DNA of 49,516 bases, taken from assembly GCA_021817785.1 (NCBI GenBank), contig JAKAFY010000011.1:1-49516 (forward strand), written 5' to 3'. The notes beneath the pieces are model-generated. The model searched no databases. It had not been told where the DNA came from and saw only the letters and a program-made list of their open reading frames with translations. Positions 1 to 49,516 of the stretch are shown piece by piece. A program made the position numbers and the translations under genes. How positions within the stretch are numbered: the stretch's first letter is position 1; each line of letters starts with the position of its first letter. This stretch comes from a bacterium. Lineage in GTDB: Bacteria; Patescibacteriota; Microgenomatia; UBA10105; UBA927.

Positions 1-732
1 TTACCACGTACTCGCAAACTCATCGATCAGATCTCCCATATAGCGCACCACCGGGATGACGGATGGATAATTCATCCGGGACGGTCCCACGATGCCGATG
101 GCTCCCGATACGTGCGGTGTTTTGAATTTATGGTAAATAAATCCGCACTGGGTGAGCGCTCCGTTGGACAAATCGTCCCCGACCAGTGTCAGAAACGGAT
201 CATCGTGCTGTTCCAGGACGTGCCACCAGAATCCGTACTCGTCCAGCGTCCCAAACAGTTCGTGCGTCAGCTGGTAATCAAAAAATTCAGGCATCTCCAG
301 GATATTTGCCGCACCCGCGTAATACAGATCCCCCTCATTGGTTGCCGTAATTGCCAGCGTTTTTGTTTTTTCCGCAAGTGCTTTCGTCGCTTCCCGCAAT
401 AATTTATCGATTTCCTGACGATAATTCCAAATCTTATCCTTCACGGCCACTTCTTCGGCGACCGACATATCTTTGGTCTTCATGAGCTGTTCCACGTAGT
501 ACTTCATCGCCACCGGTGTGGGACTTCTTCCTGCCGACGTATGCGGCTGGTTGAGCATGCCGATTTCGGTCAAATGCGCCATCTCGTTTCTGATGGTCGC
601 AGGCGACACGCCCAGGTTGTATTTTTTCTCCAGGGTTTCGCTGCCCACAGCTTCCGCCGTCGCGATATATTCGTCGATTATCGCTTTCAGAATCTGTATT
701 TGTCGTGGTGTCAAATCTGCTACCGGATCCAT
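1..732 (-). CDS. hrcA: Heat-inducible transcription repressor HrcA, short form
   Basis: HrcA represses chaperone genes by binding the CIRCE operator, and GroEL normally keeps it active. Residues 7-70 hold the family's winged-helix DNA-binding domain, with the typical segments VSPATIRNEMAHL and PHTSAGRSPT. The rest resembles the GAF-like core. At 243 residues it is about 100 shorter than most HrcA proteins, so the inserted dimerisation part is probably reduced. The stop codon is at bases 1-3, so the gene is complete. The start ATG at 730-732 sits at the inner edge of a palindromic element (734-872) and has no Shine-Dalgarno site next to it. CIRCE copies lie upstream of this gene and of groES, which supports the assignment strongly. 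Confidence 0.95.
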   Translation of the reverse strand: MDPVADLTPRQIQILKAIIDEYIATAEAVGSETLEKKYNLGVSPATIRNEMAHLTEIGMLNQPHTSAGRSPTPVAMKYYVEQLMKTKDMSVAEEVAVKDKIWNYRQEIDKLLREATKALAEKTKTLAITATNEGDLYYAGAANILEMPEFFDYQLTHELFGTLDEYGFWWHVLEQHDDPFLTLVGDDLSNGALTQCGFIYHKFKTPHVSGAIGIVGPSRMNYPSVIPVVRYMGDLIDEFASTW

Positions 733-733
733 A

Positions 734-872
734 CCAGGTTGTGAAATTTCGACTGTTGCGTTATACGCTCACGAAATGTATCTTTCCTTTCATACACGAA
801 ACAAAATTACTATACTCAGGTAGGCTGCTCAATCGCGACACATTAGAAGCGTGTCGAAATTCTACTACCTGG
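734..872 (-). repeat. Palindromic element copy A at the hrcA start codon
   Basis: This 139-bp element has inverted ends: CCAGGTTGTGAAATTTCGAC at the left and the complement of CCAGGTAGTAGAATTTCGAC at the right. It is flanked by direct copies of CATA (730-733 and 873-876), which read TATG on the minus strand. The inner TATG contains the hrcA start codon and the outer one lies 10 bases after the hrcA -10 box. Inside are a hairpin (CGACAC-attagaagc-GTGTCG), a second copy of the end motif (CTCAGGTAG, complement CTACCTGAG) and a small GCGT-tat-ACGC hairpin. A related copy lies at 48969-49109. It is either a MITE-like insertion or a structured leader RNA. No transposase is seen. Confidence 0.75.
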
Positions 873-877
873 CATAT

Positions 878-904
878 TTAGCACTAATATACATTGAGTG
901 CTAA
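878..904. promoter_or_regulatory. CIRCE operator of hrcA
   Basis: The sequence TTAGCACTA-N9-GAGTGCTAA matches the CIRCE consensus TTAGCACTC-N9-GAGTGCTAA with one mismatch. It overlaps the spacer and -10 box of the hrcA promoter. It also lies 59 bases upstream of the divergent gene at 963, whose own promoter starts 19 bases to the right, so HrcA might affect both. Confidence 0.93.
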
Positions 905-914
905 ATCCTGTCAA
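886..914 (-). promoter_or_regulatory. hrcA promoter
   Basis: On the minus strand there is a TTGACA box (914-909), a spacer of exactly 17 bases and TATATT (891-886). The predicted start of transcription near 879 places the whole palindromic element in the 5' leader of hrcA. The CIRCE site covers the spacer and -10 box, so bound HrcA should block RNA polymerase. Confidence 0.85.
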
Positions 915-922
915 GCCCTCTC

Positions 923-951
923 TTGCGAATACAAAACATCTTCTTCATAAT
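923..951 (+). promoter_or_regulatory. Promoter of the cohesin-like surface protein gene
   Basis: TTGCGA, a 17-base spacer and CATAAT are seen on the plus strand. The -10 box ends 11 bases before the ATG at 963, so the mRNA would have a leader of about 5 bases or less. Confidence 0.6.
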
Positions 952-962
952 GGGATGTAGAC

Positions 963-1991
963 ATGAAACGAATTGTTTTTATTATTGTTTTTATACTTAT
1001 CCTTCTTGCAATTCCCCTTACGGTGTTTCTCGTGTCCAAGAATCAGGAAATGCGCCAACGGGCCGCCCCGGCCACGACGCTCACGTTGTCACCCACATCG
1101 CTTTCCAAACAGGTCGGTGACGAGTTCACCCTCGAGGTACATATGGATACAGCTACCAACCAGGTGGTGGCAGTTCAGGTCAGCCTTTCCTTCGATCCCA
1201 CCAAACTGGAAGCGGAATGGATTCATAACGGGACGATGTTTCCCAACATCATCTCCTCCGGCGTTATCGGTAACGGCACGGCCTCCATAGCACTTGGGGC
1301 CGCAAATACGACCACGCCGATTACCGGGACGGGAATGATCGCGACCATCAAAATGAAAGCGCTGGCTGGGACAAGTGCTCCGGTGTCCGTCAAATTCACC
1401 GCAGACACGTTTGTCGGCGCATTGGGAGAAGGAAGCACAAATGTACTCACCAGTACTATCCCCTCGACCATCTCGATAAGCGGGGCTGCGGTAGATACAT
1501 CCGCATCAAGCGCATCCTCATCCGCGTCGCTTACCACGGATCTCACGTCACATACGGAAGCCACGGGAAGCGCGACGACCTCGGCCGTCATGATTTTGTC
1601 CCCGACTACCAATCAGGATGTGGCGACCCAGCAGCCCACAATCCAGGGGAAAGCGCCGGCGGGTAGCACGGTTACTATCGCCGTGTATTCCACGCAGCAA
1701 ATTACGGCGACGGTGGTAGCCGACGCAAACGGGAACTGGTCCTATACCATTCCAAAGGCGTTGGAGGCGGGGCCGCATACGGTGGTTGTGGCAGCACAAA
1801 ATCCCACGTCAGGACAGACGGAAACGGCCACCATTGGGTTTGTCGTTTCGAACGGAACGGAAAACGGGGCATCCGGAAGCGCCATGCCGGTATCCGGGTC
1901 AGAAACGCCTACGCTGATCCTCCTGGGTCTTGGTATACTGTTATTCCTGAGCGGCGTATCTATTCCGGTTTTCAGCCGACGCACCCTATGA
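963..1991 (+). CDS. Membrane-anchored surface protein with cohesin-like and Ig-like domains
   Basis: This is a secreted, anchored protein of 342 residues. A hydrophobic signal or anchor segment covers residues 4-25. Residues about 37-170 resemble a cohesin-type beta sandwich, with the start pattern LSPTSLSKQVGDEFTLEV. A Ser/Ala linker follows, then an Ig-like repeat (about 208-295, with the typical DANGNWSYTIP). The C-terminus has PVSGSETP, a hydrophobic helix and a basic tail, which resembles a loose sortase-type signal. Two other proteins in the window end in the same way (6836-8119 and 9790-10509). The gene overlaps the next one by ATGA, so the two are probably co-transcribed and may act together. 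Ligand and partner are unknown. Confidence 0.8.
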   Translation: MKRIVFIIVFILILLAIPLTVFLVSKNQEMRQRAAPATTLTLSPTSLSKQVGDEFTLEVHMDTATNQVVAVQVSLSFDPTKLEAEWIHNGTMFPNIISSGVIGNGTASIALGAANTTTPITGTGMIATIKMKALAGTSAPVSVKFTADTFVGALGEGSTNVLTSTIPSTISISGAAVDTSASSASSSASLTTDLTSHTEATGSATTSAVMILSPTTNQDVATQQPTIQGKAPAGSTVTIAVYSTQQITATVVADANGNWSYTIPKALEAGPHTVVVAAQNPTSGQTETATIGFVVSNGTENGASGSAMPVSGSETPTLILLGLGILLFLSGVSIPVFSRRTL

Positions 1992-3382
1992 GCATGCTTA
2001 TCCATCATGTATCCAACCGCGTATCATCGATCGTTTCGCTAATCGCGCTTATCGTCTTCCTCCCGTTGCTTATCCTGGGCATTACCCAGACATACCAGTT
2101 ATTTATCCGGGCGACCGGGACGCCTGCCGATATTGTGATCGATACCCACATACCGCTGGAACCTATAAAAACCGATTTTTATCATGCGTTTGCCCAGGGG
2201 GGAGAAGAATCCGGGGACATGATCGCTCCCGTTCAATCAGAAGTCACAGCACTTCGCCCCAGACTTATCCGTCTCGATCATATCTATGACCTCTACCATA
2301 TTGTGTCCCGGGACGGCAGCGGACTTCACTACGATTGGTCCAAACTGGACGCCGCGCTTTCGACGATCCGCGCTACCGGAGCCAAACCGCTCCTCGCACT
2401 TTCCTACATGCCAAACGTCATTGCCAAAGACGGCAACATCATCAATCCCCCGAACGACTGGAATGAATGGGCGTCCGTCGTTTCGCAAACGGTTGAACAC
2501 GTCAGCGGCCGGGGGGGGTTAAACATCTCCGGCGTGTATTATGAAGTATGGAATGAACCGAACCTTCCCCAGTTCGGCGGCTGGAGCTTGGGGGGGGAGA
2601 AAAATTATCTTACCCTGTACCAATACGCAGCGGCAGGAGCGTCCTCGGCAAAAAACGTCAACACCTTTTTTATCGGCGGACCGGCGACATCGGGAATGTA
2701 CCCGAACTGGATTACCGCGCTCGCACAATCCGGCAGCAGGATAAATTTTTTCTCCTGGCATTCCTATTTATCTAATCCCGACCAATATGCGACAGACCAG
2801 CGGGACGTTATCAAAGCACTGTTGCCGTTCCCGTCCTATACGCTGCTTCCTAAACTCATCACCGAGTACGGATTCACGGGAGACAAAAGTGCAGCCTACG
2901 GGACTTCGTATGCCGCGGCCCACACGGCGGCAGTCGTCCGGCAGCTTATGTCCGGAGGACCTGCGTATCTATTTACCTTTGAGTTACGGGACGGTCCCAG
3001 TGACACCAATACCGGATGGGGGCTCATCTCTCACGACGGGTCACAGAAAAAACCACGGTATTACGTCTATAATTTTCTCGATACCATGGCAGGCACGCGC
3101 CTGACGCTTACCGGCGAAGGCTCCTGGGTGACGGCGTTGGCTTCGGTAAGCAACGATGTTATCCACGTCCTCCTTATCAACTTTGATCCCAACGGCAGTC
3201 ACAGCGAAAATGTCCCGGTCTCCATCCTCGGTCTTTCACCGGGATCCTATGCGGTACATCAGCGCTTTCTCCTGGGACGTGACGTTACGGATACGGTCGT
3301 CGTTTCCGACTCGATACTGAAAACGCAAATCTTCATGTCCCCGGAAAGTGTGGCCGTCCTCGAAATCAGCAAGAAGAAGTAA
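1988..3382 (+). CDS. Membrane-anchored GH39-like glycoside hydrolase
   Basis: This is a probable retaining glycosidase of 464 residues on the outside of the membrane. A transmembrane helix at about 15-40 is followed by a TIM-barrel-like domain. EVWNEPN places a likely acid/base Glu near residue 190 and ITEYGF a likely nucleophile Glu near 293, the arrangement of family GH39 (xylosidase, iduronidase). A beta-rich C-terminal part follows. The gene starts inside the stop of the cohesin-like gene (ATGA), which suggests a joint role at the surface, for instance trimming wall or host glycans. The substrate cannot be told from sequence. The fold is supported well, the exact family less so. Confidence 0.8.
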   Translation: MSMLIHHVSNRVSSIVSLIALIVFLPLLILGITQTYQLFIRATGTPADIVIDTHIPLEPIKTDFYHAFAQGGEESGDMIAPVQSEVTALRPRLIRLDHIYDLYHIVSRDGSGLHYDWSKLDAALSTIRATGAKPLLALSYMPNVIAKDGNIINPPNDWNEWASVVSQTVEHVSGRGGLNISGVYYEVWNEPNLPQFGGWSLGGEKNYLTLYQYAAAGASSAKNVNTFFIGGPATSGMYPNWITALAQSGSRINFFSWHSYLSNPDQYATDQRDVIKALLPFPSYTLLPKLITEYGFTGDKSAAYGTSYAAAHTAAVVRQLMSGGPAYLFTFELRDGPSDTNTGWGLISHDGSQKKPRYYVYNFLDTMAGTRLTLTGEGSWVTALASVSNDVIHVLLINFDPNGSHSENVPVSILGLSPGSYAVHQRFLLGRDVTDTVVVSDSILKTQIFMSPESVAVLEISKKK

Positions 3383-3384
3383 CC

Positions 3385-5052
3385 TTATGAAGGGTTCGCA
3401 TTACTGGGAATTTCCGTGACGCTTCCGTTCACCACTTCTTCAGCGGGCTCCAGTGAAAAGCCGCGTATCTTCTGGAACCGCTTCATCAAACGTATGACGT
3501 CATGTACCTGATCGACATTGAGCACCCATGAAAGGAAGAAATATGTTCCGAATCCTATGGCCCCGGATACGCCGGTGAGAAACAAAAGCCCGAACGTGTG
3601 GGTCGTATCGAACACCAGCTGGTCAAATAATTTGAGCGGCATATATAACGCAATCCCCGCGACAATCGTCGCCATGCCCATCTTGACCGCGGGATACACA
3701 AACGCCGGAGCGATGAACCCGGGAATTTTCCGGTTCAGAAGATACAACAGCAATATCGCATTGACGATACTTGCGATAGAGGTAGATACTCCCAATGCCC
3801 AAATCGGCATGTGGAACACCAGGACAAATATGATGCTTAACAATGAATTTAACAGTACGGATATCACCCCGACAATCACCGGAGTTTTGCTGTCCAGCAG
3901 CGCATAAAATCCCCGTGCTAATACCTGTACGATCGCCTGTGCAAACAGGGAAAAGCTAAATGCCGACAGCGTCATGCCGGTGGCGACGGTTGCGGCCCAA
4001 TCGAAACGTGACGCGCCGTATACCAGCCGCACGACAGGAATACGGAGGACGATAAACAGCATTGCCGCCGGAAGAATCAGAAAAAGTATCTGATGGATGG
4101 CGGAATGCAGCACCTTTTTAAATTCCTCCTGCTTGTCGGCCGAAGACAATTGCGACAACGACGGCAGCGCCGCCTGGGCGATTGTCTGACCGAATAATCC
4201 GATGGGCAGTTGCTGCAGTTGCTGCGCGAACGTAAATATCGTTACCATGCGCGCACCCAAAAGACTTGCCAGCATCAGATCGATCGTCGTATCGATTTGG
4301 GTGACGGCCAATCCGAACGTCCTGGGTGCCATAAGTTTGCCGACTTCTTTGATCCCCGTGCGTTTGGGATTTAACTCTGCAGTATGCCGGTATCCGATAT
4401 GGATAAGCGCCGGTATTTGTATGAGGACAAACAGGACGGCTCCTATAGCCACGCCGATGACCGGCGCCCAGAGTCCGAGGGATGACGCAAAAACAAGGAC
4501 GCCGATGATGATGCCTACATTATAAAGAACCGGTGCCAATGCAGGAATCAAAAACAGGCTGTGAGACTGCAGGATTCCCGTCAGTACGTTCCCGATGAGA
4601 AGCGGTGCCACCTGAAAAAACAGCATGAACCGGGTAAACTCGGTCATTTGCACCAGCTGTGCTTTATTAAATCCCGGGGCGATCAGCACGGATAGCCAGG
4701 GCGCACCGATATACATGGGGACTGCGATGCAGAAAAATATGATGAGGCTCAGGTTTATCAGTCCCGACGCTACCCGCTGTGCTTCATCTTCATTTCCTTC
4801 CGCAAGATATTTGGAATAAACGGGGATAAATGCGGATGTTAGCGCCCCCATCACCAGCAACTCGAAAATAAAATTCGGTATGCGGAATGCGGCAAAATAG
4901 ACGCCCAAAGCGTCGGGCGCAAAGAACGAGGCCAACAACCGGTCCCGTACCAGCCCCAATACACGGGAGAGCAGTACCATGAGCGCCAAAACAAGTGCGG
5001 CGGAACCCACCGTCAGCTGTTTTTTGGTTACCATCGCCCACACGCGTTTCAT
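3385..5052 (-). CDS. murJ: Lipid II flippase MurJ (MviN family)
   Basis: This is an integral membrane protein of 555 residues with about 14 predicted helices. MurJ moves the peptidoglycan precursor lipid II across the membrane. The N-terminus shows the family pattern SRVLGLVRDRLLASFFAP, and the stretch around residues 255-300, with FAQQLQQLPIGLFG and AQAALPSLSQ, is equally typical. The C-terminal tail after the last helix is polar. It converges with the GH39-like gene, leaving 2 bases between stops. The -10 box TATAAT (complement of 5062-5067) ends 9 bases before the ATG, so the transcript is probably leaderless. Together with the LCP, VanW and FemAB genes nearby it points to a real peptidoglycan wall. 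Confidence 0.93.
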   Translation of the reverse strand: MKRVWAMVTKKQLTVGSAALVLALMVLLSRVLGLVRDRLLASFFAPDALGVYFAAFRIPNFIFELLVMGALTSAFIPVYSKYLAEGNEDEAQRVASGLINLSLIIFFCIAVPMYIGAPWLSVLIAPGFNKAQLVQMTEFTRFMLFFQVAPLLIGNVLTGILQSHSLFLIPALAPVLYNVGIIIGVLVFASSLGLWAPVIGVAIGAVLFVLIQIPALIHIGYRHTAELNPKRTGIKEVGKLMAPRTFGLAVTQIDTTIDLMLASLLGARMVTIFTFAQQLQQLPIGLFGQTIAQAALPSLSQLSSADKQEEFKKVLHSAIHQILFLILPAAMLFIVLRIPVVRLVYGASRFDWAATVATGMTLSAFSFSLFAQAIVQVLARGFYALLDSKTPVIVGVISVLLNSLLSIIFVLVFHMPIWALGVSTSIASIVNAILLLYLLNRKIPGFIAPAFVYPAVKMGMATIVAGIALYMPLKLFDQLVFDTTHTFGLLFLTGVSGAIGFGTYFFLSWVLNVDQVHDVIRLMKRFQKIRGFSLEPAEEVVNGSVTEIPSNANPS

Positions 5053-5061
5053 AATTTATTC

Positions 5062-5067
5062 ATTATA
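5062..5067 (-). promoter_or_regulatory. -10 box of murJ
   Basis: TATAAT on the minus strand ends 9 bases before the murJ ATG, leaving almost no room for a leader or a Shine-Dalgarno site. Confidence 0.55.
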
Positions 5068-5080
5068 GATCTTACGCGTC

Positions 5081-5110
5081 TTGACCCGAAAGAGCCAACT
5101 GCGGTATACT
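5081..5110 (+). promoter_or_regulatory. rpsT promoter
   Basis: TTGACC, an 18-base spacer and TATACT lie on the plus strand. The -10 box ends 8 bases before the rpsT ATG. Expected transcription start is within 1-3 bases of the ATG, a leaderless arrangement. Confidence 0.8.
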
Positions 5111-5118
5111 ACTGCGTC

Positions 5119-5355
5119 ATGCCAATAACCAAACGAGCTATCAAAAAACTCCGCCACGACCGTGTACGGACCAAACAAAATGCCGCAGCACGGCACCTTT
5201 TGGAATCCAAGGTAAAAAAAGCCCGCAAGGCACCGACTGCCACAACGCTGTCTCAGGCGTTCGGGGCCGTCGATCATGCGGTCAAAAATCACCTGATTCA
5301 CAAAAATGCCGCATCCCGGCTGAAATCACGCCTCGCAAAACGCCTGAAAAAATAA
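5119..5355 (+). CDS. rpsT: 30S ribosomal protein S20
   Basis: This is a small, strongly basic, helical protein of 78 residues that binds 16S rRNA in the small ribosomal subunit. Family features include the start MPITKRAIKKLRHD, the central run VDHAVKNHLIHKNAASRLKSRL and the Lys/Arg-rich end. Its length fits S20, usually 80-90 residues. It has its own promoter divergent from murJ (66 bases between the two ATGs) and appears leaderless, which is unusual for a ribosomal protein gene in most bacteria. No attenuator-like structure is seen before it. Confidence 0.93.
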   Translation: MPITKRAIKKLRHDRVRTKQNAAARHLLESKVKKARKAPTATTLSQAFGAVDHAVKNHLIHKNAASRLKSRLAKRLKK

Positions 5356-5402
5356 TTTTCTTCCTGTCGTTACCGACGCTTTATTCATAACGTATTGCTT
5401 GC

Positions 5403-5408
5403 TATACT
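5403..5408 (+). promoter_or_regulatory. -10 box of the pilN operon
   Basis: TATACT ends exactly 6 bases before the ATG at 5415, so transcription should begin at the start codon. The -35 region is weak. Confidence 0.6.
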
Positions 5409-5414
5409 GGGTTC

Positions 5415-5960
5415 ATGCCTGCCGAACCTATCCGGATAAATTTACTTGGGTCTCAGGACCTGGAACATACGCCGTGGGGACGGATTGTTTCCTGGGCCAC
5501 CACCTACGGCAGGTATATCATGATCACCACCGAAATTGTGGTACTACTCGCATTTATATCCCGGTTCAGTCTGGACCGCAAAAATACGGATCTTACCGAA
5601 GAAGTTACCCAAAAACAGGCGATTCTTGAAGCCAATGTCGCATTTGAACAATCCATACGGAACCTTCAGGCAAATATAGCAACGGCCCAAAAGCTCATGG
5701 CAAACCAAACCAAGCCTTTGGATATCGCCACCATGATGGAAACCGTGCTCCCGGCTGACGTATATCTTACAAGCTTCTCGCTTACGGCAAATAAACTGAC
5801 ACTGGAAGCTACCGCAGGAAGTACTGCGGGATTTGCGCAGCTTCTTTCCAATCTCCAATCCCTCAAACAGTTCCAGAACGTATCGTTAACTAACGTGAAC
5901 CGCACGGCTTCGACCGGCATCGTCTTTCAGGTGAGTGCCAACGTCGCCGCCGGGCAATAA
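5415..5960 (+). CDS. pilN: Type IV pilus assembly protein PilN-like
   Basis: This is a bitopic inner-membrane protein of 181 residues. The N-terminus PIRINLL matches the short cytoplasmic PilN segment that binds PilM. A single helix lies at about 35-55, followed by a coiled coil (about 58-100) and an alpha/beta ferredoxin-like domain. Family knowledge: PilN pairs with PilO to link the pilus ATPase platform to the outside. The downstream gene is PilO-like, which fixes the identity by context. No pilM, pilB, pilC or pilin gene is present in this window, so they must lie elsewhere if the machine is complete. Confidence 0.8.
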   Translation: MPAEPIRINLLGSQDLEHTPWGRIVSWATTYGRYIMITTEIVVLLAFISRFSLDRKNTDLTEEVTQKQAILEANVAFEQSIRNLQANIATAQKLMANQTKPLDIATMMETVLPADVYLTSFSLTANKLTLEATAGSTAGFAQLLSNLQSLKQFQNVSLTNVNRTASTGIVFQVSANVAAGQ

Positions 5961-5967
5961 CATCCGT

Positions 5968-6627
5968 ATGGCCGTACCTATCGCATCACAAACGACACTC
6001 GATACCCGCTTCAAACGGTATTACAAAAATATCGCGCCGGTCCTGAAAAAGCCGCGCATGCGCGCGACTACCGCGGCCGTGTTCTCGTTTTTGGCAGCAT
6101 CCCTCTTTCTCTGGTATGCCGTACGGCCCACCGCACAAACGATCATTTATCTGCAGCGCGAAATTGCGGACAAAACGGTGTTAAATCAGCAAATGGAAGC
6201 GAAAATAACGTCGCTTATAGAAGCACAATCAACATACGAAAACATAAAAGACCGTTTGCCGCTCCTCGATGCTGCCCTGCCGCACAATCCGGACGCGATT
6301 ATCCTCGCCCGGCAACTTCGCAATATCGCCAATATCTCTCAGGCCACCATTTCGGCACTGCAAATCCCGAGCGTTCCGCTTACGACGGACGAATCCTCCC
6401 CGGGGGCCAAACTCATTCCGCAAAAGCCGTTACAGGAGTTTAGCGTTACTATGGTCATTATGGGCCCGTATGCGTCGATTAAGACATTTCTGTCCAGTAT
6501 CGCAAACTTGCGCCGCATTACGTCCATAGAAATGCTTGCCATCCGCCAGGACGCGACGACGGTGGCGTCCGCCGGGAATGTATTACAACTGTCAATTCGG
6601 CTAAAATCATATTATTCACAACAATAA
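5968..6627 (+). CDS. pilO: Type IV pilus assembly protein PilO-like
   Basis: This is a protein of 219 residues with one transmembrane helix near residues 40-60, a coiled coil (to about 110) and a C-terminal ferredoxin-like domain, the layout of PilO. Its expected role is to pair with PilN in the pilus alignment complex. An in-frame ATG further upstream at 5935 overlaps pilN; the ATG at 5968 lies 7 bases after the pilN stop and is preferred because translation can continue from pilN. There is no Shine-Dalgarno site close by. Sequence similarity within this family is low in general, so the call rests mainly on topology and gene order. Confidence 0.75.
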   Translation: MAVPIASQTTLDTRFKRYYKNIAPVLKKPRMRATTAAVFSFLAASLFLWYAVRPTAQTIIYLQREIADKTVLNQQMEAKITSLIEAQSTYENIKDRLPLLDAALPHNPDAIILARQLRNIANISQATISALQIPSVPLTTDESSPGAKLIPQKPLQEFSVTMVIMGPYASIKTFLSSIANLRRITSIEMLAIRQDATTVASAGNVLQLSIRLKSYYSQQ

Positions 6628-6630
6628 CCT

Positions 6631-6828
6631 ATGGATGAAGACCGTGACATATTGCTGATCGCCGTATTTACCACCCTGACGATTTTACTATGGGTATTTT
6701 TTGAACTGGTGCAGACCACCAAAACGTCTACGGTCGCCCAGCCGTTACAAAAAGCGGTGTTGCCGTTATCGTCAAAAATCAACACCAATATCTTTGACCA
6801 GCTCGAAACGAAGAAAACATTTGACTGA
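6631..6828 (+). CDS. Small single-helix membrane protein in the pilus operon
   Basis: This 65-residue protein has one strongly hydrophobic helix at about 8-28 with acidic residues before it (MDEDRD), then a polar tail of about 35 residues. The gene begins 3 bases after the pilO stop and ends 7 bases before the next gene, so it is surely co-transcribed. It may be a small accessory subunit of the PilN/PilO complex, but no motif proves this. Not recognised beyond topology. Confidence 0.65.
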   Translation: MDEDRDILLIAVFTTLTILLWVFFELVQTTKTSTVAQPLQKAVLPLSSKINTNIFDQLETKKTFD

Positions 6829-6835
6829 CTATCGT

Positions 6836-8119
6836 ATGCATGAACATAAAATCCCAACGATTATCGGGCTTATCCTCGTGTTCGGGGCGGTTCTCGTGTT
6901 CCGCCTTGTCTTCGATCAGGTAGCTCCCCTGCTTATCCGAGCATCCCCGACACTCATGCCGAAACACGTGACATTCAGCAATATTTCCGATACGTCTTTT
7001 GCCGTTTCCTGGACGACGGATATTCCGACCACCGGAGCAATCATCGTAGACGGCAACGGTGTCGGAACGCTCTACGATGAACGGGATGAAACCGTCTCCT
7101 CCACCACAACCAAACCGTCCCTTGGCTCCTATAGCATCCATAGTGTGATCGTGCGCAATACCAAACCACAGACGACATATCACGTCCGGATACTTTCCGG
7201 AGGTTCCCTGTTCCAGAATGGCATCAACCCATACACGGTAACGACGGGCGCGGCAATTCCCGGCATGGGTATTAACATGGAACCGGCGTACGGCACCGTC
7301 ACGCTTCCGAACGGCCAACCTGCCGCAGGCGCCATCGTCTATCTCACACTGGACGGCGGACAGGTGCTTTCCGCATTCGTGACCGCAACGGGTTCCTGGG
7401 TTATACCGCTTCATCTGGCGCGCACGGAATCGCTTTCTGCGTATGTGGCTGCTGCTGACCGTATCAACGAGTCCATCACCATCCGCGCCCCCCAGGGAGA
7501 AGCGACGGCAACGACGGATACGTTAAACGATAATCCGGTACCGGAAATGTCCATCGGAAAATCCTATGATTTCCGGAAACTTCAGGCGGAAAATCCGGAA
7601 AAACAACTTGCGGAGGCCCCGCCCGCCGTATTGGGAGACAGCGTCGTGGCGGCAAATCAGACGGTTGCCATAACACAGCCGGCGCAAAATGCGCATCTGT
7701 CGACCAATCTTCCGCTCTTTGAAGGTACCGGCGCCGTGGGAAAACAGGTGCTTATTTTAATCGGCATTACCGAACTCCAAAGCGGAGTAACGACCGTAGG
7801 CGCCGACGGCGTATGGCGTTTTACCCCGACCCAGCCGTTGTCGGACGGCAGACAAAGCATTACGATCACCACAAAAGACAGTAACAATCAGACGGTTGCC
7901 CTCACCCACACCTTTGATGTATTCAAAAGCGGCACGCAGGTATTGGGAGACGCTACCCCGTCTGCGACACTCACACCAACGATTATCGATACGCCTACTC
8001 CTACGGCAACGCTCGCGGGTCAGCCCATACCGACGACCGGAAATGAACTACCAACATTACTTCTTATGTTACTGGGAGGCGCCGTATTTATAGGCGGATC
8101 AACGCTGTTATTTTTATAA
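6836..8119 (+). CDS. Surface protein with fibronectin-like and Ig-like domains and an IPTTG tail
   Basis: This 427-residue protein has an N-terminal membrane anchor (about 7-30). A fibronectin type III-like domain follows (about 45-140, with PKHVTFSNISDTSFAVSWTT), then a carboxypeptidase-regulatory-like beta domain (about 155-235), an Ig-like repeat near 285-365, a Thr/Pro linker and IPTTGNELP before a last hydrophobic helix. IPTTG resembles the LPxTG sorting signal, but the basic tail expected after the helix is missing. An upstream ATG in the same frame at 6701 would overlap the previous gene, so 6836 is chosen. The position at the end of the PilN/PilO operon suggests a surface component made together with the pilus. 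Confidence 0.8.
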   Translation: MHEHKIPTIIGLILVFGAVLVFRLVFDQVAPLLIRASPTLMPKHVTFSNISDTSFAVSWTTDIPTTGAIIVDGNGVGTLYDERDETVSSTTTKPSLGSYSIHSVIVRNTKPQTTYHVRILSGGSLFQNGINPYTVTTGAAIPGMGINMEPAYGTVTLPNGQPAAGAIVYLTLDGGQVLSAFVTATGSWVIPLHLARTESLSAYVAAADRINESITIRAPQGEATATTDTLNDNPVPEMSIGKSYDFRKLQAENPEKQLAEAPPAVLGDSVVAANQTVAITQPAQNAHLSTNLPLFEGTGAVGKQVLILIGITELQSGVTTVGADGVWRFTPTQPLSDGRQSITITTKDSNNQTVALTHTFDVFKSGTQVLGDATPSATLTPTIIDTPTPTATLAGQPIPTTGNELPTLLLMLLGGAVFIGGSTLLFL

Positions 8120-8222
8120 TACGAGGCGCTACTTGACGCATCACGCGCATTTCCTCTAATCTGATTCTAGGAGCATTGTTTGTGCTTTCTATGGCGTATA
8201 GGATGTATTTATATTAACGATT

Positions 8223-9740
8223 ATGCCGGACGATATATTAGATGCCGCGCAAAAAGCGATTGACGAAGCAGCCAAAAAAGTCACGGATCCGATGGCTACG
8301 GCTTCTGATGTACATCCTAGTGACCCACTAGCGTCTCCAGCTGTCACAGAAAACCCGCCACCAGCTGAACCCGCTCCGGAACCGATGATGGTACCCGATG
8401 CCGGTAACTCAGCGCCGGTCCCTCCTCCGGCAACCGAACCGTCGACACCGAAGCCAGATACGAAACCGTCCGATCCTCCAAAATCTGTGGTTGACCATCC
8501 GATACCAGATGCCCAGAAACCTCCTGTTCCGGCATCTTCGGAACCGCCTGTGACAGAAGAGGCGTCAAAACTGGTTGAAAGCATACTCGATTCCGGAGAG
8601 CATACCACGATAGTGGCACCTCCCCCCTCTCAAAGTAAACCCGCGCCATACCGCAAAAGAGGCATATCAGGCGCTATCATCGGCGTCGTTGCCCTGCTTC
8701 TGTTAGCGCTCCCGGTTGGCGTCTATTACATCTCACAACAAAATCATCAGCTTACCGATGGCCGATCAAAAGCGACAGGAACACTATATCCGGGTGCGGT
8801 ATGCTCGCCAGGAGGTTCACTTGGGTATTGTGAACCAGGATATTTTTGCAACCCGAGTTCAAACACTTGTGAACTTTCAGGATGTTCTTCAAGCAATCCG
8901 TGCGGAGCTGGATATTTTTGTGATAACGGGGCATGTAAGGCGTCGGGGTGTACGGCGGCGGACAGTTGCGGAACAGGGTATTATTGCAATACATCTACAC
9001 ACCAGTGCGACCAAATTCCACCTTCACCAACGTCTGCTCTCGGCATCTCATGCACACCAGGAACAACATTTTGTGGACCCGGATATTATTGCAGCCCCAG
9101 TTCTCGAACATGTCAAGTTTCCTCCGTTCTATACTGTGATGCGAATGGGGGGTGCCCCAATGGATATAGCTGCTCGGGCGGAACATGCCAAGGCAATCCT
9201 GGCGGGTCTTGCGGCAGAAATATTGATACAGGTGCCCCGGTATGTTGCAATGAGGGAACAACGAGCCAAAGCTGCACCAATTCTGGTGGTGAGGTCGTGT
9301 GTGAAGCCCCGCACAGACTTGAATGTAAAAATAACGGGGTATGGTGCACGATAGATACAAATGGCTGCGGAGGAGGTACCAGCCCTACCTCGCCTCCTGG
9401 GAATCACCCAACTCCTACCAATACCCCGCCTGCAGTGCATCAGTGCTATGACATAAAGATTTTGAAAGACGGCACACAGGTCACCCCATCCGGTTTGCTC
9501 CCCGGGGATAAAGTGGTCTTATGGGTAAAAGGAACGGGAGCTCCTACAAAAGCACGTTTCCGTGTCAACGGAGATGAGTTGGTTCTCCCTCGTCCGAATC
9601 CGGATCCTGATCCGGGCTGGACGGATACGGAAACCGCAGGATCAGGACCGGGAGAGTTTATCGTAGACTATACCATCCCGGCTGGCCCGACTGACTTTCA
9701 GATAGATGCGGAAGTGTGGGTGGATGGTGTGTGGAAATAA
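8223..9740 (+). CDS. Cys-rich repeat surface protein with long Pro-rich cytoplasmic region
   Basis: This is an unrecognised protein of 505 residues. Residues 1-145 are acidic and Pro-rich, without signal peptide. A helix at about 147-171 crosses the membrane, so the N-terminus should be inside. Residues 194-325 hold about five Cys-rich repeats of the form C-x-PGYyC-(N/S)-x-SSx-TC, like small disulfide knots in eukaryotic secreted proteins. A second Cys-rich block and a Pro/Thr linker follow, then a beta domain (about 405-505). It needs an oxidising outside environment. It stands alone between two other surface-protein genes. Repeats could serve adhesion to a host cell; this is inference only. 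Confidence 0.7.
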   Translation: MPDDILDAAQKAIDEAAKKVTDPMATASDVHPSDPLASPAVTENPPPAEPAPEPMMVPDAGNSAPVPPPATEPSTPKPDTKPSDPPKSVVDHPIPDAQKPPVPASSEPPVTEEASKLVESILDSGEHTTIVAPPPSQSKPAPYRKRGISGAIIGVVALLLLALPVGVYYISQQNHQLTDGRSKATGTLYPGAVCSPGGSLGYCEPGYFCNPSSNTCELSGCSSSNPCGAGYFCDNGACKASGCTAADSCGTGYYCNTSTHQCDQIPPSPTSALGISCTPGTTFCGPGYYCSPSSRTCQVSSVLYCDANGGCPNGYSCSGGTCQGNPGGSCGRNIDTGAPVCCNEGTTSQSCTNSGGEVVCEAPHRLECKNNGVWCTIDTNGCGGGTSPTSPPGNHPTPTNTPPAVHQCYDIKILKDGTQVTPSGLLPGDKVVLWVKGTGAPTKARFRVNGDELVLPRPNPDPDPGWTDTETAGSGPGEFIVDYTIPAGPTDFQIDAEVWVDGVWK

Positions 9741-9789
9741 CACGCCTGCGTATCATCCTGATGAGTAGTCAAAAGACAGTAACATATCT

Positions 9790-10509
9790 ATGAGCTTTAT
9801 AAAAAAATATTGGTATCTACTTTTAGTCACCTTCCTTACGGTGGGCATTGGTGTTGTCGCCTACTTTACGTCCACCAAACTGGAAAACCAGCAATCAGTC
9901 GCCCCCACGGTGCCGCAGGTTACCCCGAAAGCGCTAAATACGGTCAATTGTCAGCTGGTATTTTCCATCACTCCGACCACGCCGACTCCGAGTGTCACGG
10001 CAACCCCCGGGCCAACGCCGACAAACACACCGGGTCCTTCCGCCACGCCGTCACCCACTCCGGGATCCAACAATACGCCGCCGGAATGCACCGGACTGAC
10101 GTTATCTCCGTCAAGCGGTACGCCGTCGTTTACCACAACCGTCACCTGTTCCGGAAAAGATGTCGATGGAGATATCACCGCCGTTGAATTCACGCTGCCG
10201 GACGGCACGACCAAATTGGTAGAAAAAAATGTCGGAAGTCCGGGATCGCTCTCGACACAGTACACGATCTCTCAAAACGGCACGTACAGCTTCTCGTGCC
10301 GGGTACGGGACAACAATTTTGCGTTCTCGTCCGTTCCTGATGTCTGCAAGCAGTCAATCTCGCTGGGCCCGACTCCTACACCGGGACCATCTCCCACGCC
10401 GTCTCCTATTCCGACGCCGAAAATCCCGGTCTCCGGAGGACCAACGGTGCTGGGGGTTTCCACGGTGGCGGGCGGACTGCTTCTGCTTCTTTTGGGCCTT
10501 GCCTTATAA
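9790..10509 (+). CDS. Secreted protein with Thr/Pro linkers, Ig-like domain and IPVSGG tail
   Basis: This 239-residue protein has an N-terminal helix (about 7-27), a Thr/Pro-rich stretch (about 58-95) rich in TPT repeats, and an Ig/PKD-like domain (about 98-190) with four Cys that could form two disulfides. A second Pro/Thr linker is followed by IPVSGGPT and a final hydrophobic helix ending directly at the C-terminus. The tail resembles those of the proteins at 963-1991 and 6836-8119. Together they form a family of anchored stalk-like proteins. It is probably shown on the cell surface. Ligand unknown. Confidence 0.7.
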   Translation: MSFIKKYWYLLLVTFLTVGIGVVAYFTSTKLENQQSVAPTVPQVTPKALNTVNCQLVFSITPTTPTPSVTATPGPTPTNTPGPSATPSPTPGSNNTPPECTGLTLSPSSGTPSFTTTVTCSGKDVDGDITAVEFTLPDGTTKLVEKNVGSPGSLSTQYTISQNGTYSFSCRVRDNNFAFSSVPDVCKQSISLGPTPTPGPSPTPSPIPTPKIPVSGGPTVLGVSTVAGGLLLLLLGLAL

Positions 10510-10525
10510 GTCTCGCGGACCCACA

Positions 10526-11554
10526 TTATCGAAGTGCGTTACGTACAAATTCGTGAATCGCTTCGAAATTCTCTTTGGGAAGCAATACATATCTTCCGTA
10601 CCAATTCTCCGGAGGACTATAGAGTTCGTCTTCAATAGATATGCGAGTGATATGTGATTGTGGCACGCGCATAAACAGTTTTCCCACTGTCGCAAGCTCT
10701 GAGATATTCATATCCGTGTCCGTCGCATCGTCAAAGGCACGATACAGCGCCTGCACCCTGCTTACTCTCCGCCACACATCCCATGACATCAGTTTATCCT
10801 TGAGTGCAACGATCACTTCCTGCTGCCTCCTCCCTCGCGAGAAATCGTTGCCTTCAGCGCCTTCCGCATGCCGGCTCCGGACATATTGCAGCGCACGTTC
10901 TCCGTTCATGACCTGCACGCCAGTATCAAAATGGATGGTCTCGTACCGGCAGCTATAGGTTGGATCACCGTTACAGGTATCGTTTTCTTTTCCTGCGATC
11001 GGATACTGCGTGTCCGTAAATGCAGTCGGAACATCTACCGATATTCCGCCGACCAGATTGATAATAGTCGTAAATTTCGTGAAATCAAATACGATACCGT
11101 ATTGAATAGGCAGCCCCACCATATCGGAAATGATAGCTTTGGAAAGGACCAGCCCGCCTCCTTTTTTCTTTATTTCGCCATAATGATACGCACTGTTTAC
11201 TTTATCCTGTAACGTGTCCGACCAGATATCCCTCGGCACGGATATCATCCCGAGTGTATGTCGGGCTTCATCAAACGAAAGGATGAGGATGGTATCGGTT
11301 AAATCCGCGCCGTCATGGATGCCCCCTCCGATTCCCAGCAACACCACATTCACCCTCCCGTTGATGGGTGCCAAATCCGCGCCGGTATCAAACACAAGAC
11401 GGAATAATGTAGCGGGTGTCATGCCCGTTGTCCGGATAAATGAAGACACCCCCATAACCACATGCGTCATACCGACCAGAAGAAGTGTCAAAATACCCAA
11501 TGCGATAAAAGTACGCACGCGGGGCGCTGCTATACGTCTCAGTTTGGGCTGCAT
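10526..11554 (-). CDS. LytR-CpsA-Psr (LCP) family wall-polymer ligase
   Basis: LCP enzymes transfer polymers such as teichoic acid or capsule from a lipid carrier to peptidoglycan. This protein has 342 residues, an N-terminal transmembrane helix (about 15-37) and an outside LCP domain. The family motifs are DTILILSFD, SVPRDIW (with the conserved Arg), DKVNSAYHYG and YVRSRHAEGAEGNDFSR. The start lies 4 bases past the tpiA stop; a TATCAT box 6 bases before the ATG lies within the tpiA 3' end, so it can be transcribed alone or with tpiA. Its presence suggests that a glycan, perhaps made by the cluster at 25.9-31.2 kb, is joined to the wall. Confidence 0.9.
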   Translation of the reverse strand: MQPKLRRIAAPRVRTFIALGILTLLLVGMTHVVMGVSSFIRTTGMTPATLFRLVFDTGADLAPINGRVNVVLLGIGGGIHDGADLTDTILILSFDEARHTLGMISVPRDIWSDTLQDKVNSAYHYGEIKKKGGGLVLSKAIISDMVGLPIQYGIVFDFTKFTTIINLVGGISVDVPTAFTDTQYPIAGKENDTCNGDPTYSCRYETIHFDTGVQVMNGERALQYVRSRHAEGAEGNDFSRGRRQQEVIVALKDKLMSWDVWRRVSRVQALYRAFDDATDTDMNISELATVGKLFMRVPQSHITRISIEDELYSPPENWYGRYVLLPKENFEAIHEFVRNALR

Positions 11555-11558
11555 GGGT

Positions 11559-12251
11559 TTATGATACGGTCGCCAACAGTTCGATCATGCGGAAAAACTT
11601 CGTAGGATCCATACTCGCTCCCCCTGGAAGCACGCCGGATATGGCTGGCTGTCGGACAAATGACAACACATTATCAGGGGTGGTGCTTCCGCCGTAAATC
11701 ACTGGAATCCCCGGATGTTTTGCGACGATTTTTTCGCACACTCTATTGGCACTTTCCGGATTTTGGGCTATCCCGCCGCTGACGGCGCTTATTGCCCACG
11801 GCGGCTCGTATGCAATGACGTCCACCCCATCCGGGACAAACACCGATTCATCCTGCACGCAATACATAATATGTAATCCGGCAGCTTTGGCCTGTGACAC
11901 TTTTTGAATCAGCAGGGGATCCGTTTCTCCCAGATTTTTCCGCCGTTCCGAATGCCCGATAATCGTCCACGAGGCAAACTCGGAAACCTGACCGGCATTG
12001 ATTTCGCCCGTGTATGCACCTTCACCAAGAGGTGACACATCCTGAGCCCCAAGCTGTAACGGAATGGTTGTTTCCGAAAGTGCATCGCGGGCAAATGGCA
12101 GTAACGTATACGGCGGGCACAGCACGGCGGTGACAGAAGACCATTGGTGCGTACCCGTTTTCCACAATGATATGAATTCGGCAAACCATGTCCGGGCATC
12201 GTTTTGCCCTTTAAAACTTTTCCAATTTCCTGCGATAAAAAAGTGTTTCAT
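11559..12251 (-). CDS. tpiA: Triosephosphate isomerase
   Basis: This cytoplasmic glycolytic enzyme interconverts dihydroxyacetone phosphate and glyceraldehyde 3-phosphate. From the chosen start it has 230 residues, a little below the usual 250. Catalytic residues are visible: AGNWK (Asn9 and Lys11), IIGHSERR (electrophilic His) and YEPPWAI (base Glu). The phosphate-binding end VIYGGS and GVLPGGAS are also present. An open frame continues upstream, but MKHFFIAGNWK matches the normal N-terminus, so 12251 is used. It is followed closely by the LCP gene. Other glycolysis genes are not in this window. Confidence 0.93.
   Translation of the reverse strand: MKHFFIAGNWKSFKGQNDARTWFAEFISLWKTGTHQWSSVTAVLCPPYTLLPFARDALSETTIPLQLGAQDVSPLGEGAYTGEINAGQVSEFASWTIIGHSERRKNLGETDPLLIQKVSQAKAAGLHIMYCVQDESVFVPDGVDVIAYEPPWAISAVSGGIAQNPESANRVCEKIVAKHPGIPVIYGGSTTPDNVLSFVRQPAISGVLPGGASMDPTKFFRMIELLATVS
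11561..11566 (-). promoter_or_regulatory. -10 box of the LCP gene
   Basis: TATCAT on the minus strand ends exactly 6 bases before the ATG of the LCP gene and lies inside the 3' end of tpiA. Confidence 0.45.
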
Positions 12252-12384
12252 ACCTGGTGTAGGCTGCAACATGCGGAACCGGATATTCCTTTCTAGTATT
12301 AAGCTTAGTACATGAACATACAGACAATCAATCATGCCAAAGAAATATCCGCAGATTCATGCGTATTCGTCTCCCGGCATATGA

Positions 12385-12390
12385 TACGAT
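12385..12390 (+). promoter_or_regulatory. Possible -10 box of the UvrD-type helicase gene
   Basis: TACGAT ends 8 bases before the ATG at 12399. Overlapping alternatives (TATGAT at 12380, GATACT at 12391) make the exact box uncertain. The 147-base gap between tpiA and this gene holds nothing else that I can name. Confidence 0.35.
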
Positions 12391-12398
12391 GATACTCT

Positions 12399-14270
12399 AT
12401 GCCGGAAACCCTCCTCAACGATTTAAATACGGAACAACAAATGGCAGTCAGGGCTACGGACGGACCGGTCCTCATCCTCGCCGGGGCCGGCAGCGGGAAA
12501 ACGCGCGTCCTTACCTACCGCGTTGCCTACCTTATCATCGAAAAACACGTCCCGGCACACGACATACTCATGGTGACGTTCACCAATAAAGCGGCCAATG
12601 AAATGAAGGAGCGCATCGCCACACTATTATCGAATCAACGAAGTAACGAAGTTGCCAACAACGATCTGCCGTTTGCCGGAACGTATCATTCCCTCTGCGT
12701 CAGAATATTACGTGCGGACGGCATGCATGTGCGTATCTCGCAAAATTTCGCCATCTATGACGGAAATGACCAAATCGATGCGATAAAAGAAGTCATGACC
12801 AAACTCGATATATCCCAGAAACTGTACCATCCGAATGCGGTCCTTGCGACCATTTCCCAAGCCAAGAACGAACTGATCCCCGCATTGGAATATCCGACGT
12901 ACGCCCGCGGTAACTTTCAGGAAACCGTGGCCCGGGTCTATTTGGGATACCAGAAATTACTGCTCGATAATGAAGCACTCGACTTTGATGACCTGCTTAC
13001 CAAAACGGTGCAGCTTTTGAGAGACCATGCGGATATAGCGCGGAAATATCAGGACCGTTTCCAGTACGTGCTTGTGGATGAATATCAGGACACCAACAAA
13101 GCACAATACGAACTCACAAAATTATTTTCCAAAAAATGGCACAACATCACGGTCGTCGGCGATGCGTCGCAGAGCATTTACCGCTGGAGAGGTGCGGATT
13201 TCAGAAACATCTCAAACTTTAACAAGGATTTTCCTTCCGCAAAGGTATTTCACCTCGAACAAAATTACCGATCCACCCAGACGATCCTGGACGCGGCGTT
13301 TGGCGTCATAGGAAAAAACACCTCTCACCCCATTCTCAAACTCTGGACGGAAAAAGGCAGCGGGGAACGCATCACCCTTTATGAAGCACGCAACGAACAG
13401 GATGAGGCGCTGTATGTCATTCAGACGATTCTGCAATCCGGCAGGCGGTTTTCCGACTTCGCCGTGTTATACCGCACCAACGCGCAATCCCGCGTACTGG
13501 AAGAGGCATTCCTCCATAACGGCATCCCCTACACGTTAGTCGGAGGGACCAGGTTTTATGACCGCAAAGAAATTAAGGACGTACTGGCTTATCTGCGCGT
13601 ACTCGCAAACCCCAAAGATACCGTTTCCTATCATCGTGCGGAAAAACTCGGGAAAGGCCGTATGGCGAAATTTCTTGCGTTCGCAGACGAACACAAACAG
13701 GATCACGCGCTGATTACTCCGACAACCCTGGAACTTCTGGACCGCATTTTAGAAGTCACCCGATACACCGACCTGTATGACGCCAATGTCGAGGAAGAAA
13801 ATTACCGACTCGAAAATATCAAAGAGTTGCGGTCCGTCGCCACCGAATTCCCGCTCCTTACCGCATTTTTGGAAAACGTCGCGCTGATAGAAAAAGAGGA
13901 ATCCCGTCGGCCCGGAAAACAATCGCCCGCTTATAGCCGCGGAGCGGTTGTCCTCATGACGCTCCACTCGGCAAAGGGCTTGGAATTTCCGATCGTCACC
14001 ATCGTCGGCATGGAAGAGGGCATATTCCCTCACAGCCGGTCCCTTATGGAACGGGAGGAACTCGAAGAAGAGCGTCGGCTCTGTTATGTGGGGATCACCC
14101 GCGCGAAAGAAAAAGTATACCTTACGTACGCCAACCGCAGACTGTTTTTTGGTGCCCGAACACAGAATATGATTTCCCGTTTTATTGCGGACATACCGGA
14201 ACACGCGCTGGATCTGCAGGTTTCACTTTCCGCGGACCGGGGATTTCAGGACGGAGATCTGTTGCTTTAA
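12399..14270 (+). CDS. uvrD: UvrD/PcrA-type superfamily 1A DNA helicase, shortened
   Basis: This 3'-5' DNA helicase of 623 residues acts in repair and in clearing replication forks. Motifs in order: Q-motif LNTEQQMAV, Walker A GAGSGKT (29-35), TFTNKAANEM, Walker B LVDEYQDTN (about 224), GDASQSIYRWRGAD, QNYRST, LMTLHSAKGLEFP and VGITRAKEKVYLTYA. It is about 100 residues shorter than PcrA. The loss is visible in the 2B region after YLRVLANPKDTVSYHRAEKLG, and the C-terminal RNA-polymerase-binding tail is absent. A small insert near residues 77-87 (SNQRSNEVANN) comes from a GTAAC-type repeat. All catalytic motifs are intact, so it should be active. Confidence 0.93.
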   Translation: MPETLLNDLNTEQQMAVRATDGPVLILAGAGSGKTRVLTYRVAYLIIEKHVPAHDILMVTFTNKAANEMKERIATLLSNQRSNEVANNDLPFAGTYHSLCVRILRADGMHVRISQNFAIYDGNDQIDAIKEVMTKLDISQKLYHPNAVLATISQAKNELIPALEYPTYARGNFQETVARVYLGYQKLLLDNEALDFDDLLTKTVQLLRDHADIARKYQDRFQYVLVDEYQDTNKAQYELTKLFSKKWHNITVVGDASQSIYRWRGADFRNISNFNKDFPSAKVFHLEQNYRSTQTILDAAFGVIGKNTSHPILKLWTEKGSGERITLYEARNEQDEALYVIQTILQSGRRFSDFAVLYRTNAQSRVLEEAFLHNGIPYTLVGGTRFYDRKEIKDVLAYLRVLANPKDTVSYHRAEKLGKGRMAKFLAFADEHKQDHALITPTTLELLDRILEVTRYTDLYDANVEEENYRLENIKELRSVATEFPLLTAFLENVALIEKEESRRPGKQSPAYSRGAVVLMTLHSAKGLEFPIVTIVGMEEGIFPHSRSLMEREELEEERRLCYVGITRAKEKVYLTYANRRLFFGARTQNMISRFIADIPEHALDLQVSLSADRGFQDGDLLL

Positions 14271-14461
14271 TAAAACAACCGCAGAAGCGTCATTGCCAGA
14301 CTTCCGACCACGACTGCCACCGCTAATATCATCTCGATTGTCAAAAATATTTTCGCCATTCCGTGGACGTGTCCGAAAGAAAAAAGAGGGAGTACAAGCC
14401 TGCTATCAACCGGTAACCAGCTGACGGGTTGTTCCGATATCTTCGTACGATGTTTCTTCAT
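14267..14461 (-). CDS. Possible small membrane protein
   Basis: This short open frame (64 residues from the ATG at 14461; 79 from an upstream ATG) ends in a hydrophobic helix of about 25 residues, starting MAKIFLTIEMILAVAVVVG. Its stop overlaps the stop of the helicase gene on the other strand by 4 bases. The overall shape recalls half of a SecG-like subunit, but no SecG motif is convincing. It fills a gap of about 230 bases that would otherwise be empty, which supports it slightly. Confidence 0.4.
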   Translation of the reverse strand: MKKHRTKISEQPVSWLPVDSRLVLPLFSFGHVHGMAKIFLTIEMILAVAVVVGSLAMTLLRLFY

Positions 14462-14492
14462 CGGACCCATTGTATCATAGCTTTTAACGCGC

Positions 14493-14498
14493 GATAAT
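14493..14498 (+). promoter_or_regulatory. -10 box of the femAB pair
   Basis: GATAAT ends exactly 6 bases before the ATG at 14505. There is no room for a Shine-Dalgarno site. Confidence 0.5.
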
Positions 14499-14504
14499 AG
14501 ATAC

Positions 14505-15473
14505 ATGCGAAAGACTGGTACGACAACCCGCGTAGCGTTATATACCGCGACACATCACCCCCTGCAATCGCCCGCGTGGGGAGCGTTTCGCGCTGCGATG
14601 GGCATAGATGTTGCCCATATCGGTCCGTGGCAGATCACGTTTCACCGGATTCCCCATACCCCGTGGACCGTCGGGTATTTCCCGAAAGGACCGGCACCTA
14701 CAAAATCCATGATCGAGGAACTTGTGAAATTGGGAATAGAAAAACGTGCGATATTCATTCAACTCGAACCAAATGTGAAAAAACGTTCACAGTTTATAGT
14801 TCACAGTTCACAGCTTAGGAGGTCGCATCACCCGTTGTTTACCAAATACACCTTTATTTTGGATTTAACCAAATCCGAAGACGAACTGCTGAAAGCCATG
14901 CATTCGAAAACGAGATATAACCTCAGGGTCGCGGAGCGCCATGGCGTTGTCGTTTCCGAGGATAACTCACCCGAAGCATTTGAGGCATATCTTGCGCTCA
15001 GCAGGGAAACGACGTCGCGGCAGGGATTTTACGCACATGACGAAACATATCACAGGACCATGTGGAAGATACTGCATGCCGCCGGCATCGCCCACCTTTT
15101 TACCGCAACCTACCAGCACAACATTCTTACTGCCTGGATTATCTTTACCTGGGGAAAAATGGTTTATTACCCGTACGGCGCATCCAGCCGCGACCACCGG
15201 GAAGTCATGGCGCCGACACTCATGCTATGGGAAGTGGCGAAATGGGCAAAGGCAAACGGATACACGTCGTTCGACCTCTGGGGAGCCATGGGAGAAAATC
15301 CGGACACCAACGACCCGTGGTACGGATTCCACCGGTTCAAACAGGGATTCAATCCGGAGCTTGTGGAATATGTCGGATCGTACGATCTTATCATCCGCCC
15401 GTTCCTATACCGGCTGTATACGGTAGCCGATATGGTGCGGTGGGCGATTCTGAAACTGAAGGCGCGGTCATAA
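14505..15473 (+). CDS. FemAB-family aminoacyltransferase (peptidoglycan bridge), copy 1
   Basis: FemAB enzymes add amino acids from aminoacyl-tRNA to the stem peptide of lipid II in Gram-positive bacteria. This copy has 322 residues and two GNAT-like halves. Typical segments are MHSKTRYNLRVAERHGVVV, YGASSRDHREVMAPTLMLWE and YTSFDLWGAMG, then the family end GFHRFKQGFNPELVEYVGSYD. Residues about 95-105 (SQFIVHSSQL) are encoded by repeats of GTTCACAG, an in-frame insert also seen in tsaD. The gene overlaps the second copy by one base (TAATG). The pair probably makes an interpeptide bridge, one enzyme for each residue or position. Confidence 0.88.
   Translation: MRKTGTTTRVALYTATHHPLQSPAWGAFRAAMGIDVAHIGPWQITFHRIPHTPWTVGYFPKGPAPTKSMIEELVKLGIEKRAIFIQLEPNVKKRSQFIVHSSQLRRSHHPLFTKYTFILDLTKSEDELLKAMHSKTRYNLRVAERHGVVVSEDNSPEAFEAYLALSRETTSRQGFYAHDETYHRTMWKILHAAGIAHLFTATYQHNILTAWIIFTWGKMVYYPYGASSRDHREVMAPTLMLWEVAKWAKANGYTSFDLWGAMGENPDTNDPWYGFHRFKQGFNPELVEYVGSYDLIIRPFLYRLYTVADMVRWAILKLKARS
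14780..14822 (+). repeat. GTTCACAG-type repeat inside femAB copy 1
   Basis: The segment reads about three degenerate copies of AGTTCACAG in tandem (14789-14816). The same motif occurs in frame inside tsaD near 43508. It sits in a loop between two conserved blocks of the protein. Confidence 0.6.
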
Positions 15474-16312
15474 TGGAAATTCAGCAGTCCAAACCATATG
15501 CCGACTTCATCACATCGTTGGGATGGCGCGTTATCACCCGGTCGCGGCAGTATTACTATCTCAAGCGCCTTCCGTTAGTCGGAGCACTTCTCAAGGTCCA
15601 GCGGGTGACGAAACTTCCCGATCTTACGTCATTTCTGGCGCTTCTGAAAACGGAACGGGTGACACGGCTTGCGGTAGAACCGGATGCCCGCATCCCTATG
15701 GAAGAGCTCAATGCCTGGATCCGGAAAATTCCGGGCCACATAGCCGTAAGTCATGATCCGTTTTTACCGACAAAAACCAACCGCATAGATGTAAGACACG
15801 ATGAGCAGTCATTGTTCCACGCATTATCAGAAGCCAAACGCAGAGCGGTGCGCCGCGCGCTGAAAAACCATATACGGGTGATAGTCGGCAAAGACATCCG
15901 AAGTCTCATACGGGTAAAAAATGCCTCCGCCGGATTTTTGGGATGTATCACCACATATGGACTCGATAAATTGTGGGCACAGTTCCCTCCTGATCACAAA
16001 GATACGCTTCTCGCATATACCGCCCGTGATACAGTGGTCGCCGGCATCCTGCTTCTTTACTGGCAGAACACCGCCTATTATTGGGTCGCCGGTGCAACCC
16101 GGGAGGGCAAGCACCTGTTCGCACCGACGCTCCTGGTATGGGAAGCGATAAAATGCGCCAAAAAAAGAGGGGCAACACAACTCGATTTTGTCGGGGTATG
16201 GGACGAGCGTATGCCTAACCAAAACCATCAGTGGAAAGGGTTTACCAAATTTAAAGAAGGGTTCGGCGGGAAGGATATGTATTATCCGTTCGTCACCGCA
16301 CAAAACATCTGA
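15473..16312 (+). CDS. FemAB-family aminoacyltransferase, copy 2
   Basis: This second FemAB-like protein has 279 residues from the ATG at 15473, which overlaps the stop of copy 1. An open frame continues upstream, but inside copy 1. The N-terminal half is degenerate: the expected block is LSEAKRRAVRRALKNHIRV in place of the canonical MHSKTRYN. The C-terminal half keeps VAGATREGKHLFAPTLLVWE and the end WKGFTKFKEGFGG. It has diverged strongly from copy 1, so the two probably act on different positions or donors. Its 3' end overlaps the convergent helicase-nuclease gene by 31 bases. Confidence 0.8.
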   Translation: MEIQQSKPYADFITSLGWRVITRSRQYYYLKRLPLVGALLKVQRVTKLPDLTSFLALLKTERVTRLAVEPDARIPMEELNAWIRKIPGHIAVSHDPFLPTKTNRIDVRHDEQSLFHALSEAKRRAVRRALKNHIRVIVGKDIRSLIRVKNASAGFLGCITTYGLDKLWAQFPPDHKDTLLAYTARDTVVAGILLLYWQNTAYYWVAGATREGKHLFAPTLLVWEAIKCAKKRGATQLDFVGVWDERMPNQNHQWKGFTKFKEGFGGKDMYYPFVTAQNI

Positions 16313-19263
16313 TATTCGCAGGTGCCGCACAGCTGATTTCCCGAACAACGGAATTCCGACGTTTCTATATCGTGCGCGATTTGTATAATCGCTTCTTTTT
16401 CTTTCTGTAACTGTTCACCCGTGCGGGTTGTCGACACGCGGGTTTGCGTATCAAAAAAATAGAGGGACAGGGTGATGTCTTCCGGTTTTTTCCCGAACGG
16501 GTCTCCCGGGATATTCGTCGCTGCGAGCGCGTACATCGAAAGCTGCAGGTTGGTATCCACTTCGCGTTTACTCGGCATACGACCGGTTTTATAATCGATA
16601 ATCTCAATCTTTCCGTCCGGGAGCATGTCTACGCGGTCGATCTTTCCGCCGATCTTCACCGATCCCGACGGCGTCGTTATGGGGACGGTAAACGCCTGTT
16701 CCAATGCGGCGGTTTTGGTCTCCGCATGAAATTCTTTATCGAAATATTCCGACAGATACCGTTCCCCACGTTTCCGCATCTCCTGTTCATACCGTTTGTT
16801 CTCATACCCTTCCCGTTTCCAATGGCGCGTCAATAGGTCGGCAAGCAAATTTTTTGTGACACGCGCTCCGTTTGCATGCATCGCATAGAAATCCCGAAGC
16901 GCGGCATGTATGCTGGTCCCAAACGAGAGTGACGCCGACGTAGGGGTAGGGATGTTTAACAGATAGCGTAATTTATAATGCAGCGGACACAACCGGAATG
17001 TTTCGATCTGGGAATACGACAGATACGTAATAGGTTGGCGGACTATTCCCTCGCCCGCCATAACTTCAGCGGCGGCGGGCTTCCAATCCATAAAACTTAA
17101 TTGCTCCGCATTGTTTGATACTTGATGCTTGATACCTGATACTGCTTCACTTCCCATCACTTCCGCAATAAACGGCGATAATTTCTTTTCCCGTTTGCCC
17201 TCGCCGTAAAAATTCGCTGCAGTAAGGTACAGAAGATCGCGTGCCCGGGTGAGTCCGACGTAACAAAGCCGCCGTTCTTCCTCCAGATGATAATCGCCTA
17301 CCGGTAATTCCTCTTTGATAAGCTGCTCAGGAATGGGAATCTGTTCATGCCGTTCCGTCGTCGGAAACCGCTGGGATACCAGGTTTACCAAAAATACGAC
17401 CGGGAATTCCAACCCTTTCGAACTGTGGATCGTGAGGATATTTACTGCATTGTTTTGTGTCCAATCCGTATCCCCGGCCATCGGGGATTCTCCCAATTCC
17501 ATGGATAGTTCCAACCAGTCCAGGACCGCCGGCACGCTTGCGTCGGTATGATCCGTTTCATACGTTTTCAGTTTACTGAAAAATTTGGATACGTTGTTGG
17601 CTCGGAGTTCATCCGATTTGGTCGTATAGTCCAACATGTGCTTGATGAACCCGGAATCCTGCAGGAAATAAAACAGGATTTGCCCCGCCGTCTCCTTTGT
17701 CACCAACCCCAGATGCCGGTGGATCATGGCGATGATGGTCCCAAGCTTTTCCGTTGATGCTTCAGAAATAAACGGCAGTACCACCCCTTCCATCGTGCGC
17801 ATTCCGGCACAAACTTCACATGCCTCAAACAGCGAGAGATTTTGTTTTTTCGCGAAGTTCGACACCGCGGCCAGATCGCGTGGCGCGATATCATAGTATC
17901 CCATGGACAATACGCGGAATAACGCGACGTTGTCATCGAAATGCTGGATGACCTGGAGATACGCGATCAGGTCCATTACTTCCGGCTGCCGGAAAAGCCT
18001 CCCGGGACCAAGGAATTGGTACGGAACCCCGAGCCGCACGCACGCGCGGGTGAACGGTTCGGCATGGTTATTTGCCCGTACCAGTATGGCAAAATCCTTC
18101 CATTCCCGCTTCTCGGCGCTCGCGAGCCGTTTTATTTCCTTTGCCACTTCCTCCGCTTCATTTTCCACCCGATCGTGGTAAAGAAGTTTTGGCCATATGC
18201 CGGTAATGTTTCGTTCGGATGTTAATTTTTTATCCACGTGTTCTTTTACCTCTAAACGGTCCGGATTATTGTGCTGGATAAGCTGATACGATGCGTCCAA
18301 TACGGACTGTGTCGAACGGTAATTTTTTGTTAATACGATCAGCTTGGCTTTTGGAAAATGTTTGCGGAACGCCAGCACATTGGACACCGCCGCTCCCCGG
18401 AATTTATAGATACTCTGATCATCATCGCAGACGGCGGTCACGTTTTGTTTACTCCCCACCAGAAGCTCGATCAGTTCGTTTTGCGCGATATTGGTATCCT
18501 GAAATTCATCCACCAGGATATACTTGAATTGTTTCTGATACACAGACAATAAATTTTTGCGCGACCGGAATAACGTAAGCGTCTGGATGATGAGATCCCC
18601 GAAATCCTGCAGTCCCTCTTTCACTTTTATATCTTGATATTTTTTATACGCGCTTGCTAACTCCGTATACTTCTGCACCTCCAACGCATCCTCTTCACTT
18701 TTAATTTTTTCAGCCAAAGGCTGATCAGCCTCTGGCGGAGACTTTTGACTTTTGACCCACCGGAGGTATTCCTCCGGTGATACATCTTCATCCTGCAGAC
18801 GGGAAAAATGCTGCAACATGCCGCCAATAAATTTCATGGGGTTCCCGAGCGGCCGGAAATAATCCAAATCAAAATGAAATAAATTTTTGCGGAACAGCAT
18901 GGTGGCATCCGTATCGGTCATCAGCCGGTACGCGGGATTTAATCCTATGTGGATGGCTTCCTGCCGGAGTAAGCGATCGCAAAATTTGTGAAATGTGGAA
19001 ATCCACATTTGGGTATACCCATACGGCATCATTATATCCACGCGTTCTTCCATCTCGCGTGCCGCCTTTTCCGTAAATGTGAGCGCCAATATTTCCGACG
19101 GGTTTGCCCGTCCTGAAGATATGAGGTGCTTTATGCGTTCGGTGATGACGGTCGTTTTCCCGGTTCCCGCTCCGGCGATGATAAGAAGCGGCCCGTCACC
19201 AAACTCGACGGCGGCTTTTTGTTCTGCATTCAATTTTCGTTCTTCAGTAGAAATCTTCAGCAT
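16282..19263 (-). CDS. UvrD-like helicase fused to a PD-(D/E)XK nuclease with iron-sulfur cysteines
   Basis: This is a 993-residue helicase-nuclease like AddA/RecB/AdnB enzymes of double-strand break repair. Helicase motifs: GAGTGKTTVI (about 31-40), TFTEKAAREM, ILVDEFQDTN, CDDDQSIYKFRGA, KNYRST, HSSKGLEFPVVF and VGLTRARDLLYLT. After about residue 735 comes the nuclease: SYSQIETFRLCPLHYKLRY, GTSIHAAL, GGKIDRVD and IEIIDYKTG, which carry the His, Asp and Glu-x-Lys ligands. The end has CGTCEYQMFC, and with the Cys in FRLCPLHY this fits the 4Fe-4S latch of Cas4 and AddB-type nucleases. Two repeat inserts lie in frame (about 17100-17145 and 18694-18766). No partner subunit gene is adjacent. Confidence 0.9.
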   Translation of the reverse strand: MLKISTEERKLNAEQKAAVEFGDGPLLIIAGAGTGKTTVITERIKHLISSGRANPSEILALTFTEKAAREMEERVDIMMPYGYTQMWISTFHKFCDRLLRQEAIHIGLNPAYRLMTDTDATMLFRKNLFHFDLDYFRPLGNPMKFIGGMLQHFSRLQDEDVSPEEYLRWVKSQKSPPEADQPLAEKIKSEEDALEVQKYTELASAYKKYQDIKVKEGLQDFGDLIIQTLTLFRSRKNLLSVYQKQFKYILVDEFQDTNIAQNELIELLVGSKQNVTAVCDDDQSIYKFRGAAVSNVLAFRKHFPKAKLIVLTKNYRSTQSVLDASYQLIQHNNPDRLEVKEHVDKKLTSERNITGIWPKLLYHDRVENEAEEVAKEIKRLASAEKREWKDFAILVRANNHAEPFTRACVRLGVPYQFLGPGRLFRQPEVMDLIAYLQVIQHFDDNVALFRVLSMGYYDIAPRDLAAVSNFAKKQNLSLFEACEVCAGMRTMEGVVLPFISEASTEKLGTIIAMIHRHLGLVTKETAGQILFYFLQDSGFIKHMLDYTTKSDELRANNVSKFFSKLKTYETDHTDASVPAVLDWLELSMELGESPMAGDTDWTQNNAVNILTIHSSKGLEFPVVFLVNLVSQRFPTTERHEQIPIPEQLIKEELPVGDYHLEEERRLCYVGLTRARDLLYLTAANFYGEGKREKKLSPFIAEVMGSEAVSGIKHQVSNNAEQLSFMDWKPAAAEVMAGEGIVRQPITYLSYSQIETFRLCPLHYKLRYLLNIPTPTSASLSFGTSIHAALRDFYAMHANGARVTKNLLADLLTRHWKREGYENKRYEQEMRKRGERYLSEYFDKEFHAETKTAALEQAFTVPITTPSGSVKIGGKIDRVDMLPDGKIEIIDYKTGRMPSKREVDTNLQLSMYALAATNIPGDPFGKKPEDITLSLYFFDTQTRVSTTRTGEQLQKEKEAIIQIAHDIETSEFRCSGNQLCGTCEYQMFCAVTNG
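17099..17150 (-). repeat. TATCAAGCATCAAG-type repeat inside the helicase-nuclease
   Basis: The minus strand reads ATCAGGTATCAAGCATCAAG followed by TATCAAACAAT, a tandem of 8-9 base units that encodes IKHQVSNN. It lies between the helicase and nuclease parts, where extra residues should be harmless. Confidence 0.5.
18694..18766 (-). repeat. Palindromic GCCAGAGGC/AGCCAAAGGCT insert in the helicase-nuclease
   Basis: The minus strand contains CCGCCAGAGGCTGATCAGCC followed by TTTGGCTGAAAAAATTAAAA. It holds short inverted repeats and is flanked by AAAAGTCAAAAGTC and AAAAGTGAAGAG. In frame it encodes KSQKSPPEADQPLAEKIKSE. Confidence 0.55.
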
Positions 19264-19398
19264 AGCTTACCCCGCATCCTGCGCCCTTCGGGCGTGCAAG
19301 GCTGCAAGCCTCCAGACCGAAGAGAGCATGGTACTAGGATGGGGTCATTATACTGTGGCATTCAACTCTTTGCGAGGATACAAAGCTGACACGCGTTA
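19264..19398. other. Short intergenic region with a CGCCC-ttc-GGGCG hairpin
   Basis: These 135 bases separate the helicase-nuclease start from the stop of the next minus-strand gene. A small hairpin CGCCC-ttc-GGGCG lies near 19283-19295. No clear -10 box 6-10 bases before the helicase ATG was found. It may act as terminator for the upstream gene, though no T-run follows. Confidence 0.35.
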
Positions 19399-20571
19399 TT
19401 ATTTTCCAAGATCTTTCACCGAATGTATTTTTTGGGCCGTATGCAAAATATATTCCTGCCATGTTTCATATTGTTTCATGTCTTCTGTCCGGCTATTCAA
19501 TTCCGCTTCTGTTACGTTATTGGTCTTTGGATCTACCCGCACCACGCATACATAACTACTGTCCCACATCCCGAAATCCGGTTCTTTCACCACATCTTTT
19601 ATGTCATCCCACAACACGGTGTACAAATCAATACCTGCCTCTAAATCCAGCTCAACCTGCTTCTTTAGCACCGGTGAATGGAGATCACTTATATCCGCCG
19701 CGACGATGACGCGGGTAAATGCTTTTGTGCGCCGTGCGGCTTCACGGCCGTATTGCATATAGGAGGATTCCGGGTCCCAAAATTTCTGAATTCCCGTAAA
19801 CAACGTACAGAATCCGTGTTTTGTTAAATGCCGGAAATGGAATATCCCTTCGTCGATGACTTCTTCCGGTTTTATTTTTAATACCCCGCTGTTTTTCTTG
19901 GTTATGATATACCCTTGTGCCGATTGTTTTTTATAGTGATCCAAAAACTTTTGGTAGAGCGATAAATCCAAACGGGAATAACAAAGGTCCCGTACCAACG
20001 GAAATTCATTGAGGTTTACTGACGAATTCATATGCCCTGCAGCGCGCACTAATATAGAGGAGCTCTCTAATGCTTTTGCAAAAATTAGAGAATAGTTCTT
20101 GGGGACATAGGGGTCATTATCCGAATACAGCACGTAGGAAACAGGAATATATTTTTTGATTTCATCAAAGTCGAAATCCGTTTTATAAAATGTCTGATTT
20201 ACTTTATTAAATTCCCATCGATCCAACGTATCCATAAACGGACTTACGAATATCGCGCAGTCCAACGTAATTTTAAATTTTGAAACGACGTGCAATATAA
20301 ATACCGGTGCGAGTGAATGCCCCACAAAAACCACCTTTTCTTTCGTTTCTATAAGCGGTAACACTTCTTTTTCAAATACGTCTAACCAGGACTGAAGGGA
20401 CTGATGATGTACCGGCGCTTCAGGCCCATTTTTTACAAGCTCATCCCAGTCTTCAACGGGGAATTGCGGTACTATTACCGTCTGACCGAGAGCTTCCAAA
20501 TCCTCCCGCAAATCAGGAAACCAGTTTTCATTTGGATTACCGAACGATCCATGAAATAGCACAAACTTCAT
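19399..20571 (-). CDS. RBBP9/YdeN-like alpha/beta hydrolase with an extra C-terminal domain
   Basis: This is a 390-residue fusion. Residues 1-190 match small serine hydrolases of the RBBP9/YdeN family: FHGSFGNPNENWFPDLRE at the start, nucleophile in VGHSLAP, Asp in YSDNDPYVP and His in AAGHMN. The second half (about 200-390) is not part of that family and I do not recognise it. It contains MQYGREAARRTKAFTRVIV and a long acidic helix-rich end. The neighbour at 20595-21170 is a paralogue of the first half only, so this gene gained the extra part or the neighbour lost it. The -10 box TATAAT ends 6 bases before the ATG. Substrate unknown. Confidence 0.75.
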   Translation of the reverse strand: MKFVLFHGSFGNPNENWFPDLREDLEALGQTVIVPQFPVEDWDELVKNGPEAPVHHQSLQSWLDVFEKEVLPLIETKEKVVFVGHSLAPVFILHVVSKFKITLDCAIFVSPFMDTLDRWEFNKVNQTFYKTDFDFDEIKKYIPVSYVLYSDNDPYVPKNYSLIFAKALESSSILVRAAGHMNSSVNLNEFPLVRDLCYSRLDLSLYQKFLDHYKKQSAQGYIITKKNSGVLKIKPEEVIDEGIFHFRHLTKHGFCTLFTGIQKFWDPESSYMQYGREAARRTKAFTRVIVAADISDLHSPVLKKQVELDLEAGIDLYTVLWDDIKDVVKEPDFGMWDSSYVCVVRVDPKTNNVTEAELNSRTEDMKQYETWQEYILHTAQKIHSVKDLGK

Positions 20572-20577
20572 ACGGGT

Positions 20578-20583
20578 ATTATA
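20578..20583 (-). promoter_or_regulatory. -10 box of the fused hydrolase gene
   Basis: TATAAT on the minus strand ends exactly 6 bases before the ATG at 20571. It lies in the 23-base gap after the upstream gene, so the gene has its own leaderless promoter. Confidence 0.6.
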
Positions 20584-20594
20584 CCAAACACCGG

Positions 20595-21170
20595 CTATAA
20601 TCTCCGTTTTATACGCTCAAGAAGGAAAGGAAATGTTTTGAATCTCTTATAGGTCGCGGTATTGAAGTGCCCTGCATTTTTTATGATGTGGATCTCTGCA
20701 TTCAGTTTATCCGCGATAAATTGGCCTTCCGAAACCGGTATGACGTCATTTGTGGACTGAAATACTTCTGTATGCCGGATGCGCTGGCGCAGCAGCTTCC
20801 ACAAATATGGCTTTTCCTGAAACGAATCATACGTCGTATATACATCCGGCCGCCAATAATCATAATCTACAAAAGGTCCGACGAAATACGCGCTGTCTAT
20901 CGCTGATGCGATACGCGGCAATACCTGTAATACAAAATTACATCCGCGGCTGTGCGCGACGAATATGGTGTCGCTATCCACAAAACGGACATACTCTTGA
21001 AATGTATCCAGCCACGCGTTCAGCGAGTGTCCACTCCCCTCTTTTGTAGGTATGGGAAACGCGGGAACAATCACCCGAAGACCATCCCGCTCTAATTTCT
21101 CACGCAGCCATGGATACCAATTTTCATTCGGATTTCCGTGGGATCCATGAATTATAAATACGGTTCTCAT
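20595..21170 (-). CDS. RBBP9/YdeN-like alpha/beta hydrolase
   Basis: This serine hydrolase has 191 residues from the chosen start. It shows IHGSHGNPNENWYPWLREKLE, the nucleophile in VAHSRGC, Asp in STNDVIPV and His in NAGHFN. The first 20 residues align closely with the downstream gene, so they are tandem paralogues. ATG codons at 21176 and 21206 in the same frame are possible starts; 21170 is chosen because it aligns with the paralogue's N-terminus. Family members are small cytoplasmic hydrolases of poorly known substrate. Confidence 0.8.
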   Translation of the reverse strand: MRTVFIIHGSHGNPNENWYPWLREKLERDGLRVIVPAFPIPTKEGSGHSLNAWLDTFQEYVRFVDSDTIFVAHSRGCNFVLQVLPRIASAIDSAYFVGPFVDYDYWRPDVYTTYDSFQEKPYLWKLLRQRIRHTEVFQSTNDVIPVSEGQFIADKLNAEIHIIKNAGHFNTATYKRFKTFPFLLERIKRRL

Positions 21171-21220
21171 AGGCATAATGGCATGTGTGATCAGTTCCAA
21201 AATCATTCTATCATGTGTGA

Positions 21221-21226
21221 TATGCT
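21221..21226 (+). promoter_or_regulatory. -10 box of the YdjM-like gene
   Basis: TATGCT ends exactly 6 bases before the ATG at 21233. The box lies in the short divergent gap shared with the hydrolase gene at 20595-21170. Confidence 0.45.
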
Positions 21227-21232
21227 GCTTCT

Positions 21233-21808
21233 ATGACCGGGCGCACCCATGATCTGGCGGCGTTTACGACGCTTGCCGCATATATTGCCACGCAGCCCGC
21301 TCCTTCCATGACGCTGGCTACGGCAATCGGCGCATTTTTCGGCAATATGATGGGAGGACTCCTGCCGGATATCGATGATGCGACCAGCGATTTTTGGGAC
21401 AAAATACCGGCGGGGTCATTTTTCGGAAATCTTCTTCATCCCCTCATCGGTCACCATCGGATGGTCTCCCACTCGCTTTTTGGTATGGCGCTTGCCGGAT
21501 ACCTGCTCCACCTCCTTCTTGGCGTCATGCATCACGTGGTACTCATCGACATGCATATCGTCTGGTGGGCCACCATGTTCGGATACGCGTCGCATCTTAT
21601 TATGGACTGTATCACCAAAGAAGGCATTCCGTGGTTTTTTCCGGTCCCCGTCCGATTCGGGTTTCCGCCGATAAAATTTTTCCGTGTCCGCACCGGCGGA
21701 CCGGTGGAAACATTTGTTATTTTTCCGGGATTGCTTGCGACAAACGCGTATATAATCTATGTCTATTATCCCTCTATACTCACATTCATCCGATCCATTG
21801 GGAAATGA
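21233..21808 (+). CDS. YdjM/DUF457-type membrane-bound metal-dependent hydrolase
   Basis: This integral membrane protein of 191 residues has about four helices. It has the family's metal-ligand pattern: THDLAAF at the N-terminus, GGLLPDIDDATS, then GHHRMVSHSLFG and HLIMDCIT. Proteins of this family are thought to be zinc hydrolases of lipids or lipid-linked substrates; the reaction is not established. The gene is divergent from the RBBP9-like hydrolases and ends before a tandem repeat and a perfect palindrome that may act as terminator. Confidence 0.8.
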   Translation: MTGRTHDLAAFTTLAAYIATQPAPSMTLATAIGAFFGNMMGGLLPDIDDATSDFWDKIPAGSFFGNLLHPLIGHHRMVSHSLFGMALAGYLLHLLLGVMHHVVLIDMHIVWWATMFGYASHLIMDCITKEGIPWFFPVPVRFGFPPIKFFRVRTGGPVETFVIFPGLLATNAYIIYVYYPSILTFIRSIGK

Positions 21809-21823
21809 TACAACAACAAGAAG

Positions 21824-21892
21824 AAGATGAAGAGTAGAAAGATGAAGAGTAGAAAGATGAAGAGTAGAAAGAAGAAGAGTAGGAAGAAGAGG
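21824..21892 (+). repeat. 15-bp tandem repeat
   Basis: Four copies of AAGATGAAGAGTAGA (the last two with changes) and part of a fifth lie directly after the YdjM-like gene. The strand is purine only apart from T. It does not code for a supported protein. Confidence 0.8.
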
Positions 21893-21906
21893 AGGCACAC
21901 ACACTC

Positions 21907-21938
21907 TTTGTTACCATGTTTTAAAACATGGTAACAAA
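21907..21938. terminator. Perfect 32-bp palindrome, possible bidirectional terminator
   Basis: TTTGTTACCATGTTTT is followed at once by its exact reverse complement. It lies between two convergent genes and ends in A/T runs on both sides, so it could stop transcription from both. A related imperfect palindrome with the same first 15 bases lies at 44614-44643. Confidence 0.6.
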
Positions 21939-21973
21939 TACACAAAGGAAACGCGGATGGTTTGTGGATCCCC

Positions 21974-22897
21974 CTACTCTTGTGACTCATCACCCAACAG
22001 ATTTGTCCGGGCTAGCTTTTGCCCCAACACGGTAAACGAACCGGATACGGCGCTCATGGCGTTATACGCATTTCCGACATGTTTGGACAATACACCCATA
22101 TGTTCTTCCACCTTTACATAATCTTTCTGTATCGCCCGGAGAAGCTGGAATACCTGTTTGGTTTTTTGTTCCATTTCCTTGCCCTGAAAGGAAAGCAGTA
22201 GTACCTGCAAATGTGCATACAGCGTGTTCGGGGAAACGGGGTACACACGCTCTTTCCGCGCATATTCCATAAGCTCTTCCATGTTGGCTATTTCGTAGTA
22301 AACGGATTCCGACGGGATATACATAAGTGCAAAATCCATGGTCCCTTCTTCCGGCAGAATATATTTTTTGTTTATGTCGTTGACATGCTTTTTGACGTCG
22401 GAAACAAAATCGCGTTTCGCCTGATTCCTCTCGGCTTCCGTTTCTCCTTTGTGCATTTTGGAAAAATTTTCCATCGGAAACTTGGAGTCTACGCACAGTA
22501 GCCCGGCATCGGTTTTTAACACCGCATCCACTTTTACTCCGCTCTTGAATGCATACTGCAGATGAAACGAATTTTTCGGAAACGTCTGCCCGATCATGTC
22601 CTGCAACACCTGTTCGCCTATGTTGCCGCGCAGTTTGGGGGACTGCAAAAATTCCTGTAAGCTTTTTATCCCCTTGCCCACCTCGGACATTTCTCCCAGA
22701 TTTTGCCGCAGGTCTCCCATGACTCGGGTTGCCATATCCAGCCGAGCTGACACGTCGCTTGTCTGATGTTCCATGGAACTTTTCATGGATTTCAACCATT
22801 CCGTAAGCGTGGTATCTTCTCTTCTTCTCACCATGTACGCGAGGACACTAAAACCGAAAATAATGACGAGGATCAGGATAAAAAACTCGAGGCTCAT
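21974..22897 (-). CDS. rmuC: DNA recombination protein RmuC
   Basis: RmuC proteins carry a restriction-endonuclease-like core and limit certain DNA rearrangements; the mechanism is not well known. This 307-residue copy has an N-terminal helix (about 4-22), a coiled coil (about 30-85) and the nuclease-like core: LRGNIGEQVLQDMIGQ, KVDAVLKTDAGLLCVDSKFP and DFALMYIPSESVYYE. It is shorter than the E. coli protein (475) but complete in the core. An open frame extends upstream to 23068 over the divergent gene; the ATG at 22897 is chosen. A TACAAT box on the minus strand (22907-22912) ends 9 bases before it. Confidence 0.9.
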   Translation of the reverse strand: MSLEFFILILVIIFGFSVLAYMVRRREDTTLTEWLKSMKSSMEHQTSDVSARLDMATRVMGDLRQNLGEMSEVGKGIKSLQEFLQSPKLRGNIGEQVLQDMIGQTFPKNSFHLQYAFKSGVKVDAVLKTDAGLLCVDSKFPMENFSKMHKGETEAERNQAKRDFVSDVKKHVNDINKKYILPEEGTMDFALMYIPSESVYYEIANMEELMEYARKERVYPVSPNTLYAHLQVLLLSFQGKEMEQKTKQVFQLLRAIQKDYVKVEEHMGVLSKHVGNAYNAMSAVSGSFTVLGQKLARTNLLGDESQE

Positions 22898-22906
22898 ACA
22901 GCAGGT

Positions 22907-22916
22907 ATTGTACAAT
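22907..22916. promoter_or_regulatory. Overlapping divergent -10 boxes of rmuC and the small membrane protein gene
   Basis: The palindrome ATTGTACAAT holds TACAAT on both strands. On the plus strand (22911-22916) it ends 6 bases before the ATG at 22923; on the minus strand (22912-22907) it ends 9 bases before the rmuC ATG. The two -10 boxes share two bases, so both genes cannot be started at once. Confidence 0.65.
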
Positions 22917-22922
22917 GAATAC

Positions 22923-23237
22923 ATGGAACGGCACAAACCAGTGCGAAACCCGTATCTTCTCGTCCTCGGTGCTTCGGGGTATGTGCTGCTTGCGGCATTT
23001 GTGAACATGTATCCCCCGGACACCATTGTATATATTGTGCTTTTTCTTATCGCGTTTACCGTCTCCACCGGGTTTATCCTTCAGTATGTGTTTCGGAAAA
23101 TACAAACGTCGGTCCTCTGGAGCGGAGGTCTAGCTCTGTTACTCATCCTTCGGTTGTTCGGCCTGAAAAGCCCCATATATACCGTATTACTCTTGGCGAG
23201 TATTATTTCCTTCGAAATCCTCTGGAAACGGAAATGA
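22923..23237 (+). CDS. Small membrane protein with three or four helices
   Basis: This 104-residue protein has hydrophobic helices at about 10-28, 33-52 and 63-98 and a basic end (EILWKRK). I do not recognise a family. The longer open frame beginning at 22773 overlaps rmuC; the ATG at 22923 lies 6 bases after a TACAAT box and is preferred. It ends 14 bases before metG, which has its own -10 box in the gap. Confidence 0.7.
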   Translation: MERHKPVRNPYLLVLGASGYVLLAAFVNMYPPDTIVYIVLFLIAFTVSTGFILQYVFRKIQTSVLWSGGLALLLILRLFGLKSPIYTVLLLASIISFEILWKRK

Positions 23238-23239
23238 TG

Positions 23240-23245
23240 TAAAAT
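23240..23245 (+). promoter_or_regulatory. -10 box of metG
   Basis: TAAAAT ends exactly 6 bases before the metG ATG. It lies in the 14-base gap after the small membrane protein gene. Confidence 0.5.
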
Positions 23246-23251
23246 ATACCC

Positions 23252-24802
23252 ATGAATGATACATTCTATGTCACCTGTGCCATCCCGTACGTCAATGCCG
23301 CCCCCCACATAGGTCATGCCCTTGAGTTTGTGCAGGGCGACGTCATCGCGCGGTATCACGCATTACTCGGAAAAGAAACTTTGCTGCTTTCCGGCGGCGA
23401 TGAAAATGCCTTAAAAAACGTTCAGGCTGCGGAAAAAGCAGGCATCCCCGTTCAGCAGTTTATCGATGAAAATAACGTAAAATTTTTTGAGCTCACCAAA
23501 TCTTTGGGTTGCCGGTTTGACGTATGGCAAAAAGGCAGCGATCAGGCGCATCATTTTCCCGCCAGTCAAAAATTATGGGAACTCTGCGACAAGGCCGGAG
23601 ATATCTACAAAAAATCGTATGAAGGCCTCTACTGTGTCGGCTGCGAAACATTTTATACACCGGACGAACTGGACGAAAAAGGCGAATGTTTTGAACACCC
23701 CGGCAAAAAACTGGAAACGGTGAAAGAGGAAAACTATTTCTTCAAATTGAGTAAATATCAAAATCAAATTATCGACCTTATTACCTCAGGTAAACTGGTT
23801 ATCGTCCCTGACACGCGAAGAAACGAAGTATTGTCCTTTCTGAAACAACCGCTGCAGGATATCAGCATCTCGAGAAGCAATGCCCGCGCCAAAAATTGGG
23901 GGGTACCTGTTCCCAACGACAATACCCAGCGCATGTACGTATGGTTTGACGCATTAAACATATATCAGTCGGGAGTAGGATTCGGTTGGGACGACACGCA
24001 GTATAAAAAATGGTGGCCCGCAGACGTTCATGTAATCGGCAAAGGAATTTCCCGCTTCCACGCGGTCTACTGGCCGGCGTTTTTGCTTTCCGCTGGTCTT
24101 CCGACGCCGAAAGCCATATTCGTCCACGGATATTTTACGGTCAACGGACAAAAAATGAGCAAAACGTTAGGCAACGTCATCGATCCGTTAACGCTTATCG
24201 GCAAATACGGCGCGGACGCCTTGCGGTATTATTTCCTCCGCGAAATCCCGTCGTCTGCCGACGGGGATTTTTCCGAAACCCGCTTCAAAGAACTCTACAA
24301 CGCGGATCTTGCCAACGGGTTGGGCAATTTGGTGGCCCGGGTGCTTCAAATGATACAGAAATATTGTGACGGGAAAATTCCTGATATAGATCAGGATCCC
24401 GATACGCACCCGTTACGAGCGGACCAGACATTCTACAACTGGAAAAAGTCATGGAAAGATTTGGATACATATACCACCGCTTTTCAATTTCATGATGCAC
24501 TTGCCGCCGTCTGGAAATTTATAAAAGTTGCCGACAAATACGTAGACGACAACAAGCCATGGGAACTCGTTAAGACAGATCCAAAAGCCGTGGATTGGGT
24601 GCTCTATGGACTGGCGGACAGTATTCATCAGGTTGCCTGGCAGATTGCGCCGTACTTACCGGAAACATCCCGAAAAATTGCAACAGCCTTTGGCGCGACC
24701 GGATTATCAAAGGATCAACCGATATATAAAGACAGTTGGACAAATCTGAAACCGGGAACAAAGATTGTGCTCATTCCTCCATTGTTCCCCCGTTTGCCAT
24801 AA
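23252..24802 (+). CDS. metG: Methionyl-tRNA synthetase
   Basis: This class I synthetase charges tRNA-Met and starter tRNA. It has 516 residues. The HIGH signature is PHIGH (18-22) and KMSKT lies at about 300. A small zinc-knuckle region (CVGCETFYTP and GECFEHPGKK, about 125-150) is followed by the stem-contact fold and an anticodon-binding helical domain (about 375-500). The C-terminal tRNA-binding extension of many MetRS enzymes is absent. The gene looks leaderless and stands between unrelated genes. Confidence 0.96.
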   Translation: MNDTFYVTCAIPYVNAAPHIGHALEFVQGDVIARYHALLGKETLLLSGGDENALKNVQAAEKAGIPVQQFIDENNVKFFELTKSLGCRFDVWQKGSDQAHHFPASQKLWELCDKAGDIYKKSYEGLYCVGCETFYTPDELDEKGECFEHPGKKLETVKEENYFFKLSKYQNQIIDLITSGKLVIVPDTRRNEVLSFLKQPLQDISISRSNARAKNWGVPVPNDNTQRMYVWFDALNIYQSGVGFGWDDTQYKKWWPADVHVIGKGISRFHAVYWPAFLLSAGLPTPKAIFVHGYFTVNGQKMSKTLGNVIDPLTLIGKYGADALRYYFLREIPSSADGDFSETRFKELYNADLANGLGNLVARVLQMIQKYCDGKIPDIDQDPDTHPLRADQTFYNWKKSWKDLDTYTTAFQFHDALAAVWKFIKVADKYVDDNKPWELVKTDPKAVDWVLYGLADSIHQVAWQIAPYLPETSRKIATAFGATGLSKDQPIYKDSWTNLKPGTKIVLIPPLFPRLP

Positions 24803-24899
24803 TGAATATATTTTGTTACGTTGTACCATAGTTGTTACGTCGTTTTCATTATTTTTGTTGTCATCGTTACTTTGTTACGTGGTTACTTTGTTATGTAGT
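24803..24899 (+). repeat. GTTAC-rich repeat between metG and tatD
   Basis: This 97-base gap holds at least five GTTAC words, for example TTGTTACGT and GTTACTTTGTTACGTGGTTAC, in a T-rich setting. It looks like a degenerate tandem array. Related GTAAC words occur in the helicase gene near 12640 and in two intergenic palindromes. No terminator is evident. Confidence 0.55.
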
Positions 24900-25679
24900 A
24901 TGTTCATCGATACCCACTGTCAGCTGAATTTTGCCGATTTTGACGCAGACCGGCCGATGGTCATCGGCAACGCCAAAAAAGCCGGGGTCAAACAGTTCAT
25001 CGTCCCGGGCGTCGATCACAACTCCTGCCGCACTGCCGTACATCTTGCTACGATTCATCCCAACGTCGTATTTGCTGCTGTCGGATACCACCCGTACGAG
25101 GCGCCGAAAAATCCGGATATTTCCTATCTTGAGTCACTGCTACGCGATGAGGCGAATAAGCCCTATATCAAGGCAATCGGCGAATGCGGGCTGGACTATC
25201 ATTATTATAAAGGAGAAATAGCAGCCGGCAGAAAAGAAGTCCAGCATCAGCTTCTTGAAGCACAATTACTGCTCGCTCTTAAATATGATCTTCCGGTTAT
25301 CCTCCACTGCCGTGAGGCGTTTGAGGACATGTTTAGCATATTACGGAGCGTCCCGAAAATTCCCAGAGGAGTCCTCCACTGTTTTTCCGGGGGCCTGCAG
25401 GATGTGCGCATTGCAGAGGAGCTGGGATTATATATGGGCGTCGATGGAAACGTCACCTATTCCAAACAACTTTCTCTGATCGTGCCGTATATTCCCCTTT
25501 CCCGGCTTCTGTTGGAAACCGACGCTCCGTACCTTACCCCCGTCCCGCACCGGGGAGAAAGAAACGAACCCAAATATATCCCGTTGATCGCAAAAACCGT
25601 GGCAGATATGCAGCACACAACGGTCAAAGGCATGGCGGAAAAAACCACTGAGAATGCGCGTGCGCTATTTCAAATCTAA
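24900..25679 (+). CDS. tatD: TatD-family metal-dependent deoxyribonuclease, with one changed ligand
   Basis: TatD enzymes are TIM-barrel metal-dependent DNases. This copy has 259 residues from the ATG at 24900; the open frame reaches further upstream through repeat DNA. Visible family blocks: IGECGLDYHYYKGE (ligand Glu), PVILHCREAFEDM (His), GVLHCFSGG (His), LLLETDAPYLTP (Asp). The usual first motif is D-T-H-x-H; here it reads DTHCQLNF, so the second His (residue 8, codon 24921-24923) is Gln. One base change would restore His. The protein could have reduced or altered metal binding, or the base may be an error. Confidence 0.9.
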   Translation: MFIDTHCQLNFADFDADRPMVIGNAKKAGVKQFIVPGVDHNSCRTAVHLATIHPNVVFAAVGYHPYEAPKNPDISYLESLLRDEANKPYIKAIGECGLDYHYYKGEIAAGRKEVQHQLLEAQLLLALKYDLPVILHCREAFEDMFSILRSVPKIPRGVLHCFSGGLQDVRIAEELGLYMGVDGNVTYSKQLSLIVPYIPLSRLLLETDAPYLTPVPHRGERNEPKYIPLIAKTVADMQHTTVKGMAEKTTENARALFQI

Positions 25680-25899
25680 TCGCTTCTCAAAAGGTGAGGG
25701 AGTCATTTTGAAGACAACCTGCGCGTTTGCTGTATACTTTGGAGATCTACACCTATATGCAAACGCGCATTTAGCGAAGAACGAACACGCCTTTACGATA
25801 GGTAGCCGTACGCTGAGCGTGTCTGAAAAATGCACTCCCAAACCATTTCTCTTACTTCCCGCACTGTGGGTCGTGGTATAATTTGTTTAGCTTGATACT
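25680..25899 (+). other. Intergenic region with a GC-rich inverted repeat and a promoter
   Basis: This 220-base region has a 10-base inverted repeat GCGCGTTTGC (25721-25730) with GCAAACGCGC (25759-25768) around a 28-base loop, and a promoter near its right end. No coding capacity is convincing. Any small RNA or operator here would be a guess. Confidence 0.45.
25874..25882 (+). promoter_or_regulatory. Extended -10 promoter of the glycan cluster
   Basis: TGGTATAAT, an extended -10 box, lies 17 bases before the ATG at 25900. It is likely the main promoter for the genes from 25900 to 31159. Confidence 0.65.
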
Positions 25900-27381
25900 A
25901 TGCGCCAGATATTTTTGCGCTACCCCAACAAAATGCAGCGGGCACTCGAAATCGCCATACCATTGGTGTCATGGCTGCTTATCACCATGCCGCTATGGCT
26001 TTCGTTTTGGCACCCGGCGTTGGTTGCCTATCTTATCATCACCTTCGACGTATACTGGTTTTATAAATCACTGACGCTTGTCTACTCCGCGCTCCAGTCA
26101 TTTGCCAAACTCTCCGCCCACATGCGCGAAGACTGGCTGAAAGTCGCCGCAAACGATCCGCACTATGATGACCTGTGGCAGGTCGTCATCATTCCGGAAT
26201 ACAAGGAGCCGATCCATATATTACGGCGCACCCTTATAAACCTCGCTCACCAGGATTTCCCGAGAGAAAAAATGGTCATCGTACTCGCCACCGAAGCAAA
26301 AGATGCTACGGCAGGGGCCACGACCGCCATCCTGAAAAAAGAATTCGCATCGGTATTCGGACATCTGATGGCCACCAAGCATACGCTTCATAACGGTGAA
26401 GTGGCGGGCAAATCGTCCAACATGGCCTGGGCCGCCAAAAACGCCGCTCATTATTTTCAGGAAAAACACATACCGCTTGAATATGTCACCGTCACATCCT
26501 GCGATGCCGATGCGCTGCCGCACCCGAAATATTTTTCCGCGTTAGCGCATGCGTTCCTTACCGACCCGGAGCGCGCATACCATTTTTATCAGGGGAGCAT
26601 CATGTTTCATAACAACATCTGGCGCATCCAGCTTCCATACCGGTTTATCAATACACTCAACAGCATTTGGAATCTGGCTATTCTTTCGCAAAAAGGTAAA
26701 CTCATTAACTTTTCGACCTACTCCATGTCGCTGAACACAGCCAAAGAGGTGGGATACTGGGCGGTCGACGTCATCCCCGAAGATTATCACATGTTTTTTA
26801 AAGTGTATTTCGCCAAAGGGGAAAAGGTCACGACCTTGCCCATTTTCCTGCCGATTCTCGTTGATGCGGCGGAAAGCCATGGATTTTTTAATACGTTTGT
26901 CAACCAGTACGAACAGGCCAAACGCTGGGCCTGGGGTGTATCGGATATCCCGTATGTTATCCGCAACGCATTCGTCCACACCGAAATCCGCGCAAGCCAA
27001 AGGTTTCAGCGGTTGTTTACACTTCTCGAACACCACATATTATGGCCGACCAACTGGTTTATTTTAACTCTGGGAAGCACGGTTCCCCCGCTTGTCAACC
27101 GCGCGTTCGGACGCACCGTATTGGGACACAATCTGGCACAAATTTCTTCCGGCATCCTGACGCTTTCCACCATCTTCCTGATCGTAGTGTTTATCATCGA
27201 CTGGCGCGTCAAGCCGCCGCCGCCAACTTCCTATGCCAAATGGAAACTGCCGCTTCTGTATCTCCAGTGGCTCACGCTCCCGGTCATATCGTTTTTTCTC
27301 TCGGCGCTTCCGGGACTGGATGCACACACGCGGCTCCTTTTGGGTAAGCGCCTGGAATATCGCGTGACGGAAAAGATATAA
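25900..27381 (+). CDS. Membrane glycosyltransferase, family 2 (cellulose-synthase-like)
   Basis: This polytopic processive-type glycosyltransferase has 493 residues. Two helices (about 18-60) precede a GT2 catalytic domain with VVIIPEYKEP (donor site), SCDADALP (metal-binding Asp), a later acidic IPEDYHM (likely base) and QYEQAKRWAWG, which fits the QxxRW motif. Three or four C-terminal helices follow. It should build a glycan on a lipid carrier or across the membrane from a nucleotide-sugar. It heads the cluster that includes a MraY/WecA-like enzyme and a DPPR-synthase-like enzyme. Sugar type unknown. Confidence 0.88.
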   Translation: MRQIFLRYPNKMQRALEIAIPLVSWLLITMPLWLSFWHPALVAYLIITFDVYWFYKSLTLVYSALQSFAKLSAHMREDWLKVAANDPHYDDLWQVVIIPEYKEPIHILRRTLINLAHQDFPREKMVIVLATEAKDATAGATTAILKKEFASVFGHLMATKHTLHNGEVAGKSSNMAWAAKNAAHYFQEKHIPLEYVTVTSCDADALPHPKYFSALAHAFLTDPERAYHFYQGSIMFHNNIWRIQLPYRFINTLNSIWNLAILSQKGKLINFSTYSMSLNTAKEVGYWAVDVIPEDYHMFFKVYFAKGEKVTTLPIFLPILVDAAESHGFFNTFVNQYEQAKRWAWGVSDIPYVIRNAFVHTEIRASQRFQRLFTLLEHHILWPTNWFILTLGSTVPPLVNRAFGRTVLGHNLAQISSGILTLSTIFLIVVFIIDWRVKPPPPTSYAKWKLPLLYLQWLTLPVISFFLSALPGLDAHTRLLLGKRLEYRVTEKI

Positions 27382-27415
27382 TATACGTAGCTTCGTAGAT
27401 TTTGTCCGCCCGCGT

Positions 27416-28795
27416 ATGCGGATACGGAATATACTAAACCTACGGATCACCATGTTTCATATATTACTTACTCACACTCCGCTCCTGTACCTTACCCAAA
27501 GCCTCTGGCGTGATGAAGCGTTTTCGATACTTGCAGCCAAAGAGTCCCTTTGGTTTATCATCACGAGGCTGGGGTTCGAGCCGCCGGTGTATTATGCCTT
27601 GCTCCATTATTGGATACGGATATTTGGCGAGGGAGATATTGCCGCCCGCTGCCTTTCGTTGGTGGGATATGCGCTCGCGACCGTCGTCATGATCGAATGG
27701 GGCGCCGCGCTCTATAAAAAACACTGGCTTGCGGTGTATCTTCCTATATTTTTTTTCCTCAATCCGATGCTGTTGTACTACGCGTTTGAGGTACGCACGT
27801 ATGCGTGGTATACCCTGTTTTCCGTTCTGATGCTTTACGGGTATGCGAACAAAAAATGGATGATATTTATCCTGAGCGCGCTTCTCGGATTTTATACCCA
27901 TGTCTATATTCTTTTGTTTCTCGGGGCGCTCGGCGTCCACTGGATTGTTACCTCCCGCCCCAAACTCCTGCACCCGCTGGCGCTTTTCAGAAAAGACCGT
28001 GCGTTTCAGTCCTTTCTTGTCGTCGGCGTCCTGATACTTCCCTGGCTTATCAGGATTGCACTGGAAGCACCTTTACTTGCGTCATCGTGGTATTTTCCGG
28101 TGAATCTGCAGCTTGTCTACTCCGCACTCGGCAATATGTTCACAGGATACGAAGGAACCCCCTGGTGGGGGTGGTTCTACACCGCCATGCTTTCCGCACT
28201 TATTGCAGGCGCCGGCATGTTTGCCATGACGGACCGGAGACATAAGAGCAGGACGGGTTTGTTTATCACGTATGGCGCTGTCCCCTTGGCAGTCATTATC
28301 GGCATATCGTTTATCAAGCCGCTGTTTGTAAACCGGTATCTTATCCCCGTAACGGTCGCGGAGGTGCTCGTCATTGTCGCCGCGATCGACGCGATACGGA
28401 ATCCGTTGGTACAAAAAGTTACCGCGGCGCTATTACTTCTCTCCGTTCTTTGGATAAACTGGTGGTTCCCTCCCGAGCACCCCAAAACACCGATGCGGGA
28501 TGCCCTTGCCCAGGTAAACGCACTGGTAAAAAATGACGACGTCATACTGGCAGACAATGCACTTATTTATCTGGAAACGCTGTATTATGCAAAGGACCGG
28601 TCACGGGTGTATTTATATAACCCCGATCACGCGCCGTTTCCGTGGTATATCGGGGATGCATTATTTTCGCCGTCACGTGCGGTGTCGGATTATCCGATGT
28701 ACCCGTCCCGGGCATTTGTCGTGCATTCGGATGCTACGGTAACGATTGCGTATCGTCTGCCCATGGGGAACCATACGGCACGAGTCAAACCATGA
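27416..28795 (+). CDS. GT39/ArnT-like membrane glycosyltransferase
   Basis: This polytopic protein has about ten helices and 459 residues (447 if it starts at the ATG at 27452). The catalytic loop near the N-terminus has SLWRDEAFSI, the Asp-Glu pair of GT-C enzymes of the PMT/ArnT group, and a later PVYYALLHYWI. GT-C enzymes use lipid-linked sugar donors on the outer side. This fits the downstream lipid-sugar enzymes. It overlaps the next gene by ATGA. Which start is used is unclear, since -10-like TATACT (27431) lies between the two ATGs. Confidence 0.82.
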   Translation: MRIRNILNLRITMFHILLTHTPLLYLTQSLWRDEAFSILAAKESLWFIITRLGFEPPVYYALLHYWIRIFGEGDIAARCLSLVGYALATVVMIEWGAALYKKHWLAVYLPIFFFLNPMLLYYAFEVRTYAWYTLFSVLMLYGYANKKWMIFILSALLGFYTHVYILLFLGALGVHWIVTSRPKLLHPLALFRKDRAFQSFLVVGVLILPWLIRIALEAPLLASSWYFPVNLQLVYSALGNMFTGYEGTPWWGWFYTAMLSALIAGAGMFAMTDRRHKSRTGLFITYGAVPLAVIIGISFIKPLFVNRYLIPVTVAEVLVIVAAIDAIRNPLVQKVTAALLLLSVLWINWWFPPEHPKTPMRDALAQVNALVKNDDVILADNALIYLETLYYAKDRSRVYLYNPDHAPFPWYIGDALFSPSRAVSDYPMYPSRAFVVHSDATVTIAYRLPMGNHTARVKP

Positions 28796-29187
28796 TGAAA
28801 TTTACCTTTCCTACCGCTCCGGTACCATCACAGTTTCTTTCGGGCATTGGACCGCTCCGGAGAACGTGGGAGTATCGTCTGGCATCTGCTGCTGCCGCAT
28901 CACAGCTTATCATCGGCGGCATTGCGGTTCTCTGGTCTTGGAGACATCTGCCTCCTGCGGTGCCGCTTTGGTACAGTAGGCCCTGGGGAGAAGACCGGCT
29001 CACCTCTCCATGGATGCTCATGCTTCCTCTGGGGATGGCGATCATTGTCTATGCGATAAATGTCGCAATCGTCGTGAAACGGAGCGCGGATCACCCGATG
29101 TTTGCCCGGGCGCTTTTTCTCACCTCCATACTGGTATCCTGTCTCAGCGCATTTTTGGTTATCCGTATCGTTACATTAGTAGGATGA
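28792..29187 (+). CDS. Membrane protein with PLWYSRPWGEDRL motif
   Basis: This 131-residue protein has three helices (about 30-52, 75-95, 105-128). Between helices one and two it has LPPAVPLWYSRPWGEDRLTSP, which is very like a conserved stretch I associate with small membrane proteins of CPR bacteria and with DUF1648-type proteins. It overlaps both neighbours by ATGA, so it is tightly bound to the glycan operon and may support one of the two membrane transferases. Function not known. Confidence 0.7.
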   Translation: MMKFTFPTAPVPSQFLSGIGPLRRTWEYRLASAAAASQLIIGGIAVLWSWRHLPPAVPLWYSRPWGEDRLTSPWMLMLPLGMAIIVYAINVAIVVKRSADHPMFARALFLTSILVSCLSAFLVIRIVTLVG

Positions 29188-30275
29188 TGATCATGCAATT
29201 TATTGCCCCAACACTCGTTGCTTTGTGTGTCACATTTTTTTCTACGCCGTTGGTCATTGTCATCGCCAAACGGCAGGGCTGGATAGATGACCCCAAACAC
29301 CGCTATCACCCGGCACACACGCATGCGGGCATCGTCCCGAGAGCGGGAGGGCTCGCATTGTTTTTCGGAATTATCGTAAGCAGCCTCATATATATACCTG
29401 TCAACAGTCATAGCATCGGCATCATGGCAGGAGCGCTCATTCTTACCGTCATGGGTCTTATCGACGACAAAAAAGACGTCAGTCCGTATATACGTTTAGG
29501 AATAAACGGCATCGTCGCACTCATCGTCATATATACCGGCAGCACCATCCCGTTTATTACCAATCCGGTAAACGGCGGCGTACTGTCGTTGACTGCCTGG
29601 GACCAGCATATCGCGCTGTTGGGGCTGCGGTTTACCGTCGGGTTACCGCAGATCCTCGCGTTTCTCTGGATCATATGGACGATGAATATCATCGGATGGT
29701 CAGCGGGTGTCGACGGCCAGATGCCCGGGTATGTCGCCATTTCCGCGTTCGTCCTGGGACTTTTGTCGCTGCGCTATAGCGTTACGGATCCGGCGCAAGT
29801 GTGGGTGACGATGCTTGCATTTGGCGTTACCGGTGCGTTTCTCGGATTTCTCCCCTGGAATTTTTACCCCCAGCGCATCATGCCGGGTTACGGGGGGAAA
29901 ACACTTGCCGGATACTTTTTGGCGCTCCTCGGCATTCTTTCGTTTGCCAAACTCGGTACTGCACTGTTAGTCCTCGGCATTCCCATGCTGGATGCCGTGG
30001 CGACATTGGTGCGCCGTATCGGAACCAAAAAATCTCCGGTGTGGGCCGACCGCGGACATCTTCATCACCGGCTCCTGGATTTGGGATGGGGCAAGCGAAG
30101 AATCGCCTTGTTTTACTGGGGGGTGTCCGCTATACTGGGGCTGGTCTCGCTCACGGTCACGAGCAAGCTGAAAGTATACGCATTTATCGCTGTCGCCGTC
30201 GCACTGACCATGTTTCTCGTATGGGTGAGCTTCTTTACGCAATTCTCAAAGCGGCGCGGCCCCGACAATGGCTGA
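29184..30275 (+). CDS. MraY/WecA-family phospho-sugar transferase
   Basis: This is a polytopic enzyme of 363 residues with about ten helices. Such enzymes move a phospho-sugar from UDP-sugar to undecaprenyl phosphate. The family blocks are DDPKHRYHPAHTHAGIVPRAGG, GLIDDKKDVSPYIRL (Asp pair), MNIIGWSAGVDGQMPG (usual N-x-x-DG-x-DG region, altered here) and the late His-rich ADRGHLHHRLLDLGW, which points to the WecA/TagO group rather than MraY. Its likely job is to start a wall polymer. The end overlaps the next gene by 55 bases. Confidence 0.85.
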   Translation: MMIMQFIAPTLVALCVTFFSTPLVIVIAKRQGWIDDPKHRYHPAHTHAGIVPRAGGLALFFGIIVSSLIYIPVNSHSIGIMAGALILTVMGLIDDKKDVSPYIRLGINGIVALIVIYTGSTIPFITNPVNGGVLSLTAWDQHIALLGLRFTVGLPQILAFLWIIWTMNIIGWSAGVDGQMPGYVAISAFVLGLLSLRYSVTDPAQVWVTMLAFGVTGAFLGFLPWNFYPQRIMPGYGGKTLAGYFLALLGILSFAKLGTALLVLGIPMLDAVATLVRRIGTKKSPVWADRGHLHHRLLDLGWGKRRIALFYWGVSAILGLVSLTVTSKLKVYAFIAVAVALTMFLVWVSFFTQFSKRRGPDNG

Positions 30276-31159
30276 AAAACGTCGCACTGTTTACCACCGT
30301 ATTTTTTACGGGGCAGTTATTTCATGAATCGCTGTTTATCAGTTCGCTTTTTGGTTTTTTCGCATTTTGTTTCCTGGCATCCTCAAACTACATATTGAAC
30401 GATGTCCTGGACGCCCCGGCCGACCGAAGACATCCGTTCAAAAAATTCAGACCGATCGCAAGCGGAAAACTGCCGATCAAAATAGCACTGTTGACCTCTT
30501 TGTTGTTTCTGATCATCGGACTGGGAATCGCCTACGCCGTAGGACCTTCATTTTTTATCTTCGGTCTCATGTTTATCGGGCTGCAATATCTGTATTCTTT
30601 GATTCTCAAACACATTTCCGTGGTAGATATCATCGCCATCACAACCGGGTATGTGCTGCGCGTCTATGCGGGAGAAGCTGCCACCGGATATCACATTTCC
30701 ATCTGGCTCGCGCTTGCTGCATTGTCTCTTGCACTTTTTCTCGCCATCGGCAAACGCCGCGCGGAACTTACCCTCATCCAGGGTTCGGGCGCTATGGCAC
30801 CCAAAGATACCCGTGCGTCGTTATCGCACTATTCGGAAAAGCTGTTGGACGCATACACATCCATGTTTGCGACCTCCACATTTATTTCCTACACCTATTT
30901 CACGTTTCTGGAACGGCCGTCCAATCAGGGATTGTTTTTCAAAAACTACGGGGAGTTTGTGACCGACATCCCTGACCGCAAGTGGATGATGGTATCGCTT
31001 CCGTTTATTCTCTACGGCATCATGCGGTATATGCAGCTTATCTATCACGGCAAAGGAGAATCGCCGGAACAGGTCCTCACGACGGATCTGCCGCTTTTGA
31101 CCACCGTTATCCTCTGGGGGGCAACAGCGTTCTTCGTTATCTACGGGATAGGGGGATAA
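30221..31159 (+). CDS. UbiA-family decaprenyl-phosphate phosphoribosyltransferase-like enzyme
   Basis: This 312-residue protein has about eight or nine helices. It has RPRQWLKNVALF at the N-terminus, NYILNDVLDAPADRRHPFKK and RPIASGKLP (Asp-rich metal site), and ISVVDIIAITTGYVLRVYAG. This pattern is that of DPPR synthase (UbiA group), which joins PRPP to a polyprenyl phosphate as the first step to decaprenyl-phospho-arabinose. No DprE1/DprE2 genes are seen here. The ATG at 30221 lies within the previous gene, which is the only good start before the RPRQW block. Substrate is inferred from family. Confidence 0.85.
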   Translation: MGELLYAILKAARPRQWLKNVALFTTVFFTGQLFHESLFISSLFGFFAFCFLASSNYILNDVLDAPADRRHPFKKFRPIASGKLPIKIALLTSLLFLIIGLGIAYAVGPSFFIFGLMFIGLQYLYSLILKHISVVDIIAITTGYVLRVYAGEAATGYHISIWLALAALSLALFLAIGKRRAELTLIQGSGAMAPKDTRASLSHYSEKLLDAYTSMFATSTFISYTYFTFLERPSNQGLFFKNYGEFVTDIPDRKWMMVSLPFILYGIMRYMQLIYHGKGESPEQVLTTDLPLLTTVILWGATAFFVIYGIGG

Positions 31160-31257
31160 AAAATCAGTGCTGAGTTATGGAGTAGCTTAGAGATGAGTAG
31201 CACAAAGTTATTTGTACTAAGCTTCTAAACTTCTAAACTTCGCAATTTAATCCTCTC
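31160..31257. other. Short A/T-rich gap with small tandem repeats
   Basis: The 98-base convergent gap holds GCTTCTAAACTTCTAAACTTC and AGTAGCTTAGAGATGAGTAGC, which look like degenerate small repeats. No standard terminator hairpin with a T-run is evident. Confidence 0.4.
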
Positions 31258-32166
31258 TTACGGTGTTTTGGTAGCGTAGGTTCCGGAAATCCACCCTTTG
31301 TTTGTACTATCGTAGGAAATCTGATACCACCCCGACTGTTCGTCATAGACGTGGTACTTCTCACCGGGGTTGACCCGACCCGCTTCGGTAGCCGCCGTGG
31401 ACGGCTCCATGCGCACGCGCAAAAATCCCGTTGGGGTGTCCAGGATCGTGACATACGGTGTGGGCGGCGTTTGCGTGGCGGCAGACGATGTCGCGGTTTT
31501 TGTCCCCGCTTTGGCGGTCGGTGCCGGGGTGACAGACCCCGTCGTCAGTGCCGCAGACGCGGAGGCCGTGGTACCGGTATCGGAAACGCCGGTGGCCGAC
31601 AGTGCCAGTTTCAGGGATGCGATCAGTTTATATCCTTCCGTCATTTTTATTTTCATCGTGCGCGTCAAAAACCCCGGGGAAGTGACCGTCAGCGTGTGGT
31701 CCCCGATGGTCAGATCCTGTACGGTAAGCGGGGTAATTCCTTTGGTCACGTCGTCAACGACTACCGAAGCTCCGTCCGGATTGGTAATCACCGAAAGCTC
31801 CGGCTTGTTGGCGACACTTTTCTCCAGCCACAATACGTCGACTGCGGAAGAGAGCTCCGATTCTGAAAGTACGGCATTGACATACGTCAAAAGGTTCGGG
31901 CCGACGGAAATTTTTGCCTGCCAGGGGGCGATATCTCCGGTCGTCGATTCCGGAACCAATCGGAGCGTATATTCTCCGGCCGCCACCTTTTCGCGGTACG
32001 GCGTCCGTCCGATATGTTTGTTATCCAAAAATATGCTTACTTCCGGGGTACTTTCGACGCGCAATTCTCCTTCTTTCGGGGTCCGGGATGTGATGAGTTT
32101 CACAGTGCCCACAATGGCCAAAAGGATCAGTACCAATACACCAAAAAAGATCACTTTGCGCTTCAT
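31258..32166 (-). CDS. Membrane-anchored PEGA and SH3-like domain protein
   Basis: This 302-residue protein has an N-terminal helix (about 4-25). Two PEGA-type repeats follow: GELRVESTPEVSIFLDNKHI-GRTPY (about 34-60) and LSVITNPDGASVVVDDVTKG (about 120-140). Then comes an Ala/Ser/Thr linker (about 190-235) and a C-terminal SH3-like domain with FLRVRMEPSTAATEAGRVNPG (about 245-300). SH3-like domains of this kind often bind wall peptides. It is divergent from the M23 peptidase gene, so the two share a control region and probably a wall-related role. The ATG at 32166 is preferred over an upstream one at 32217. Confidence 0.85.
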   Translation of the reverse strand: MKRKVIFFGVLVLILLAIVGTVKLITSRTPKEGELRVESTPEVSIFLDNKHIGRTPYREKVAAGEYTLRLVPESTTGDIAPWQAKISVGPNLLTYVNAVLSESELSSAVDVLWLEKSVANKPELSVITNPDGASVVVDDVTKGITPLTVQDLTIGDHTLTVTSPGFLTRTMKIKMTEGYKLIASLKLALSATGVSDTGTTASASAALTTGSVTPAPTAKAGTKTATSSAATQTPPTPYVTILDTPTGFLRVRMEPSTAATEAGRVNPGEKYHVYDEQSGWYQISYDSTNKGWISGTYATKTP

Positions 32167-32228
32167 AACGTGTGTTCGATCATACCACAACAGGTAAGTT
32201 ATAGGCAACGATATCATCCTATAGTTAT

Positions 32229-32257
32229 TTGACTTTAGCGCGTATGTACGCTACTAT
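32229..32257 (+). promoter_or_regulatory. Promoter of the M23 peptidase gene
   Basis: TTGACT, a 17-base spacer and TACTAT lie on the plus strand. The -10 box ends 10 bases before the ATG at 32268. This rules out the upstream ATG codons at 32229-32262 as starts, since they fall inside the promoter. Confidence 0.8.
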
Positions 32258-32267
32258 ATGCAGTCTC

Positions 32268-32888
32268 ATGACACAAATCCGACGGTTTCTTCATTGGATC
32301 ATGACGCCCCATTACGGCAGCAACCGCCTAAGCCGCTGGGCACGCCGGCATATCGAGCACAGGCCGCTTCAGGAGCTTATCGGTATTCCGCTTATCGGCC
32401 TTGCGTTTTTTGGAGCGATTATCATGCCTCAGGCTCAGGCAGGGTTTATGGAGACGCAATTGTCCCTGTATACCCCCAAAACGGTCATAAATGCAGGGGT
32501 TTCCGGTCTGCGGTTCCAATGGCCGCTGGCGCGCTTTGGCATTTCCCAATTTTTCTCCGGGACGCATCCGGGCATGGACTTAACCGACCCTGCAGGCACC
32601 CCTATTTACCCGATCACCGATGGCACGGTCATATACGCCGGTACGATACTATCGGGCTACGGCAGGCACGTCATCGTGAGACACGATGATCACCTGGAAT
32701 CCCTCTACGCCCACATGACCAGAATAGATGTAAAAGAGGGGCAAAAAGTCACAAAAACGACTGAGCTTGGTGAAGTAGGCGCCACCGGGTGGGCCACGGG
32801 TAACCACCTGCATTTGGAAGTACACGTCAACGGCGCTGCAGCAAACCCCCTCGAAGTTTTGCCGGAATTGAAAAAAGAATTACGGTAA
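32268..32888 (+). CDS. M23-family metallopeptidase (peptidoglycan hydrolase)
   Basis: This 206-residue zinc endopeptidase should cut peptide cross-links. An N-terminal membrane helix lies at about 40-60. The catalytic domain (about 95-195) has SGTHPGMDLTDPAG (His and Asp ligands), then LYAHMTRI and GNHLHLEVHVNG (HxH motif). It acts outside the membrane, near the PEGA/SH3 protein encoded on the other side of the shared control region. The start follows from the promoter position. The 3' end overlaps the convergent GNAT gene by 9 bases. Confidence 0.92.
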   Translation: MTQIRRFLHWIMTPHYGSNRLSRWARRHIEHRPLQELIGIPLIGLAFFGAIIMPQAQAGFMETQLSLYTPKTVINAGVSGLRFQWPLARFGISQFFSGTHPGMDLTDPAGTPIYPITDGTVIYAGTILSGYGRHVIVRHDDHLESLYAHMTRIDVKEGQKVTKTTELGEVGATGWATGNHLHLEVHVNGAAANPLEVLPELKKELR

Positions 32889-33320
32889 TGCTATTTCCCA
32901 TATAGTTGCATCAACCCCGTTTCCGTACCTGTCTTTATACAGCCCCACCTGATGAAACCCCATTTTCACTAAAAATGGCTCCTTGGAAGAGTTGGCCTCC
33001 ACGTATGAACACGCTCTCTTGCACCCTCTTTGTTTGGCGCGGGCGAGGCACAATCGCATAAGCGTTCTCCCGATACCGTTCCCGGCAAAAGCTGCATCCA
33101 CACAGATCAAATGCACTTGGGCCCGAATCTCGCAATCGACAGACCCAAATCCGACGGGGGTTCCGTGTATGGAAATTACATAAAACTGTTCTCCCCTATC
33201 AAATAGTTTTTCCAGTCTGCCTTTTGTTAAATAGTACTGGTGCGGAAATCCATCGTGTTTCTGGATACGTATGAACGCCGGGATATCTCTCTTTGTTGCC
33301 CGTCTGCCTGTGTATTTCAT
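32880..33320 (-). CDS. GNAT-family N-acetyltransferase
   Basis: This 146-residue single-domain acetyltransferase has VHLICVDAAFAGNGIGRTLM, in which the acetyl-CoA loop is GNGIGRTL, followed by LARAKQRGCKRACSYVEANS and FLVKMGFHQVGLYKDRYGNG, a usual C-terminal half. Acceptor unknown. Its start overlaps the stop of the alpha/beta hydrolase gene by ATGA, so the two are co-transcribed with the genes behind them. Confidence 0.85.
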   Translation of the reverse strand: MKYTGRRATKRDIPAFIRIQKHDGFPHQYYLTKGRLEKLFDRGEQFYVISIHGTPVGFGSVDCEIRAQVHLICVDAAFAGNGIGRTLMRLCLARAKQRGCKRACSYVEANSSKEPFLVKMGFHQVGLYKDRYGNGVDATIWEIALP

Positions 33321-34105
33321 AAATATTTCTGGAAAAATTGCACGATGGGTCCGTGGACAGTTGGGAATATCTTCGGAGTTCGGCCATATTTATGGTCTAA
33401 ATCGTCAATCAGTAAAAATTCTTTCGGGCTTTTGAGCGCGTCAAACACTTTCTTCGTTTCCGTCCACGCCACTTCCTGATCTATGTTCCCGGCAATAACA
33501 AAGGAGTGCGGACGCGTAATCTTTTTTGCAGCCTCTAAGACGTTGTGTTCCGGTAAATCCACGTCCGTCGCATACGAGTATGGGAGTCGTATCGTCGTAT
33601 TCCCCCGACTGCTTACTTTTTCAAGATAACCTGTCTTCTTCCATTCTTCCCTGAATTGTCCGTATAAGGTATCAAAAAAGTTAACAGGAGCAGAAGCAAT
33701 ACAAAGTGCTTGTATATCATCATGATTGGAACAAAATAGTACCGCGAGCCTGCCGCCCAAGCTATGGCCGTACACACCCATCCGCCCGGCATCGACATAC
33801 GGAAGATGTGATACATATGCATACACTGCCTCTGCATCTTTGCGGTAGTGAGTGAACCGATAATCATGCTCTATATCGCCCTCACTATCACCAAATCCCG
33901 AAGCCGTAAACCGGACGGATACTATCCCTTTCTTTGCCAGACGGTCGGCAAGGTCCACGAGCTCTACTCCTTCTTTATACCCGGTAAAGCCATGGAACAT
34001 GATCACTGCGGGCATTTTTTCTGGACCTTCGGGTTTATATAGTTCTGTTGCCAATTTCAAACCATGATCATTCGGGATAGCAAGCGGTATGACGTGATAT
34101 TTCAT
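33317..34105 (-). CDS. Alpha/beta hydrolase (esterase-like)
   Basis: This 262-residue serine hydrolase shows PAVIMFHGFTGYKEG (oxyanion loop), the nucleophile in GVYGHSLGGRLA, and late Asp/His candidates in IAGNIDQEV and IDDLDHKYG. The overall pattern resembles acyl esterases such as feruloyl-esterase-like proteins. It has no signal peptide, so it probably acts in the cytoplasm. The gene follows another alpha/beta hydrolase gene by 2 bases. The window has four such hydrolases in two pairs. Confidence 0.88.
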   Translation of the reverse strand: MKYHVIPLAIPNDHGLKLATELYKPEGPEKMPAVIMFHGFTGYKEGVELVDLADRLAKKGIVSVRFTASGFGDSEGDIEHDYRFTHYRKDAEAVYAYVSHLPYVDAGRMGVYGHSLGGRLAVLFCSNHDDIQALCIASAPVNFFDTLYGQFREEWKKTGYLEKVSSRGNTTIRLPYSYATDVDLPEHNVLEAAKKITRPHSFVIAGNIDQEVAWTETKKVFDALKSPKEFLLIDDLDHKYGRTPKIFPTVHGPIVQFFQKYL

Positions 34106-34107
34106 AA

Positions 34108-35016
34108 CTACAGGGATTTCGCCCAGGAAACGACGGAATGTACAAACTCCTGTTGCTTGCCGGAGTACTGATGCGTCGCATCCGGGATAATCACACTCCG
34201 GTAGTTTTTCGAACCGGTATGGGCATCAAACACCTTTTGAATCGTCTCGGCAGGTCTGTCTGCCACATCATCGTTTCCCGCCAACACAACCATAACGGGT
34301 GAAGTAATTTTATTAAAATCTACCAACACGTTCTTCTCATCTCCGTAATTAAATACGTCTTCATGGGTATTGGGGGAAAGTAAACTCCATGCCCGTTTGG
34401 CGGTTATCGGAAACCAATGCGTCTTGGCAAGCAATGCATCTCCCCTTCCGGTTTCAATCAATTCCCGTAACATCGTGAGGTTTTTATCATACTGTTTTTT
34501 ATCCGTGTGTTCGCTTAGCCGGTCGGACATGGGCCCGGCCAACACGACACCTGCTACCCGCGGATCATTGGTGTTTCCGGCATAGTAGCAGACTTTATTG
34601 GCGCCCGTGCTGTGACCGGCCAATATCACCTGGTCAAACCCCTGATCGGCAAGGTATGAAATGCCGGCATCGATATCAAATACGCTTTCCTCAAATACTT
34701 CGCTACTGGCGCCAATCGTTACGTGGGTATACCCGTTGGGTTCCTTGGGGTCGATCTTCCGCATACTGGAGATGATGTCGTGCCCCCGGGTATTAAATGA
34801 CGCAAACGCCATGCCCTGCTTTGTGCATTCGTCGGCAAATAGGTTCATGGTTTTTACGTCGCCGTAAAATCTGCCGGTCAGCCCGTGCACCCACAAAAGC
34901 GCCCTGCCCCGCGAAGTCCCGCTATGCGGGACGGAGTGGGGTTCCGGCCGTGCAAACATACCCTGATGCACTAATCCGTCTTTTGTCACTGTTTCTACCA
35001 GTTCAAATTGCGCCAT
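34108..35016 (-). CDS. Alpha/beta hydrolase
   Basis: This 302-residue hydrolase has ALLWVHGLTGRFYGD, the nucleophile in ILAGHSTGANK, Asp in LAGNDDVAD and His in PDATHQYSG. Residues about 25-36 (PHSVPHSGTSRG) are encoded by a palindromic repeat (CCCGCATAGCGGG and CGCGGGGC), an in-frame insert. The ATG at 35016 is chosen; an open frame runs upstream through a 32-base palindrome. It is probably first in an operon with the next hydrolase and GNAT genes. Substrate unknown. Confidence 0.85.
   Translation of the reverse strand: MAQFELVETVTKDGLVHQGMFARPEPHSVPHSGTSRGRALLWVHGLTGRFYGDVKTMNLFADECTKQGMAFASFNTRGHDIISSMRKIDPKEPNGYTHVTIGASSEVFEESVFDIDAGISYLADQGFDQVILAGHSTGANKVCYYAGNTNDPRVAGVVLAGPMSDRLSEHTDKKQYDKNLTMLRELIETGRGDALLAKTHWFPITAKRAWSLLSPNTHEDVFNYGDEKNVLVDFNKITSPVMVVLAGNDDVADRPAETIQKVFDAHTGSKNYRSVIIPDATHQYSGKQQEFVHSVVSWAKSL
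34903..34935 (-). repeat. CCCGC/GCGGG palindromic insert in an alpha/beta hydrolase gene
   Basis: The minus strand reads CGTCCCGCATAGCGGGACTT followed by CGCGGGGC. The inner CCCGC-ata-GCGGG hairpin is exact. In frame it encodes PHSGTSRG near the N-terminus, ahead of the conserved hydrolase core. Confidence 0.6.
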
Positions 35017-35024
35017 AGTATGTA

Positions 35025-35056
35025 CTCCAATGAATCGATGAATCGATTCATTGGAG
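35025..35056. promoter_or_regulatory. Near-perfect 32-bp palindrome at a transcription start
   Basis: The arms CTCCAATGAATCGAT and ATCGATTCATTGGAG are exact reverse complements with two bases between. The palindrome starts 2 bases after a TATAAT box (35059-35064, minus strand), so it covers the expected start of transcription of the hydrolase gene. It could be an operator for a dimeric repressor or a hairpin at the end of the mRNA. Confidence 0.6.
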
Positions 35057-35059
35057 TTA

Positions 35060-35698
35060 TTATACCCCATACTTCCTTGCGAAACAGGAGATCCACTCCA
35101 CATCACGCCGAGGCGTGTACCGGTCTTTTGAATTCCATACATATATTTCTGTTATGTTAAAACCGGATTCCTTAAGCACATCCTCGAGTTCTTTTGGTTG
35201 AAATAGGGTAAAGTGTCGCGTCATGCCGGACGACAGATTTTCGGTTACATCTGTTTCCCCTTTTCCGTTTTTCATCATCACAAACAGCGTGCCGTTCGGC
35301 TTCAGTAATGTATAACAGCGTTTTATGGCCAATTTTATTTCGGATTGGATTAAATGAAGAAATATCGCACATGCCCATATGCCATCAAATGATGTATCCG
35401 GAAACCGTAAATCCCGAACGTCCTGCTGCAAAAATGTCAACTGCGGTGCTTTTTGACGTGCTATAGCGAGTAATTTCTCTGATAGGTCTACCCCGACAGT
35501 CTGGAAGCCTTTGGAAGAATAATATATGCTGTCTCTGCCCGCAGCGCATCCCAAATCTAGAATCATCCCGCCTGGAGTGATGAGCTTTGTAAATTTTATG
35601 CGTTCTTCATCTGGAGTATAGTCATTCATCGCTACAGAATACGCATCAGCAATGCTGTCATACACCGCAACCGTTCTAATCACATGATCATCTGGCAT
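35060..35698 (-). CDS. SAM-dependent methyltransferase (class I)
   Basis: This 212-residue protein has the class I SAM-binding fold: GGMILDLGCAAGRDSIYY (motif I), TVGVDLSEKLLAIARQK, FLQQDVRDLRFPD (motif II region) and SFDGIWACAIFLHL. The end has a TFLMMKNG-like strand and helices. Substrate unknown; the fold is that of small-molecule or lipid methyltransferases. Its start overlaps the HIT gene end by 11 bases, so the pair is co-transcribed. Its stop overlaps the -10 box of the next gene. Confidence 0.88.
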   Translation of the reverse strand: MPDDHVIRTVAVYDSIADAYSVAMNDYTPDEERIKFTKLITPGGMILDLGCAAGRDSIYYSSKGFQTVGVDLSEKLLAIARQKAPQLTFLQQDVRDLRFPDTSFDGIWACAIFLHLIQSEIKLAIKRCYTLLKPNGTLFVMMKNGKGETDVTENLSSGMTRHFTLFQPKELEDVLKESGFNITEIYVWNSKDRYTPRRDVEWISCFARKYGV

Positions 35699-36308
35699 AC
35701 GAACTCCATTTCTTTTCTACATTCTGGATTCTTAATCGATTAGTCTGTTTCATTATCGGATCATCTTTCATCTTTTGCCAATCACCCTGACCTTCCATTC
35801 CTAACGCGGTAGCAAATCTGTCTCGAAAGAAAAGAGGATATCCTAGGTTTGGATCTACTAACCACTTATCATCTCCTATCGAAAGAAATAGATACTGGCC
35901 GTCCTGTTTATACGCGTTTTGAACATTTTGTATAGCATGTATCTTTGTTAAATGATTTTCACCCTCCGGAATTACTGCTTTAACATTCCCTTCATACGGT
36001 AACAAGTGGACGTGTGCATGATAGATCGTCTGCCCTATTTTTCCATGCTCAAACGTCGCAACCGACCCATATGTATTCTTTACAAAATCTCCCATCTGAT
36101 TATAAAGTTGTGTATATTCTGCGAGTAGTTCTTCCGAAAACTCTCCGACGCAAGAAAGGTTTTCTTTGGGAATAATCAGAATATGACCCTCTACCAATGG
36201 ATTATCGTCAGCAACGATACTGAAGTTTTTTGTTTCGAGAAGCTTGTGCTCGGGAGCAAAAATCTTATCTTTCGTACTATCGTACGCACCAACCGATATC
36301 TCTGGCAT
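35688..36308 (-). CDS. HIT-family nucleotide hydrolase or transferase
   Basis: This 206-residue protein has the histidine triad in YHAHVHLLP and the preceding GHILIIPKEN. HIT proteins cleave nucleotide-phosphate bonds such as in AMP conjugates or Ap4A. The first 115 residues form the HIT fold; a C-terminal extension of about 90 residues is not typical of the short HIT proteins and is of unknown role. The ATG at 36308 lies exactly 6 bases after an extended -10 box; an upstream TTG in frame is rejected for that reason. Confidence 0.88.
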   Translation of the reverse strand: MPEISVGAYDSTKDKIFAPEHKLLETKNFSIVADDNPLVEGHILIIPKENLSCVGEFSEELLAEYTQLYNQMGDFVKNTYGSVATFEHGKIGQTIYHAHVHLLPYEGNVKAVIPEGENHLTKIHAIQNVQNAYKQDGQYLFLSIGDDKWLVDPNLGYPLFFRDRFATALGMEGQGDWQKMKDDPIMKQTNRLRIQNVEKKWSSYAR

Positions 36309-36314
36309 GCCCAA

Positions 36315-36323
36315 ATTATACCA
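36315..36323 (-). promoter_or_regulatory. Extended -10 promoter of the HIT gene
   Basis: TGGTATAAT on the minus strand ends 6 bases before the ATG. It overlaps the edge of the groEL terminator, so terminator and promoter are packed together. Confidence 0.7.
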
Positions 36324-36350
36324 AAAAGCCCCGGAGATTCGGGGCTTTTT
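36323..36350. terminator. Intrinsic terminator of the groESL operon
   Basis: AAAAAGCCCC-N8-GGGGCTTTTT forms a strong GC stem with A and T runs on both sides, so it can work in both directions. It lies 54 bases past the groEL stop on the minus strand. It is the only classic terminator seen in the window. Confidence 0.92.
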
Positions 36351-36403
36351 GTTTTATAATTTGCGTTTCTATGAACTATGGACTGGTCTTGCTGTGAACT
36401 AAT

Positions 36404-38102
<1,699 letters not shown>

Positions 38103-38115
38103 TAATAAATAATTA

Positions 38116-38442
38116 TTATTCTACGATTGCCAATATGTCTTTTTGTTCAACGATGGTCCATTCCTTTCCTTCTACTTTTACTTCATTGCCTCCCCATTTT
38201 TTGTACATGACCTTGTCTCCGACTTTGACGACCATCTCGTTTTTGCAGTCACAGGATTTATTATCCTTGCAGTCACATCCGCCGCAGCAGGATGCGCCGC
38301 TGCCTACAGCCATGACTTCACCGATCTGCGGTTTTTCTTTGGCGGTATCGGGTAATACGAGTCCTGAGGGAAGCTTCTGTTCTGCCTCCAGGGGTTTGAT
38401 GAGGACATTTTCAAATAACGGCGTGATCTTTTGCTTTGCCAT
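38116..38442 (-). CDS. groES: Co-chaperonin GroES with a Cys-rich loop
   Basis: GroES caps the GroEL ring. This copy has 108 residues rather than about 95. The mobile loop is present as KLPSGLVLPDTAKEKPQIG. The extra length is a Cys-rich insert, SCCGGCDCKDNKSCDCK, with six Cys at residues 52, 53, 56, 58, 64 and 66. By alignment with E. coli GroES it takes the place of the roof hairpin at the top of the dome. This suggests a metal or redox site there. The C-terminal block VKVGDKVMYKKWGG and ILAIVE is normal. The Shine-Dalgarno site AAGGAGGT is strong. Confidence 0.96.
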   Translation of the reverse strand: MAKQKITPLFENVLIKPLEAEQKLPSGLVLPDTAKEKPQIGEVMAVGSGASCCGGCDCKDNKSCDCKNEMVVKVGDKVMYKKWGGNEVKVEGKEWTIVEQKDILAIVE

Positions 38443-38496
38443 AGCGACCTCCTTATTAAAAATTTTTATATGAGACTACCGGTGAAAAATGCTCTA

Positions 38497-38523
38497 CTAG
38501 CAGTCTTTCGAAGTGAGTGCTAT
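38497..38523. promoter_or_regulatory. CIRCE operator of groESL
   Basis: CTAGCAGTC-N9-GAGTGCTAT matches CIRCE with the exact 9-9-9 spacing and three changes. It lies 55 bases before the groES ATG. Together with the site at 878-904 it shows that HrcA controls both itself and the chaperonin operon. A clear -35/-10 pair could not be fixed with confidence. Confidence 0.85.
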
Positions 38524-38524
38524 T

Positions 38525-39421
38525 TTATCGGTGATAAAAAACGTTGTCAAGGGGGATATCCAGTTTTTGCAGCCGTTTCGCGAATTTTTTCTTCACCCAG
38601 ATGCGCGCATCCTTCGGATGGAACCGTAACATGCCCCGAGAAATTATTTCCGTCGTCCGGTGTTTTTGCATATACCACAGCTGGAATATACGGGCTAGCG
38701 GCTCCAAGAAACGCAGTATTTGGGTTATCGTATTATGTATTACGGATCCATAATACGTAATACGTACCCCCTGATACCGTTCTCTCCACGCGTTCGGCAA
38801 AAAATACGTTACCCATGCGTTCGCTTTCAGAAATTTCCGATACGCCCCTCCCCTGTCCCACAACGGCACCATCTGCACCACTTCGTGCGCGGCAAACAGG
38901 TCCTGTTCCTCCGGGGGAAGCGTCAGGGCATCCTCGGATACGAACATATTCAGACATATTTTGTTTGCTACTACCGTTTCATTCGGCCGTCGGCGCAGCC
39001 GCAACAGGTCGGCGACTACGGTCACCAATAACCTGGTGCTCCATAATGTGCCGCGTTTGGTCACAAAAAACAGATCAATGTCGTCGTTCTTCCGCGCATT
39101 ATCCACGGATAGCCCTCCGGTCACACCGACCAAGCACACGGTCGGAATCCATCGGAATACCTGCGCCACCGCACGAACCGTATTCCATTTCGGTGTTGAT
39201 TCCACGCGGCGTCGTATACGGGTCGCCACAATCCGGCTCCGTCCGGCTAATGCAAAAAACATTTCCCCGGCATATGACACGCGTATGACGCCGGGAATAT
39301 ACGGTGGTATATGACGAAGCGATGTACCCACCATGCGCCGGCGCACTTCCTCCGCCAGCAACGGATAGTCAAATACGTCAGCATACGCAACGGTTATGAA
39401 AATCGATGATGATACAGACAT
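38525..39421 (-). CDS. Nucleotidyltransferase-fold protein
   Basis: This 298-residue protein begins with a helical part (about 1-85), then a nucleotidyltransferase-like core: CLVGVTGGLSVDNARKNDDIDLFFV, whose G-x-S and D-x-D pattern fits the metal-binding motif. The C-terminal half is helical and basic. Its substrate is unknown. Residues about 213-228 (GVRITYYGSVIHNTIT) are coded by a TACGTATTACG-type palindromic repeat, an in-frame insert. The stop lies 2 bases from the groESL CIRCE site, so the gene is upstream on the same strand. Confidence 0.75.
   Translation of the reverse strand: MSVSSSIFITVAYADVFDYPLLAEEVRRRMVGTSLRHIPPYIPGVIRVSYAGEMFFALAGRSRIVATRIRRRVESTPKWNTVRAVAQVFRWIPTVCLVGVTGGLSVDNARKNDDIDLFFVTKRGTLWSTRLLVTVVADLLRLRRRPNETVVANKICLNMFVSEDALTLPPEEQDLFAAHEVVQMVPLWDRGGAYRKFLKANAWVTYFLPNAWRERYQGVRITYYGSVIHNTITQILRFLEPLARIFQLWYMQKHRTTEIISRGMLRFHPKDARIWVKKKFAKRLQKLDIPLDNVFYHR
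38723..38772 (-). repeat. TACGTATTACG-type palindromic insert in the nucleotidyltransferase-like gene
   Basis: The minus strand reads GTACGTATTACGTATTATGG, then ATCCGTAATACATAATACG. The two halves are near inverted copies. The translated stretch joins two conserved-looking helices without breaking the frame. Confidence 0.6.
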
Positions 39422-39431
39422 GGTTCGCGCA

Positions 39432-40973
39432 TTACGGGGCAGGCGTGGTTTGTGCGGCTGACATCAACCCGTATGATGATAACACCTGACGGAATCCGGC
39501 GGATACGGTCTGCAACACCTGTGTAGGAGACGCTCCCCCTGCCATACCGTTTACGGCATCGGTCAGATACTGGATCAGCCGGTCATTTAAGCCGTTATCA
39601 TAGGTTCTGGATGCGATGGGAAACGATCGGGCATACGACGCCTGTTTGACATATGCACCGGTATACGGATCATCCTTTATCGTATTTGCCAGATCCACAC
39701 GGGCAAACGGCTCACCGAATAACCGCGTTTTCGATTCCTCGGAATACAGACGGTTTACCCCGTCTTTACTGGTTAAGAATTTCATAAACTCCCATGCGGC
39801 CTGTTTGTTTTTACTCTGACTCGATACCCCTTCCACCCAATACGACGCCCACGCGACGGTGTTTCCCTGCAATTGCGGCACCGGGACGATATGAAAACGG
39901 AGTTTCGGACTGGTCTGCGCTATTTCATGAGCCCGCCAGGAAGGCGCCAGAATCATTGCCACTTTCCCTGCCGCAAATGCCGACACGGAATTATCCATGG
40001 CATCACTCCACGTATACATAGGACTGGACGGATCCGCGAAACTCCGGTAAAACGTCAGCGTCTGTTCCGCGTCTTTTCCGGTAAGGTTCGTTAAGTCCGC
40101 GCCGTTTTGCAAAAACAGCAATCCCAGTATGTCGCTGAAATGCTCTACGTTCGTCGCAGTTCCAAGCGCGATTGCGGATGTGACGATCGTCGTTCCGTTC
40201 CGTACCGTAAGCTTCGGCACGATATTAGCTACATCCGTCCAGGTCGCAGGCGGTGAAACGCCGGCAGCGGCAAACAGATCATCATTTATATACAATCCCA
40301 AGCCGTCGATCATGATGGGTATGCCGAATATATTGTTTCCTGCGACCAGGTTGCTGCTGGCTACCGGAAAAAATGTACTGCTAAATTCAGCCGGAGTCAT
40401 GACACCGGGAGGCACCATGGCCAATTGCATACGGAGCATTGGCACCCATGTATTATGGAAACGGAACACATCCGGCCCTTCCCCGCGGTTGATGGCGGAT
40501 TGCAAACGTTCCCGGTATTGTTTCGGAGACTCCTGGGTATATTGTACGGTGATATTGGGATTTTCCTTTTCAAACTCCGCGATAAACTGCCGGGTGACCG
40601 AATCGTTTTCCCACAACCCCCAATAGTTTATGGTCACATGTGCCGGAGTCGCGGTTTTTTGTACCGCCGTCCATATGCCAAACGAGACTCCTGCCAGAAC
40701 CAGTACCGCTACTCCGATTATGAGCAGTCTGCGGAGCCATGGCGTACCCCCACTGGAAGCCGGAGGGGTCCCGACAGACGACGCCATCTGTACGTCAGGG
40801 ATAAATGGATTTTGCTGTTGCGGCGATGCTTGTTCTGCGGCAGGGACGGCGGCTGGCGGCGGTATGACTACCGTATCGTCCGGGGGCACGATCGGCGGTG
40901 CCTCAAACACCATTCCAACCCCTCCTTCGGGAGGAGCAGGGGGAGCCGAGGCAGAAGGGTCTTTTGGATCCAT
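39432..40973 (-). CDS. Extracellular solute-binding protein, family 1, with Pro-rich tail inside the cell
   Basis: This 513-residue protein starts with about 70 Pro-rich residues with no signal peptide, then a helix at about 83-107. A family 1 solute-binding domain of sugar transporters (about 118-505) follows, with INYWGLWENDSVTRQFIAEFEKENPNITV and QYTQESPKQYRERLQSAI. It is anchored by a helix in place of a lipobox. No permease or ATPase genes are adjacent, so it may be a binding or sensing protein, or pair with a transporter encoded elsewhere. It is divergent from vanW with 16 bases between starts. Confidence 0.85.
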   Translation of the reverse strand: MDPKDPSASAPPAPPEGGVGMVFEAPPIVPPDDTVVIPPPAAVPAAEQASPQQQNPFIPDVQMASSVGTPPASSGGTPWLRRLLIIGVAVLVLAGVSFGIWTAVQKTATPAHVTINYWGLWENDSVTRQFIAEFEKENPNITVQYTQESPKQYRERLQSAINRGEGPDVFRFHNTWVPMLRMQLAMVPPGVMTPAEFSSTFFPVASSNLVAGNNIFGIPIMIDGLGLYINDDLFAAAGVSPPATWTDVANIVPKLTVRNGTTIVTSAIALGTATNVEHFSDILGLLFLQNGADLTNLTGKDAEQTLTFYRSFADPSSPMYTWSDAMDNSVSAFAAGKVAMILAPSWRAHEIAQTSPKLRFHIVPVPQLQGNTVAWASYWVEGVSSQSKNKQAAWEFMKFLTSKDGVNRLYSEESKTRLFGEPFARVDLANTIKDDPYTGAYVKQASYARSFPIASRTYDNGLNDRLIQYLTDAVNGMAGGASPTQVLQTVSAGFRQVLSSYGLMSAAQTTPAP

Positions 40974-40985
40974 AGGATTTTAGGA

Positions 40986-40991
40986 TACAAT
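40986..40991 (+). promoter_or_regulatory. -10 box of the VanW gene
   Basis: TACAAT ends 10 bases before the ATG at 41002. The opposite strand offers TATCCT (40982-40987) 8 bases before the solute-binding protein start, so the two genes have overlapping -10 boxes. Confidence 0.5.
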
Positions 40992-41001
40992 GTATCATAT
41001 C

Positions 41002-42414
41002 ATGTCCCGTGACCACCCCTCCAGTCGGCGTTTCATATTTTCTCTGCATGCATTTGCCAAAGGCATCCTGGCGGGCATTCTCGTACTGCTTTTGTCAGCG
41101 GCTATCGGCTGGACCGTATTTGAGCAGCGCTACAGCGGGAAAATTTATCCGAACGTTACCATAGACGGCGTATCGTTCGGGGGCAAATCACCTGACGATG
41201 TCAAAGCATACTGGCAGGCACAAAATATTCCGTTCGCACATGCCGTATTTGAATTTAAATTTGAAAACAACATTGCCACCGTATCCGGAACCGATCTGGA
41301 ACTGGGATACGACGCGACATTATCCGCGACACAGGCCTATGCCGTGGGCCGCAGCGGTCACTGGATGAGCGACCTGCTGACCAAATTTTTCCGCGGTCCC
41401 GTCGCCCTCACGCCGTATTTCCGCTGGAAGTCCGACGTCGTCGAAACAGCGCTTCAGAATCTGGCACAAAACATAGACATACCGGTGACAGATGCGCTGT
41501 TCCGTTTTGAACACGGCAGGGTGACTGCTTTCCGGGTGTCTCATGACGGGCGGGCGCTCAATAAAACGGAAACCATGGACCGGTTTAATGCAGCGGTAGC
41601 TGCCATTCCCCATGCACCCGTATTTCATGTCGTCATCAATCTTCCGGTCGAGCCGGTGAAGCCCGCGGTGTCTACAGCACAGGTCAATTCATTCGGCATC
41701 AAGGAATTGATCGGTACCGGATATTCCGAATTCCAGGGCTCCATACCGGGTAGAATCCACAACGTAGAACTTGCGGCATCCCGCTTAAACGGCATTCTGA
41801 TAGCCCCGGGGGAAACGTTTTCGTTCGACAAAACGGTCGGGGATATTTCCGCAGCTACCGGATACCAATCTGCATATATTATAAAGGATGGGCGCACTGT
41901 GTTAGGCGACGGCGGCGGGGTATGCCAGGTCAGTACCACACTGTTTCGTGCGGCACTCAACACCGGGCTTCCGATCGTGGAGCGTCACGCCCACGCATAT
42001 CGCGTTCATTATTATGAAGAGGGAGGGTTTAAAGCGGGTCTTGATGCGACGGTTTTTTCTCCGTCCGTCGATCTGAAGTTTAAAAACGATACTCCTTCCT
42101 ATATTCTGATCCAGACCAAAACAGATCTCTCTGTCCCGTCCCTTACCTTTGAGCTCTACGGCACATCGGACGGCCGAAGCACTCAAATACTCAATCACGT
42201 CGTCTATGGACAAACCCCTCCACCGCCGGATTTGTATCAGGATGACCCGACGCTGCCTCCGGGAAAGATCAAACAGGTAGACTTTGCCGCCTGGGGGGCC
42301 AAAGCATCGTTTGAATACAAAGTGACGCGCGGAAATGACGTACTTCAGGACCAAACATTCACATCTAACTTTCAGCCATGGCAAGCGGTGTTCTTGCGTG
42401 GCCCGCAAACATGA
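41002..42414 (+). CDS. VanW-family protein with peptidoglycan-binding-like domain
   Basis: This 470-residue protein has an N-terminal helix (about 16-38) and an outside part. Residues about 50-235 resemble the peptidoglycan-binding type 4 domain, which often precedes VanW. The VanW domain (about 240-385) has FQGSIPGRIHNVELAASRLNG, GETFSFDKTVGD and GGGVCQVSTTLFRAAL. VanW was named from vancomycin-resistance clusters, but its role is not known. The first in-frame ATG at 40990 overlaps the -10 box, so 41002 is chosen. It overlaps the next gene by ATGA. Confidence 0.9.
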   Translation: MSRDHPSSRRFIFSLHAFAKGILAGILVLLLSAAIGWTVFEQRYSGKIYPNVTIDGVSFGGKSPDDVKAYWQAQNIPFAHAVFEFKFENNIATVSGTDLELGYDATLSATQAYAVGRSGHWMSDLLTKFFRGPVALTPYFRWKSDVVETALQNLAQNIDIPVTDALFRFEHGRVTAFRVSHDGRALNKTETMDRFNAAVAAIPHAPVFHVVINLPVEPVKPAVSTAQVNSFGIKELIGTGYSEFQGSIPGRIHNVELAASRLNGILIAPGETFSFDKTVGDISAATGYQSAYIIKDGRTVLGDGGGVCQVSTTLFRAALNTGLPIVERHAHAYRVHYYEEGGFKAGLDATVFSPSVDLKFKNDTPSYILIQTKTDLSVPSLTFELYGTSDGRSTQILNHVVYGQTPPPPDLYQDDPTLPPGKIKQVDFAAWGAKASFEYKVTRGNDVLQDQTFTSNFQPWQAVFLRGPQT

Positions 42415-42827
42415 AAAAAGTACTCGTCGGCGGATGCTTTGACTTACTTCATTTCGGTCATACCGAATTTTTGAAAACAGCAAAATCCTACGGGAATTAT
42501 CTGGTAGTAGCCCTGGAATCAGATGAAAATGTCCGTCACATGAAGGGAGCCACCCGCCCCATACATACGCAACAACAACGAAAAGCCATGCTCGAATCTT
42601 TAGCGTGTGTCGACGAAGTCATGCTGCTTCCTGTCATGAAAACAGATGCCGAATACGCGCAACTCGTACTAGACGTGCACCCTCAATTTATTGCTGTGAC
42701 GGAAGGTGACCCTATGATCGACAAAAAACGTCACCATGCAAACGCAATCGGAGCCACTGTCGTCATCATCCCCAAAATCCACACTCCGTCTACCTCTCAG
42801 CTCGCGAAACTCCTGGATCTCGAGTAA
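42411..42827 (+). CDS. Cytidylyltransferase-family nucleotidyltransferase
   Basis: This 138-residue protein has the fold of glycerol-3-phosphate cytidylyltransferase (TagD) and related enzymes. The nucleotide site is VGGCFDLLHFGHTEFL (HxGH). The usual RTxGISTS signature near the C-terminus is replaced by a shorter PSTSQLAKLL. These enzymes activate a small phosphorylated alcohol or sugar as a CDP or ADP derivative. The ATGA overlap with vanW suggests a wall-related substrate. The exact reaction is not clear. Confidence 0.85.
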   Translation: MKKVLVGGCFDLLHFGHTEFLKTAKSYGNYLVVALESDENVRHMKGATRPIHTQQQRKAMLESLACVDEVMLLPVMKTDAEYAQLVLDVHPQFIAVTEGDPMIDKKRHHANAIGATVVIIPKIHTPSTSQLAKLLDLE

Positions 42828-42877
42828 CGTGCGGCATTTGTCCCGTGAGTCGTACGGCAAGACCCAGAAATCTCGGC

Positions 42878-42883
42878 TATAAT
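42878..42883 (+). promoter_or_regulatory. -10 box of tsaD
   Basis: TATAAT ends 7 bases before the tsaD ATG, another leaderless arrangement. Confidence 0.65.
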
Positions 42884-42890
42884 ATAGCGT

Positions 42891-43949
42891 ATGAAAATTC
42901 TTGCCATCGAATCCAGTTGTGACGAAACCGCCGCGGCCGTCGTTGAAAACGGTGCGACAGCGTTGAGCAACATCGTTGCAACGAGTCATGAAATGCACGA
43001 AAAATACGGTGGCATCGTGCCGGAGGTTGCCGCCCGCAAACAGCTGGAATCCATCATTCCCGTCATCACCGAAGCGTTAACGCCGCTGCGGAAAAACAAC
43101 GAATCCATATATCAGACCATTGCGGATTCCGTGGATGCCATAGCCGTTACTGTGGGCCCCGGGCTTATCGGCAGTTTATTGGTTGGCGTGGAGACAGCGA
43201 AAACAATCTCTATGGTTACGGGCATACCTCTGATTCCGGTAAATCACGTGCTGGCACATATGTATGCGAATTTTGTTCACGACGAACAACGCAACAACGT
43301 ACCGATCAACTTTCCTGCAATATCGTTGGTCGTAAGCGGCGGGCACACGGAACTGTACTTGATGGAGTCTCCCGATACAGTAACGTGGCTGGGCGGCACC
43401 ATCGACGACGCGGCCGGAGAGTGCTTTGATAAATCCGCCCGCCTGTTGGGGTTCGGGCACGGCGGCGGATTGGCGATACAGGAAGCAGCGGAAAAGTTTA
43501 AAGTAAAGAGTTCACAGTTCACAGTAAGATTGCCCAGGCCAATGCTCGATAAAGAAAACGAATTAAACTTTTCATTTTCCGGTTTAAAAACGGCAATATT
43601 GCGGGAGGTAAACAAACTCAAGGCAGAAAACACATTCGACGACAGCGCTATTCAGGCATTATCATACGAAATTCAGGAAACGATTACCGACGTGCTGGTA
43701 AAAAAAACGTTCCGCGCAGTAGAACGATATGGTGTCAACACTATTCTTCTTTCCGGCGGTGTTTCTTCAAATTTACGGCTGCGTGAAAAATTTCTGACTC
43801 ATGATTCCAAATTCATGATTCATTTTCCTCCCGTGCCGCTGTGTACAGACAACGCGGCGTATATAGGAAGTTACGCATTTTTCCGGGGAAAACAAACGCC
43901 GTGGCAGGAAATCACTGCCGTTCCCGATTTATCAGTTGAATCTGTCTAG
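42891..43949 (+). CDS. tsaD: tRNA N6-adenosine threonylcarbamoyltransferase TsaD
   Basis: TsaD puts the threonylcarbamoyl group on A37 of ANN-decoding tRNAs. It has 352 residues. Visible blocks: ILAIESSCDETAAAVV (start), the metal ligands NHVLAHMYANF (His119, His123), LVVSGGHTELYLM, DDAAGECFDKSARLLG, FSFSGLKTAI and the end CTDNAAYIGSY. Two in-frame repeat inserts are seen: KVKSSQFTVR (about 204-213, GTTCACAG repeats) and THDSKFMIHF (about 307-316, ATGATTC repeats). Both lie in loops, so activity should be kept. The 3' end overlaps idi on the other strand by 38 bases. Confidence 0.96.
   Translation: MKILAIESSCDETAAAVVENGATALSNIVATSHEMHEKYGGIVPEVAARKQLESIIPVITEALTPLRKNNESIYQTIADSVDAIAVTVGPGLIGSLLVGVETAKTISMVTGIPLIPVNHVLAHMYANFVHDEQRNNVPINFPAISLVVSGGHTELYLMESPDTVTWLGGTIDDAAGECFDKSARLLGFGHGGGLAIQEAAEKFKVKSSQFTVRLPRPMLDKENELNFSFSGLKTAILREVNKLKAENTFDDSAIQALSYEIQETITDVLVKKTFRAVERYGVNTILLSGGVSSNLRLREKFLTHDSKFMIHFPPVPLCTDNAAYIGSYAFFRGKQTPWQEITAVPDLSVESV
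43500..43531 (+). repeat. GTTCACAG-type repeat inside tsaD
   Basis: AGAGTTCACAGTTCACAGT is a tandem of a unit also found inside the femAB gene near 14800. It codes for SSQFTV between AEKF and LPRPML. Confidence 0.65.
43797..43826 (+). repeat. ATGATTC-type repeat inside tsaD
   Basis: CTCATGATTCCAAATTCATG followed by ATTCATT holds two copies of TCATGATTC around AAAT. It codes for THDSKFMIHF near the C-terminal part of TsaD. Confidence 0.5.
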
Positions 43950-44454
43950 ATGCCAGCACTTTCACTTCTGCAATGCTCCACGGAGAGTACGCCATGGGAT
44001 TATCATTTGCCTCGCGTAAAAACAGATTCCAGTCCATCCATCGCCAATCCTCTACTTCCTCGGGGTTTGGCTTGGGATCACCATCGTACTGACAAATACA
44101 TATCGGACAAATTTCATTCTCAACAATGCCGTTTACATCCGCTACTCTGTAGCGAAATGGGGCTACTTCTTCAATGGTGTCTACTGTAATTCCCAATTCA
44201 TCTTGTAAACGGCGCTTTGCCGCAGCCACCGATGACTCTCCCGGTGCAGGATGCCCGCAGACGGTATTGGTCCATACGCCGGGAAACGTTTTTTTGGTAC
44301 TGGCGCGTTTGGTCAACAGTACCTGATTTTTGGAATTTAAAAGAAACAGGGAAAATGCGCGATGCAGCGGCGTATCTTTGGTGTGTACGGTATCCTTGTC
44401 TGCCGTTCCTATCGGATTATTCTGATCGTCTACCAGGACTACGAGTTCTGTCAT
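43912..44454 (-). CDS. idi: Isopentenyl-diphosphate delta-isomerase, type 1
   Basis: This Nudix-fold enzyme interconverts isopentenyl and dimethylallyl diphosphate. It has 180 residues. The catalytic Cys is in NTVCGHPAPGES (Cys66) and the catalytic Glu in ENEICPICIC. KRASTKKTFPGVW and RRLQDELGI are the usual metal and substrate blocks. No other isoprenoid gene lies in the window; lipid carriers used by the glycan cluster would need this pathway or an outside supply. TATAAT ends exactly 6 bases before the ATG. Confidence 0.94.
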   Translation of the reverse strand: MTELVVLVDDQNNPIGTADKDTVHTKDTPLHRAFSLFLLNSKNQVLLTKRASTKKTFPGVWTNTVCGHPAPGESSVAAAKRRLQDELGITVDTIEEVAPFRYRVADVNGIVENEICPICICQYDGDPKPNPEEVEDWRWMDWNLFLREANDNPMAYSPWSIAEVKVLASRQIQLINRERQ

Positions 44455-44460
44455 TTATGT

Positions 44461-44466
44461 ATTATA
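44461..44466 (-). promoter_or_regulatory. -10 box of idi
   Basis: TATAAT on the minus strand ends exactly 6 bases before the idi ATG. It lies between the tRNA gene and idi. Confidence 0.65.
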
Positions 44467-44486
44467 CCTTTGTTTCGCCTGCAATG

Positions 44487-44558
44487 TGGGCGCGCTTGGG
44501 ATCGGACCAAGGACATCTACTTTATAAGAGTAGCGCTCTACCACTGAGCTACGCGCCC
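44487..44558 (-). tRNA. tRNA with anticodon UAU, probably tRNA-Ile
   Basis: The minus strand folds as a 72-base tRNA: acceptor GGGCGCG/CGCGCCC, D arm GCTC-AGTGGTA-GAGC, anticodon stem CTACT/AGTAG with loop CTTATAA, five-base variable loop and T stem CTTGG/CCAAG. The loop puts UAU in the anticodon, for the Ile codon AUA. Base 73 is A and CCA is not encoded. The T loop is TCCGATC, so position 55 is C instead of the nearly universal U. Most bacteria read AUA with a CAU tRNA modified by TilS, so this anticodon is unusual. Confidence 0.9.
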
Positions 44559-44571
44559 TTGTATAAACCGT

Positions 44572-44577
44572 ATTATA
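44572..44577 (-). promoter_or_regulatory. -10 box of the tRNA gene
   Basis: TATAAT on the minus strand ends 13 bases before the first tRNA base. No good -35 box is seen. Confidence 0.55.
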
Positions 44578-44613
44578 TCACCAGTACTTGATAAGATTCG
44601 TCTTCACGACATC

Positions 44614-44643
44614 TTTGTTACCATGTTTCGAAACAAAGTAACA
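44614..44643. repeat. Imperfect palindrome related to 21907-21938
   Basis: TGTTAC-cat-GTTTCGAAAC-aaa-GTAACA can form a hairpin with one internal loop. Its first 15 bases, TTTGTTACCATGTTT, equal those of the perfect palindrome at 21907. It lies after the stop of the ATP-grasp gene and may end its transcription. Confidence 0.55.
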
Positions 44644-44675
44644 TAAAATATACCCGTTAAATTTTTACTCAGTAT

Positions 44676-46076
44676 CTAGTCGTTTTGAAGCAGCGATTCC
44701 ATCATCGCCTCGATTTCGTAGGCGCGTTTTTTGGATGGAGCAAATATGATAAATGAAAACTTCTGCATACGCAGCAAATTTTCTGAAGTTAGGATAAGCC
44801 CTTCCTTTGTCGTTTTATCGAACAGCACCGGGCGCAGGCGTTCGAGAAGTTGCGGGAACGTCAATCGTTTTAGATGGGAAATCATATATCCGTTATTGGA
44901 AAACAAATACGTATCGAACATAAAATTTTCGCCAAACAATGCCACGGCGGTGGTATATACAAACGTGCCGCCGGTACTTCGGACATTGGATTCTGCCACG
45001 TACACCTCGCCGTTTCGGCCGGCTACGTAATCCACGTCGAAATACCCACGGTATCCTGCTGCGGCAAACCGCTCCGCGATATAAAATCCGGTATCCTTTA
45101 TCCGCGCAGCGATGCGTTCCGGCATGATGTCGTGCCCCACCTCTATGCCGTGAAACATCCCGTCCTTGGTTACCAGCACACCGCAGTGATACAGAAAATC
45201 TATGTGGCCGTTGCGGCTGATTTTAAATTCTACATTGGGGTTTCCTCCTGCCACCGAATTACTGATCAGGATAAGTTTTTCGATGATAATCGGAAACTTT
45301 TGCCAATAGGAGTCCTTTTGGAGCAATGCGTAGATTTTTGCCTGGCACGCATGAAATTCATCCGGCAAATCTCCCGGTCTGAAAATTTCCACGCCCATCC
45401 CCGAATGTCCTTTGTTTGTTTTGATGACCACCCCTTGCTCTTTTACGTACCGGATCGCCGCAATTTTCGACGCATCTTCGATACCAAAACAAATGACGCC
45501 GTCGGCCATCTGGAAATCAGGTTCTTCATGTTCGCTCTGCTGCGCTAACTGCCGGATACCGGATTTGCTGCCGAAAAAATTGACGGTCCACGCATCCTCC
45601 TCATCGGGCGCTTCCGGGGTGGTGATCGTCAGCCCTTTTTCGCGCAATGCGTTTGCCAGTTGGAGAAACGGCTGGCTCACGGCATAGCTGGTGAGTACCA
45701 GTTTTTTCGTGGAATTTGCAGCATCCACCAGCGCGCTCATGATCGACGGGTCATGCAATATATCGTCACAGATCATTCCGCTGTGCTGGCCGGTCGTGAG
45801 AACGGTGAGGTTGGTTTTGGGAAATAACGACCGGTAGTATGCCAGAAACTGTTCGCTGACGCTTTGGGAAGTTATATACAGCACATCACTGTCTTCTCCG
45901 GCAAACTGGAACATCCGCGAATCCCCAAGATACGAGTTTTCGATGATCTCCGCGCTTCGTGCGTTAGGGTCCGACATCGCCGAAATAAACGGCCACACAT
46001 CTTCTGACATGTTAAAGATGTAGACGATGACGGTGTGTTTTTTCTCTGCTGAAGGGTCTGATAATTGTCCGTTCAT
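44676..46076 (-). CDS. ATP-grasp ligase-like protein (PGM1-type)
   Basis: This 466-residue protein has an N-terminal pre-ATP-grasp part (about 1-190) and an ATP-grasp core: VVIKTNKGHSGMGVEIF (glycine-rich loop), a central IIIEKLI (adenine contact) and GYFDVDYVAGRNGEVYVAESNVRSTGG (metal-binding Glu and Asn). The order recalls peptide-ligase enzymes of the PGM1 type, which use ATP to make an amide bond. No partner peptide gene is visible. The ATG at 46076 is preferred to an upstream one at 46154. Substrate unknown. Confidence 0.8.
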   Translation of the reverse strand: MNGQLSDPSAEKKHTVIVYIFNMSEDVWPFISAMSDPNARSAEIIENSYLGDSRMFQFAGEDSDVLYITSQSVSEQFLAYYRSLFPKTNLTVLTTGQHSGMICDDILHDPSIMSALVDAANSTKKLVLTSYAVSQPFLQLANALREKGLTITTPEAPDEEDAWTVNFFGSKSGIRQLAQQSEHEEPDFQMADGVICFGIEDASKIAAIRYVKEQGVVIKTNKGHSGMGVEIFRPGDLPDEFHACQAKIYALLQKDSYWQKFPIIIEKLILISNSVAGGNPNVEFKISRNGHIDFLYHCGVLVTKDGMFHGIEVGHDIMPERIAARIKDTGFYIAERFAAAGYRGYFDVDYVAGRNGEVYVAESNVRSTGGTFVYTTAVALFGENFMFDTYLFSNNGYMISHLKRLTFPQLLERLRPVLFDKTTKEGLILTSENLLRMQKFSFIIFAPSKKRAYEIEAMMESLLQND

Positions 46077-46166
46077 ACTGAAATAAAAATATACAGGATA
46101 AATAAAAAGCTTACACTGTTTTCCGGCAATGTAAAGAGAGGAATCGTCGTGCAAGACGCAAAAATA

Positions 46167-48518
46167 TTACAGACGTGCGCGTTCGGTAATCTCTGCTTCC
46201 ACTAATTCCCTGGGCTGCCCGTATTTTAAGCGGGACAGCTGGATAATCGCCTTTGCAATCTCCGGGCTCTGGGCTGCCATAACCGTTTTCATATCTTTGG
46301 TGAGGTCCACGCTAAACGGCTTTACCGGTTCGTTATGGACGATGGTTTTTACGTACGCATTATATTTGTCGATATTAATAAGATCCGTTTCGGTAAATAC
46401 CGGGGTAAACTCATGCTGCAGATAGTTGGCATCGGTGACCCCCACCCGGAAGGTAATGATCGAGCCGACGTTTCCAAATACCGCATTTTTCACTTCCTCT
46501 TCCATCTGTCCGATAAACTGATTGGCGACGGTAAGGTTCAGATGGTATTTCCGGGCCTCAGAAAGGATCTGGGCAAAATCAGGGGTAGCAAAGTTTTGGA
46601 ATTCGTCGACGTAGAGATAAAAATCCCGCCGTTTGTCTTCCGCTACATCCTGCCGGCTCATGGCAGCGATCAATATTTTCGGCACCAGGATAAGTCCCAG
46701 AAAATTACTGTTTTCTTCTCCGAGCCTTCCTTTGGCAAGGTTGATAAGCAGAATTTTTCCTTCGTCCATGACTTTACGGAAATCTACGGTCGACTTGGAT
46801 TGCCCGATGATATTGCGCATTAGTTTGTTGGTGATAAACCGGCCGAATTTGGACACGATATAATCCAAAACTTCCGATTTATGAAAGTCCGCGGTCTGGG
46901 CTATCTGATCCGTCCAGTACCGGCGGACGATCGGGTCCGTCACTCGCGGCAATAGTTCCTGTACAAAGTCCGGCCGCTGCAACACCTGCACGACTTCTAT
47001 AAATGTCCCTCCGGGCATCGCCTGCAGCACGGTAAGCATGGCATTTCGTACCGCATGCTCAAACCGCGGCCCGATGATGCCGGTTTTCTGCGGATCAAAC
47101 AATTTATACATGAGTCCCACGATGGAGGTCGCCACAAAATGCATTTCCTGTTCGGTCCTCGACTCGATCATGTTTAAACCCATCGGCCGTTCGGCGTCTG
47201 CCGGATCAAAATATATGACGTCTTCGGCGCGTTCTGCAGGAATGCGGGACAAAATCCCGTCAATTAAATCTCCGTGCGGATCTATGACGGCCAACCCTTT
47301 CCCCGCTTTTATGTCCTGAATCACAAGTTCTTCCAGAAGCTGCGATTTCCCGGTGCCGGTTTTCCCGATGATATACATGTGTCGCCGTCTGTCGTCATCG
47401 CTTATGAATATCGGCCGGTCCACTCCGCGGTACCGGGAGACTCCGATAAACGTGCCGCTCGAAGGAATCTGGAGAGGCGCCGGTGCGCGCTTGGCGTTCA
47501 GCCAGAATATGTGGGCAGTCTCTATGGATTTGTTCGGAAAGTGGTAAACGGTCGCCAGCTCATCGCTGTTTAACACGCCATATTGCTTCATAAACGGCAG
47601 GTTCAGCATGGGGAAATACCGGTATACAAAATCGATCATGAAGTATTTTTTGAGCGGCATCTTCACTTTGCCGAAATGATTATGATCCGACGTAAACTGG
47701 TGGAACGACGTGATGATATTCTCAAGATGTGCCTCAGCCGCCTCTTTGCTCTGTGCGGAAACGACCACGCGTATGACGGCATTAAATCCGGGTTTTGATG
47801 TCTTTTGCTCTATGGATTCCAGTGTTTTCGGATCGACTTTGAAGCTCGCTTTTTCGGGGTTCGCCTCATTTTTTTTCGTCTTTGCAATATACGATCTCCC
47901 CAGGCCGCTCCATTTGCCGCTGGCCGGCTGGATCAGGATTTGTATGGCCGCCCCCTCTCCTTCACCCATCTTGGCCAGATTCGACGTGATGGATGACAAC
48001 GGGTCCACCGGAAGATCACGGTAAATCCGGATAGGCAGATAGTCGGAATTTTTCGGCGTCAATGCGGCAAACGCCACCTTCCCGTGTTCGGTAAAAATGT
48101 TGTACTCATCGACCCGTTTTACGTCCGCACCCGGATATGATCCGTTTATCTGTTTTTCCACCAGGTCGACATAGTGTTTGGGGACGGCGACATAAAACCG
48201 GATATCCTCGCGTTTGGCGACGATCTCAAACGATACGTGCTCCTGGGGTTTCAGAAATGACCAGAATCCGCCGTGGTGGATGGCGTGGAGGCTCGCAAAC
48301 ATTTGCTCGGCGGCATCGATTTTTGTTTCGTTATCCCGCGGGGTAGCGACCTGCAGCAGTACATAATCCAACGACCGTTTTTCCCGGTCACGGTATTTCC
48401 AATACAGGAACAGTCCGTATCCCACGATAAAAAGCGCTATGACACAGAGTGTCAGGATAACCAAGACAATGCCCAGTACCTGTAATTGGTAGATGATATC
48501 CGCAAATTCTATCGGCAT
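46167..48518 (-). CDS. TraD/VirD4-like membrane-anchored DNA-translocating ATPase
   Basis: This 783-residue protein has an N-terminal helix (about 12-38), a long alpha/beta part of unknown role (about 50-345) and a RecA-like motor. Walker A is IIGKTGTGKSQLLEEL (about 385) and Walker B FYLYVDEFQNFATPD (about 635). The C-terminal ANQFIGQMEEEVKNAVFGNVG is like the type IV secretion coupling ATPases that pump DNA (TraD/VirD4, DUF87 group). No relaxase or mating-pore genes are adjacent, so it may serve DNA uptake or another transport. It follows the Pro-rich gene by 8 bases, in one operon behind element copy B. Confidence 0.85.
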   Translation of the reverse strand: MPIEFADIIYQLQVLGIVLVILTLCVIALFIVGYGLFLYWKYRDREKRSLDYVLLQVATPRDNETKIDAAEQMFASLHAIHHGGFWSFLKPQEHVSFEIVAKREDIRFYVAVPKHYVDLVEKQINGSYPGADVKRVDEYNIFTEHGKVAFAALTPKNSDYLPIRIYRDLPVDPLSSITSNLAKMGEGEGAAIQILIQPASGKWSGLGRSYIAKTKKNEANPEKASFKVDPKTLESIEQKTSKPGFNAVIRVVVSAQSKEAAEAHLENIITSFHQFTSDHNHFGKVKMPLKKYFMIDFVYRYFPMLNLPFMKQYGVLNSDELATVYHFPNKSIETAHIFWLNAKRAPAPLQIPSSGTFIGVSRYRGVDRPIFISDDDRRRHMYIIGKTGTGKSQLLEELVIQDIKAGKGLAVIDPHGDLIDGILSRIPAERAEDVIYFDPADAERPMGLNMIESRTEQEMHFVATSIVGLMYKLFDPQKTGIIGPRFEHAVRNAMLTVLQAMPGGTFIEVVQVLQRPDFVQELLPRVTDPIVRRYWTDQIAQTADFHKSEVLDYIVSKFGRFITNKLMRNIIGQSKSTVDFRKVMDEGKILLINLAKGRLGEENSNFLGLILVPKILIAAMSRQDVAEDKRRDFYLYVDEFQNFATPDFAQILSEARKYHLNLTVANQFIGQMEEEVKNAVFGNVGSIITFRVGVTDANYLQHEFTPVFTETDLINIDKYNAYVKTIVHNEPVKPFSVDLTKDMKTVMAAQSPEIAKAIIQLSRLKYGQPRELVEAEITERARL

Positions 48519-48526
48519 AGGATATA

Positions 48527-48967
48527 TTATTCCGTCGTCCGCACTATTTTTCCGTGAATGGATTTCAGCATATAATGTGCCTGCTTGAGTTGCCGTTCAC
48601 ACCACTCGGCCAGCCATCGCCACGAACTCATAAGGCTCTGGTGCAGTCCCTGTGCGATTTGGTCGTCGGTCAAGGGCAGCGTTACCGCCACAGCAGCGGC
48701 AGGCGGAGTAGCCGCCGGTCCCACGGCTTGTACTCCGAGATTCTGTATTCTCGGGGGCAATATGACCGTCGTTGGGTGGATGGTGACTCCGGAATTTGCC
48801 ACCTCGCGGGGCAATGTGGTTTCCTGTCCGATTTCCTGCAGAAGCGGCGCTTCGGCAAAGCTTATATGCGGACCGGTCTCTTTCGCCATGCTTCCGGACG
48901 GAGACGGCGTACCCGCCGGTGACGGTGGTGTTTGTGACGTATGTGATTGGGGCAGTGTATCCGTCAT
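48527..48967 (-). CDS. Pro-rich small protein, partner of the TraD-like ATPase
   Basis: This 146-residue protein has a disordered Pro/Thr/Ser-rich first half and a helical end (about 100-146) with SLMSSWRWLAEWCERQLKQ. No signal peptide or family is recognised. The start ATG (48965-48967) lies at the inner edge of palindromic element copy B, without a Shine-Dalgarno site, the same geometry as hrcA. It ends 8 bases before the ATPase gene, so it probably acts with it, for instance as a small coupling or regulatory subunit. Confidence 0.65.
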   Translation of the reverse strand: MTDTLPQSHTSQTPPSPAGTPSPSGSMAKETGPHISFAEAPLLQEIGQETTLPREVANSGVTIHPTTVILPPRIQNLGVQAVGPAATPPAAAVAVTLPLTDDQIAQGLHQSLMSSWRWLAEWCERQLKQAHYMLKSIHGKIVRTTE

Positions 48968-48968
48968 A

Positions 48969-49109
48969 CCAGGTAGTGAAATTTCGACCTTGGCGTTTTA
49001 CGCGTTAGAGAAATTCCGACATCCTTTCATAATACAAACTATTTCTGTCATTCCAGGCAGCTATTGAACGCACTTTGAAACCAAAGTGTGTCAAAATCCT
49101 ACTACCTGG
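48969..49109 (-). repeat. Palindromic element copy B at a start codon
   Basis: This 141-bp element is related to copy A at 734-872. It starts CCAGGTAGTGAAATTTCGAC and ends with the complement of CCAGGTAGTAGGATTTTGAC. CATA direct copies flank it (48965-48968 and 49110-49113). The inner hairpin here is CACTTTG-aaac-CAAAGTG, differing in sequence from copy A while keeping a stem at the same place. The middle end-motif is CCAGGCAG. Shared stretches include TCCTTTCATA and GCGTttTACGC. The inner CATA holds the start codon of the Pro-rich gene. Confidence 0.75.
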
Positions 49110-49122
49110 CATACTATTATTC

Positions 49123-49131
49123 ATTCTATCA
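49123..49131 (-). promoter_or_regulatory. Extended -10 promoter upstream of element copy B
   Basis: TGATAGAAT on the minus strand (TG-A-TAGAAT) ends exactly 10 bases before the outer ATG of the element, the same distance as TATATT in front of copy A. It overlaps the stop codon of the upstream partial gene. Confidence 0.5.
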
Positions 49132-49516
49132 TGAAGCGAATGTAAACATGATGGTTCTGACAAACCCCGGCAAAACCGATTGGGAAACATGCCAATCGCG
49201 CGATACACCCCGTTTTCGCTTGGCCCTTTTTCCCGTTGTCGTAACCGGCTGACCGGAAAATCCGGATTCCCGAAGAAGCGACAGGTATCGGATGATGGCC
49301 GCGAGCACCCATGCGGATTCTGTGTTCACCGGTGTATCAGGTATCTTCTCACTCCTCCGGGGAAAAAGCCGCCGGAACCGCGCCATGACTCGCGAACGCA
49401 TGTCTACCCGGCGTATGGGCACAGCAGTCTGCCCGAAAAATAATCGCCATACCACGAGCGCTCTTCCTAGATCTTCAGGAACCACGATATCCGCATGTGT
49501 TGTATCTGCTGGCGGT
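49129..49516 (-). CDS. C-terminal part of an unrecognised protein, cut by the window end
   Basis: The frame is open from the right edge of the window to a TGA at 49129-49131 and encodes about 128 residues without a forced start. It has a hydrophobic-basic patch around RALVVWRLFFGQTAVPIRRV, several Arg-rich stretches and a helix-forming SAWVLAAIIRYLSLLRESGF. A GTG at 49485 could be a start, but the frame continues beyond it. I do not recognise the family. Its stop overlaps the promoter of element copy B. Confidence 0.5.
   Translation of the reverse strand, partial: PPADTTHADIVVPEDLGRALVVWRLFFGQTAVPIRRVDMRSRVMARFRRLFPRRSEKIPDTPVNTESAWVLAAIIRYLSLLRESGFSGQPVTTTGKRAKRKRGVSRDWHVSQSVLPGFVRTIMFTFAS

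Follow-up and report, generated by a model that had tools for sequence, protein, structure and literature searches.

The seg genes of phage T4 encode free-standing GIY-YIG homing endonucleases, are often promoterless and rely on host transcription; one of them, segB, lies between tRNA genes (PMC2988022). Rickettsia palindromic elements are palindromic mobile elements of about 150 bp that occur in essential genes of a reduced genome (PMC10969869). In the rRNA genes of CPR bacteria, according to the part of the source available to us, there are GIY-YIG-coding insertions unlike group I and group II introns, together with many ORF-less ones under 200 bp (PMC11270868). The element family described here shares part of its make-up with each of these systems and with prokaryotic MITEs, and none of them has its target or its architecture when compared with PMC2988022, PMC10969869 and the available part of PMC11270868.

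The likeness to the T4 seg genes lies in small mobile GIY-YIG nuclease genes. The seg genes, however, occupy fixed intergenic places and copy themselves into alleles, whereas the element here is multi-copy, has terminal palindromes, target duplications and nuclease-free satellites, and sits at the start codons of many unrelated genes. Many unrelated genes are occupied within one genome, which is not the pattern of homing into allelic empty sites only. With MITEs (PMC10969869) the family has in common short, non-autonomous copies, terminal inverted repeats, target-site duplication and ends shared with a longer coding element. The marks of a transposable element or MITE found here are multiple non-orthologous sites with empty orthologs, inverted repeats with a duplication, and a related, putatively autonomous element with the same ends. 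The usual partners of MITEs are DDE-type insertion sequences. The text of the MITE review mentions neither GIY-YIG nor start codons (PMC10969869). Rickettsia palindromic elements are likewise palindromic, mobile and tolerated in essential genes, but they are located within coding regions and translated in frame; here the insertion point is the start codon itself, and none of the 65 frames opened by an outer ATG is fused to the gene. The CPR rRNA insertions also combine GIY-YIG-coding and short ORF-less forms within the same phylum, but in the available part of that source they are sparse, lie in rRNA genes and are reported without start-codon targeting or palindromic ends (PMC11270868). A literature search of open-access full texts, with most subscription journals outside its scope, found no description of an element with a start-codon target.

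The window, the whole stretch of 49,516 nt analysed here, belongs to a genome of 1.28 Mb in 38 contigs from Candidatus Gottesmanbacteria (Patescibacteria). A sequence-only reading had described a palindromic element between two TATG copies at the hrcA start and a second, equally placed copy. Both are present, as TATG-(139 nt)-TATG at hrcA and with 141 nt between the TATG copies ahead of a 146-aa ORF (Table 1). That reading had placed the outer TATG ten bases behind the hrcA -10 box, and the box (TATATT, 891-886) indeed lies ten bases ahead of the outer ATG, within a CIRCE-like repeat (about 904-878). The outer ATG also starts the short frame that had been reported, MPGSRISTRF-stop (10 codons). 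The CCAGG...CCTGG inverted ends are likewise present and recurring, but the arms, although near-palindromic, are unequal in type: nearly all elements have one GTAGTAGAA-type and one GTAGTGAAA-type arm. Both copies folded far better than shuffled sequences (z -4.3 for copy 1 and -3.9 for copy 2). The 146-aa ORF behind copy 2 had no Pfam match; its ortholog in the sister genome G005 is 67% identical, and the site there is empty. An Rfam covariance-model scan of the window only found no intron or other family, the sole match being a tRNA (44487-44558).

Table 1. Positions of the two element copies and of the neighbouring features in the window
Feature	Position	Strand	Remark
Element copy 1	734..872	(-)	139 nt, CCAGG...CCTGG, at hrcA start codon
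Outer TATG of copy 1	873..876	(-)	original target site / left target-site duplication
Inner TATG of copy 1	730..733	(-)	right duplication, gives present hrcA start codon
Closing stem P0, 5' arm	853..872	(-)	CCAGGTAGTAGAATTTCGAC
Closing stem P0, 3' arm	734..753	(-)	GTCGAAATTTCACAACCTGG
Internal CTACCTG	817..823	(-)	alternative partner of 5' arm (hairpin P1)
Crossing helix PK1, 5' strand	849..852	(-)	ACGC
Crossing helix PK1, 3' strand	765..768	(-)	GCGT
Crossing helix PK2, 3' strand	754..760	(-)	CGCAACA
Crossing helix PK2, 5' partner in copy 1	around 836-843	(-)	imperfect
AAAGGA motif in copy 1	785..790	(-)	
hrcA promoter	878..914	(-)	TTGACA 914-909, CIRCE-like repeat, -10 TATATT
hrcA	1..732	(-)	Pfam PF01628, E 6e-17
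Element copy 2	48969..49109	(-)	141 nt
Outer TATG of copy 2	49110..49113	(-)	
Inner TATG of copy 2	48965..48968	(-)	start codon of 146-aa ORF
146-aa ORF behind copy 2	48527..48967	(-)	

Genus and family genomes were searched with a covariance model built from 13 copies. About 15 copies were found in this genome and about 100 were recovered in one Gottesmanbacteria family. Within the genus, G002 had about 12 copies, G003 nine and G004 one, and the same search found none in G001, G005 and G006. Carriers made up 12 of the 24 family genomes, and G011 and G021 each reached up to about 20 copies. The occupied genes in this genome include hrcA, ftsZ, serS, alaS, atpD, rpsP and those for thioredoxin and a class I tRNA synthetase (hrcA, ftsZ and rpsP were checked with Pfam, the others named from translations), and occupied genes mostly differ from genome to genome. 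The end sequence CCRGGTAGTRRA occurred 8+7 times in this genome and its reversed version 0 times; the reversed control had no match in the four genomes of the end census. In a class-wide search for CCRGGTAGTRRA, only G257 stood out beyond the family, the others being near background.

Copies within one genome had a median identity of only 62-75%, so no very recent burst is visible in this genome. A near-identical pair of elements at two contig starts of G011 is the best sign of recent movement. Tandem copies with one TATG in common (L221, L224) and nested copies (L201, L284, L295) were also found. Mini-palindromes of about 33 nt, consisting of little beyond the two ends, are nested in other copies (L201:538-723; L295 in G019), and the one in L201 has an apparent AAA duplication.

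The proposed check of whether orthologous sites lack the element gave clean empty counterparts. For 30 of 35 filled sites, the ortholog in the element-free sister G005 (1.2 Mb compared) could be aligned from the start, and the element was absent. At rpsP, for instance, the filled site reads TTATG-element-TATGCTAAAA and the empty one TTATGCTCAAA. The hrcA copy was found in one of seven genus genomes (this one), all six other hrcA genes being without it; four of these read GTGCTAATATGGATG, and this genome reads GTGCTAAATATG-element-TATGGATC. Most copies at start codons retain at least part of a 3-5 base duplication. The census counted TATG 51 times, TAT 11, ATGA 6, TATGA 4, and CATGA and AATG once each, and sixteen copies had no recognisable duplication. 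Because TATGA, ATGA, CATGA, AATG and TAT variants occur besides TATG, the duplicated bases originate in the target.

Translational bypassing in T4 gene 60 (PMC5009743) resembles this arrangement in that a homing-endonuclease-linked insert has matching flanking codons and the gene stays expressible. Here, however, the matching codons are both AUG starts, and the outer AUG is absent in 28 of the 93 copies. The outer reading frame stops at random places. Conserved translational coupling via this frame was rejected, the frame not being conserved.

The covariance-model search of related genomes that the sequence-only reading had proposed gave matches that sit at start codons and are not scattered. 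When elements were found by their ends, the start codon lay 0 or +1 base past the element in 93 of about 100. The remainder comprises nested copies, a few located in a -10 box (L202, L280), one before a GTG start, and copies at contig edges. An upstream sense frame lies directly before the element at 44 of 92 sites, about half, and 25 of these 44 have no -10 box. Boxes resembling a -10 were enriched all the same (43 of 92 sites versus 15 of 92 in the control window), so that sites are both promoter-proximal and operon-internal. A mobile element aiming at leaderless starts, as had been suggested, is therefore upheld for start codons and not for a restriction to leaderless ones. The transcription bubble at leaderless promoters as the target is weakened by the 25 operon-internal sites without a -10 box, despite the enrichment. 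Separately, in L202:6918-7053 and L280:1030-1103 (G011), the element lies in the -10 box of the downstream gene (TATACT, TATAAT), with TAT/ATA duplications. At operon-internal sites without a left ATG (L117, L127, L256), the left flank often ends exactly in GGAG, as though the element directly adjoined the former Shine-Dalgarno site.

One explanation for this preference is untargeted transposition with survival bias, in which any (T)ATG is entered and survival is limited to correctly oriented start-codon insertions. The start codon is the one harmless way into a gene, and the sister genome is 92% coding. Non-coding TATG that are not starts are numerous in G005, however (598 versus at most 810 start-like), and are almost never occupied. 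Starts accounted for 93 of 97 copies, compared with at most 57% expected if any non-coding TATG hit survives, a generous expectation that considers non-coding TATG only and treats any intergenic ATG followed by 30 open codons as a 'start' (P = 6e-18, indicative since the copies are not fully independent). We therefore consider survival bias unlikely to be the explanation. Because start codons are short and only locally defined, and leaderless and operon-internal ones are both hit, finding them would have to use information beyond four bases.

The sequence-only reading had offered, as its second proposal, a structured leader RNA with alternative pairing, and the structural part of that proposal holds in a set of 61 copies. 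Co-variation is seen in the closing stem (CCAGG/CCTGG, CCGGG/CCCGG, CTAGG/CCTAG), and the compensated stem changes that had been named as a check thus appear as several pair types. The 5' arm also matches an internal segment, forming an alternative 5' hairpin; the two pairings are mutually exclusive and both co-vary. Two further co-varying pairings cross each other as a pseudoknot, ACGC with GCGT and CATTGCG with CGCAATG, the second also occurring as CTTTGCC/GGCAAAG, TGTTGTC/GACAACA and TCATGCG/CGCATGA. Own partners were better than shuffled ones in 2000 of 2000 permutations for each of the three pairings (61 copies), in tests that are inflated by the relatedness of the copies. The multiple compensated pair types, despite this relatedness, speak for a genuine fold of the single strand. 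The motif AAAGGA is kept in most of the copies of about 140 nt (sense 54, antisense 1). It is unlikely to be a working Shine-Dalgarno site, lying about 50 nt from the AUG.

A reaction at the RNA level would have the element joined to or excised from mRNA 5' ends and reaching DNA by reverse transcription, like an intron or spliced leader. The sense orientation of AAAGGA, the single-strand structure with crossing helices, the two AUGs brought together by the closing stem and the use of both leaderless and operon-internal starts would suit such a reaction. We nevertheless regard it as quite unlikely, given that no Rfam intron match was found within the window and that target-derived duplications of 3-5 bp suit staggered DNA breaks better.

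Members of 310 bp with the same ends (L282, L285, L292-L294) encode an intact 89-aa GIY-YIG nuclease (Pfam PF01541, E about 1e-17), and members of 204-241 bp, which align with its gene, are deletion derivatives. Relatives of the nuclease with solved structures include UPF0213 and SLX1. SLX1 is a structure-specific nuclease, and the relatedness to it is consistent with a folded or branched strand being recognised. Proteins closely related to the nuclease (72-100% identity) were found in six genomes, all of them carriers, each within these ends at a start codon (6 of 12 carriers versus 0 of 12 non-carriers, Fisher P 0.014). This genome has no close intact nuclease, the best being 46% identical, so its copies would be relics, or would have been moved by something lost or unassembled. 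A profile search found no sequence similarity between the interior of the class of about 140 nt and the nuclease gene; what the two have in common is ends, target and duplications. Descent of this interior from the nuclease gene was not supported by that search, and our claim is limited to the shared ends. Since ends, target and duplication are common with the coding form and the interior sequence is not, this class would be best called a satellite.

Strong inverted repeats lie within the nuclease codons of L282 and L285 (AGATTATGTTCTTTT/AAAAGAACATAATCT and GCAAAACGC/GCGTTTTGC), and therefore the coding strand itself folds. More distant GIY-YIG genes stand directly against tRNA genes in many family genomes (L318, L304 in this genome, L302, L305, L306, L307, L313, L319 and others). 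On visual inspection of such loci (L318, L304 and L302, for example), a duplicate of the initial part of the tRNA was apparent. The tRNA gene thus seems to be regenerated, in parallel to the start-codon elements.

Another transposase, such as an IS200/IS605-type Y1 enzyme (RAYT) acting on the palindromes, with the GIY-YIG gene as a passenger, is very unlikely to be the mover. The hairpin ends, the short palindromic non-autonomous copies and the insertion beside a tetranucleotide recall IS200/IS605 and REP/RAYT, insertion of a palindrome on the 3' side of a fixed tetranucleotide is reminiscent of IS200/IS605, and Y1 genes are present in four of seven genus genomes, with five in this genome. The family, however, has neither a link to nor co-occurrence with Y1: a model search found no element end near any Y1 gene, G003 (98% complete) is without Y1 despite its nine copies, and G001 and G005 have Y1 and no element. 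The duplication here is target-derived (CATGA, AATG), whereas IS200/IS605 elements are not known to have a target-derived duplication. The same two variants led us to reject an IS605-like scheme with the right-hand TATG supplied by the element itself. In G001 and in this genome (L107, L108), a RAYT-like Y1 gene unrelated to the element occupies the same place, flanked by a Y-family polymerase gene and metK.

When 85,000 genomes were searched with the nuclease alignment, a second family with other ends emerged, whose members lie in other Patescibacteria (Yanofskybacteria, Doudnabacteria, Liptonbacteria and further bins). Its layout is ATG-CCCAGTAATACAA...TTGATATACTGGG-(T)ATG. The left-end pattern occurred in 9 of 380 genomes of the phylum, with up to 16 copies, and a reversed control had no match. 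Of 30 places examined, 29 end at a start codon, and the target genes, identified by translation, include gyrA, rplF, fpg and dnaB among others. Short members measure 104-234 bp and those with GIY-YIG 309-312 bp. The duplications are TATG, AATG and CATG, and in 23 of 25 testable cases the N of NATG agrees between the left and right flanks. The nuclease shares the reading frame of the outer ATG (MPSNTT...MFFYVY) and so appears to be translated from the start of the host gene. Tree analysis placed the start-codon nucleases in two supported clades within a set of GIY-YIG genes, many of them next to tRNA genes. The second family is an independent one that has both GIY-YIG and short versions.

A regulatory leader selected by the host, that is, a structured 5' leader (translational switch) kept and spread since it regulates genes, would agree with the co-varying closing stem, alternative 5' hairpin and crossing helices and with the position always directly ahead of a start codon, but it is highly improbable: the occupied genes vary from one sister species to the next without a shared theme (ribosomal proteins, tRNA synthetases, ftsZ, dnaG, lon, transport), half of the genomes are without the element, the outer frame ends at random, and a mobile element is indicated by the duplicated target bases, by copies in tandem or nested in one another and by the versions that encode a nuclease. 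The differing gene sets and the genomes without the element also led us to reject a pure leader RNA or riboswitch as the main account. An on/off switch is not needed to account for the element. The first of the two original proposals, a mobile element, is largely right, considering the empty sites, the target-derived duplications, the mostly non-orthologous genes and the tandem and nested copies. The element is a mobile-element family and more than a leader RNA alone; the family is real, mobile and targeted to start codons.

We consider it probable that the 139-nt sequence at hrcA is a non-autonomous, MITE-like satellite of a start-codon-targeting GIY-YIG element that is only about 310 bp at full length. 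Genome comparison establishes mobility over evolutionary time, sense insertion at start codons, duplication of target bases, renewal of the start codon, a fold that is conserved and a nuclease form with the same ends; that the nuclease moves both forms we infer. The element enters in sense orientation at an NATG start codon, and 3-5 target bases including the ATG are duplicated. The outer copy of the duplication remains with the promoter or upstream gene. Since the inner copy becomes the new start codon, the reading frame is left untouched, and removing the element and one duplication restores the ancestral site. With its start codon regenerated, an essential gene tolerates the insertion, which is hard to reverse. 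Nuclease from intact copies may open start-codon sites and act in trans on the structured ends of short copies. The folded strand, with its closing stem, crossing helices and alternative 5' hairpin, is probably what the nuclease recognises, and the fold probably also permits ribosomes to initiate at the AUG beside the stem. Start codons might be found by direct NATG cutting combined with strong survival bias, by way of R-loops or mRNA, or through translation-coupled access.

We propose only tentatively that such elements form a class of minimal transposons. Here, a structure-specific GIY-YIG nuclease would serve as transposase, recognising the folded strand of its own palindrome and choosing start codons as such through mRNA, translation or R-loops, beyond four bases. 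The satellites would keep essential genes readable either by letting translation initiate next to a pseudoknotted hairpin or through a hop from the outer AUG to the inner one.

If true, this would give a GIY-YIG nuclease a transposase-like role. It would also account for the palindromic leaders and unusual 5' ends that essential genes have in Patescibacteria genomes. The family provides about 100 natural structured leaders, downstream of which translation has to begin with no Shine-Dalgarno site close by. It is also a clean example of a parasite that renders itself harmless, and difficult to dislodge, by rebuilding precisely the site it breaks.
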